Positions 1 to 41,914 of a stretch of 41,914 nucleotides of DNA are shown here, one piece after another. Source of the DNA: Hahella sp. CCB-MM4 (GTDB taxonomy: Bacteria > Pseudomonadota > Gammaproteobacteria > Pseudomonadales > Oleiphilaceae); the NCBI RefSeq assembly GCF_002260525.1, contig NZ_MRYI01000029.1, forward strand, positions 1-41,914, given 5' to 3'. The position numbers were made by a program, and so were the translations under genes. Each line of letters opens with the position of its first letter. The stretch's first letter is position 1. The notes beneath the pieces were generated by a model, which worked only from the letters and a program-made list of their open reading frames with translations, made no database searches and was not told the DNA's origin.

Positions 1-92
1 CCTCATATTGTCGTCTCATCCTTGAGTCCTGCTTACCCGAAGCCCTTGTTTCTCACCCCTTCCGGGTGGGCTCCGCTGCAGAAGTGGGGCGC
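1..92 (-). other. Leader of a probable rRNA operon, running off the left edge
   Basis: No ORF here is credible. On the minus strand this is the DNA just downstream of the strong promoter at 93-120, so it should be the 5' leader of whatever lies to the left. In Pseudomonas the tyrZ gene sits next to a 16S rRNA gene, and the promoter type fits an rrn operon. No mature 16S sequence is inside the window, so the rRNA itself is inferred. Confidence 0.5.
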
Positions 93-120
93 ATTATACG
101 TCCCTCCCGATCCTTTGCAA
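93..120 (-). promoter_or_regulatory. Strong rrn P1-type promoter, leftward
   Basis: Read on the minus strand there is a -35 TTGCAA (115-120), a 16-bp spacer and a perfect -10 TATAAT (93-98). A GC-rich discriminator GCGCCCC follows, the hallmark of stringently controlled rRNA promoters. An A/T-rich stretch upstream of the -35 (about 121-150) resembles an UP element. DksA, encoded at 19873-20313, and ppGpp would be expected to act on such a promoter. The motifs are seen directly; the rRNA target is inferred from synteny. Confidence 0.75.
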
Positions 121-178
121 CACCTTTCTTAAAATTTCTTTCAGTTTTTCAAATACACCCTGAAACAGCCCTGATTTA

Positions 179-208
179 GGCGTCCATACAAACACAATAA
201 TGGACGCC
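179..208 (-). terminator. Hairpin after tyrS
   Basis: A perfect 9-bp inverted repeat (GGCGTCCAT / ATGGACGCC) with a 12-nt loop begins 20 bp past the tyrS stop codon. There is no clear U-run, so it may be a 3'-end stabiliser or a weak terminator separating tyrS from the rrn promoter. Confidence 0.45.
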
Positions 209-227
209 AACAGCAGACTTTCTCCGC

Positions 228-1433
228 CTATATAATACGGACGCGAGCTATCTTCTTCTTACCTGCCTGCACAACCTGGGTAGTACCAGGCACAAACTTA
301 TAGTCGGGCGCGATTTTTTCCCCATCGACAAATACAGCTCCACGTCCCAAGGCATCTTTAGCTGCAGATCCGTTGGCAGCCAATCCAGCCAATCGCAGCA
401 AAGAGGCCGCAAAGATTTCTGACTGACCTTCAGAGTTGACCTCTACCTCGACTATATCTTCAGGGATATCACCAAGCCTTACCTGATTGCCGGCAGATTT
501 ATGGGCATTCTCCGCAGCTTCCCTACCATGGAAACGAGTAATAATTTCCTCGGCAAGCTCCCGCTTCACTTCTTGAGGATTCCTGCCGTCTTTAACTCCC
601 TGAAGCAGAGCATCGACTTCTTCCATGGGACGGAAGCTCAACAACTCGAAATAACGGGGAATCAACTCGTCCGGCATAGAAAGAAGCTTGGTATACATTT
701 CACCAGGAAGATCATTCACTCCCACGTAATTACCCAAGGACTTCGACATTTTCTGCACACCATCCAATCCTTCCAATATTGGCATGGTGATAATTACCTG
801 AGGGTCCTGGCCTGCATTTTTCTGCAACATACGCCCCATCAGCAGATTGAATTTCTGATCCGTTCCGCCAAGTTCGACATCCGCTTCCAGCGCCACACTG
901 TCCTGCCCCTGTACCAACGGATACAAGAACTCATGTATGGATATAGATTGCTCATTGGCATACCGCTTACTAAAGTCATCCCTCTCCAGCATGCGAGCAA
1001 CCGTGTACTGTCCCGCCAGACGAATCATATCCGCCGCAGACATTCTCCCCATCCATTCACTATTAAAACGGACTTTGGTCTTGGCCGGATCGAGAATTTT
1101 GAAAACCTGCTCTTTATAGGTTTCCGCATTTCTGGCTACATCCTCTTCTGTTAAAGGAGGCCTTGTAGCACTTTTCCCGGTTGGATCACCGATCATTCCA
1201 GTGAAATCACCGATCAGGAAGATAACCTCATGACCAAGATCCTGAAATTGCTTTAGCTTATTAATAAGAACCGTATGCCCCAGATGCAAATCCGGAGCGG
1301 TGGGATCAAAGCCTGCCTTAATTTTCAATGGCCTGCCTTGCTTGAGCTTCTCTATTAGCTCTTCTTCTTTGGTAATTTCGTCTGTTCCGCGCCTGATAAG
1401 CGCCAGGGATTCTTCGAGAGATACTGATGACAT
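228..1433 (-). CDS. tyrS: Tyrosyl-tRNA synthetase (TyrZ/TyrRZ type)
   Basis: This cytoplasmic class I synthetase charges tRNA-Tyr with tyrosine using ATP. The 401-aa product has the HLGH signature at residues 50-53, the KMSKS loop at 228-232 and a C-terminal S4-like RNA-binding domain from about residue 335. The canonical KMSKS, rather than KFGKT, puts it in the TyrZ subfamily, as in the Pseudomonas gene beside an rRNA operon. I chose the ATG at 1433, preceded by GGAAG; a TTG seven codons upstream (1454) is also open but adds residues without family support. It is transcribed leftward, divergent from the M23 peptidase, with a likely own promoter near 1551. Confidence 0.96.
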
Positions 1434-1485
1434 TCGTCTTCCGGCCTGTTGCAACTTGTTACGCTATTAACACTCGGTAATCGAC

Positions 1486-1533
1486 ATAGTTGATCGATTT
1501 CACACATAATTCTGCGCCGAAATGGTCAACTAT
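1486..1533. repeat. Inverted repeat in the tyrS 5' region
   Basis: ATAGTTGA (1486-1493) and TCAACTAT (1526-1533) form a perfect 8-bp inverted repeat with 32 bp between. TGATCGA occurs beside both arms. It would lie in the tyrS leader if transcription starts near 1545. It may be an operator or an RNA stem; no function is known to me. Confidence 0.4.
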
Positions 1534-1550
1534 TGATCGAAAGGCGCCAC

Positions 1551-1556
1551 AGTATA
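1551..1556 (-). promoter_or_regulatory. Candidate tyrS -10 box
   Basis: On the minus strand the sequence reads TATACT followed by a GC-rich stretch (GTGGCGCC). The -35 region is poor (around TAGTGATC), so this is a moderate call. It would give tyrS a leader of about 110 nt. Apart from this box and the inverted repeat, I see nothing firm in the 304-bp gap between tyrS and the peptidase gene. Confidence 0.4.
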
Positions 1557-1737
1557 CCAGTATTTTTTTAGATCACTATGATCTTACGAAAGAAAGGCCA
1601 ACAAACCCAAGGACATGGATTTAACGATCAATCAATGAAGATCGTGACAGGCCGATCCGCTTAAAAGATGCATAGTTTTTAAAAATGCTTATACTTGCCT
1701 ATTAAAGCTTTTTGCAAAAAGTCGGATCTAACCATCC

Positions 1738-3168
1738 ATGTCTAAAAGAAAATTGCTACTCAAATTGCCGAAAACTCACTTTCTGGCAGCGACCGCTGCC
1801 GGTCTGATGATTGGTGGCGCTCTTATATTCAGCCCCAGCGAACAAGCTGAGGCCAACCGCATCAGCATGAACCTGCCTATAGATGGCGTTCAGAGTTCAG
1901 AATCCCCTACTCTGGCGATGGTCACACCTGCAGAACAGAAAGCAGCCTCTTCTCTTCAATCCGAAGATGAACTGACAGCTGAAGAGTTAGTCTCTATTGA
2001 GACTCCCGCAGAAACTGCACCTGTGACATCGAACTCACGACTCTCCTGGCATGCCTATCAGGTGCAAAGCGGCGATAGTTTCTCCACATTGTTCAAGCGC
2101 GCCGGCGTTCCCCCAAATGTCCTGGCCAAAATGGTTCAGGAACTCCCCGGTAAGGATTGGACCCAACTATATCCAGGTGAGGAAATTGAGTTTGGGTTTG
2201 ATGATGAAACCTTCCACACCATGCGGATACATCGGAACAGATTGGAAAACTGGCTGATCACCGAAAGTGACGAAGGCTCATTCACTTTGGACAAAGTGCT
2301 TGCCGAACCGGAAGTACAAACCTCTTACGCTGAAGGCACGATTAATACGGCTCTGTTCATTGACGCCAAGAAAGCTGGCTTATCCGATCAATTGATTATG
2401 GAGTTTGCCAACATCTTCGGCTGGGATATCGACTTCATCCTGGACATTCGGGAAGGCGATAGCTTCAAGCTGGTGTATGAAGAACTCTACTTCGAAGGCG
2501 AAAAAATTGGCATCGGCAACATCCTGGCAGCTCAATTTGTAAACCAGGGTAAAGTCTATAACGCCGTTCGCTACGAAGATAAAGCAGGCAAGGTCAGTTA
2601 CTTTACGCCGGAAGGAGAGAGCATGAAGAAAACCTTCCTGCGATCTCCAATCGATTTTGCCAGAGTGTCCTCTCACTTTAACCTGAGCAGGAAACACCCG
2701 GTTCTACACACCATCCGGGCACACAAGGGAACAGACTACGCCGCCGGCAGAGGTACTCCCATTAAGGCAACAGGTGACGGCAAGGTCATCTTTGCCGGAC
2801 GCAAAGGCGGCTACGGAAATGTGGTCATCCTCCAGCATGGCCAGTCCATCACAACGCTTTATGCGCATATGAAAGGCTTTGCTCGCGGAATCAGATCTGG
2901 AAAACGCATATCTCAAGGCCAAGTGATTGGATATGTTGGAAGCTCAGGCCTGGCGACCGGACCTCACCTACATTTTGAGTTCCGGGTCAATGGGGTACAC
3001 AAGAACCCTGTTACGGTTAAACTCCCCAAAGCTCAACCTGTCGCCAAGTCTGAACTTGAAGCATTCAAAAAACACGCTGAAATAGCGATGGCACAGCTCG
3101 AGTCATACGCCAACAGCTATCAGGTTGCTTCATCCAAAGGCGTATCCAGCGCAGAACAGGACTTATGA
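1738..3168 (+). CDS. M23 family murein metallopeptidase with LysM-like domain
   Basis: Predicted envelope peptidoglycan hydrolase of 476 aa, probably a D,D-endopeptidase like MepM. Residues 16-32 form an N-terminal membrane anchor or signal. An OapA/LysM-like domain lies near 105-150 and a second M23-associated domain at about 195-300. The LytM/M23 catalytic domain spans about 325-425. Its zinc and catalytic residues are visible: H329 and D333 (HxxxD), H377, and H410/H412 in the HLHFE motif. The gene overlaps anmK by four bases (ATGA), so the two are likely translationally coupled. That makes functional sense, as one cuts murein and the other recycles its anhydro sugar. The same pair follows tyrZ in Pseudomonas. 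Confidence 0.93.
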   Translation: MSKRKLLLKLPKTHFLAATAAGLMIGGALIFSPSEQAEANRISMNLPIDGVQSSESPTLAMVTPAEQKAASSLQSEDELTAEELVSIETPAETAPVTSNSRLSWHAYQVQSGDSFSTLFKRAGVPPNVLAKMVQELPGKDWTQLYPGEEIEFGFDDETFHTMRIHRNRLENWLITESDEGSFTLDKVLAEPEVQTSYAEGTINTALFIDAKKAGLSDQLIMEFANIFGWDIDFILDIREGDSFKLVYEELYFEGEKIGIGNILAAQFVNQGKVYNAVRYEDKAGKVSYFTPEGESMKKTFLRSPIDFARVSSHFNLSRKHPVLHTIRAHKGTDYAAGRGTPIKATGDGKVIFAGRKGGYGNVVILQHGQSITTLYAHMKGFARGIRSGKRISQGQVIGYVGSSGLATGPHLHFEFRVNGVHKNPVTVKLPKAQPVAKSELEAFKKHAEIAMAQLESYANSYQVASSKGVSSAEQDL

Positions 3169-4280
3169 ACGACGACTCTATGAGCTCGCCGGAATACTAT
3201 ATCGGCATCATGTCAGGCACCAGCCTGGACGGTATAGATCTGGCGATCATAGAGTGCGATCAAAACCAGCTTTCCACCTTCCATACTCAATTCAGTCTGT
3301 TTCCGGACGACTTACAGAGGGCTCTCGCAGAGTTGACCCTTGCCGAATCGTGGGACCCGGATCACTACTACCGTATAGAAACCGAGCTGACGCAAACTTA
3401 CGCCAATGCCGTTCAGACCGCTCTAGCCTCATCTCAACTAACCGCAGCCGACATTACTGCCATAGGCTGTCATGGCCAAACAGTTCGACATAGAGCATAT
3501 GCAACTCCGGCTTACACTGTTCAAATGATCAACGGCTCTCTGCTCTCGGAACTAACGCAAAGCACGGTTATTACAGATTTTCGACGCAGGGACATGGCAG
3601 CAGGCGGCCAGGGAGCCCCACTCGCACCAGCATTTCACTATGCAGCATTGTCCGAGATTCACCCTCATGCAGCCGTATTGAACCTTGGAGGCATTGCCAA
3701 TCTGACCATCTGGAATCAGGATCAGCTGACAGGCTTCGACACCGGGCCGGCAAACGGACTGATGGATGCCTGGATGCAATCACGATTTGGCAAACCCAGA
3801 GATGACGGAGGCGATCAAGCCAGACAGGGGCAGGTTAGCCAAGAGCTACTCGAGCAACTATCAAAACACCCCTACCTTCAGCTGAGCGCCCCCAAAAGCA
3901 CGGGAAGAGAAGAATTCAACCTCAACTGGCTGGAATCTCAACTGGAAGACCACCAAAACGTGTCTGACCAGGATGTTCTGACCACATTGGCAGAGTTTAC
4001 CGCTACGACGATTGCTCAGTCCTTAAAAGAGAAGACTCCCAGCCATCTCTATGTCTGTGGTGGTGGCGTAAGAAACCTCTATGTCCTTGAGCGCCTGCAG
4101 CAATTGGTGCCCAAGACAATCATAGCCCCGACATCAGAGGTTGGTATTGACCCTGATTTTATGGAGGCCATTGCATTTGCCTGGATTGCACGTCAGACCA
4201 TTCACCTCCAACCCGGAAATCAACCGTCAGTCACCGGCGCTCGAGGTCCACGCATCCTTGGCGCAATTTATCCTCGCTAG
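3165..4280 (+). CDS. anmK: Anhydro-N-acetylmuramic acid kinase
   Basis: AnmK hydrolyses and phosphorylates 1,6-anhydro-MurNAc to MurNAc-6-phosphate in cytoplasmic cell-wall recycling. The 371-aa product shows the family signatures in order: GTSLDG near residue 18 (phosphate 1), a GCHGQTVRH segment, NLGGIANLT and FDTGPAN (phosphate 2), and a GGG adenosine motif near the C-terminus. The start overlaps the stop of the upstream peptidase. An internal ATG six residues in (MSSPEY) is a possible alternative start. It converges with the DsrE-like gene, with only 28 bp between and no clear terminator. Confidence 0.95.
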   Translation: MNDDSMSSPEYYIGIMSGTSLDGIDLAIIECDQNQLSTFHTQFSLFPDDLQRALAELTLAESWDPDHYYRIETELTQTYANAVQTALASSQLTAADITAIGCHGQTVRHRAYATPAYTVQMINGSLLSELTQSTVITDFRRRDMAAGGQGAPLAPAFHYAALSEIHPHAAVLNLGGIANLTIWNQDQLTGFDTGPANGLMDAWMQSRFGKPRDDGGDQARQGQVSQELLEQLSKHPYLQLSAPKSTGREEFNLNWLESQLEDHQNVSDQDVLTTLAEFTATTIAQSLKEKTPSHLYVCGGGVRNLYVLERLQQLVPKTIIAPTSEVGIDPDFMEAIAFAWIARQTIHLQPGNQPSVTGARGPRILGAIYPR

Positions 4281-4308
4281 AACCTGATACACCACTGATT
4301 AAAAGATA

Positions 4309-4785
4309 TCAGAAGTCCACATAGCCATCGGAACGCAACCGACGCTCTTCATCAGGACCATAGGGAACGACTTCTACAAAAGGAGGGAGGGACTCTGGTG
4401 AAATATTGTGTAAGCGCATATAGGTGGAACATACCCGCACATCAATTACACGAAAGGCATCCAACTGGGCAGCCTTGTCCACAATGCTTTTGAACTCACG
4501 ATAGTTATCCTTGGAAAAGTACTCAACTTCAGGTCCATGCAACACAAAGGCAATGGGCTCTCCCAAAGCAAAGCTATTCTCCTGATCCAAGAGCTGGGAC
4601 GCCCTTTCAAAAAGGTCCGCAATCTCACCCTCAGTGTGAAGCTCTATTTTGGCAAGATAACGGGTATGATCTTCGGCAATGGCTGGCGTAGTGGTCGGCG
4701 TTTCAGCGGCAAGCCCTCTGGAAATCAATAGCCCAAGAAGAATGGCCAACCGAAACAGCTTAATTGCGACCGAACGCCAGTTCAT
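4309..4785 (-). CDS. DsrE/DsrF-like secreted protein
   Basis: A 158-aa protein with an N-terminal signal peptide (hydrophobic core around residues 8-22, ending in a Leu-Ala-Ala-like cleavage region), followed by a DsrE/DsrF-type fold. The single conserved-looking Cys lies in a segment reading VCSTYMRLH. The C-terminal segment around VPYGPDEERRLRSDGY is typical of this family in Marinobacter and Pseudomonas relatives. The family is linked to sulfur relay, but members outside sulfur oxidisers have no assigned role. I prefer the ATG at 4785, 14 bp after the erpA stop; the longer frame to 4830 would overlap erpA. Co-transcription with erpA hints at a sulfur or Fe-S link (inference). Confidence 0.75.
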   Translation of the reverse strand: MNWRSVAIKLFRLAILLGLLISRGLAAETPTTTPAIAEDHTRYLAKIELHTEGEIADLFERASQLLDQENSFALGEPIAFVLHGPEVEYFSKDNYREFKSIVDKAAQLDAFRVIDVRVCSTYMRLHNISPESLPPFVEVVPYGPDEERRLRSDGYVDF

Positions 4786-4799
4786 AGCAGCTTCACAGC

Positions 4800-5153
4800 T
4801 TATATGGAAAATGAGCTGCCGCACCCACAAGTGGTTGTAGCATTTGGGTTGTTGATAACGAACTGCGCACCTTCCAGCCCTTCTTTGTAATCCACTTCCG
4901 AGCCCACCAAATACTGATAGCTCAAAGAGTCAACAAGCAGTTTAACCCCATCTTTTTCAACGACAGTGTCATCGTCATTGACCGATTCATCAAAGGAAAA
5001 GCCGTACTGAAACCCGGAGCAACCACCACCGGTGACGAACACCCGCAGCGCAAGCTCATCATTCCCCTCTTCCTCAATCAGCATTTTTACTTTTGCTGCC
5101 GCACTATCAGAGAGGTAAAAAGGCTTAGGTTCAAAGGTTTCAGCGACACTCAT
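4800..5153 (-). CDS. erpA: Iron-sulfur cluster insertion protein ErpA
   Basis: A-type carrier that delivers Fe-S clusters to apo-proteins such as those of isoprenoid synthesis. The 117-aa product has the three invariant cysteines: C45 in the GGGCSG motif, and C109 and C111 in the C-terminal CGCGSSF motif. Length and termini are typical. It is transcribed leftward, with the DsrE-like gene 14 bp downstream and bactofilin 97 bp upstream, separated by a hairpin at 5189-5217. It keeps the place next to anmK seen in Pseudomonas. Confidence 0.97.
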
Positions 5154-5188
5154 TCAATTTTCCCACAGTTGGTAAAACATTCACTTGG

Positions 5189-5217
5189 CAGGCTGAAGAG
5201 TCATTTTCTTCAACCTG
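5189..5217 (-). terminator. Hairpin between bactofilin and erpA
   Basis: An 11-bp inverted repeat (CAGGCTGAAGA / TCTTCAACCTG on the plus strand) with a 7-nt loop. Pairing is complete with one G-U on the minus-strand RNA but has a mismatch on the plus-strand RNA. There is no U-run, so it is a weak terminator or an attenuating or processing hairpin that uncouples erpA from the genes before it. Confidence 0.4.
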
Positions 5218-5250
5218 ATGTGAAATTATCCAATTAACCCAGCAACCAGG

Positions 5251-5760
5251 TCAACTATTCATCCCTTGCGCCAAATCCTTACTCTTGTCTTCAGGGGCAG
5301 TATCCTTTGCTACAGCCTCCTTTGCGACATCGACTTTGACAGGCTTGTTCTTGCCAGAGATCGGCTCAACCTTGTCTTGGGGCTTGTCTACATCCTTTTG
5401 ATGCACCAGGTTACCATTCACTTCCGCTCCCATGGCCATCTCAATAAGGTTGTAGTACACATTTCCTGTTATGGAGGCCTTCGGCGCTAATTCAATATGC
5501 TCTGACGAATATACGTCTCCGTGAACGGTACCGTTGATGATCACATGAGGCGCGACCACATTACCGCGGATTTCACCCGCCTCACTGATTCTGACGATCG
5601 CACCATTGTTATCCGGCGCGGAACGAATTTGTCCCTCAATTGTTCCATCAATATGAAGCCCGCCGCTAAAAGTTACATCTCCCTTGAGTTCAGTTCCTTT
5701 GGCAATCAGTGTGTCAAACCGACCACCAGATGTTGGTTTACTTTTTTTACTTCCAAACAT
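5251..5760 (-). CDS. Bactofilin (polymer-forming cytoskeletal protein)
   Basis: Bactofilins polymerise without nucleotide into filaments that position cell-wall and envelope machinery. The 169-aa product has a short basic N-terminus and a central right-handed beta-helix domain (about residues 15-115) with regular G-x-I/V-x-G-x-V turns. A charged, disordered C-terminal tail is rich in Lys, Asp and Pro. I chose the ATG at 5760 because GAGGAG lies at the right distance; the longer frame would run into the upstream gene. It starts 5 bp after the stop of the coiled-coil membrane protein, so the two are surely one operon. Confidence 0.93.
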   Translation of the reverse strand: MFGSKKSKPTSGGRFDTLIAKGTELKGDVTFSGGLHIDGTIEGQIRSAPDNNGAIVRISEAGEIRGNVVAPHVIINGTVHGDVYSSEHIELAPKASITGNVYYNLIEMAMGAEVNGNLVHQKDVDKPQDKVEPISGKNKPVKVDVAKEAVAKDTAPEDKSKDLAQGMNS

Positions 5761-5765
5761 AGGAA

Positions 5766-6488
5766 TTACTCCTCTACCTTCCATTCGAAGGTTCGTTCAA
5801 TCTTTGTCGCTTTTTTACCGGATGATTGGGCTACCACTTGAATCTGCTCAGGAGCAAATCCTTGGGGTAATTCCAGTTCACCAGCGATATCCTGAAAATA
5901 GCGGAAGCGGAATTTGACACCAAGGTCCTCCGCACCCGCCACGTCACGCAAGGGAAGAATTTCTTTTTTATTGTTGAGGTTTCCTATCAGGTTAACGGCC
6001 ACCAATCCCTGAATATAGGAGTTGTTATCCGCCACCTGGGTCAGCACCAGCTTATATTGAAAACGCCGCTCTCCGCGGGCTTTATGCAATTCCATTTTCT
6101 GGATCTGCAATCCTTTATCAGCACCGGAAGGCGCCATGATGTTCTTGTAGAACGCAATATCCTCTTCAAGCTGAAGAATCCTGCTTTCCAGCGTCTGTAC
6201 CGTACCCTGTACATCCCGATTGGCAACCTGGTCGATTACTCGTCCACGCTCCAGGTTCGCAACTTGCTGAGCAAGTTCAGTTGCCCTTCCTTCAGCCACT
6301 TCCAGCATTTGCTTCAATTCCTGGTTCTGCTCAGCATAGCTTTCACCGCGACTGACAGCGGTATACCAGCCCATGGCAATGCCACCAAAAATACTCAGCA
6401 TTACGGCCAACCAAGCCAAAAAATGGCGTTTGGCTTTTTCTGCGGGGCGATAAGGAACAACTATTAATTTTTCTTCAGTACTTTTCAT
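5766..6488 (-). CDS. DUF6776 family coiled-coil membrane protein
   Basis: A 240-aa protein with a short cytoplasmic N-terminus and one transmembrane segment (about residues 23-43). A heptad-rich coiled coil follows (about 50-115), then a globular C-terminal domain of beta character. The pattern matches the DUF6776 family as I recall it; no biochemical role is known to me. The tight junction with the bactofilin gene suggests a membrane partner or anchor for the bactofilin filament, which is inference. It is read leftward, 94 bp downstream of argC, and may share its transcript. Confidence 0.75.
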   Translation of the reverse strand: MKSTEEKLIVVPYRPAEKAKRHFLAWLAVMLSIFGGIAMGWYTAVSRGESYAEQNQELKQMLEVAEGRATELAQQVANLERGRVIDQVANRDVQGTVQTLESRILQLEEDIAFYKNIMAPSGADKGLQIQKMELHKARGERRFQYKLVLTQVADNNSYIQGLVAVNLIGNLNNKKEILPLRDVAGAEDLGVKFRFRYFQDIAGELELPQGFAPEQIQVVAQSSGKKATKIERTFEWKVEE

Positions 6489-6582
6489 TTTTCCACAGTC
6501 TGATGACAGCTGATGTCAGTCTGGTCACAGCGAAAAATGATACCCTTTGGTCCCTCACCGAATATCATCACGAATCGCCCTA

Positions 6583-7614
6583 TCAGGGCAGTAAGGCAAT
6601 CTGGTTAAGCCCGGCCGTTTCTTCCAAACCTAGCATAAGGTTCATATTTTGCACGGCCTGACCTGCAGCGCCTTTTACAAGATTATCGATCACCGACAAT
6701 ACAACGACCACATTACTGTCCGGCTGCTGATGTAAGGCAATCCTGCACAGGTTGGTGCCGCGAACCGTCCGGGTTTCCGGATGCTCCCTCAAAGGCATTA
6801 CATCGACAAAGGGCTCGTCACGGTAGTGATCTTCAAAAATATTCTGAAGCTCCGAGAAATCCCCTTTAAGTTCAGCATAGAGTGTCGCCTCAATTCCACG
6901 AATCATCGGCACGAGATGAGGTACAAAGGTCAAACCTACCGGAGCACCAGCGACCTGCCCCAGGCCCTGCTTGATTTCCGGAAGATGACGATGGCCAGAC
7001 GCTCCGTAGGCCTTGAAGCTTTCTGAAACTTCACAGCTCAACGTTCCTACTTTCGCCTGGCGGCCGGCCCCACTGACACCGGATTTGGCGTCCGCAATCA
7101 ACCGCCCGGAATCCACCAACTGATTTTTCAGTAGAGGAATAAAGCCCAGTTGAACCGCGGTCGGATAACATCCCGGGTTGGCAACCAACCGTGCGGAGCG
7201 GATCTTTTCCCGATTGATCTCAGGCAATCCGTAGATGGCTTCTCCCAGTATTTCCGGACAAGCATGCTCCTGACCGTACCAGTGTTGCCAGACGGCGGCA
7301 TCGGCAATCCGGAAGTCCGCAGCCAGGTCCACCACTTTGGTACCTTTGGCCAGCAGTTCAGGAACTATCTTCATCGCTACGCCGTTAGGGGTGGCAAAAA
7401 ACACCAAGTCGCATTCAGCAAGCACATCAGTGTCCGGCTCACTGAAGGCAAGATCAAGATGACCGCGTAAATTGGGAAACATATCCGCAACAGGTGTGCC
7501 GGCCTCTCCTCGTGAGGTGATGACACTGATTTCCACCTGCGGGTGCGCGAGTAATATACGAATCAGTTCCACACCGGTATAGCCGGTGCCACCTACGATG
7601 CCTACCTTAAACAT
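6583..7614 (-). CDS. argC: N-acetyl-gamma-glutamyl-phosphate reductase
   Basis: Third step of arginine synthesis: NADPH-dependent reduction of N-acetylglutamyl phosphate to the semialdehyde. The 343-aa product has the Rossmann motif GGTGYTG near residue 8 and the catalytic Cys149 in ANPGCYPTA. The conserved GVSGAGR and GHRHLPE segments follow. Length is normal for the long type-1 ArgC. It is first in the leftward group argC, DUF6776, bactofilin and erpA, as in Pseudomonas. Confidence 0.97.
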
Positions 7615-7644
7615 ATGCCAACCTTAACCACGATGTATTACGCC

Positions 7645-7713
7645 AACGAATGTTGCGACTTTGTTTATTTTCAAGTACTAAACGAATGATTTTGCAAGAA
7701 CTCACATTCGTTT
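7645..7713. repeat. AACGAATG motif, two direct copies and one inverted
   Basis: AACGAATG occurs at 7645-7652 and 7681-7688, and as its complement CATTCGTT at 7705-7712. The last two extend to a perfect 9-bp inverted repeat (AAACGAATG, 16 bp, CATTCGTTT). They lie in the 273-bp gap between divergent argC and the ClC gene, just before a TATACT box near 7735. An operator is likely; it does not match the ArgR box I know. I see nothing else certain in this gap. Confidence 0.45.
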
Positions 7714-7887
7714 TACGGATTGCGTATACTACCAGTTTTCACCCGTCCTGGCAGAGTCTGTTTACATAAATAAACCGGCCTTACAAAGGGACATTATTTC
7801 ATCTTTTATTGACAGATCTTCCACTTACACGATATTGACGTCCAGGATACGTGCGTGAACTCTGACTGGCTTGCTTAAGGAGACATA

Positions 7888-9693
7888 GTGCAGAAGAAGG
7901 AGAAGTCCAAACTCCGATTAGAACTTCCCCCTGCGCTCGTGCAGCGCTGGGACCTCGCCTTTCAATCCTTTCGCCGCAGGGTCGCCAGCTATGACGCTCT
8001 CCCGCAATTGGCTTTCCTTGGTATTCTCTCCGGCCTGCTGACCGGAGTGGTTATTCTACTCTTCCGCTTTGCCATCGAATGGCCCCTCTCCATTCTGCTC
8101 CCTGACGGGCATTCTGAGGCATTTGAAGGGCTCAGTCCTTTGGCCCGGGTGATTCTTCCCCTGAGTGGCGCCCTGACCCTGGCGTTAGTACTGCACCGGC
8201 TTGGCGTTCAGAATCGTAAGGTTGGTGTCGCCCATATCATGGAACGCTTGGGCTATCACCAGGGTTACATTTCCTTTAAGAGCGGAATGCTGCAGTTTTT
8301 CTGCGGAATTATGACGATCATCAGCGGCCAGAGCGCTGGTCGGGAAGGTCCCGCTGTGCACCTGGGAGCCACTGCCTCCAGCCTGCTCGGTCAAAGAATG
8401 CGTCTGCCTAACAATAGCATCCGGATGCTGGTTGGATGCGGAACAGCCGCGGCGATTTCAGCTTCATTCAACACTCCCATTGCGGGCGTTATATTCGCCA
8501 TGGAAGTGGTCATGATGGAATACACCATTAACGGGTTTACCCCAATTATCCTGGCCGCCGTTACTGCAGCAGTAGTGTCCCAAACCGCTTACGGTGATGA
8601 CCCAGCCTTTATCGTGCCGGACTTCAGCCTGCATTCTCTCTTGGAATTACCCTACATTGTGGCCGCGGCCATTCTGATTAGTCTGTTTTCCGTGCTGTTT
8701 GTCAATGTCATGACCCAGACCATGACCCGCATACGCATCGGGCTGATCTGGAAACTCCTGCTTGCCGGGCTTATTACCGGCGGTAGCGCCCTGGTTGTTC
8801 CTGAAATTATGGGGATTGGTTATGACACCGTTAACCAGGCAATTGCCGGCACCCTGCCCTTCCTGTTTCTTCTGGTGATTGCGCTGATGAAACTGCTGGT
8901 GACCTCCACCACGATAGGCTTGGGGATGCCCAGCGGCATCATCGGTCCAACGCTTTTTACAGGCGCAACATTGGGAGGCGCTCTGGGAGTATTGGCACAG
9001 AACCTCATGCCCACTCTGGCGTCTGAACCGGGTTTCTACGCGGTGCTGGGTATGGGAGCGATGATGGGATCAGTGCTGCAGGCCCCGTTGGCCGCAATTA
9101 TGGCAGTCATCGAGCTTACCCGGAGCCCCAATGTCATTCTTCCGACCATGCTGATCATTATCATTTCGAGCTTGATCGCATCACATTACTTCCGACAAAG
9201 ATCGGTATTCCTGAGCATTCTGCAGCTGCAGGGACTGGACTACAAAGCTGAACCCCTGACAATGGCGTTGCGGCGCATCTCCGTTGGAGCCATCATGGAA
9301 CGCAGCATCAAACGGGCCAAACAGCAATTGAGCTGGACAGATTGCCAGTCTGCGCTAAAGGAACAACCCAAGTGGATCATTATCGAAGGCGAAGACAAAC
9401 CCCGGGCAGTTCTGCCCGCCGCCGACCTGGCCCGCTATCTGGATGAGAACAAGCCTGAGGAAGAGTTTGATCCCGAGACCTTGATGGTCGACTTGCTGAG
9501 TATTCCAGCCCAAAGAAGGGATGCAGCCTCGCTACATATTCAGGCCACGCTGGAGGAAGCCTTGCAGAGATTCAATGACAAAGGGGTGGAAGCACTTTAT
9601 GTGGAACGGACCTCCGCGCCACTGATCAAACCGATTATTGGCGTTATCACCCGGGCAGAAATCGACAGCTTCTACCGATACAAACCTAAATAG
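7888..9693 (+). CDS. ClC family chloride channel/antiporter with C-terminal CBS region
   Basis: An integral membrane protein of 601 aa. About ten to twelve hydrophobic segments lie between residues 40 and 440, and a cytoplasmic CBS-pair-like region between about 455 and 600. The ClC gating motif is present as GREGP (151-155, gating Glu153), followed by the N-terminal half of the pore helix bundle. The first pore motif, normally GSGIP, reads KVGVAH at about 111-116, and the GxFxP motif reads GIIGP. The anion selectivity of classic ClC proteins therefore cannot be assumed. Start is GTG at 7888 with TAAGGAG upstream. It stands alone before hemJ; the gap of 73 bp allows co-transcription. Confidence 0.9.
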   Translation: MQKKEKSKLRLELPPALVQRWDLAFQSFRRRVASYDALPQLAFLGILSGLLTGVVILLFRFAIEWPLSILLPDGHSEAFEGLSPLARVILPLSGALTLALVLHRLGVQNRKVGVAHIMERLGYHQGYISFKSGMLQFFCGIMTIISGQSAGREGPAVHLGATASSLLGQRMRLPNNSIRMLVGCGTAAAISASFNTPIAGVIFAMEVVMMEYTINGFTPIILAAVTAAVVSQTAYGDDPAFIVPDFSLHSLLELPYIVAAAILISLFSVLFVNVMTQTMTRIRIGLIWKLLLAGLITGGSALVVPEIMGIGYDTVNQAIAGTLPFLFLLVIALMKLLVTSTTIGLGMPSGIIGPTLFTGATLGGALGVLAQNLMPTLASEPGFYAVLGMGAMMGSVLQAPLAAIMAVIELTRSPNVILPTMLIIIISSLIASHYFRQRSVFLSILQLQGLDYKAEPLTMALRRISVGAIMERSIKRAKQQLSWTDCQSALKEQPKWIIIEGEDKPRAVLPAADLARYLDENKPEEEFDPETLMVDLLSIPAQRRDAASLHIQATLEEALQRFNDKGVEALYVERTSAPLIKPIIGVITRAEIDSFYRYKPK

Positions 9694-9766
9694 GTTCCCG
9701 GCTCAAGAATCGAATATTTACTTTCACGTCTCAAACAGAACAAACATCGGACAAAACGAGGACACC

Positions 9767-10189
9767 ATGCTCTGGGTAAAAGCATTTCACATCATCGCGG
9801 TAGTGTGTTGGTTTGCAGCCATTTTTTACCTTCCCAGACTTTTCGTCTATCACGCTATGGCAGAGGACGAAATCAGCAGAGAGCGTTTCAAAATCATGGA
9901 GCGCAAACTTTACCGGGGAATCGGTACTCCTTCCATGGTGATCACCATTGCTCTGGGAATCTGGCTACTTTCCTATAACTTCCAGGGTTATCTTTCTCAA
10001 GGATGGGTGCATGCAAAGCTGACACTGGTTGCCGCGTTGGTGGCTTATCACTTTTACTGCGGGTATTTGTTGAAGGTGTTCAAAGAAGATCGGAATCAGC
10101 GGTCACACGTGTTCTATCGTTGGCTAAATGAAGCACCAGTCCTGGCCCTGATCGCCATTGTGATCCTGGTCGTTGTCAAACCCTTCTGA
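9767..10189 (+). CDS. hemJ: Protoporphyrinogen IX oxidase HemJ
   Basis: Membrane haem-synthesis enzyme that oxidises protoporphyrinogen IX to protoporphyrin IX. The 140-aa product has four hydrophobic segments and the conserved N-terminal pattern with His8 (KAFHIIAVVCWFA). A Tyr-rich central section includes YHFYCGY, and length is typical. I chose the ATG at 9767, preceded by ACGAGGA; the frame stays open upstream into the ClC gene but there is no family support for that. The stop lies 19 bp before the thiD start. Nearby hemL makes a small haem theme. Confidence 0.92.
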   Translation: MLWVKAFHIIAVVCWFAAIFYLPRLFVYHAMAEDEISRERFKIMERKLYRGIGTPSMVITIALGIWLLSYNFQGYLSQGWVHAKLTLVAALVAYHFYCGYLLKVFKEDRNQRSHVFYRWLNEAPVLALIAIVILVVVKPF

Positions 10190-10208
10190 TGTCCGGAGCC
10201 ACTGCTTC

Positions 10209-11030
10209 ATGCCAAATCTGAAAGACGTACCGAGGGTTCTGTCTATTGGAGGCTTGGATCCCAGCGGAGGAGCCGGGATTCATGCTGACGTAAAAACCAT
10301 TAACAGTCTTGGTGGACACGCGACAAGCCTGGTCACCACGCATACCGTTCAGGACAGCCAGAGAGTATATGCTCACTATCCTGTGGACACTGCCATCCTG
10401 CATGCTCAGCTCGAAAAGCTTTTCGAGGATTGCCCTCCCCAAGTGATCAAAGTTGGGGCGCTTGGAAATTCAGAAATCACCTTATGGCTGGGAGATGTCT
10501 TCAACGGGGTAGCAAAAAATACTTTCAAAGTGCTGGATCCAGTTCTTAGTGCAGGTGGCGGAGGCTCTCTGTCCGGCCATAGGCAACTCGAAGCATTAAA
10601 AGACCATGTGCTGCCACATATTGATCTCCTTACCCCGAATACACTGGAACTATCCAATATCACCGGACTGAACAATGAAACAGAGGCAGTTCAGCACCTT
10701 TTCAAACTTGGAGTCCGGCACGTTTTGATCACTGGTGGACATGAACCTGACCAAAAGCATATTCGCAACCGGTGTTATTCAAATTCAACAAAGCCACCAT
10801 CTTTAGGCGATCACTTGACCTATCAGGAGTGGCAATTGTCGCGAGTGAAAGGCGAGTTTCATGGGACAGGATGCACCCTGGCCAGCGCCATCGCCACATT
10901 GATCGGGAAAGGCTTCCCGCTCCACCAAGCGATCGAAACTTCACAGCAATGGCTGACAGAGCGGGTAAGTAGCGCCTATCGCGTTGGTCATGGCCAATCC
11001 TATTTAAATTTTCTGGAGTACCAACAGTGA
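10209..11030 (+). CDS. thiD: Hydroxymethylpyrimidine/phosphomethylpyrimidine kinase
   Basis: Phosphorylates HMP and then HMP-P, giving the pyrimidine half of thiamine. The 273-aa ribokinase-fold protein starts with the SIGGLDPSGGAGI substrate and nucleotide motif. It carries DPVLSAGGGGSL, LLTPNTLEL and the catalytic anion-hole segment EFHGTGCTLASAIA. I prefer the ATG at 10209 over an in-frame TTG at 10173 that lies inside hemJ. A CCGGAG sits about 11 nt upstream. Its stop overlaps the thiE start (GTGA), so thiDE is a coupled pair. Confidence 0.94.
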   Translation: MPNLKDVPRVLSIGGLDPSGGAGIHADVKTINSLGGHATSLVTTHTVQDSQRVYAHYPVDTAILHAQLEKLFEDCPPQVIKVGALGNSEITLWLGDVFNGVAKNTFKVLDPVLSAGGGGSLSGHRQLEALKDHVLPHIDLLTPNTLELSNITGLNNETEAVQHLFKLGVRHVLITGGHEPDQKHIRNRCYSNSTKPPSLGDHLTYQEWQLSRVKGEFHGTGCTLASAIATLIGKGFPLHQAIETSQQWLTERVSSAYRVGHGQSYLNFLEYQQ

Positions 11031-11662
11031 CCAATCCAGAATTTCCCCCACGGGGATTATATGTCATCACCGACAGTGGACTTCTTCCCGGTGACCGCCT
11101 CTATCAGGCAGTGGAAGAAGCGTTGTTGGGAGGCGCCGAGATCGTTCAGTACCGCAACAAGGAGAGTGCTCCTTCACAAAGATTGCATGAGGCTTCCAGG
11201 TTACAGGAAATTTGCTCCCGCTTCGGAAAGCCTCTCATCATTAATGATGATGTGGCCCTGGCTGCCAGCTGTGGCGCAGCGGGCGTACATCTGGGACAAA
11301 GTGACGGTTCGGTTTCAGAAGCTCGGAACGGTCTCGGAGAACGCGCAATTATTGGCGTTACTTGCCACGGCCGGTTGGATCTCGCCCAGAGAGCCGCGAA
11401 AGAAGGTGCCAGCTATCTGGCTTTCGGGCGTTTCTTTGCCTCTCATACCAAACCCAACGCCATACCTGCAGATCTATCTGTCATCGCGGCAGCAAAACAA
11501 TCCACCGGTTTACCAACCGTTGCAATTGGCGGCATCAATTTGGACAATGCGCCTCAGGTACTTCAAGCCGGTGCCGATTTCCTGGCAGTCATCCATGGAG
11601 TCTTCGGCCAGAATGACACCCAAAGGCGGTGTGAGCAGTTTTCGACCCTGTTTCATTCTTGA
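11027..11662 (+). CDS. thiE: Thiamine-phosphate synthase
   Basis: Joins HMP-PP and the thiazole phosphate to form thiamine phosphate. The 211-aa TIM-barrel protein shows the QYRNK pyrophosphate-site segment, the IINDDV and GVHLGQSD motifs, a short loop at KPNA, and AIGGI near the C-terminus. It starts with GTG at 11027, overlapping the thiD stop by four bases. No TPP riboswitch is visible upstream of thiD, so control is not obvious. Confidence 0.95.
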   Translation: MTNPEFPPRGLYVITDSGLLPGDRLYQAVEEALLGGAEIVQYRNKESAPSQRLHEASRLQEICSRFGKPLIINDDVALAASCGAAGVHLGQSDGSVSEARNGLGERAIIGVTCHGRLDLAQRAAKEGASYLAFGRFFASHTKPNAIPADLSVIAAAKQSTGLPTVAIGGINLDNAPQVLQAGADFLAVIHGVFGQNDTQRRCEQFSTLFHS

Positions 11663-11732
11663 TAAAACTGAGGTACAAACTCCATCCAGACCATCACCGG
11701 CATCATCGTTATCGATCAGCTAAGGATTTCAC

Positions 11733-13013
11733 ATGTCCCAGTCAGAATCATTATTTACCCGCGCCCAGCAATTTATTCCTGGCGGTGTTAATTCCCCGGT
11801 TCGAGCCTTCAAAGGTGTCGGCGGCACTCCGGTTTTCTTCACTCGTGCCGAAGGAGCCTACATGTATGATGAAGACGGACAGCGCTATATCGATTACATC
11901 GGCTCCTGGGGGCCAATGATATTGGGTCATGGCCACGCCAAAATCCGCGCGGCACTGGAAGAACAGCTCCAACACGGCGTGGGATTCGGCGCCCCCACTC
12001 GAATTGAAGTAGATATGGCAGAGAAAGTCTGCAGCCTGATGCCCTCTATCGACATGGTCAGAATGGTCAACTCCGGTACCGAAGCCACCATGAGCGCCAT
12101 TCGACTGGCACGCGGTTTCACCGGCAGAGACAAGATCATCAAGTTTGAGGGTTGCTATCACGGCCACTCCGACTCCCTGCTGGTGAAAGCCGGATCCGGG
12201 GCATTGACTCTTGGTGTCCCCAACTCACCGGGCGTTCCCGCCAGCATCGCGGAACACACCATTACGCTGACCTATAACGATATTGACCAGGTCAAACGCT
12301 GCTTTGAGGAAATTGGTCAGGATATTGCCGCGGTTATTGTCGAACCCATTGCAGGCAACATGAACTGTATTCCGCCAATTCGCGGATTTCTGGAAACTCT
12401 GCGGAGCTGTTGTGACAATTCCGGTGCAGTACTGATTTTCGATGAAGTCATGACCGGCTTCCGGGTAGCTCTGGGTGGCGCTCAGGAAGTCTATTCCGTC
12501 AAACCTGACCTGACCACATTGGGCAAGGTCATCGGAGCCGGTCTTCCGGTAGGTGCCTTCGGCGGACGTCGGGACATCATGTCGCATATCGCCCCTCTTG
12601 GCCCGGTGTACCAAGCCGGCACACTTTCAGGCAACCCTCTGGCCATGGCAGCCGGTTTGGCAATGCTGAATGAAATCAGCCAACCCAGCTTCCATGAAGA
12701 GCTTGGCGCCAAAGCGAAAAAACTGATCGAAGGATTGAAACAGGCGGCTTCAGATGTGGGTATTCCGATGACGACCCATCAGGTTGGCGGAATGTTCGGC
12801 TTCTTCTTTTCCGACGAACCGATCATTACCCGTTACGATCAGGTCATGCAATGCGATATGGAGAAATTTAAAGCGTTTTATCACGGCATGCTGCAAAAGG
12901 GGATTTATCTGGCCCCATCAGCATTCGAAGCAGGCTTTATTTCCTCTGCCCACACTGACGAAGATATCGCTGCCACGATTAACGCAGCAGCAGAAGTCTT
13001 CAAAACCCTCTAA
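11733..13013 (+). CDS. hemL: Glutamate-1-semialdehyde 2,1-aminomutase
   Basis: PLP enzyme that converts glutamate-1-semialdehyde to 5-aminolevulinate in the C5 haem pathway. The 426-aa product has the PLP lysine K265 in [10 protein letters not shown], the [15 protein letters not shown] helix near 113-127 and the DEVMTGFR motif. The start is preceded by TAAGGA at normal spacing. The order thiD-thiE-hemL matches Pseudomonas. The gene converges on lpoP with 19 bp between. Confidence 0.97.
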
Positions 13014-13032
13014 TACTCCAGAGCAAATCGAT

Positions 13033-13581
13033 CTAGATAGCTGCGGCCTGCTTCCGGGCCGCAGCGGCTCCAGCGGAGTCCCCCTTGGCATCACGCACAA
13101 TCGCCAGCGTCTGCAGTGACTGCTTGCGGAATGCCGGATCCTTTCCACTTAAAGCAATGGCTTTCAAGCATAGCTGCTCGGCTTTGTTATAGGAGCGTTG
13201 ATCATACTGGACCCGCGCCATCTGCAAATATACCTCACCCGCCTGAGGCGACATTCTCTGGGCACGATCGAGAAGCAGCAATGCCTGATCATACTGTCCG
13301 GTGCGGGCACTTGATTCCGCCTGGGCCAACACCTGAACGGCCGCTGCAGAAGGCCTCTCGCGATCAATTTCCACGGGCTTGGTGACCGGCTGCCCAATTC
13401 TGGTGGGTGGTTTTTCCTCAGGCACTTGAGTCACAGGAGAACTCGTACCAGGGTCCGGCTGACGGGTAGTCGTTCCCTGTGTTGGAGAGGGATTTTCCTG
13501 TATTGGTGAATAAGTACATCCATGCACCAACAACAAAACTGTCAGCGCCAGAAATCTACGGGATATCATTGGCTTTCCCAT
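13033..13581 (-). CDS. lpoP: TPR lipoprotein, probable PBP1b activator LpoP
   Basis: A 182-aa secreted lipoprotein with a basic N-terminus and a hydrophobic core. A lipobox ends in Gly-Cys at about residue 22 (LLLVHGC). A Pro/Thr-rich flexible linker spans about 25-80, and at least two TPR motifs lie in 83-160. In P. aeruginosa the TPR lipoprotein encoded directly after ponB (LpoP) activates PBP1b from the outer membrane. This gene has the same architecture and position, 48 bp downstream of mrcB. Residue 5 is also a Met, with GGAAAG in front, so the start is uncertain by four codons. Confidence 0.78.
   Translation of the reverse strand: MGKPMISRRFLALTVLLLVHGCTYSPIQENPSPTQGTTTRQPDPGTSSPVTQVPEEKPPTRIGQPVTKPVEIDRERPSAAAVQVLAQAESSARTGQYDQALLLLDRAQRMSPQAGEVYLQMARVQYDQRSYNKAEQLCLKAIALSGKDPAFRKQSLQTLAIVRDAKGDSAGAAAARKQAAAI
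13040..13065. terminator. GC hairpin overlapping the lpoP 3' end
   Basis: A perfect 9-bp inverted repeat (GCTGCGGCC / GGCCGCAGC) with an 8-nt loop lies inside the last codons of lpoP and 26 bp past the hemL stop. It has no U-run. It may act as a bidirectional 3'-end structure for the two convergent genes. Confidence 0.35.
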
Positions 13582-13629
13582 GCTAATTACCGTGTTGATA
13601 GTCGCAACCCTCTGTTCATTTTTAAAAGG

Positions 13630-15960
13630 TTAACTATTCCACCATCTGCGCAGCCAACGCTCAAGCAAATTTCCGCGATCAACACATCCAGCCCTTTCCT
13701 TGGGCGCCGTGCCTATCATAAACGGCAATGCCACAGCCCCTTCACAATGCTCCGCGGACAATAATCCACTTTTCTGGTCCACCCACGCCCACTCGACGGA
13801 TTCCGGTGCCGTCGGAATAAATGACACTTGCGGAAGCTGCCGGTACAAACCTAGCCATGCCACCAGAGCCCCGGATGAACCGGTCAATCCTGTAGGGCTG
13901 TTATCATCTTTCCCCATCCAGACAGCCGTAAGATATTGGCCGTTAAATCCGACAAACCAGCTATCACGATAGTCATCAGTGGTTCCGGTCTTGCCCCCGA
14001 CATAATAATCTTCAGGCAAGGTCCGATACACACCACGACCAGTTCCACTGCGCATGACTTCAAACAGACCATACTGACCGATATAGGCTATGCCGGGGTC
14101 TATGACCTGCTCTGTATCGAAAGAATACCGGGAGAGCAACTCACCTTCAGCTGTGGTGACCGCTCGAATAGCACGCAGTGGCGTTCGAAATCCTGTGGAT
14201 ATCAGGTTCTGATAAAGCTCGGTGACCTGCAACGGCGTCAAGCTCAAAGCTCCCAACAACACGGAAGGGTATGGCTTCACTTCCACATCCGCGCCAAGTT
14301 CATGAATGGTATCCAGCACCTCCGGCACCCCAACTTGTAATCCTAACCGGGCGGTCGCCAGGTTGAGCGATCGGGCCAGAGCCTCCTGCATGATCACGGT
14401 GCCATGACTTTCCCCGTCATAGTTTTTCGGTGACCACTCATCCCCATTCTCGAACTTGAGCATAAACGGCTCATCTTCCAAGGGAGACGCCAGAGTGTAT
14501 TCGCTCGAATGCTTCAATGCCGTCAGCATGACAAACGGCTTGACCAGAGAACCGATTTGCCGTTTCGCCAGCAATGCCCGATTAAAACCGCTGAAGTCTG
14601 CTTGCCGATCACCCACGACAGCCAGAATCTCCCCACTGCTCACGGCGGTCGTAATCATTGCCCCCTGCAAACCTTTGTTAACGCTCGCCTGTTCTTTCTG
14701 CTGAATCGTTTCACTTAACGAATGTTCCGCCTTGGACTGCACCAGTGGATCCAGCGTTGTAAATACACGCAATCCTTCCGACTCAAGATCCTCTTCCCGA
14801 TAATCCCTGGTCAGTTGTTGCTTGACCACATCCATAAAAGCCGGATAAGCGCTGGCAGAGTATCTGGGCTTGGGAATCACGCCCAATCCCCTCGCCTTAT
14901 CAGCCCTGGCCTGTTTCTCGGAGAGAAGTTTGGCTTCGACCATTTGGTCCAACACCAGATTACGGCGCTCTTTGGCCCGATCCGGATGGCGACGAGGATC
15001 ATAATAGGAAGCACCTTTGACAATCGCGACCAGCAAAGCAATCTGATCAGATGTCAGATCGGATACCGACTTACCGAAGTAGAAGTGGCTCGCCATACCA
15101 AAACCATGTATCCCCCGAGCCCCTGCCTGACCGAGATATATCTCATTAGCGTATGCCTCAAGAATCTCCCCCTTGTCGTAATGGAACTCCAGCATCAGCG
15201 ACATTAATGCTTCATTCGCTTTTCGCCACAGGCTTTGCTCATTACTCAGATAAAAGTTTTTTACCAATTGCTGAGTCAGTGTGCTGCCACCTTGCACCAC
15301 ACGACCTGCCCGGATGTTCGCCCAGGTGGCCCGGGCGATGGACAACGGCGACACCCCGTAGTGACTGTAGAAATGGCGATCCTCCACCTGGATCAGGGCT
15401 TGCTCCAACTTATCCGGCAGCTGCTCCAGGTTTACCAGAATCCGATCCTCCTGCTGGGCTGGGTAAATACCACCAATTTTAACTGGCTCCAGCCTTGCCC
15501 AGCTTAATGCCCTACCGCTCCAGTCGAGTATTTGGTCTACCGTATTATCGTTAAACTCCACCCGAATCCGATGAGCCTTTTCGTTGCCGTCTGCAAACTG
15601 GAACCCCCGGCTGTATATCTCCACGGCATAGGATCCCGCAGCGTAGGTCCCGGGACGATCTGCCTTGGTTTTACGTTCATAGCCCAATTCCGCTAACTCA
15701 GCCTGCAGATCAGACTTAACCAAAGCCACACCCGGGTATAACTCCAGAGGACGGGCAAACACCTGAGCGGGTATCTGCCACCGTTTGCCGTCAAATTTAT
15801 GCCTGACCGTCGCATCCAGGTAGACACACCATCCAGCGAACACCACCAGCAATACCACACTGAATTTCCAAAACACCGATTTCCAGCGGGATGGGCGCTT
15901 TGAGGACTTCTTGGCAGATGATTTACGTGATCCGGTAGAGGATTTTCTCGATTTGGACAT
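13630..15960 (-). CDS. mrcB: Penicillin-binding protein 1B (bifunctional murein synthase)
   Basis: Class A PBP of 776 aa that polymerises and cross-links peptidoglycan. A Lys/Ser-rich cytoplasmic tail (1-27) is followed by one transmembrane helix (about 28-48) and a UB2H-like domain (about 65-155). The glycosyltransferase domain has catalytic Glu193 (EDRHFYSHYG) and GGSTLTQQLVKN. In the transpeptidase domain the SxxK serine is S471 (SLVK), SxN is 531-533 and KTGT is 657-660. All catalytic residues are intact. It is read leftward with the lipoprotein gene just after it, and is divergent from the APH/P-loop gene. Confidence 0.96.
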   Translation of the reverse strand: MSKSRKSSTGSRKSSAKKSSKRPSRWKSVFWKFSVVLLVVFAGWCVYLDATVRHKFDGKRWQIPAQVFARPLELYPGVALVKSDLQAELAELGYERKTKADRPGTYAAGSYAVEIYSRGFQFADGNEKAHRIRVEFNDNTVDQILDWSGRALSWARLEPVKIGGIYPAQQEDRILVNLEQLPDKLEQALIQVEDRHFYSHYGVSPLSIARATWANIRAGRVVQGGSTLTQQLVKNFYLSNEQSLWRKANEALMSLMLEFHYDKGEILEAYANEIYLGQAGARGIHGFGMASHFYFGKSVSDLTSDQIALLVAIVKGASYYDPRRHPDRAKERRNLVLDQMVEAKLLSEKQARADKARGLGVIPKPRYSASAYPAFMDVVKQQLTRDYREEDLESEGLRVFTTLDPLVQSKAEHSLSETIQQKEQASVNKGLQGAMITTAVSSGEILAVVGDRQADFSGFNRALLAKRQIGSLVKPFVMLTALKHSSEYTLASPLEDEPFMLKFENGDEWSPKNYDGESHGTVIMQEALARSLNLATARLGLQVGVPEVLDTIHELGADVEVKPYPSVLLGALSLTPLQVTELYQNLISTGFRTPLRAIRAVTTAEGELLSRYSFDTEQVIDPGIAYIGQYGLFEVMRSGTGRGVYRTLPEDYYVGGKTGTTDDYRDSWFVGFNGQYLTAVWMGKDDNSPTGLTGSSGALVAWLGLYRQLPQVSFIPTAPESVEWAWVDQKSGLLSAEHCEGAVALPFMIGTAPKERAGCVDRGNLLERWLRRWWNS

Positions 15961-16029
15961 GAATGGGGGAATTCTTCCGTTTTTTAGTGATCTGAATGTT
16001 CTAAGCTAATGATTGGAGTAAACCTGTGA

Positions 16030-16063
16030 GGTATGATACCCAATTTGCATATGCCATTGGCAT
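16030..16063. promoter_or_regulatory. Twin palindromes between divergent genes
   Basis: GGTATGATACC (16030-16040) and ATGCCATTGGCAT (16051-16063) are perfect palindromes around a single central base, with centres 22 bp apart (two helical turns). They lie in the 175-bp divergent region of mrcB and the kinase fusion, about 75 bp before the latter. They look like dimeric repressor sites; the factor is unknown. Confidence 0.4.
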
Positions 16064-16135
16064 GAAAACCTCGCAATATTCTAAACAGCGCCAAGAGCCG
16101 GCGGCTAACTCAATTAAAAAACAAAGGAGCTACGC

Positions 16136-17704
16136 GTGAGCGACAGCTTGGTTCAAGCACTCAAAAATTCGGCCACCTACCATCACCCTGTGTCCGAAAT
16201 CCAGCTGATTGAAACCCATATTTCCTGGGTTTTCCTGACCGGCACCTACGCCTATAAAGTAAAAAAACCCATGGACTACGGTTTTCTCGACTTTACCGCT
16301 CTGGACAAGCGCAAGTACTACTGCGAGGAAGAACTCCGCCTGAACCGTCGCCTGGTCCCGGACGTCTACCTGGAAGTTATCCCCATTACAGGAACCCCGG
16401 AAGCTCCCATCCTTGAAGGAGAGGGAGAGCCCTTCGAATATGCCATCAAGATGCGCCAGTTCAATCCCAAGACTTTGGATCAAATGCCTCAGGATGATCC
16501 GGCGCTTGGAGAGCACCTTGAGCAACTGGCGCTGAAGGTTGCAGACTTCCACTTGAATCATTCTGCCAAAACCGACGAGGGCATGACCTTCGGGCACCCT
16601 GATGTCGTCTTTGAACCAGTTCAGCAGAATTTTGATCAGATCCGCCCGCTATTGAACGATCCAGCCGAACTTAAACAGCTCGATTATCTGGAAGGTTGGG
16701 CTCAAAGCACCTTTGAGCGACTGCGCCCCTTAATGGAGCAAAGAGACAAGGACGGCTTTGTCCGTGAATGTCACGGTGACATGCATCTGGCTAACGTTAC
16801 GGTACAAGATGGTAGCGTCATGCTGTTTGACTGTATCGAGTTTAACGAATATTTCCGCTGGCTGGATGTCTACAACGACATCGGCTTCCTGTTAATGGAT
16901 CTGGAAGACCGCAGCCTGAAAGGACTGGGATATCGAGTTTTAAATGCCTATCTGGAACAGACCGGCGACTACCAGGGGTTGGCCCTGCTACCGTTCTACA
17001 AAGCCTACCGAGCGATGGTAAGGTGCAAAATCGCCCTGTTCACTATGGGAGCACCCGGGATCAGTGAGGAAATGCGCCAGGAAGAAGAGAAAAAGTACAA
17101 GCGCTATATGGATCTCGCTGAATCCTACATGGCAGTTCCTTCACGCTTTCTCATCATCACTCACGGCGTGTCCGGCACAGGTAAAACCACCATCAGCTCT
17201 CACTTGGTCCAGCGTCTCGGCTGTATCCGCCTGCGCTCCGATATAGAGCGTAAGCGCTTGTTTGGCTTAAAGTCTCAGGAAAAGAGCCATTCAGAACTGG
17301 ATGGTGGCATTTATTCGCCGGACGCCAATATCAAAACCTACCAATATCTGGCAAGTGAAGCGGAAATGCTTCTGCAGGCAGGCCAGGCTGTCATTATCGA
17401 CGCTACGTTCCTGCACCAGGATCAGCGCGCCATGATGGAAGAAGTTGCTGCAGAAAACGGCGTTCCCTTTGCCATTGTTGACTGCAAGGCTCCACAGGCA
17501 AAAATTGAGGAATGGCTGGAGAAACGCTCCGCCGAAAGCGAAGACGCCGCCGAAGCGGATGTCAACGTCATGCGTCATCAACTAACCCACGCGGAGCCAT
17601 TTACTGAAGAGGAAATGACTCACGTGCTGGAGTTGGCCAGCGACAATCTGGACGAAGTTGACGCGCTAGCCGACAGACTGGCCAGCAAGCTGGGCAGAAA
17701 CTAG
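16136..17704 (+). CDS. Fusion: aminoglycoside phosphotransferase-like kinase + P-loop kinase (AAA_33)
   Basis: A 522-aa protein of two modules. Residues 1-330 resemble the APH/choline-kinase fold, with the catalytic-loop motif CHGDMHLANV (212-221) and the metal-binding Asp in FDCIEFN (231-237). Residues 336-520 form a zeta-toxin/AAA_33-type P-loop kinase with Walker A GVSGTGKT (344-351) and a likely base and lid downstream. Such fusions are widespread in proteobacteria, but their substrate is unknown to me; drug resistance should not be assumed. The start is GTG at 16136 with AAAGGAG in front. It sits beside mrcB and ends in a strong terminator. Confidence 0.88.
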   Translation: MSDSLVQALKNSATYHHPVSEIQLIETHISWVFLTGTYAYKVKKPMDYGFLDFTALDKRKYYCEEELRLNRRLVPDVYLEVIPITGTPEAPILEGEGEPFEYAIKMRQFNPKTLDQMPQDDPALGEHLEQLALKVADFHLNHSAKTDEGMTFGHPDVVFEPVQQNFDQIRPLLNDPAELKQLDYLEGWAQSTFERLRPLMEQRDKDGFVRECHGDMHLANVTVQDGSVMLFDCIEFNEYFRWLDVYNDIGFLLMDLEDRSLKGLGYRVLNAYLEQTGDYQGLALLPFYKAYRAMVRCKIALFTMGAPGISEEMRQEEEKKYKRYMDLAESYMAVPSRFLIITHGVSGTGKTTISSHLVQRLGCIRLRSDIERKRLFGLKSQEKSHSELDGGIYSPDANIKTYQYLASEAEMLLQAGQAVIIDATFLHQDQRAMMEEVAAENGVPFAIVDCKAPQAKIEEWLEKRSAESEDAAEADVNVMRHQLTHAEPFTEEEMTHVLELASDNLDEVDALADRLASKLGRN

Positions 17705-17716
17705 GACTTGTCCTTT

Positions 17717-17739
17717 AGGGGTGACGATGTCACCCCTTT
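17717..17739 (+). terminator. Rho-independent terminator
   Basis: A perfect 9-bp stem (AGGGGTGAC / GTCACCCCT) with a 3-nt loop and a short U-rich tail, 13 bp after the stop of the kinase fusion. The remaining ~225 bp before the pentapeptide gene show no other clear signal. Confidence 0.85.
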
Positions 17740-17965
17740 AACTTTCAATCTTTAACCTTCAACTTCGAAACAAATCCTGCCTCCAGTACGGCCAAATTCA
17801 CAGAAGAGCCCCGACACTCACCCCAATTCATTCTTCTTCCTTCCCTCGTTGACCGACCAAATGGCACAGTGTTCCAGTCTGTCTATAATGAAACTAAAGC
17901 AGGATAATCTTCAGCCTTGTAAGTAATTTATTGATTACCATGCAGTTTCAATCGGGAGACCGCAA

Positions 17966-18310
17966 ATGGATAAAGTAAGAATCATCGAAGATACGATGTA
18001 TCAGTTGCTGCGGGATGAAAAGATCGACGAATTCAATGACCGCAAAAACAATGGACAGGCTTTGCCAAGCTTTGAGTTTTGTGATTTCCGGGGTCTGGAC
18101 TTGAGAGGTCTGGACGCTGACGGACTCGACCTCCGTGGCGCCTACTTTCGTGGAGCAGATTTGCGAGGAATCAACTTCAGTAACACACAGCTGGAGGGAG
18201 CCAGTATCGCCGCCACAAAAATATCGGGGTGTCTTTTTCCCAAACAACTGCCGGCCGATGAAGTGATAATGTCTCTGACTCACGGCACGCGTATGCGCTA
18301 CTTCCCTTAG
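17966..18310 (+). CDS. Pentapeptide repeat protein
   Basis: A 114-aa cytoplasmic protein. Residues 1-35 are charged and helical. From about 38 to 88 there are roughly nine consecutive A(D/N)LxG-like five-residue repeats (for example FRGLD, LRGLD, LRGAY, FRGAD, LRGIN). These should form a short right-handed quadrilateral beta helix. A short tail follows. Function is unknown; the helix is too short to resemble the DNA-mimic Qnr proteins. It is read alone, before the Rieske gene. Confidence 0.82.
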   Translation: MDKVRIIEDTMYQLLRDEKIDEFNDRKNNGQALPSFEFCDFRGLDLRGLDADGLDLRGAYFRGADLRGINFSNTQLEGASIAATKISGCLFPKQLPADEVIMSLTHGTRMRYFP

Positions 18311-18400
18311 CTACGAAAATTGAAAGGATGACATTTCACCTCCAGCAATCCGGCAATTATCGATACAATAAGGGATTTACTGAGATGACTGAGGGTTTAA

Positions 18401-18742
18401 ATGCCATCACAATTGCTGGGAACCTGCCCGACCCAATTGCTTGACTCAATTCCTGAAGGACAAAGCAAGGGGATTAATCTGGACCAGCACAACCTGTTTG
18501 TCATTCACCACCAAGGTCGATATTACGCATATCTCAACCAGTGTCCCCACCTGGGCATTGAACTGGAATGGATGCCTGACCAGTTCCTGGACCATGCACG
18601 ACAATTTATCCATTGTGCCACCCACGGCGCCCTGTTCCTCATTAAAACCGGTAAATGCATCTCCGGCCCCTGCCAGGGGCAATCCCTGCAGCCGGTCACT
18701 GTGGAAGAGGACGGCGACCAGATCAAATTCCTGCTGCCCTGA
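18401..18742 (+). CDS. Small Rieske-type 2Fe-2S protein
   Basis: A 113-aa single-domain Rieske ferredoxin. The cluster ligands are C48 and H50 (CPHLG) and C72 and H75 (CATHG), with a third loop carrying a Cys-x-Ser-Gly-Pro-Cys-like stretch (CISGPC). It has no signal peptide, so it should be a soluble electron carrier or a domain of an unlinked oxygenase. GAGGG precedes the start. The 90 bp before it hold nothing clear. It converges on sfsA. Confidence 0.88.
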   Translation: MPSQLLGTCPTQLLDSIPEGQSKGINLDQHNLFVIHHQGRYYAYLNQCPHLGIELEWMPDQFLDHARQFIHCATHGALFLIKTGKCISGPCQGQSLQPVTVEEDGDQIKFLLP

Positions 18743-18798
18743 AAGGCCTCCATCATTCAGAACAATGTCACAACCTTAATTCAAGGCAATGTCATATC

Positions 18799-19506
18799 TT
18801 AAATGATCACAGGCACCCGATGATCAAGCACCATTTCTGACACAGAGAGACAACTTTTATAAGCCAGCACTTCCACACCCGCCGCATGTGCCTTTTTTAC
18901 CGACTCAGCATATACCGGATCGATGTGGCGGGCAGCCTGCACACTATCAATGCCTGAATGATTTACCACATAGCAGAGTACCGACCGAAACCCAGACCGA
19001 ACCATGTCACTCAACTCTTCAAGATGCTTTGAGGCACGGGTACTGACCGCGTCTGGAAAGTATCCCACCCCATTTTCCAGCAAAGTGGCATTTTTTACTT
19101 CAACATAGCAGTCCGGCAGGTTCGGATGACCTGATAGAAACCAATCCGCCCGACTACCCTGGCTGCCGTATCGTACTTCCGGTCGATGATGTTCGTAACC
19201 GGCCAGCTCTTCAATCACTCCATTACGGATCGCTTCTCCAACCATCTCGTTGGGCCGGGAAGTATTCACACAGATCCAATGCCCCTCCGGGGTTCGTCCC
19301 AACTCCCAGGTGAACGGATATTTACGCTTTGGATTCGCGGCTCTGCTGTAGTACACCTGGGAACCCGGTTCAGCACAGCCTTTCATGGAGCCTGTATTGG
19401 GACAGTGAATAGTGATCACCTCACCATTTTCCAGCTCAATATCCGCCAAAAATCTCTTATATCGTCGAATCAGAATGCCGTAACCCGGCTCCAGCTCCAC
19501 TCTCAA
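18799..19506 (-). CDS. sfsA: SfsA family DNA-binding/nuclease-like protein
   Basis: The 235-aa product matches SfsA (sugar fermentation stimulation protein). It has the N-terminal RRYKRFLADIE segment (OB-like part), a HCPNTGSM motif, and the nuclease-like core with VEVKNATL and a segment around RASKHLEEL. Its physiological role is poorly known. The only start that keeps the full N-terminus is TTG at 19506, with GGGGAG ten bases upstream; no ATG is available in frame. It is divergent from dksA, and the sfsA-dksA-gluQ neighbourhood is conserved in gammaproteobacteria. Confidence 0.9.
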   Translation of the reverse strand: MRVELEPGYGILIRRYKRFLADIELENGEVITIHCPNTGSMKGCAEPGSQVYYSRAANPKRKYPFTWELGRTPEGHWICVNTSRPNEMVGEAIRNGVIEELAGYEHHRPEVRYGSQGSRADWFLSGHPNLPDCYVEVKNATLLENGVGYFPDAVSTRASKHLEELSDMVRSGFRSVLCYVVNHSGIDSVQAARHIDPVYAESVKKAHAAGVEVLAYKSCLSVSEMVLDHRVPVII

Positions 19507-19872
19507 TTTAATGTTGCTCCCCGATGTTGCTGTTCATAATCGCAGATAACCGCACCGCACAAGTTCATCATACGCCGTTCACCATAAGATAATTTGACAA
19601 GACAAATCCTCTCATTTTCAGTACCGTAACTGGTTCTGATATAAACTGTTTTCGCCCAGACAGACAGTTTTCTGGCATTATTCCCAAAACAAATTTTATG
19701 GGCTACCTTGAAAAGAGTTGGCGCCAGGATCGTAGATCTGCTATTTTTCGCACGCTTAGCGGCGGTTAATCGCCAATCTACCAGACAAGATGGTTCCCGG
19801 ATGTCGAGCGCCAGGTCTATAACAGACCCGGACAAGCAGTAAGCCGGGCAGTTTAAACATGGGGCAGAGCAT
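19507..19872. other. Divergent sfsA-dksA promoter region
   Basis: This 366-bp gap has no convincing gene; the long minus-strand frame across it overlaps dksA and has no recognisable domain. A TTGACA lies at 19594-19599 without a good -10. TTGGCG followed 18 bp later by TATTTT (about 19709-19738) is a possible dksA promoter. A 7-bp inverted repeat AAACTGT/ACAGTTT occurs near 19645-19675. Confidence 0.35.
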
Positions 19873-20313
19873 ATGCCAAACACTGAAGCGAAGAGCGCTG
19901 AAAAGTTTACCAACTTTACACCTTACGAACCCGCAAAGGGCGAAGAATACATGAGTCCAGGCCAGCTTGAGCATTTCAAGCAGATCCTGCTCAACTGGAA
20001 ACAGGAACTCATGGAAGAAGTCGATCGCACGATGCACCACATGCAGGAAGACGCGGCAAACTACGCGGATCCCAGCGATCGAGCCACCCAGGAAGAAGAA
20101 TTCAGCCTGGAACTGCGTACCCGGGACCGTGAGCGCAAACTGATCAAGAAAATTGATCAGACCATCGAGCTGATTGACCGCGAAGATTACGGTTTCTGCG
20201 ACTCCTGCGGGGTTGAGATCGGTATTCGCCGATTGGAGGCCCGCCCTACCGCCACTCTTTGCATTGACTGCAAAACTCTGGCGGAAATCAAGGAGAAGCA
20301 AACCGGCATCTAA
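19873..20313 (+). CDS. dksA: RNA polymerase-binding transcription factor DksA
   Basis: DksA enters the RNA polymerase secondary channel and, with ppGpp, represses rRNA promoters and activates amino-acid genes. The 146-aa product has the coiled coil with acidic tip DPSDRA (66-71; the two Asp correspond to E. coli D71 and D74). It has a complete C4 zinc finger (C109, C112, C130, C133) and the final helix. Its natural target class is represented in this window by the rrn-type promoter (93-120) and the GC-discriminator promoter of rpsU. The gene lies 17 bp before gluQ. Confidence 0.97.
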   Translation: MPNTEAKSAEKFTNFTPYEPAKGEEYMSPGQLEHFKQILLNWKQELMEEVDRTMHHMQEDAANYADPSDRATQEEEFSLELRTRDRERKLIKKIDQTIELIDREDYGFCDSCGVEIGIRRLEARPTATLCIDCKTLAEIKEKQTGI

Positions 20314-20330
20314 CCTGCCCGCTCTGGTTT

Positions 20331-21245
20331 ATGCCTGCGTCCAAGCCTGTTTATAGGGGGCGTTTCGCCCCCTCGCCAACCGGCCTCTTGCACTTCGGCT
20401 CCCTGGTCGGAGCTGTCGCCAGCTATCTGGATGCAAAGTCACATCAAGGCTATTGGCTCGTCCGTATCGAAGATATCGATCCCCTGCGTGAACAGGCAGG
20501 AGCCAGTGATGCCATACTACGTTCTCTGGAAGCTCATCACCTCTACTGGGATGAAAAAGTCACCTTCCAGTCCCACCATCAGGAACGATACGAATTTCAG
20601 CTGCAGCAGCTCAGACAGAAAAAACTGATCTATGCCTGCCCCTGCAGCCGAAAACAATTACACGCGAATCACGGCCTGCATTTGGACGTATGCAGAAATC
20701 GAAAAGTAGCCTTTGTGGAAAATGTTGCCATCCGCTTCGGTGTCAGCAATCAAAATGAGGGGTATCACGATTTAATTCAGGGCCCAACGACTTACCATCT
20801 AAGGCAGGAAATAGACGATTTTGTTGTAAAACGAAAGGAAGGGTTTTATGCCTACCAGCTGGCAGTCGTCTGCGACGATGTGGCCCAAGGCATAACCCAC
20901 GTTATCAGGGGCATCGATCTGGTGGATTCCACTCCCCTGCAGCTTCAGCTTTACCGGGGCCTGGATACAAGACCACCGGCGTTTGGTCATTTCCCCGTCG
21001 TGGTAACAGATGACGGCAGCAAACTCAGCAAGCAAAAACTCTCTCCTGCTCTCAATCCCCAGACAGTGACCCAAAATCTCACCCTGGCCGGAGCGGCTTT
21101 GCGCCTGATCGACAAGGACGAGCAGACCCCTGATAAACCAGAAGAGTTGCTCCAGTGGATGGTTAGTCGCTGGTCCAGGTCGCCCTTGAAAGGCATCAAA
21201 CAACTTCCCTCCCCCTTCACGGCCTCACAACAAACCGTTAACTAA
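20331..21245 (+). CDS. gluQ: Glutamyl-Q tRNA(Asp) synthetase
   Basis: A truncated glutamyl-tRNA synthetase that attaches glutamate to queuosine in tRNA-Asp. The 304-aa product has the class I signature as HFGS (21-24) after RFAPSPTG. It has a Cys-rich zinc segment (ACPCSRK to VCRNR) and a KLSKQ version of KMSKS, and it lacks the anticodon-binding domain. It is co-directional with dksA, as in E. coli and Pseudomonas. Its last codons run into the first unit of the tandem repeat at 21237-21317. Confidence 0.95.
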   Translation: MPASKPVYRGRFAPSPTGLLHFGSLVGAVASYLDAKSHQGYWLVRIEDIDPLREQAGASDAILRSLEAHHLYWDEKVTFQSHHQERYEFQLQQLRQKKLIYACPCSRKQLHANHGLHLDVCRNRKVAFVENVAIRFGVSNQNEGYHDLIQGPTTYHLRQEIDDFVVKRKEGFYAYQLAVVCDDVAQGITHVIRGIDLVDSTPLQLQLYRGLDTRPPAFGHFPVVVTDDGSKLSKQKLSPALNPQTVTQNLTLAGAALRLIDKDEQTPDKPEELLQWMVSRWSRSPLKGIKQLPSPFTASQQTVN

Positions 21246-21317
21246 CTCTACATAAAACAGTTAACCATCTACGTAAAACCGTTAACTACTTACGTGAAAC
21301 ATTTAACTAACTGCGTG
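21237..21317. repeat. Four tandem GTTAAC-TACGTRAAAC units, ~21-bp period
   Basis: GTTAAC begins at 21237, 21260 and 21281, and a variant TTTAAC begins at 21302 (steps of 23, 21 and 21 bp). Each unit carries a following TAC(G/A)T(A/G)AAAC-like half, decaying in the fourth. The period is two turns of the DNA helix, so protein sites would face the same side. The array sits between gluQ and the cbrX-cbrA-cbrB genes. Binding sites for a regulator of cbr expression are the simplest reading (inference). Confidence 0.7.
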
Positions 21318-21390
21318 CCGGCAAAGGAGTTTTGCATGCAAACGTCCGGTTCAGTAACATGGACAGGTTGTTATCGAGGCCACGGCTCAC

Positions 21391-21567
21391 ATGTATATTT
21401 ACCGATTGGTTTTTTTGCTGATACTCGGGGTTTATATATTCTCTCCGGTGATCATGGATTGGTGGATTGCACCAGGCAGCGCCTGGTATCGCCCCTACAT
21501 CATGTGGTTCCTCATTATCGTTTTGGCATTCTGGCTGGAACGTAAGCGAGGCCCGAATGAATTTTAG
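21391..21567 (+). CDS. cbrX: Small membrane protein upstream of cbrA (CbrX-like)
   Basis: A 58-aa ORF. One hydrophobic stretch runs over residues 5-22, a Trp-rich loop (DWWIAPGSAWYRPY) follows, then a second helix (about 37-49) and a basic end ([10 protein letters not shown]). Pseudomonas and Azotobacter carry a small ORF, cbrX, in this position, which is translated together with cbrA. Here the reading frame overlaps the cbrA start by 11 bp, which supports coupling. The ribosome site is modest: GAGG eleven bases upstream of the ATG. The symbol is by position and architecture, not by sequence comparison. Confidence 0.75.
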   Translation: MYIYRLVFLLILGVYIFSPVIMDWWIAPGSAWYRPYIMWFLIIVLAFWLERKRGPNEF

Positions 21568-24514
21568 CGCCTGGCAACTGCTGGGCCTTGGCGGCCTTTA
21601 CCTATCCACCCTGTTTGCTCTGGCTTATCTCAGTGAACGCGGCCTCATCCCCCTGCGATGGGTTCGACACCCTGCAGTCTATATTCTCTCCCTGGGAGTA
21701 TATGCGAGCGCCTGGGCGTTTTATGGTTCAGTAGGTCTTGCCTACGAATACGGCTTCGGTTTCCTGGCTTTTTATCTGGGTATCTGTGGTGCTTTCCTAT
21801 TAGCTCCTGTGTTGCTGATGCCTATCCTTCGGGTCGCCAAATCCTATCAATTAAGCTCCATTGCAGACCTTTTCACCTTTCGCTATCGCAGCCAGTGGGC
21901 CGGCACCCTGAGCACGCTGTTTATGATTATCAGCTCGTTGTGCCTGATGGCCCTTCAGTTTCAGGCTGTCATGACTTCCATAAACGTGCTCACCGGCACC
22001 GATCACCACTTTTGGGTCGGCTCGGCGTTTTGTGCCCTGGTCATCATATTTACCATATTTTTCGGCGCACGCGGGCAGTCACGGGTGGAACGCCATCCCA
22101 GCCTGATGGTAGGTATCGCTCTGGAAGGCCTGCTGAAGATCATCATCATTATCACCCTTGGCATTATCGTCGCGTATAAAGTCTTCGGCGGATTTGGGGA
22201 ATTAAATCAATGGCTGACCGACAATGCCCAGCGGGTCAGCTCACTGGACCGCCATTTGGAAGATGGCCCCTGGCGCGCCTTGCTGTTGATATTTTTCGCC
22301 TCGGCACTGGTCATGCCCCACATGTTCCACATGATCTTCACCGAGAATCTCAACTCGCAGGCACTATTCAAAGCCAGTTGGGGTCTGCCACTCTATCTCC
22401 TGCTGATCAGTCTTCCGGTGCCTCTATTCATGTGGGCGGGGATTAAAATGTCGGTTCCCACCGAGCCCGATTATTTCATTCTGGGATTAGGCGACCGATT
22501 TAACCTTCCATGGTTTAACGCCGTCGCCTTTCTTGGCGGACTCACCGCCGCCAGCGGCCTGCTAATTGTGAGCTGCCTGGCGCTCGCCTCAATGGCGCTG
22601 AACCACATTATTTTGCCCGTCTACCAGCCTTTGGCCAGAAGGGATATCTATCGCTGGCTGACGCTGGTCAGGCGATTACTGATCACCATCATTCTGGGCA
22701 GTGGCTATCTGTTCGCGGTATGGCTGGATGGCAAGCTTTCACTTTCGATTCTGGGCGTACTGGCCTTTTCTGCCGGTCTTCAACTGTTACCGGGCGTGCT
22801 CAGTGTTATCTACTGGCCTTTGGGAAATCGTTATGGCTTTATCTGGGGACTGATCACAGGTTTCACTCTCTGGCTGATGACCCTCGCTCTACCACTGATT
22901 CTAGATGTTGATATTCTTTCCTGGGGACTGTGGCCTACCGATTACCGCCTGAACAATAACGATTGGCATTACTATGTCATGATTTCCCTGACGGCCAACA
23001 TCAGCGTATTTGTTGGCCTTTCACTGTTCTTTAAACTATCCACGGAAGAGGAACGCGCCGCGCAGGCTTGCTCGGTGGATACTCTGATGCGCCCCTCAAG
23101 GCGTGAACTAATTGCCGCCAGCTCGGAAGAGTTCAAGGATTTTCTTTCCGTCCCTCTGGGACAGGCTGCCGCAGATCGCGAAGTCAACCATGCCATTGCT
23201 CAACTTCAGTTGCATGAAGTCGAGTTCCGCCCTTATGCCCTTCGACGGCTGAGGGACCAGATTGAGGCCAATCTCTCGGGGCTGCTGGGGCCGGCGATTG
23301 CTCAGGATATCGTCAAACAATATCTCCAGTTCAAACCGGCAAGCAGCGTGACACCGGCACAGGATATCTATTTTGTCGAAACCAAACTGGAAGATTATCA
23401 CCACCGCCTCAGCGGCCTGGCCGGTGAGCTGGATACGCTCAGGCGCTATCACCGCCAGACTCTGCAAAACCTTCCAATAGCTTCTTGCTCTCTCGGCGTC
23501 GATCTGGAAGTCCTGATGTGGAACCAGGCCATGGAACAAATGACCGGCATTTCGGCCCCTCAGGTGATTGGATCACATATCAGCTCCATCGAAGCACCCT
23601 GGGCCGAACTGTTGTTCAGCTTTGCAAATGGAGAGGACCGGCATGTTTCCAAGAAACGAATCGATCTCGAGGGTCGACCTCACTGGTTCAATTTGCACAA
23701 GGCAACGATCGATAGCGATGCCGCCGGTCAGGTCCTGATGATCGAAGACTATACGGAAACCCAGTTACTGGAAGAAGAATTAGTCCACAGTGAACGGCTT
23801 GCTTCCGTAGGACGGCTGGCAGCCGGTGTGGCGCACGAAATCGGCAACCCGGTAACCGGCATTGCCTGTCTGGCACAGAACCTCCGACTGATGACCAAGA
23901 ACGAAGAAGTACTGGTTGCAGCAGACCAGATTATTGATCAAACCCAACGGGTTTCACGCATACTGCAAACTCTCATGCGCTTCAGTCGCTCCGGAAATTA
24001 CAGCCAACCCCTGCAACATGAACCGACACAACTCAAACGTTGCGTTGATGAAGCAATCCACTTACTCTCTCTGTCTGCGGCAGACCCTCAGGTTTATTTC
24101 GTTAATAATATTGACGAAGGCATTCATGTGATGGGAGATGGTCAGCGGTTGGTGCAGGTGTTCGTCAACTTACTGAGTAATGCCAGGGATGCTTCGCCTC
24201 AGGAGGCGCACATCTGGATTGATGCGGACATTGAAGACTATACCACCAGGATAGAAGTGGTTGATGAAGGGGCAGGAATCCCCAGCGATCAAATCGACCA
24301 TTTATTCGAACCATTCTTCACCACCAAAGATCCCGACAAGGGTACAGGCCTGGGTCTTGCACTGGTATATAGCATTATTGAAGAGCACTATGGACATATA
24401 CGAATCGAAAGCCCGGCGAATCCGGATACGGGAAGGGGAACTCGGGTTGTGATGCAGATACCAGGTGCCGCCATTGATACAACGCCGCAGACTGAAGAAC
24501 AGACGGAATCCTGA
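21557..24514 (+). CDS. cbrA: Sensor histidine kinase CbrA (SLC5 transporter fused to kinase)
   Basis: Membrane sensor of the CbrAB system controlling carbon/nitrogen balance, of 985 aa. Residues 1 to about 500 form an SSS/SLC5 transporter-like domain with about thirteen helices. A STAC-like linker (about 510-570), a PAS domain (about 635-745) and HisKA follow. The phosphoacceptor is His760 in the HEIGNP motif. The ATPase domain has [16 protein letters not shown] and GTGLGLAL (about 929). I chose the ATG at 21557: the longer frame has no family support, and this start gives a length close to the Pseudomonas protein. It overlaps cbrX and lies 3 bp before cbrB. Confidence 0.94.
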
Positions 24515-24517
24515 TTT

Positions 24518-25906
24518 ATGGCTTTAATCTTAGTAGTTGAAGACGAAAGCATTATCCGCTCGGCACTGAAACGCCTGCTGGAACACAACGGCCACCAGGT
24601 CCTGGAAGCAGATTCCGTGGATGCCGCTCTGGCCACCATCGCGGAAACCAAGCCGGACCTGATCGTGTCCGACCTTCGTCTCCCGGGCAAACCAGGCACA
24701 GAATTAATCACTCTGGCAAAGGTGCCGGTGCTGATCATGACAAGCTATGCCAGCCTGCGTTCTGCAGTGGACTCTATGAAGCTTGGTGCGGTTGACTATA
24801 TTGCCAAACCCTTTGACCATGAAGAAATGTTGTCGTCCATCCAGACGATTCTCGACCGCACACCCGACCACCCCAAAGAATCTTCACCTGCCGCCCCCCC
24901 GGAAACTCATCAGACCTTCTCCAATACCAAGGTGGATCTGAACCAGTTAATGTATGGCGAATGCCTGGAAATGCAGAAGTTGTTCGACCTGATCCGAAAG
25001 GTTGCTCCCACGGATACAACAGTTCTGATTCAGGGAGAATCGGGTACAGGTAAAGAGTTGGCGGCACGTGCACTGCATACTCTTAGTCCGAGACAGTCTG
25101 CTCAGTTGATTTGCGTAAACTGTGCTGCAATTCCTGAAACGCTGATTGAGTCAGAACTTTTCGGCCATGAGAAAGGAGCCTTTACCGGCGCGGTCGGAGC
25201 CCGCAGCGGTTTAATCGAGGCAGCTGATAGTGGCACTCTATTTCTTGATGAAATTGGCGAACTTCCTTTGGAAGCGCAAGCCCGGCTGCTACGAGTTCTG
25301 CAGGAAGGCGAAATTCGCCGGGTAGGTTCCACTCAGTCCAAGCAGGTCAATATTCGCCTGGTGGCGGCAACCCACCGAAATCTTAAGGCCATGACCAAAA
25401 CCGGTGAATTTCGAGAAGACCTTTACTACCGGCTGAACGTCATGCAGCTGAAGATCCCCCCCTTGCGAGCCCGCGAAGAAGACGTTGTCGGACTGGCCAA
25501 GATGCTGCTCAAAAAGATCGGCGACCGTATGGGCAAAGGCAGTCTCCGGTTCGACAAGGAAGCCTTGTCAGCCATCCGTCACTATGAATGGCCGGGAAAT
25601 GTCAGGGAAATGGAAAACGCCGTTGAGAGAGCCGTCATACTGGCAGACAGCGACACCATTTCGTCAGACCTTCTCGATATCGAGCTTGAAAGTGACTTTG
25701 AAGTCCCTGAAGGGATGATGGGTGTGGAAAAGGGCGGAGATAAAGCAGCTGATCTTTCCCTGGAAGACTATTTCCAACACTTCGTCCTCGAAAACCAGGA
25801 CAACATGAGCGAAACCGAGCTGGCCAAAAAACTGGGAATCAGCCGTAAAAGCCTGTGGGAAAGACGCCAGCGTCTTGGCATACCGCGCAAGAAGGGATCT
25901 AAATAG
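24518..25906 (+). CDS. cbrB: Sigma-54-dependent response regulator CbrB
   Basis: NtrC-family activator of 462 aa. The receiver domain has phospho-acceptor D52 (VSDLRLPG) and acidic pair E8/D9. The AAA+ domain has Walker A GESGTGKE (173-180), the sigma-54 contact loop GAFTGA and LFLDEIGE as Walker B. A Fis-type helix-turn-helix ends the protein (about 425-455). In Pseudomonas, CbrB activates crcZ from a sigma-54 promoter, and exactly such a promoter lies 545 bp downstream here. The start is 3 bp after the cbrA stop, so kinase and regulator are one operon. Adjacent GTTACC motifs downstream are its likely sites. Confidence 0.95.
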
Positions 25907-25918
25907 CCATATCCATAC

Positions 25919-25953
25919 TGCTGGGCCGATTCATATTCACTTCGCGCCCAGCA
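25919..25953 (+). terminator. Hairpin after cbrB
   Basis: TGCTGGGC (25919-25926) pairs perfectly with GCCCAGCA (25946-25953) across a 19-nt loop, 13 bp after the cbrB stop. The U-run is missing. It probably ends or stabilises the cbr message before the crcZ control region. Confidence 0.5.
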
Positions 25954-26060
25954 CTCCCCAAATTCTGCCGCCTGAAGCGTCACTTTTTCTCTTTATCTCC
26001 CGCTTCATACTCATAATTCTCCACTTCACACTCAAATAATCCTGGCATGCAATTTTTACA

Positions 26061-26078
26061 GGTAACATTTCGGTAACA
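26061..26078. promoter_or_regulatory. Distal GGTAACA pair (candidate CbrB sites)
   Basis: GGTAACA occurs at 26061-26067 and 26072-26078, 11 bp apart (one helical turn). The motif is the complement of the TGTTACC copies closer to the crcZ promoter. It lies about 390 bp upstream of the sigma-54 promoter. The DNA between 26080 and 26310 is A/T-rich with no gene visible. Confidence 0.5.
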
Positions 26079-26315
26079 CTTTTCTGATAAGGACCCTAAT
26101 TTTTGGCCTTCCCTTTTCACACATACCCCACCAATTTTTTGCACCATATTGGACAATTCTGCACTTCAATACGGCATCGCCTATTATTTCTTTAATTTAG
26201 ATAGATATTATCAATCGATTTATTACTATTTTTTCTTGCACAACCATTCTTCTGTGCAATATTTATTCAAAACAAGAAACTTTTGAGCCAATACTTTTCA
26301 CTCAGCCTGCTCACT

Positions 26316-26374
26316 TGTTACCAGTTGTTACCCTGGGGAACAACTTGGCGCTACAAAGTGGGGCACGGTAACAC
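26316..26374. promoter_or_regulatory. Enhancer-type site cluster upstream of crcZ (candidate CbrB UAS)
   Basis: TGTTACC occurs twice in direct repeat (26316-26322 and 26326-26332) and once inverted as GGTAACA (26367-26373). The second copy is embedded in a 23-bp near-perfect palindrome at 26323-26345 with arms AGTTGTT and AACAACT around CCC/GGG. These elements lie 80-135 bp before the sigma-54 promoter, a usual enhancer distance. In Pseudomonas, CbrB sites upstream of crcZ are TGTTAC-type repeats, as I recall. The motifs are seen; the protein assignment is by homology. Confidence 0.7.
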
Positions 26375-26450
26375 TTTCGTACGCAAAACTACTTACGAAC
26401 TCCATCACAAAACAGATAACACCATGTTTATGAAGGCTTTTTAATAAACC

Positions 26451-26466
26451 TGGCACACCCAATGCT
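26451..26466 (+). promoter_or_regulatory. Sigma-54 promoter of crcZ
   Basis: TGGCAC, five bases, then ATGCT: the invariant GG (-24) is at 26452-26453 and GC (-12) at 26464-26465, with the required 10-bp spacing. The sigma-54 consensus is TGGCAC-N5-TTGCW, so one base differs. A start near 26477 is expected. Confidence 0.82.
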
Positions 26467-26476
26467 ATTTACAGAT

Positions 26477-26850
26477 CACAAAATAAAAATAAAAACCCCT
26501 TAAGCTGCACAAATAAAAATAAAAAAGCAGAGCAAACAACAAAAACAACCCAGAACAAAAACAAGAATACGGGTGGCGAACTGATTGTTTTGGATGCCAA
26601 GCTTTTTAGCGGTATCAAAGGTATGGGTAGCGGTCTAGAAGAATAAAAAACGCGAAGGCGAGAAACGCTAGACATTCAACTCTTCCCTCACACCTATTAC
26701 TGCTCGACGTATTCAAAGCGTTCCGTTTGCATACTGAACTCTAAGGCTCTAATCGTGGGGCGAAATTTATGGGACTGGGACGAAACAAAAATAATAATTC
26801 GTCTGACCTTCTTCTCAGTGGGGATGGAAATCCATCCCCCTAGTTCTCTC
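26477..26850 (+). ncRNA. crcZ: CrcZ-type small RNA (Hfq/Crc decoy)
   Basis: No ORF is convincing here. Starting about 12 nt after the sigma-54 promoter and ending at a GC hairpin, the transcript would be about 370 nt; P. aeruginosa CrcZ is about 407 nt. It carries six A-rich or CA-type motifs suited to the distal face of Hfq: at 26479-26495, 26510-26526, 26533-26550, 26554-26565, 26640-26650 and 26783-26798. The first two are near-copies of CACAAATAAAAATAAAAA. Position between cbrB and pcnB is identical to Pseudomonas. It should sequester Hfq/Crc and relieve catabolite repression when CbrAB is active. The promoter, motifs and terminator are seen; the function is by homology. Confidence 0.85.
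26820..26839 (+). terminator. Terminator hairpin of crcZ
   Basis: An 8-bp perfect stem (GGGGATGG / CCATCCCC) with a 4-nt loop, followed by a pyrimidine-rich tail in which U alternates with C. It sets the probable 3' end of the RNA near 26850. Confidence 0.7.
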
Positions 26851-26904
26851 CTCTTCCTTCTCTGTGAATTATCCTCTTAACTAATCAATCATTTATCTTT
26901 CAAA

Positions 26905-26933
26905 TTGCAATCTGTTCTTCTGCTCGGGATTAT
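26905..26933 (+). promoter_or_regulatory. Candidate sigma-70 promoter of pcnB
   Basis: TTGCAA (26905-26910), a 17-bp spacer and GATTAT (26928-26933). It lies after the crcZ terminator and about 85 bp before the pcnB start. It would drive pcnB-folK and perhaps panBC. Confidence 0.45.
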
Positions 26934-27016
26934 CTGCTTCATCCTGGTCGCAAATTAGTCCACAACAGGGTAAACTCCCCGCCTTCAATTAGCTGGTGTC
27001 AAGATACCCTTTTGCA

Positions 27017-28366
27017 ATGTTAAAAAAGTTTATTGGCATGATTCGGTCGGGGACAAAATCCCCACAGCGCTTTTCCCTGAATATCATCCCCAGGGATCAA
27101 CACAATGTGTCGCGCAAGCAAATCAGCCCCAACGCATTAAAAGTGCTATACCGTCTGAACAGTGCCGGATACGAGGCCTTCCTGGTCGGAGGCGGCGTCC
27201 GTGACCTATTGTTGGGAGAACATCCCAAGGATTTTGACATTGCGACCAACGCCACTCCGGAACAAGTCCGAGCACAGTTTAATAACTGCCGTCTGATCGG
27301 CCGCCGTTTCCGGCTGGCACATGTCAGATTCGGACGCGAAATTATTGAGGTGGCCACCTTCAGAGCCAGCCATCAAAAAGCTGACGACGACGCTCACAGT
27401 GCCGCCACCAGTGATTCCGGCCAGATTCTTCGTGATAATGTTTACGGAAATCAGGAAGAAGACGCACTTCGCCGCGACTTTACCGTCAACGCACTTTATT
27501 ACGGTGTGAAGGATTTTGGCATCTACGATTATGCAGGTGGTATCCAGGATCTTGAGAACCGGCTCCTTCGTCTGATTGGCGACCCGGAAACCCGTTATCG
27601 TGAAGACCCTGTCAGGATGTTGAGGGCGGCCCGTTTCGCAGCCAAGCTCGATTTCAATATCGAAGACAAAACTGCAGCGCCAATCCCACGACTGGCCCAA
27701 CTTCTTCTCAACATCCCACCGGCACGTCTTTTTGAAGAAGTCCTGAAACTTTTCCTGTCTGGCAAGGCAGAGCCGACCTTTGCCATACTGCGTGAACTTG
27801 ATCTGTTCAAGTTCCTGTTTCCATCGACAGACCAATTGATCAACGAAGGCCACCCATACGCACAGAAGCTTGTAGTACAGGCTTTAACCAATACCGACCA
27901 GCGAATAAACGCTGATAAACCGGTAACTCCAGCATTTCTTTTTGCCGCACTGCTATGGCCGGCAACTCAACAGTTGCTGTTGCGCTATCTGGAAGATGGG
28001 ATCCCCCCCATTCCGGCCCTCCACAAGGCCAGCCAGAAAGTCATTGATAGCCAGGTCAAACATACGGCACTACCCAAACGATTCAGCCAACCCATGAAGG
28101 AAATATGGGAGCTACAATTAAGACTACCACGCCGAAGGGGCAAGAGCGCCCAGACACTTGCTGAACACCCAAGGTTCAGGGCAGCTTATGACTTTGTTTT
28201 ACTGCGTGAAGCCAGCGGTGAAGATCTGCAGGGACTCGGTAAATGGTGGACAGAATTCCAGGAAGGCGATGAAAAAACTCGCCAAAAACTACAACAGGGC
28301 CAAGGGCAAGGCGAGGGCAAACGTCGCCCAAGGCGTCGTCGGCGCTACAACAACAAGCCTCGTTAA
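27017..28366 (+). CDS. pcnB: Poly(A) polymerase I
   Basis: Adds 3' poly(A) tails to RNAs and so promotes decay; the enzyme is in the class II nucleotidyltransferase superfamily. The 449-aa product has the head signature LVGGGVRDLLL and the catalytic DFDIAT aspartates. It has RRDFTVNALYY, the RNA-binding RMLRAARFAAKL helix, and a strongly basic Arg-rich tail typical of PcnB and not of CCA-adding enzymes. I prefer the ATG at 27017 (MLKKF, as in Pseudomonas) to a GTG at 26996 that lacks a ribosome site. It follows the crcZ region and leads the folK-pan cluster. Confidence 0.94.
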   Translation: MLKKFIGMIRSGTKSPQRFSLNIIPRDQHNVSRKQISPNALKVLYRLNSAGYEAFLVGGGVRDLLLGEHPKDFDIATNATPEQVRAQFNNCRLIGRRFRLAHVRFGREIIEVATFRASHQKADDDAHSAATSDSGQILRDNVYGNQEEDALRRDFTVNALYYGVKDFGIYDYAGGIQDLENRLLRLIGDPETRYREDPVRMLRAARFAAKLDFNIEDKTAAPIPRLAQLLLNIPPARLFEEVLKLFLSGKAEPTFAILRELDLFKFLFPSTDQLINEGHPYAQKLVVQALTNTDQRINADKPVTPAFLFAALLWPATQQLLLRYLEDGIPPIPALHKASQKVIDSQVKHTALPKRFSQPMKEIWELQLRLPRRRGKSAQTLAEHPRFRAAYDFVLLREASGEDLQGLGKWWTEFQEGDEKTRQKLQQGQGQGEGKRRPRRRRRYNNKPR

Positions 28367-28399
28367 GCGCTCCCTGACTAATAATTTTTTGGAATGTGC

Positions 28400-28912
28400 A
28401 TGAGTGTAAAGGTACCCTCTCAGTCTGGGCCTTTGGTTGATTGCTATATTGGCATGGGCAGCAACCAGAACCAGCCTGAGTTACAACTGAATCAAGCCGT
28501 CGATGCAATCAGGCAGCACCCTGCCATGGCGCTTCAGACTGTATCCTCCTTGTATCAAACGACTCCTCTGGGTGGATTAGACCAACCACTATATATGAAT
28601 GCGGTTGCCCACATCAGAACCTCATTGAGCCCTGAAGCGCTGCTGGATGTGCTGCAGGCTATCGAGAATCAGCAGGGTAGACAGCGGAACGGTGTCCGCT
28701 GGAGTTCCCGGACTCTGGACCTGGATATACTTCTATATGGCAAGGAAGTTATTCGCAGCCAGAGACTAACTATTCCCCATTACGCTTTGCACGAACGAAA
28801 CTTTGTGGTTTTTCCCTTACTGGAATTGAATCCGGAGTGTCATATCCCTGGACTGGGCTCGCTGCAGGAGATCAGCGAGACGCTAACCCGGGAAGGGATG
28901 ACCCCGTTGTAA
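28400..28912 (+). CDS. folK: HPPK, 6-hydroxymethyl-7,8-dihydropterin pyrophosphokinase (canonical copy)
   Basis: Transfers pyrophosphate from ATP to hydroxymethyl-dihydropterin in folate synthesis. The 170-aa product has the GMGSNQ start, the YMNAVA segment, RTLDLDILLYG with both metal-binding Asp, and the PHYALHERNFV segment with the ATP-contacting His. It is the first of two HPPK genes in the window and the one with a full active site. An ATG two codons upstream (28394) is equally in frame; GGAA spacing favours 28400. It is 33 bp after pcnB, so co-transcribed. Confidence 0.93.
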   Translation: MSVKVPSQSGPLVDCYIGMGSNQNQPELQLNQAVDAIRQHPAMALQTVSSLYQTTPLGGLDQPLYMNAVAHIRTSLSPEALLDVLQAIENQQGRQRNGVRWSSRTLDLDILLYGKEVIRSQRLTIPHYALHERNFVVFPLLELNPECHIPGLGSLQEISETLTREGMTPL

Positions 28913-29047
28913 TCACCTGTTCAGGAACTTATTGCTCCCGACAACGATCAGAACCTGAATGCTGGTTCATAGTTCGACAGTCCGGGACTTTATTGTCCAG
29001 GCGATTACATTTAGTCTATGGCCCACAAACAGAGGTGGATAGAGTTT

Positions 29048-29842
29048 ATGGCCGTTACCCTAAGTACGTTACAAAAGCTCAAGCACGCATCAGAGAAATT
29101 CGCGGTACTGACCGCCTATGATGCCACCTTCGCAAATGCTGTCAGCGGTGCCGGCGTCGAAGCTATTCTGGTTGGAGATTCTCTGGGCATGGTCCTGCAG
29201 GGGCATGATAGCACGATCCCGGTCAGCGTAGCCGATATGGCTTACCATACCGCAGCCGTAAAACGGGGTAATCAAGGCTCCTTAATCATCGCCGATATGC
29301 CGTTCATGTCTTACGGTACTCCCGAACAGGCCATGGAAAATGCCCGCACCCTGATGCAGGCGGGCGCACACATGGTCAAACTGGAAGGTGGCGCCTGGCT
29401 TTGTGAGACAACCACAGCCCTTGCCCGGCAAGGTATTCCCGTGTGCGTCCACATGGGCCTGACCCCCCAATCCGTCAATAAATTCGGCGGCTTCAAGGTT
29501 CAGGGCAAAGAAGAGTCCGCCCAACAACAGATCATCGAAGATGCCCAGGCTCTGGTACATGCCGGTGCCGACGTCCTGTTACTCGAGTGCGTCCCCACCC
29601 GTCTTGCGACAGAGCTGACTAAAGCCGTCCCGGTTCCGGTTATCGGAATCGGCGCCGGACCGGATACAGATGGACAGGTACTGGTACTCCATGACATGCT
29701 CGGACTTGGCCTACATCGCCGTCCCCGCTTCGTCAAAAATTTCATGGAAGAAGCCGGCTCCATACAGGAAGCCCTGGAGAACTACGTGAAAGCGGTCAAA
29801 AATGGCAGCTTTCCTGCTGAGGAGAATTGCTTCAACCTATGA
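29048..29842 (+). CDS. panB: Ketopantoate hydroxymethyltransferase
   Basis: First dedicated step of pantothenate synthesis: methylene-THF plus alpha-ketoisovalerate to ketopantoate. The 264-aa TIM-barrel protein shows FAVLTAYDA, the metal-binding [18 protein letters not shown] and the [15 protein letters not shown] motif. The ATG at 29048 gives the family length exactly; an ATG at 29018 adds ten unsupported residues. It overlaps panC by four bases (ATGA). The 135 bp after folK contain only a loose 6-bp inverted repeat. Confidence 0.95.
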
Positions 29843-30705
29843 TTACGATACAACGCGAAAAAGAACTCCGGGCAACCATCCGGCAGCAGAAATCACAGGG
29901 CAAGCGCATAGGGTTTGTCCCGACCATGGGCAATCTGCATGACGGGCACATAGCTCTGGTCAAGCAAGCCTTGAGTATATGTGATTATGTGGTGACCTCC
30001 ATCTTCGTTAACCCCTTACAGTTCGGCGCCAATGAAGATCTGGATAAATACCCTCGGACGCTGGAGGCCGATAAAGATCGGCTAGTGCAGGCAGGCAATC
30101 ACGCACTGTTCTTACCCAAAACCGACCAGATTTACCCAGAAGGCCTGGACCAACACACCAAAGTGGTCGTCCCCAGCCTTACCCAGGATCATTGCGGCGC
30201 CAGCCGACCAGGACACTTCGACGGCGTCACCACGGTGGTTTCCATTCTATTTAATATGGTGCAACCGGATGTTGCGGTCTTCGGACAAAAAGACTTCCAA
30301 CAGCTGGCCGTGATCCGCAAGATGGCTCAAGACCTGCATATGCCCGTGACTGTTGAAGGACATCCAACCGTAAGGGAAGAAGACGGCTTGGCCATGAGTT
30401 CCAGAAACGGCTATCTGGATGCGAGTCAGCGCAAGGTTGCGACTTTTCTCTACCAGACTTTGCAACAAACAGCTGATAAGCTGCAAAACTCTTTTTCAAG
30501 CAAGCCGGTTAATGAAGACTTCGCCCAGCTGGAAACAGACGCCAGAGCGAAGCTGACTGAGGCAGGATTCCGTCCGGACTATTACAACATCGTTGCCAGT
30601 AACACGTTACGTCCGGCCACCGCCGACGATAAGGAAATCACCATACTGGCGGCAGCCTATCTCGGCACGACCCGGCTCATTGATAACATCAGTATTACGT
30701 TGTAA
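29839..30705 (+). CDS. panC: Pantothenate synthetase
   Basis: ATP-dependent ligation of pantoate and beta-alanine. The 288-aa nucleotidyltransferase-fold protein carries the [10 protein letters not shown] (HIGH-like) motif near residue 27-36, [10 protein letters not shown], and the MSSRNGYL segment (KMSKS-like). The ATG at 29839 overlaps the panB stop; a TTG at 29827 is in frame but too close to the AGGAG. No panD gene for beta-alanine supply lies in the window. Confidence 0.95.
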
Positions 30706-30740
30706 TTTCAACTATTTACCGAAAGAGCGGGAACAGCTTT

Positions 30741-32405
30741 ATGGATTCTGCACCACAAACCACCATTCCTGAGGTGACCGCTGCCTGGCAAGCCTTGATT
30801 GACCACCAGGCGGACATTGATAACACCACGATTGTTGACCTGTTTAAGAGTGATTCAAACCGGGTCGGCAACTTCTCAGCTGAAGCCGCCGGGCTTTATC
30901 TGGATTATTCAAAAAATCGCGCCAATACTGCCACTCTGCAAAAACTACTTGCCCTTGCAGAAGCCTCCGGATTACAGCAAGCCATTGAAAATATGTTTAC
31001 GGGTGTCGCCATTAATCACACCGAGGGGCGACAGGTACTCCATACGGCACTCCGCAGCACTGACGCAACACCTCTGCTGGTAGAAGGTAAGAACATCCGG
31101 GAAGATATCAGTGCAGCTCTTGCCATGATGGAATCCTTTGTCAGCAAAGTGCAGTCAGGGCAGTGGCAAGGATACTCCGGGAAAGCCATTACTGACGTGG
31201 TCAGCATCGGTATCGGCGGCTCCTACCTGGGCCCACGGGTAGCAGTAGAAGCACTGAGACCTTACTGGGTGAACAATATTCGCAGCCACTTTGTCTCTAA
31301 CGTCGACGGGGCAGATCTGGCTTACTGCGTGGAATCACTTAACCCGGAAACCACGCTGTTTATCATTCAATCCAAGTCGTTTAAAACCCAGGAAACACTG
31401 ACCAATGCCCTCTCGGCCAAAGAGTGGTATCTGTCAAAAGGCGGAGATGCGGATAAAATAGCCCGCCACTTCGTTGCCGTATCCAGCAATATCGATCTGG
31501 CTACCGGTTTTGGCATCGACGCAGACAACATCTTCCCCATGTGGGATTGGGTTGGGGGCCGATACTCTCTCTGGTCCGCAATAGGTCTTCCCATCGCACT
31601 GCAGGTTGGCATGCAAGCCTTCCGGGACCTTCTGGCAGGCGCTGAGGAAATGGATAAACATTTCCGCACCGCCCCTCTTGGCGAAAACCTACCAGTAATA
31701 CTGGGACTGCTTGGCGTCTGGTATCACAATATTTTGGGCGCACACAGCCATGTGATACTGCCTTACGACCAAAGCCTGGAAAACCTGCCTGCACACTTGC
31801 AGCAAGTGGACATGGAAAGCAACGGCAAGAGCATTAACCGAGGCGGACACCAGGTAGACTATGGAACGGGCCCGATTATCTGGGGTGGCGCCGGAACCAA
31901 CGGCCAGCACGCTTACCATCAGTTGCTGCACCAGGGAACCCGATGGACTCCGGCAGACTTCATCCTTCCTCTGAAGACTCACCACAAGCTGGGTGATCAT
32001 CACGCCATGCTTACATCCAACTGCTTTGCCCAAAGCCAGGCATTGATGTGTGGTAAGTCGCTAGAGCAGGCCAAAGCTGAACTGGTTGCTGCCGGTATGC
32101 CTGAAGACAAGGCTGACGAACTGGCTCCGCATAAGGTGATTCCAGGCAACCGCCCCAGCAACACCATTCTGATGGATGAAGTTAATCCCAAGACCGTTGG
32201 AGCATTGATTGCGATGTATGAGCAAAAGGTGTTCGTTCAAGGGGCAATCTGGGACCTGAACTCCTTCGATCAATGGGGAGTGGAGCTTGGCAAACAGCTG
32301 AGTGATAGCATATTACCCCTGCTGAAAGGCGAAGAGTCTGATACCTCCAGCGTTGACGCTTCGACTGCTGACCTGGTGACGCGCTTTAAATCGGCCAACC
32401 AGTAG
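30741..32405 (+). CDS. pgi: Glucose-6-phosphate isomerase
   Basis: Interconverts glucose-6-P and fructose-6-P in the cytoplasm. The 554-aa product has the long bacterial and eukaryotic type layout: GIGGSYLGP, SKSFKTQET, the signature GGRYSLWSAIGLP, the ESNGKS segment with the catalytic Glu, the active His in GAGTNGQHAYHQLLHQG, and a final Lys region. It ends the cbr-pcnB-folK-pan group, 35 bp after panC, and is followed by a strong terminator. Confidence 0.97.
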   Translation: MDSAPQTTIPEVTAAWQALIDHQADIDNTTIVDLFKSDSNRVGNFSAEAAGLYLDYSKNRANTATLQKLLALAEASGLQQAIENMFTGVAINHTEGRQVLHTALRSTDATPLLVEGKNIREDISAALAMMESFVSKVQSGQWQGYSGKAITDVVSIGIGGSYLGPRVAVEALRPYWVNNIRSHFVSNVDGADLAYCVESLNPETTLFIIQSKSFKTQETLTNALSAKEWYLSKGGDADKIARHFVAVSSNIDLATGFGIDADNIFPMWDWVGGRYSLWSAIGLPIALQVGMQAFRDLLAGAEEMDKHFRTAPLGENLPVILGLLGVWYHNILGAHSHVILPYDQSLENLPAHLQQVDMESNGKSINRGGHQVDYGTGPIIWGGAGTNGQHAYHQLLHQGTRWTPADFILPLKTHHKLGDHHAMLTSNCFAQSQALMCGKSLEQAKAELVAAGMPEDKADELAPHKVIPGNRPSNTILMDEVNPKTVGALIAMYEQKVFVQGAIWDLNSFDQWGVELGKQLSDSILPLLKGEESDTSSVDASTADLVTRFKSANQ

Positions 32406-32430
32406 TCCATACAAACCCGCAGTCCATACA

Positions 32431-32460
32431 AAAAGGGGCCGACATTTGTCGGCCCCTTTT
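32431..32460. terminator. Bidirectional terminator between pgi and folK2
   Basis: A perfect 13-bp stem (AAAAGGGGCCGAC / GTCGGCCCCTTTT) with a 4-nt loop. It has a T-run on both strands, so it serves both convergent transcripts. A 12-bp duplication (AGTCCATACAAA at 32404 and 32421) lies just before it. Confidence 0.92.
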
Positions 32461-32495
32461 CATCATTCGTATACTCGCTCAAGAAACCTGTCCCT

Positions 32496-32996
32496 CTACC
32501 AACAACGATCTCCCCACTGAAAGACGATCTGCTCCAGATACTTCTCTCCACCGAATTCTTCCCACAAAGCCCGATACTTCTTCCCACATTCAGGATGAAG
32601 CCCCTCAGGCACCAGGTCAGCCAATGGTTTCAACACATAGGCGTGTTTGACAATTTCATCTCGCGGCAGCTCCACACCATCCACTGTACCCACAACACTG
32701 TCATAGGTCAGGATGTCTATATCCAGGGTACGGCCTGACCACTTGGTCTCATTGCCGGTCCTGCCGGTGCTCGCCTCAATACGCTTAAGTGCTTGCTGTA
32801 ATTCGCCTACTCCGAGACGAGTGTCAAAAGAGGCCACCAGATTATAAAAATCGTCCCCATCAAACCCGACAGCACGACAGCGATATACCGGCGACAGTTC
32901 AAGCGAATTGAATTCAGCAGCAAGAGCATCAAATGCTGCCTGCAGATTTTTTTGCGGATCGATATTGCTACCGATGCCGACCAATACTCTGCTCAC
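32496..32996 (-). CDS. folK: Second HPPK-like protein (folK2), altered ATP site
   Basis: A 166-aa protein with the HPPK fold: GIGSNI, FYNLVASF, the Glu and Arg of the central helix, and GRTLDIDILTYD with both metal Asp (92, 94). The segment matching E. coli PHYDMKNRGF reads PRDEIVKHAY. The ATP-binding His (E. coli H115) is therefore Arg112, and the Arg (R121) is His118. It may be a divergent HPPK or a paralogue on a related pterin. It starts with GTG overlapping the folB stop (GTGA), so the two are coupled. Pseudomonas has a similar gene beside folB. Confidence 0.85.
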   Translation of the reverse strand: MSRVLVGIGSNIDPQKNLQAAFDALAAEFNSLELSPVYRCRAVGFDGDDFYNLVASFDTRLGVGELQQALKRIEASTGRTGNETKWSGRTLDIDILTYDSVVGTVDGVELPRDEIVKHAYVLKPLADLVPEGLHPECGKKYRALWEEFGGEKYLEQIVFQWGDRCW

Positions 32997-33358
32997 GCCT
33001 CATAGCTCCTCTCGATCTTTACCCCAACTGACGCAGCTTCTGCCACTGCACTGGGTTTACGGATATGTAGACGCATCCAGGCGATACCGAATTCCTGATG
33101 TAACAATTCTGCCATTTTTTCCAGCAATACTTCTAAGAGTTGATACTGAACACCAGCAGCAAACCCCCGCAGTCTTTCACAGACTGCGGCGTAGTTCAGA
33201 GTATCAGCCAGTTCATCAGACTGGGCAGCCTTCCGAATGTCCCATGCCAGCTCCAGATCTAAATACAAGCGCTGGGGATAAGTCTTCTCGAACGGATATA
33301 CCCCTATCACGGTATCAATCTGAAGAGCTTCTATGACAATTTTATCTTGGGCACACAT
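32993..33358 (-). CDS. folB: Dihydroneopterin aldolase
   Basis: Cleaves dihydroneopterin to hydroxymethyl-dihydropterin, the HPPK substrate. The 121-aa protein has IGVYPFEK near the N-terminus (with the conserved Glu), LNYAAVCERL, and the catalytic Lys in RKPSAV near the C-terminus. I prefer the ATG at 33358; the frame continues upstream to 33400 without family support. It is read leftward, divergent from plsY, and coupled to folK2, so substrate and next enzyme are made together. Confidence 0.93.
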   Translation of the reverse strand: MCAQDKIVIEALQIDTVIGVYPFEKTYPQRLYLDLELAWDIRKAAQSDELADTLNYAAVCERLRGFAAGVQYQLLEVLLEKMAELLHQEFGIAWMRLHIRKPSAVAEAASVGVKIERSYEA

Positions 33359-33400
33359 ACTACCGGCACCCCGCTCAGCCTTAGTCACTGCCGCTATCAC

Positions 33401-33682
33401 CTTTTACTAACACCCATCCCGGCCCGGGTGATTAATATAATACCGCTCAACTCACATTACCGGGGAATCTTCAGGGTCTCCTTATAGGGGGGGGATTACC
33501 AGCTGTCAAACCTTTTGTCGGTATTAGCCAATTATATGACGTGCCAGATATCATACCGATAAAATATCCGCCGCCCTTGCAGCCAGACAACATGTCACTC
33601 CTCTCCTCTGGCAATCCACGCAGACAACAGGCAGACTTAGCTGTATTCGCCACTGACCAGAGACAGAACCAGAATTACCCCG
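33401..33682. other. Divergent folB-plsY intergenic region
   Basis: 282 bp without a credible gene. It contains a GC palindromic stretch (CCCGGCCCGGG-like, around 33418) and an unbroken run of eight G at 33487-33494. Several A/T-rich -10-like boxes occur (for example near 33530), but no clear -35 pairs with them. Confidence 0.3.
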
Positions 33683-34270
33683 ATGCCGGATCAACCCTTG
33701 GCCCTTATCATCTGCACAACCACAGGCTACCTATTGGGGTCAGTAATGGGCGCCTTTTGGATTTGCCGGCTGTTTCGTTTACCAGACCCGACACAATCCG
33801 GCTCAGGTAACCCTGGTGCAACAAACATTTACCGCCTCGGCGGGTGGCTACCGGCAACGCTCACCTTATTATGGGATGCTGCCAAAGGTGCAATAGCCGT
33901 CTCTCTCTCGTTAGGCTTGTCGTTATCCCCCTATGAACAGGGCGTAGTGGCTGTTGCCGCGATCATGGGCCATATGCTGCCCGTATTTCACCACTTCAAG
34001 GGCGGAAAAGGTGTGGCAACCGTTTTAGGATGTGGCCTGGTACTGGCATGGCAAACGACTCTCCTTCTGACCTTGGTCTGGGGAGCCGTCATTTACTGGA
34101 AAAGGGTGTCGTCGATAGCATCATTGTCCGCCGCCCTGCTCGCCCCCTGGGTAGCCTGGGCATTCAATCCGGATTATTCCGCCCTCTTTATGTCCTTATC
34201 GCTATTTATTCTGATTCGGCACAGGGAAAACATTATCAATCTGGCAAAGGGCAATGAGCGTTCGCTCTAG
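33683..34270 (+). CDS. plsY: Acyl-phosphate glycerol-3-phosphate acyltransferase PlsY
   Basis: Inner-membrane enzyme that starts phospholipid synthesis by acylating glycerol-3-phosphate from acyl-phosphate. The 195-aa protein has five hydrophobic segments. The three PlsY motifs are present: SGNPGATNIYR, HFKGGKGVAT and a C-terminal HRENI segment. It converges on tsaD with 25 bp between. The order folB/plsY/tsaD/rpsU is as in Pseudomonas. Confidence 0.95.
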   Translation: MPDQPLALIICTTTGYLLGSVMGAFWICRLFRLPDPTQSGSGNPGATNIYRLGGWLPATLTLLWDAAKGAIAVSLSLGLSLSPYEQGVVAVAAIMGHMLPVFHHFKGGKGVATVLGCGLVLAWQTTLLLTLVWGAVIYWKRVSSIASLSAALLAPWVAWAFNPDYSALFMSLSLFILIRHRENIINLAKGNERSL

Positions 34271-34295
34271 CCCCGTATGAAGCAAGAGATTTACT

Positions 34296-35321
34296 TTACA
34301 CCGCAGCCAATTCTGTCAATGGCCATCTGGGACGAGCCACTACCGAGAGATCGGCCCGCTGTCCGGCTTTCAGGCGACAGTGCCCGGCATAGGCGATCAT
34401 TGCGCCATTATCGGTACAAAATTCTGGCCTGGCGTAAAAAACCTCAGCCCGCTCTTTCTTCGCCATGTCCGCCAACTTAGCCCGTAGGGAACGATTCGCG
34501 CTGACACCACCGGCCATAATTAAGCGCTTCAGACCGGTCTCTTTTAGTGCTCGCCGACATTTGATCGCCATGGTATCAACCACGGCTTCCTGAAAGCAGG
34601 CGGCGATATCGGCCCGACACTGTTCATCCAAGCGGCCTTCAGCTTCTGCTTCCTGGAGGGTGTTCAGAGTAAATGTCTTGAGGCCACTGAAGCTGAAGTC
34701 CAATCCAGGCCGATCAGTCATTGGCCGAGGAAAGGTAAACTGATCAAGACGCCCCTGCTCCGCCAGCTTCGCCACTTGTGGACCACCGGGATAGTCCAGA
34801 CCGAGCATCTTGGCAACTTTATCGAAGGCTTCGCCGGCAGCATCGTCCACAGACTCTCCCAGCAATTGATACTGCCCAATCCCGTCCACCCTGACCAATT
34901 GGGTATGCCCGCCTGAAACCAACAATGCCACAAAAGGAAATTCCGGCGGGTTATCTTCCAACATGGGCGCCAGAAGATGGCCTTCCATATGATGAACCCC
35001 TATTGCGGGAATCCCGAGCCCATAGGCCAGAGAACTGGCAATAGCCCCACCTACCATCAGTGCACCGACCAGGCCTGGGCCTGCGGTGTAGGCGATCGCA
35101 TCAAGATCATACAGCCCACGACGACACCGGTGCAGCAGAGTTTCAATCAACGGAATCACTTTGCGGACATGGTCGCGAGAGGCCAGCTCGGGCACCACTC
35201 CGCCATAATCCGCATGAAGCTTGATCTGGCTGTACAACTCATGCCCCAATAGCCCTTCATCGCTTTCATAAAGCGCAATTCCAGTCTCATCACATGAGGT
35301 TTCTATACCCAGTACCAGCAT
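34296..35321 (-). CDS. tsaD: tRNA N6-threonylcarbamoyladenosine transferase TsaD
   Basis: Catalytic subunit that, with TsaB and TsaE, makes t6A37 in ANN-decoding tRNAs. One such tRNA, Ile2(CAU), lies at 40745-40821. The 341-aa ASKHA-fold protein has [10 protein letters not shown], the metal-binding His111 and His115 (HHMEGH), LVSGGHTQL and the GGVSANR motif. Length and termini are normal. It is divergent from rpsU across a 393-bp region. Confidence 0.97.
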
Positions 35322-35528
35322 CAGTTCCTTCCCCAGCTACCATTTACCTGAAAATACGGCTTTCTATCCAGACAACGTCAGTCTCCAGATAGCGCCACTT
35401 TCTATATGACATTACGATCTAAAATTAAGGGGCCGCAGTTTAAGGCCGCCAGCCTCTCTTGCCAATATGACAAACCGCTATTCAGGGTATAAAAGATCAA
35501 ATTACAACCGATTATATGGTAATCTGCC

Positions 35529-35558
35529 TTTACAAGTGCCGCTTATCAGGATTACAAT
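35529..35558 (+). promoter_or_regulatory. Stringent-type promoter of rpsU
   Basis: TTTACA (35529-35534), an 18-bp spacer and TACAAT (35553-35558), each 5/6 to consensus, followed by the GC discriminator GCGCGCCC. That predicts ppGpp/DksA control and a leader of about 150 nt. The rest of the 35322-35714 gap holds the leader stem below and no gene. Confidence 0.7.
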
Positions 35559-35585
35559 GCGCGCCCTTGTTTGTTTTGATACAAA

Positions 35586-35636
35586 TTAACCAATTTCAAA
35601 TTTGACCAAACCCAGTTTTTTGGTCTGTTTGGTTAA
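35586..35636 (+). promoter_or_regulatory. Nested stem-loop in the rpsU leader
   Basis: The outer arms TTAACCAA (35586-35593) and TTGGTTAA (35629-35636) are perfectly complementary. They enclose GACCAAA (35604-35610) and TTTGGTC (35619-35625) around an 8-nt loop. It would form in the mRNA leader about 80 nt before the rpsU start codon. A ribosomal-protein autoregulatory element is possible (inference). Confidence 0.5.
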
Positions 35637-35714
35637 ATATTTATTTATAGAATTTAGGCCACAAGCTTTAACGCAGCGGGCTTTAACCAGAGTAACCAAG
35701 AGAGAGCAGATTAG

Positions 35715-35930
35715 ATGCCTTCGGTAAAAATTAAAGAGAACGAGCCATTTGACGTTGCATTGCGCCGTTTCAAGCGTTCATGCGAAAAAGCAGGTATTCT
35801 GTCAGAAGTACGTCGTCGCGAGTTCTACGAAAAACCGACTGCAGAGCGTAAGCGTAAGCTGGCTGCAGCAGTTAAGCGCCACGCTAAGAAAGTTCAGCGC
35901 GAACAACGTCGCTTCGAGCGCCTGTACTAA
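35715..35930 (+). CDS. rpsU: 30S ribosomal protein S21
   Basis: Small, very basic ribosomal protein needed for initiation on many mRNAs. The 71-aa product is a full-length match to the bS21 pattern: the start around [21 protein letters not shown] and the Lys/Arg-rich helices to the C-terminal RFERLY. First gene of the macromolecular synthesis operon. AGAGAG lies upstream of the ATG. Confidence 0.98.
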
Positions 35931-35960
35931 GCGCCAACTCTTTTTTAAAAAGACTTCAGT

Positions 35961-36002
35961 AGCCCGAACGGGCCAGTATATGATACTGGCTGCTTTTGGG
36001 CT
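35961..36002 (+). terminator. Nested hairpin between rpsU and yqeY
   Basis: An inner perfect 8-bp stem GCCAGTAT / ATACTGGC (35972-35990, 3-nt loop) sits inside outer arms AGCCC (35961) and GGGCT (35998-36002). It has no strong U-run. In E. coli a partial terminator follows rpsU and lets S21 exceed primase; this hairpin may do the same. Confidence 0.5.
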
Positions 36003-36109
36003 ATTGCTGTTTCTGACATTTGACAATTTAGCGCTTCTTTTAGACAGCCCGTCCTTTGTCAGACATCCAACTACCCCAATCAACACCATGACTACTGACA
36101 GGTAACGCC

Positions 36110-36556
36110 ATGTCTCTGAAAGACCAGATCACAGAGTCAATGAAGTCCGCCATGCGGAATAAGGAAAAGGAACGTCTGAGCGCTATCCGACTGATTCTAG
36201 CGGAAGTCAAGCGCGTGGAAGTTGATGAGCGAATTGAAGTTGACGATGCCCGCATCCTGGTCATCCTCGACAAAATGAGCAAACAGCGTAAAGACTCCAT
36301 TACTCAGTTCCAACAGGCAGGTCGCGAAGACCTGGTCGCAATTGAACAGAACGAGCTGAATGTCATTGCAGAATTTCTCCCTGAAGCCCTTTCCGATGAT
36401 GAAATTGACACCATCATCAAAAATGCTGTCGCCGAGTCCGGAGCCAGCAGCATGCAGGACATGGGCAAAGTCATGGGACTGGTGAAGCCCCAGGTACAAG
36501 GGCGTGCAGACATCGGCGCTATCAGCCAGAAAGTAAAAGCCGCCCTGGCCAACTAA
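36110..36556 (+). CDS. yqeY: GatB/YqeY domain protein
   Basis: A 148-aa protein with the YqeY fold, related to the tail domain of GatB and GatE. It has a helical N-terminal half (residues 1-90) and a C-terminal three-helix domain ending in the typical GRADIGAISQKVKAAL. It is thought to act on tRNA, but its role is not established. It regularly sits between rpsU and dnaG, as here. Confidence 0.9.
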   Translation: MSLKDQITESMKSAMRNKEKERLSAIRLILAEVKRVEVDERIEVDDARILVILDKMSKQRKDSITQFQQAGREDLVAIEQNELNVIAEFLPEALSDDEIDTIIKNAVAESGASSMQDMGKVMGLVKPQVQGRADIGAISQKVKAALAN

Positions 36557-36567
36557 TCTCTCCTGTA

Positions 36568-36600
36568 ATATGTCGGAGAATCTCTGTTTCTCCGACATAT
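36568..36600 (+). terminator. 13-bp hairpin between yqeY and dnaG
   Basis: ATATGTCGGAGAA (36568-36580) pairs perfectly with TTCTCCGACATAT (36588-36600) over a 7-nt loop, 12 bp after yqeY. Only a short U stretch follows, so partial termination or RNase processing before dnaG is likely. Confidence 0.65.
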
Positions 36601-36707
36601 TTGCACTAGTACACCCAGCACAGAAAAGCTGTGCTAACCTTGGCTGGTTGCCCACCGATTTTAGGTGAGCTTAACCCCACTCCCTGCTGTGAAGGTAAAT
36701 CGCCCAG

Positions 36708-38480
36708 ATGTCATCCGGCCTTATTCCTCAAAATTTCGTTGAAGATCTGATCTCGAGGATTGACCTTGCCTCACTAATCAGCGAACGGGTGAATTTAAAG
36801 AAAAGCGGCGCTACCTATCAGGGCTGCTGCCCTTTTCACGACGAAAAGACCCCGTCATTCCATGTGTATAACGAGGCCAATCCCGCCCATTACCATTGTT
36901 ATGGATGCGGAGCACATGGCGATGCCATAGATTTTCTCAAGAATCTCGATCATATGAGCTTCAACGAATCGGTCGAATCTCTTGCACGGCGTTACGGACT
37001 CGAAATTCCAAGAGACCCAGCCGCCCAGCAGGCGGTTAACCGATTCAAACCATTATATGAAGCCTCCCAGCTCGCCGCCGAAGCCTATCAGGGCGCCTTA
37101 AGAAAACACCCTAACAGGGAAACAGCTGTCAGCTACCTGAAAAATCGGGGGCTTTCCCGCGAAATGATCGAGCTTTACGGCATTGGTTTCGCACCACCGG
37201 AACGATCCTTTTTACAGGACAACAGCACTCCCAACGATCACAAGCATTTAAGGGAGATTCGACTGGTCGGCGAGAAAGACGGCAGACGCTACGAACTCTT
37301 CCAGAACCGTCTGATGTTCCCCATTCGGGACACCCGTGGCAGGGTTGTGGCGTTTGGCGGCCGCACGCTTGGCCAGGACCGAAGCAAATATATCAACAGC
37401 CCGGAAAATCCTATTTTCCATAAGAGCAAGCAGCTGTACGGACTCTGGGAAGCCCGCAAGCAAGCAAAGCAGTTGGAACAATTGATCGTCGTCGAGGGAT
37501 ATCTGGATGTAATCTCCCTATCGCAGTTCGGGATTACCAATGCTGTAGCGGCCATGGGCACCGCCACCAACGAAGAAAACCTCAGCCACTTGCTCTCAAC
37601 ATGCCCGGATATTGTGTTCTGCTTTGACGGAGACAAAGCTGGATTGAATGCTGCTGACAAGGCATTGCGCAATCTATTGCCCATGTTTCGGGACGGGTAC
37701 AAGGTGTCCTTCCTGATTCTGCCTGAAGGAGAAGACCCCGACACCCTGGTGCGTCAGGAAGGCGGAGAAGCATTCGCAGAGCGAATCAAACAGGCCGCCC
37801 CACTGTCCGAATATTTTTTCACGTCTCTCAGCCGGGATCTGAACCTGAGTGTTGCGGAAGACAAGGGTGTTCTTAATCAGGTGGCCCGAGATGCTCTGCA
37901 GGACATACAAGCCCCCATTCTCAAAGACGCCTTGTTTTCCCGCCTGCGGGAGTTAACCCGATCACCGAAATGGCAGGACCGGAAAAAAGGCGAATGGCGT
38001 AATTTTAAAAGCAAATTCCAACCGGAAGTGGTGGAAGAGCCACTGCCGGTACCTAATCGAACCACGGCCAGAATCTGTCTTGGTCTATACTATGACCCGT
38101 CCTGGGCAGAACAGATCGCCGGAGAGGTTGACCTGGAACTCCTGGATAAAGACATGACACCAATGAAACTGTTCCTGCAGTGGATATTGGACAATAAGAT
38201 CAGCTCCCAACAGGAGCTTCTTTACAAGATGGCGACAGATAGTCGCAGTAGACAGCGTTTTAAAAACCTGTTCGGTGCACTTGAGCACATTTTCAGTGCC
38301 GAGGAGCTGCAAACCGAAGCTCGCGATTCTTTTAACACTTTAAAAAGGAAGTACTTTGATCTGACATTCGAAAAGCTACAACTGGCTTTGAGGCAAAATC
38401 CGTCAGACAGAACTTTACTCATGCAACTTCAAGCACTTACCAAGGAGAAACATTCTATGACCGTACGAAAGAAAAAATAA
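36708..38480 (+). CDS. dnaG: DNA primase
   Basis: Makes RNA primers at the replication fork, in complex with DnaB. The 590-aa product has the N-terminal CHC2 zinc ribbon (C41, H44, C64, C67), the RNA polymerase core with GRVVAFGGR, the TOPRIM domain with EGYLDV and DGDKAG, and a C-terminal DnaB-binding helical region. The start MSSGLIPQNFVEDL fits the family. It is the third gene of the operon and is followed by its own promoter for rpoD. Confidence 0.97.
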   Translation: MSSGLIPQNFVEDLISRIDLASLISERVNLKKSGATYQGCCPFHDEKTPSFHVYNEANPAHYHCYGCGAHGDAIDFLKNLDHMSFNESVESLARRYGLEIPRDPAAQQAVNRFKPLYEASQLAAEAYQGALRKHPNRETAVSYLKNRGLSREMIELYGIGFAPPERSFLQDNSTPNDHKHLREIRLVGEKDGRRYELFQNRLMFPIRDTRGRVVAFGGRTLGQDRSKYINSPENPIFHKSKQLYGLWEARKQAKQLEQLIVVEGYLDVISLSQFGITNAVAAMGTATNEENLSHLLSTCPDIVFCFDGDKAGLNAADKALRNLLPMFRDGYKVSFLILPEGEDPDTLVRQEGGEAFAERIKQAAPLSEYFFTSLSRDLNLSVAEDKGVLNQVARDALQDIQAPILKDALFSRLRELTRSPKWQDRKKGEWRNFKSKFQPEVVEEPLPVPNRTTARICLGLYYDPSWAEQIAGEVDLELLDKDMTPMKLFLQWILDNKISSQQELLYKMATDSRSRQRFKNLFGALEHIFSAEELQTEARDSFNTLKRKYFDLTFEKLQLALRQNPSDRTLLMQLQALTKEKHSMTVRKKK

Positions 38481-38526
38481 TGTGTGAGACCTTGAAAATT
38501 TTTTAATCAACTCCACATTGGATTTC

Positions 38527-38555
38527 TAGCGCAAAATTAGCTTACAAGCTATAAT
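38527..38555 (+). promoter_or_regulatory. Internal promoter of rpoD
   Basis: A perfect -10 TATAAT (38550-38555) with a weak -35 TAGCGC (38527-38532) at a 17-bp spacing, about 48 bp before the rpoD start. Such an internal promoter lets sigma-70 be made apart from primase. The same two hexamers with the same spacing recur at 40542-40570. Confidence 0.6.
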
Positions 38556-38602
38556 GGCTGTTTGATTTTTCCCCATTAAGCCACCGAATTTATAGGGTGA
38601 CT

Positions 38603-40534
<1,932 letters not shown>

Positions 40535-40541
40535 TAAGCAC

Positions 40542-40570
40542 TAGCGCCAAGCGTACTCTCTGAGTATAAT
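40542..40570 (+). promoter_or_regulatory. Possible promoter overlapping the rpoD terminator
   Basis: TAGCGC (40542-40547), 17 bp, TATAAT (40565-40570), followed by GC-rich sequence. It could drive the tRNA-Ile2 gene 180 bp downstream through the palindromic element. The -35 is weak and the sequence is shared with the hairpin, so it may be only one of the two. Confidence 0.35.
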
Positions 40571-40576
40571 TGGCGC
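40544..40576 (+). terminator. Hairpin after rpoD
   Basis: GCGCCAA (40544-40550) pairs with TTGGCGC (40570-40576), extended by GTACTC/GAGTAT inside with a 3-nt loop. The tail is CCTCTTC, moderately U-rich. It begins 10 bp after the rpoD stop. Confidence 0.65.
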
Positions 40577-40621
40577 CCTCTTCAAAGACCTGACCAGATA
40601 TCATTCTGATTTCCAGTTAGG

Positions 40622-40744
40622 TTTTGCATAGCCTGAAGCGATTAGACAAGGCGCAAATTTAAGGATCGAGGGAGTGTACTAAATGTACATGACCGCGGAG
40701 CATAAAATTTGCAACGCAGGATCATCGTTTCAGGTGAAGCAAAA
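40622..40744. repeat. 123-bp imperfect palindromic intergenic element
   Basis: The outer arms TTTTGC...GCCTGAAGCGAT (from 40622) and ATCGTTTCAGGTGAAGCAAAA (ending 40744) are inverted complements with few mismatches. Inner arms GCGCAAATTT and AAATTTGC follow, around a TGTACTAAATGTACA core. It resembles a class of repeated palindromic elements I have seen in intergenic DNA of marine gammaproteobacteria, but no second copy is in this window. It ends at the base before the tRNA. Confidence 0.7.
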
Positions 40745-40821
<77 letters not shown>

Positions 40822-40889
40822 ATTTTTCCCTTTAAATTCAATATATTACAGCCTTCTGCGTGGTGCACGCTGCCTTGATTCAGGGCTAG

Positions 40890-40927
40890 GTGTCCACATA
40901 GTGTCCACACAGATTGAAAAAGTGGAC
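40890..40927. repeat. GTGTCCACA tandem repeat with an inverted GTGGAC
   Basis: GTGTCCACA occurs at 40890-40898 and 40901-40909 (11-bp step), and the inverted core GTGGAC at 40922-40927. It lies 70-105 bp past the tRNA 3' end. Short direct repeats there are typical of tyrosine-integrase arm sites, but no integrase gene is in view. Confidence 0.45.
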
Positions 40928-40980
40928 TCTAAACCAGAAGTTGTTTGCTAATTCACTCTTGAGTTTGGGTTGTTTAAGTA

Positions 40981-41076
40981 GTGTAGAGGCAACATTCGGA
41001 CTTGGAAGCCGGGATAAAAGGGTATAGAGACTTAACCCCCCGTGTCGGAAGTTCGATTACGCCTCTGCTCCCACTT
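40981..41076 (+). ncRNA. Degenerate tRNA-like sequence (uncertain)
   Basis: A D-arm-like stretch (GTGTAGAGGC), an anticodon-arm-like stem around CTTGGAA, a possible variable arm (GGGT...ACCC) and a T-loop GTTCGATT appear in tRNA order. GCCTCTGCTCCCA follows. The acceptor and T stems do not pair properly, so it is not a working tRNA as I read it. The nearby terminator suggests it is or was transcribed. It may be a tRNA remnant or an unrelated small RNA. Confidence 0.3.
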
Positions 41077-41085
41077 AATTTCCCT

Positions 41086-41129
41086 AAAAAAGACAGGGAT
41101 TTATGAGAAATCGAAGTTCCTGTTTTTTT
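41086..41129 (+). terminator. Rho-independent terminator-like hairpin
   Basis: ACAGG pairs with CCTGT, with GATTT/AAATC nested inside, flanked by an A-run before and seven U after. It lies about 15 bp past the tRNA-like sequence. Confidence 0.65.
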
Positions 41130-41248
41130 ATGCCCGCCCCAAAAGTGTTAACGCAGATTTAACTGGCTCTGGGCGACAAAGCTAGTCACCCCCCCTTCTC
41201 ATATGTGTCATACTAAAATCGCTTCCACTGAATCATGGAGGGTTGGTT

Positions 41249-41443
41249 ATGTATAGGTTTAGGGTGTTTTTTCATTTGGCTGACAACGCTCTCGAACGGC
41301 TCGATATTACCAAGGAAAATTTAGATTCTTACACTGGTATGCTTGTATATTTGGTTGAGGCGGATAGCAAGAATGCTGCTTTTGGAGTTGCCAGGGACCT
41401 GCTGGTTATAAATTATCCGGGCATTGATACCGGCGTGATATAG
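41249..41443 (+). CDS. Small hypothetical protein
   Basis: A 64-aa ORF with an excellent ribosome site (GGAGGG six bases before the ATG). The product is soluble, with no Cys. It begins with a beta-like YRFRVFFHLADNA stretch and goes on with alternating helix and strand character, ending in INYPGIDTG. I do not recognise a family. It stands alone between the tRNA region and the IS end, with a possible -10 (near TACTAAAAT, about 41210) upstream. A TTG two codons earlier is also in frame. Confidence 0.6.
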   Translation: MYRFRVFFHLADNALERLDITKENLDSYTGMLVYLVEADSKNAAFGVARDLLVINYPGIDTGVI

Positions 41444-41788
41444 ATATAGAGCATGCTATCGTTGTATAGGAGTTACATCTTTGAGGGGGAGTGTTAGATG
41501 CCACACCGTTCTTTGACTTGGCTGATACAGAGTTTTAACACCCTCCTCAACATCCATCGTCAGAAGGCTACCAGGACAATTAATAGATGAGATAGGGACT
41601 TAGACCACTACATGCATCACCTTGATTGCTAATCCGGCTTCTCAACATTTACATAGAACATACGATTGATTTTTTTCTATTATTTTCAACAGCTTAAAAA
41701 ATATAACGACTTGCTCATTTGCGTAGCGGTTGTAGTGGTTTTTTGTGCAAAAATGAGCACAGCGAATGCACAAAAAGGAGCGCAAACG
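41444..41788. other. A/T-rich gap before the IS element
   Basis: 345 bp in which I see no supported gene, RNA or clear promoter. Short frames exist but lack ribosome sites. It is probably remnant accessory DNA. Confidence 0.4.
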
Positions 41789-41790
41789 GT

Positions 41791-41914
41791 AGTGTTCAGA
41801 ATTCTGTGTCATTTCTTTATCCTATGCAAAAAAGAGATGACTTATGACCACACCTACCTTCGACATGGAAGCCGCACTGCAAGCATTGCGTGAAGGCAAA
41901 GACCTGACTGGAAA
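41791..41914 (+). mobile_element. IS256-family insertion sequence, left part (cut by window end)
   Basis: A terminal sequence around AGTGTTCAGAATTCTGTGTC begins near 41791, containing the palindrome CAGAATTCTG, as is common at IS256-family ends. It is followed 33 bp later by the transposase start. The right end and the target duplication lie outside the window, so the exact left boundary is approximate. Confidence 0.7.
41844..41914 (+). CDS. IS256-family transposase, N-terminal fragment
   Basis: The first 23 codons read MTTPTFDMEAALQALREGK and continue DLTG. This is the usual N-terminus of IS256/mutator-type transposases (MTTPxFDxxxALxxxxxGxxLTG). The frame is open at the window end, so its completeness is unknown. 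AGAGATG lies just before the ATG. The DDE catalytic core would lie beyond the edge. Confidence 0.78.
   Translation, partial: MTTPTFDMEAALQALREGKDLTG

Follow-up and report, generated by a model that had tools for sequence, protein, structure and literature searches.

What lies between cbrB and pcnB in Hahella sp. CCB-MM4? The window, by which we mean the whole stretch of 41,914 nucleotides analysed here, has the gene order dksA–gluQ–cbrA–cbrB–gap–pcnB, and its CbrA shares 94% identity with the Hahella ganghwensis DSM 17046 protein and 74% with that of Hahella sp. HN01. The cbrA product presumably has an SLC5-type N-terminus. Neither CbrA nor CbrB was named by NCBIfam, whose best models, AtoS and NtrC, both scored under their own cut-offs. 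An initial annotation, made from the DNA sequence, had described an unannotated gap of about 1.1 kb here, holding some 370 nt without an open reading frame (ORF), and had read it as a diverged member of the CrcZ family of Hfq/Crc decoy RNAs that gene callers would miss. The gap measures 1110 nt (25907–27016, from the cbrB stop at 25906 to the first pcnB ATG at 27017), and no plus-strand ORF of at least 60 aa lies inside the RNA; the sole ORF of that size in the region encodes 68 aa on the minus strand (26469–26675). We consider it highly probable that the stretch encodes a CrcZ-type small RNA of Hahella, predicted to titrate Hfq, or Hfq and Crc.

A covariance search with the CrcZ model, one of the checks proposed with that annotation, gave an end-to-end match: Rfam RF01675 aligned to 26513–26857 over model positions 1–398 of 398 (E = 8.4e-12, 50.1 bits). 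As this score is below the gathering score of 95 bits, an Rfam-based annotation misses the RNA and we do not file it under the curated family; a default gathering search of the window returned a tRNA only. Across the whole genome RF01675 had one match, in the cbrB–pcnB gap. No second copy was found in the Hahella genome with model R1, which was built partly from the window sequence itself and scored 97.2 bits there, the next two matches reaching 16.7 bits (E = 6). By homology the RNA is of the CrcZ type: the model match is full-length, the gene sits between cbrB and pcnB, and it has a promoter with CbrB subsites and six ARN repeats. It is homologous to CrcZ in sequence and architecture, with conserved position and structure.

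The predicted sigma-54 promoter was found as described, as TGGCAC-N5-ATGC at 26451–26465, with the spacing of the sigma-54 consensus. The motif per se is unremarkable (2 matches in the window where 0.98 are expected) and was dropped as evidence on its own; what is conserved in relatives is its place relative to the A-rich runs. A sigma-70 promoter was also considered and rejected, the region containing a single minus-strand match compared with 2.2 in shuffles. Upstream of the sigma-54 site lie two F-type CbrB subsites and one of the R type. In P. putida the CbrB subsites comprise one F and two R, with neighbours 20–25 bp apart (PMC6296734). The F–R distance in Hahella is 42 bp by comparison, and an exact match to the middle subsite, R1, was absent from the Hahella promoter, which has one exact R site nearby. 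Measured from the –24 element, the boxes of relatives lie mostly at –112 to –135 (F) and –78 to –92 (R). A further two GTAACA boxes, spaced 11 bp apart, lie at 26062–26078 in the window, approximately 390 bp upstream of the sigma-54 site; they are also found in H. ganghwensis (L060) and were not seen in L061.

Downstream of the sigma-54 site, approximately 374 nt contain exactly six (A-R-N)n≥4 runs, the number of A-rich motifs first reported. When this sequence was shuffled with its dinucleotides preserved, the mean was 0.85 runs and the maximum 5, none of 5000 shuffles reaching six, and when 374-nt segments were scanned in 10-nt steps on both strands, six runs occurred together only around 26431–26481. 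Chance A-rich sequence was rejected on the grounds of these shuffles and of synteny. Runs 2, 4 and 6 fall in predicted hairpin loops, two others in linkers and one in the central domain. The A-rich stretches had been called duplicated; they are near-duplicates (CACAAAATAAAAATAAAAA at 26477 and CACAAATAAAAATAAAAA at 26508) and not identical. Their reported richness in AAU/AAA relative to Pseudomonas holds by the base fractions at the N site, which are A 0.38, T 0.26 and C 0.29 in three Hahella RNAs and A 0.20, T 0.19 and C 0.45 in 10 RNAs of the Pseudomonas-type family f20. Taken alone as a signal, TTGTTACC was rejected (2 found versus 0.72 expected, not significant).

We placed the start of the RNA approximately 12 nt past the –12 element and its 3′ end by the GC hairpin that had been noted there, which has 8 bp and lacks a T tract. 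The terminator scan did not report this hairpin (26820–26839). Because the T tract is missing, the 3′ end is uncertain and read-through into pcnB is possible. The window RNA folds moderately better than its shuffles do (z = –2.07, 4 of 100 shuffles being as good). In an alignment of 26 family members, RNAalifold gave 45 pairs that were 93.7% paired, with compensatory change in 25 of the 45, a level reached by 0 of 500 shuffles; the covariation score was 0.345, compared with 0.206 in shuffles and at most 0.100 with partners slid. The structure is favoured here, having been scored on the alignment from which it was derived. The stem around ARN run 4, drawn by eye from alignment A1 (23 sequences), was 86.6% paired with a covariation of 0.310 against 0.159, reached by 0 of 500 shuffles, while on two of five measures shuffles equalled it (double-change pairs in 145 of 500, further pair types in 477 of 500). 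The window itself is mostly unpaired in this count because its stem register is shifted (ACCC/GGGT), and the stems of hairpin 1 were read sequence by sequence because Hahella and other genera use different registers.

Table 1. Features of the predicted RNA, its promoter, neighbouring genes and Hfq in Hahella sp. CCB-MM4 (positions in the window unless a locus is given).
Feature	Position	Strand	Remarks
cbrA, sensor kinase	21557..24514	+	dksA-gluQ-cbrA-cbrB order also in relatives
cbrB, sigma-54 activator, presumed activator of the RNA	24518..25906	+	
CbrB subsite, F type, TGTTAC	26316..26321	+	sequence as printed in PMC6296734
Second CbrB F subsite, TGTTAC	26326..26331	+	10 bp from the first
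CbrB subsite, R type, GTAACA	26368..26373	+	83 bp upstream of the -24 element
Sigma-54 -24/-12 promoter element TGGCACACCCAATGC (TGGCAC-N5-ATGC)	26451..26465	+	sequence; same placement relative to A-rich runs in relatives
Predicted CrcZ-type small RNA	26477..26850	+	RF01675 match, six ARN runs, covarying structure
ARN run 1, AATAAAAATAAAAAC	26482..26496	+	candidate Hfq distal-face site
ARN run 2	26512..26526	+	in loop of hairpin 26505-26530 (CTGC/GCAG)
ARN run 3, AACAACAAAAACAAC	26535..26549	+	
ARN run 4	26554..26568	+	in loop of hairpin 26548-26574 (ACCC/GGGT); equivalent stem covaries in relatives
Central structured domain	26576..26730	+	conserved stem GCGAACTGATTGTTTTGGATGC (26576-26597) with GTATTCAAAGCGTTCCGTTTGC (26709-26730), plus covarying inner helices
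ARN run 5, AAGAATAAAAAA	26639..26650	+	within central domain
ARN run 6, AACAAAAATAATAAT	26784..26798	+	flanked by GACGAA and TTCGTC
3′ hairpin GGGGATGG-AAAT-CCATCCCC	26820..26839	+	8 bp, terminator-like, no T tract
pcnB, poly(A) polymerase	27017..28366	+	usual downstream neighbour of the RNA
Hahella Hfq	L120:1453-1704	-	closest to Hfq structure 1u1s

Pseudomonas CrcZ (RF01675) and the Hahella RNA have in common the cbrB–pcnB position, the sigma-54 site, CbrB F and R boxes, six ARN runs and a 3′ hairpin. Pseudomonas-type loci also share the core sequences that flank the central stem on either side (AACTGATT.TTTTGG and CAAAGC..TCCGTTTGC). The Hahella RNA differs in reaching about half the curated score (50.1 versus 95), in a central domain much of which is lineage-specific and in first two runs that are rich in AAU/AAA; the Pseudomonas-type rows lack the GCTTTTTAG box found in its family. 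P. aeruginosa CrcZ is described as a 407-nt RNA with six such ARN repeats that titrates Hfq, and the six runs in Hahella equal the count printed there (PMC4063720). CrcY and CrcX, extra copies in P. putida and P. syringae (named in the same paper), are of the same RNA type; in the Hahella genome a single copy was found. The decoys RsmY/RsmZ and CsrB likewise carry several protein-binding motifs that titrate a translational repressor, as set out in PMC4063720; their targets are RsmA/CsrA, not Hfq, and the likeness drawn is one of mode of action. Model, synteny, promoter, CbrB subsites, the six runs and the shared core sequences all agree with reading the RNA as a CrcZ member.

We then asked how far this arrangement extends. 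In the window's family, RF01675 at E ≤ 0.001 matched 140 of 151 genomes and missed 11, and none of the 151 reached the gathering score; the view that this is a diverged member overlooked by gene callers was thus right in substance, the window RNA falling under that score as do all 140 matching family genomes. The 30 best-scoring of the 140 family matches and the window's own all lie between cbrB and pcnB (31/31). The 59 loci first fetched were the best-scoring family and order matches, and 55 of them have both cbrB and pcnB around the RNA and 3 have pcnB only, two of these (L043 and L054) being truncated at a contig end. Neither gene was found at L032, whose f20 genome has another match next to cbrB. 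We take family f1 to be Oleiphilaceae, its large genus g12 to be Marinobacter and f20 to be Pseudomonadaceae. At L063 (G003) and L083 (G262), cbrB and the RNA are present and cbrA was not found in front of cbrB, where the kinase may have been lost or replaced.

The initial annotation is supported in its reading of a diverged CrcZ member and understated the scope, as the unit recurs across the order. RF01675 matched 60 of 293 order genomes, with 14 above the cut-off, in two families only (f20 and f2). The weak matches in the order (E 1e-6 to 1e-3) are not random: 10 of the 13 such loci fetched (L079–L088, L094–L096) lie between cbrB and pcnB, and of the others L088 follows cbrB with no pcnB in reach, L086 precedes pcnB without cbrB and L084 is beside neither. 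For genomes without a model match we used a combination of sigma-54 site, at least two ARN runs and a CbrB box. Among 40 order genomes without an Rfam match, hand-picked from the CbrB matches listed to cover many families, this combination occurred downstream of cbrB in 33, representing 19 families, and was lacking at seven cbrB loci (three f6, three f8 and one f9). On both strands of the 41.9-kb window it occurred once, at 26451, and the window together with 47 loci longer than 8 kb gave 48 matches in 1005 kb (both strands). Two of these were clearly off target (L087, and L154 inside cbrA), and that in L084 lies away from cbrB and pcnB; it is the off-target rate that makes a useful control figure, because most control loci had been fetched for holding this region. 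L086, L150 and L159 had no match to the combination.

Among loci from named genomes, the unit was present after cbrB in 10 of 13: three Hahella, Marinibactrum halimedae, Aliamphritea spongicola and five MAGs (Oceanospirillaceae, Cellvibrionales, Saccharophagus, one Alteromonadales-labelled and one unplaced gammaproteobacterium). It was absent after cbrB in Endozoicomonas sp. OPT23; L156 ends inside cbrB and L159 is an unrelated kinase. With RF01675 at E ≤ 0.01, 4 of the 11 named loci scanned were matched (the three Hahella and L154). In family f8 (L073 and L091), cbrAB is located elsewhere and the RNA is still directly upstream of pcnB; in the f8 genome G329, cbrB is 187 kb from pcnB and the RNA stays upstream of the latter. 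The linkage of the RNA to pcnB may be firmer than that to cbrB. PcnB makes poly(A), a ligand of the Hfq distal face. Two loci hold further elements. In L079, three sigma-54 sites follow in succession between cbrB and pcnB (gap 6741–8472), with ARN runs after each, apparently a tandem triplication of the CrcZ-like gene. In L084 (G163, family f14), a sigma-54 site and three ARN runs lie at approximately 7860–7950, away from cbrB and pcnB, and are perhaps a second copy akin to CrcY/CrcX.

Outside the order the picture changes. A class sample of 274 genomes yielded five RF01675 matches, two of them from the order; the other three were weak (20.7–29.7 bits) and two of these partial. CbrB was detected at E ≤ 1e-120 in 27 of the 274 genomes, 24 of which are outside the order. 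In the 20 of these 24 cbrB loci that were read (L206–L225), cbrA stands in front in 19, one being cut by a contig end, and the pairs are often beside dksA/gluQ. The full RNA unit was found after cbrB in none of the 20 (up to 1.5 kb downstream; approx. 0.7 kb for L213), nor was pcnB found in the sequence around them. In three loci (L217, L219 and L220) a sigma-54-like site is accompanied by a CbrB-like box but not by any ARN run. Since CbrAB occurs outside the order without adjoining RNA, it may be older than CrcZ; an RNA located elsewhere in those genomes would have been noticed by the class search alone.

A different departure was seen in genus g51 (G185, G320 and G397; family f36), where no CbrB was detected at E 1e-120 among the matches listed: G185 appears there as having none, and G320 and G397 do not appear among them. 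At L086, cbrAB was not found between gluQ and pcnB, and a sigma-54 site and A-rich runs remain; all the g51 loci (L086, L226, L227 and L228) keep a CrcZ-like RNA upstream of pcnB. CbrB boxes have gone from the g51 promoters, save one TGTTAC in L228 at –67. NtrC recognizes half-sites arranged as TGCAC-N7-GTGCA, and a box of this kind stands at the aligned place with 0 (L228), 1 (L227) or 2 (L226) mismatches. Among 95 other promoters, some of whose loci overlap, none had such a box at one mismatch or fewer and three had one at two. A second NtrC-like box lies exactly 32 bp upstream, within two mismatches, in L226 and L227, and in L228, read by eye, 31 bp away with three mismatches. The exact tandem was found in 0 of the 95 other promoters and in 0 of 3000 shuffles of each sequence, the motif having been noticed in the g51 sequences before being counted. 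Two such boxes approximately 32 bp apart recall, we presume, the arrangement at glnA, and all three g51 genomes encode NtrC above its curated cut-off. These features point to a possible rewiring of the RNA from CbrB to NtrC. Taken together, we see an evenly balanced case for a history in which Hfq decoys of the CrcZ type are an ancestral module of the whole order, CbrAB being older and the RNA having been added early 3′ of cbrB, to be triplicated later in L079 and brought under NtrC in g51. If true, a carbon-decoy RNA would in g51 answer to nitrogen.

The Hahella genome encodes CbrA, CbrB, Hfq and a Crc-like protein. NtrC-type activators are abundant (18 matches). The structure closest to its Hfq, 1u1s, is presumably that of P. 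aeruginosa Hfq. Residue 25 is F in Hahella; P. aeruginosa Hfq has Y25, and a Y25D mutant is reported to be defective in CrcZ binding (PMC4063720). To look for Crc we used a protein from an f20 genome that in the PDB matches 2myi best (an exodeoxyribonuclease III by its deposition; E 1.3e-175) and Crc 4jg3 next (E 1.5e-162). The Hahella homologue, L127 (G000:C74), shares 40% identity with this query. It reads VQDHR in place of the QETK kept by nuclease-like homologues in f40, f23 and f44, and CGNFQT in place of their GDWN or ADWN; which of these letters are nuclease catalytic residues is our assumption. Loss of the catalytic residues, the mark of Crc within the EEP family, is seen in L127, and Crc is described as being without them (PMC6422490). 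L127 also keeps the R138-K139-R140-R141 patch, given in the same paper as RNA contacts of Crc. The Crc dimer contacts E142, R229 and R230 are replaced by Q142, K229 and G230 in Hahella (tBLASTn pairwise alignment).

By analogy with Pseudomonas, exhaustion of the preferred carbon source would lead CbrA to activate CbrB, which would bind the TGTTAC/GTAACA boxes at 26316–26373 and drive transcription by sigma-54 RNA polymerase from 26451–26465. The transcript of approximately 374 nt would present six A-R-N runs that could bind Hfq at its distal face, with Crc probably sitting on top, and Hfq/Crc-repressed catabolic mRNAs would be released. An alternative is that the A-rich stretch is a long 5′ leader of pcnB, transcribed from the sigma-54 promoter and controlling pcnB rather than acting in trans. 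It would account for pcnB staying the downstream neighbour where cbrAB is elsewhere (L073 and L091 in f8) or not found (L086), and for a Hahella hairpin without a T tract; however, the RNA has its own covarying fold with a hairpin at its end, many relatives in the alignment have a TTTT tract after that hairpin and Pseudomonas CrcZ, in the same place, is described as a 407-nt RNA that titrates Hfq (PMC4063720). We regard a leader as improbable.

The RNA could also belong to the CrcZ lineage and bind Hfq, yet act in Hahella mainly by other means, through base pairing or by titrating Hfq without Crc. Crc has diverged in the window's family, and the conservation of the central stem exceeds what a pure sponge would seem to need, but the RNA has retained six ARN runs and the Crc-like protein its basic RNA-contact patch, and we think such a change of role quite unlikely. 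That the region is low-complexity intergenic DNA, or the 68-aa minus-strand gene, with a chance resemblance to CrcZ is barely credible: A-rich sequence can attract the model, as the three weak matches outside the order (two of them partial) illustrate, but the match in the window is full-length, synteny, covariation and invariant columns extend across genera and shuffles never reach six runs. A chance resemblance would, moreover, entail loss of the pattern in close relatives, and the loci read show otherwise. A CrcZ-type RNA titrating Hfq, or Hfq and Crc, is the reading we prefer.

In PMC8871633 and PMC6296734, CbrAB is said to be unique to or exclusive of Pseudomonadaceae or Pseudomonads, and catabolite repression by Hfq/Crc, with CrcZ as the antidote, is presented as a peculiarity of Pseudomonas and Azotobacter. 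The genomes of the order contradict this exclusivity for CbrAB and CrcZ alike. We found no paper in the open PMC literature on CrcZ together with Marinobacter, Hahella or Oceanospirillales; for Halomonas there were two, one naming the genus in its reference list only and the other concerning Stutzerimonas. PMC5073097, the one paper with CbrB among those listed for marine genera, discusses cbrAB transcripts by analogy with P. aeruginosa. Should the function of the RNA follow from its anatomy, this switch would be shared by many marine genera (Hahella, probably Marinobacter and others), and the unannotated gap between cbrB and pcnB would be the gene to examine for food preference. The relatives also form a natural series in which to study the origin of a decoy RNA, its multiplication and its move to another activator. 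A match to another small RNA, PrrF, was observed in Marinibactrum halimedae (L152:318–458), with 65.5 bits against a gathering score of 90.
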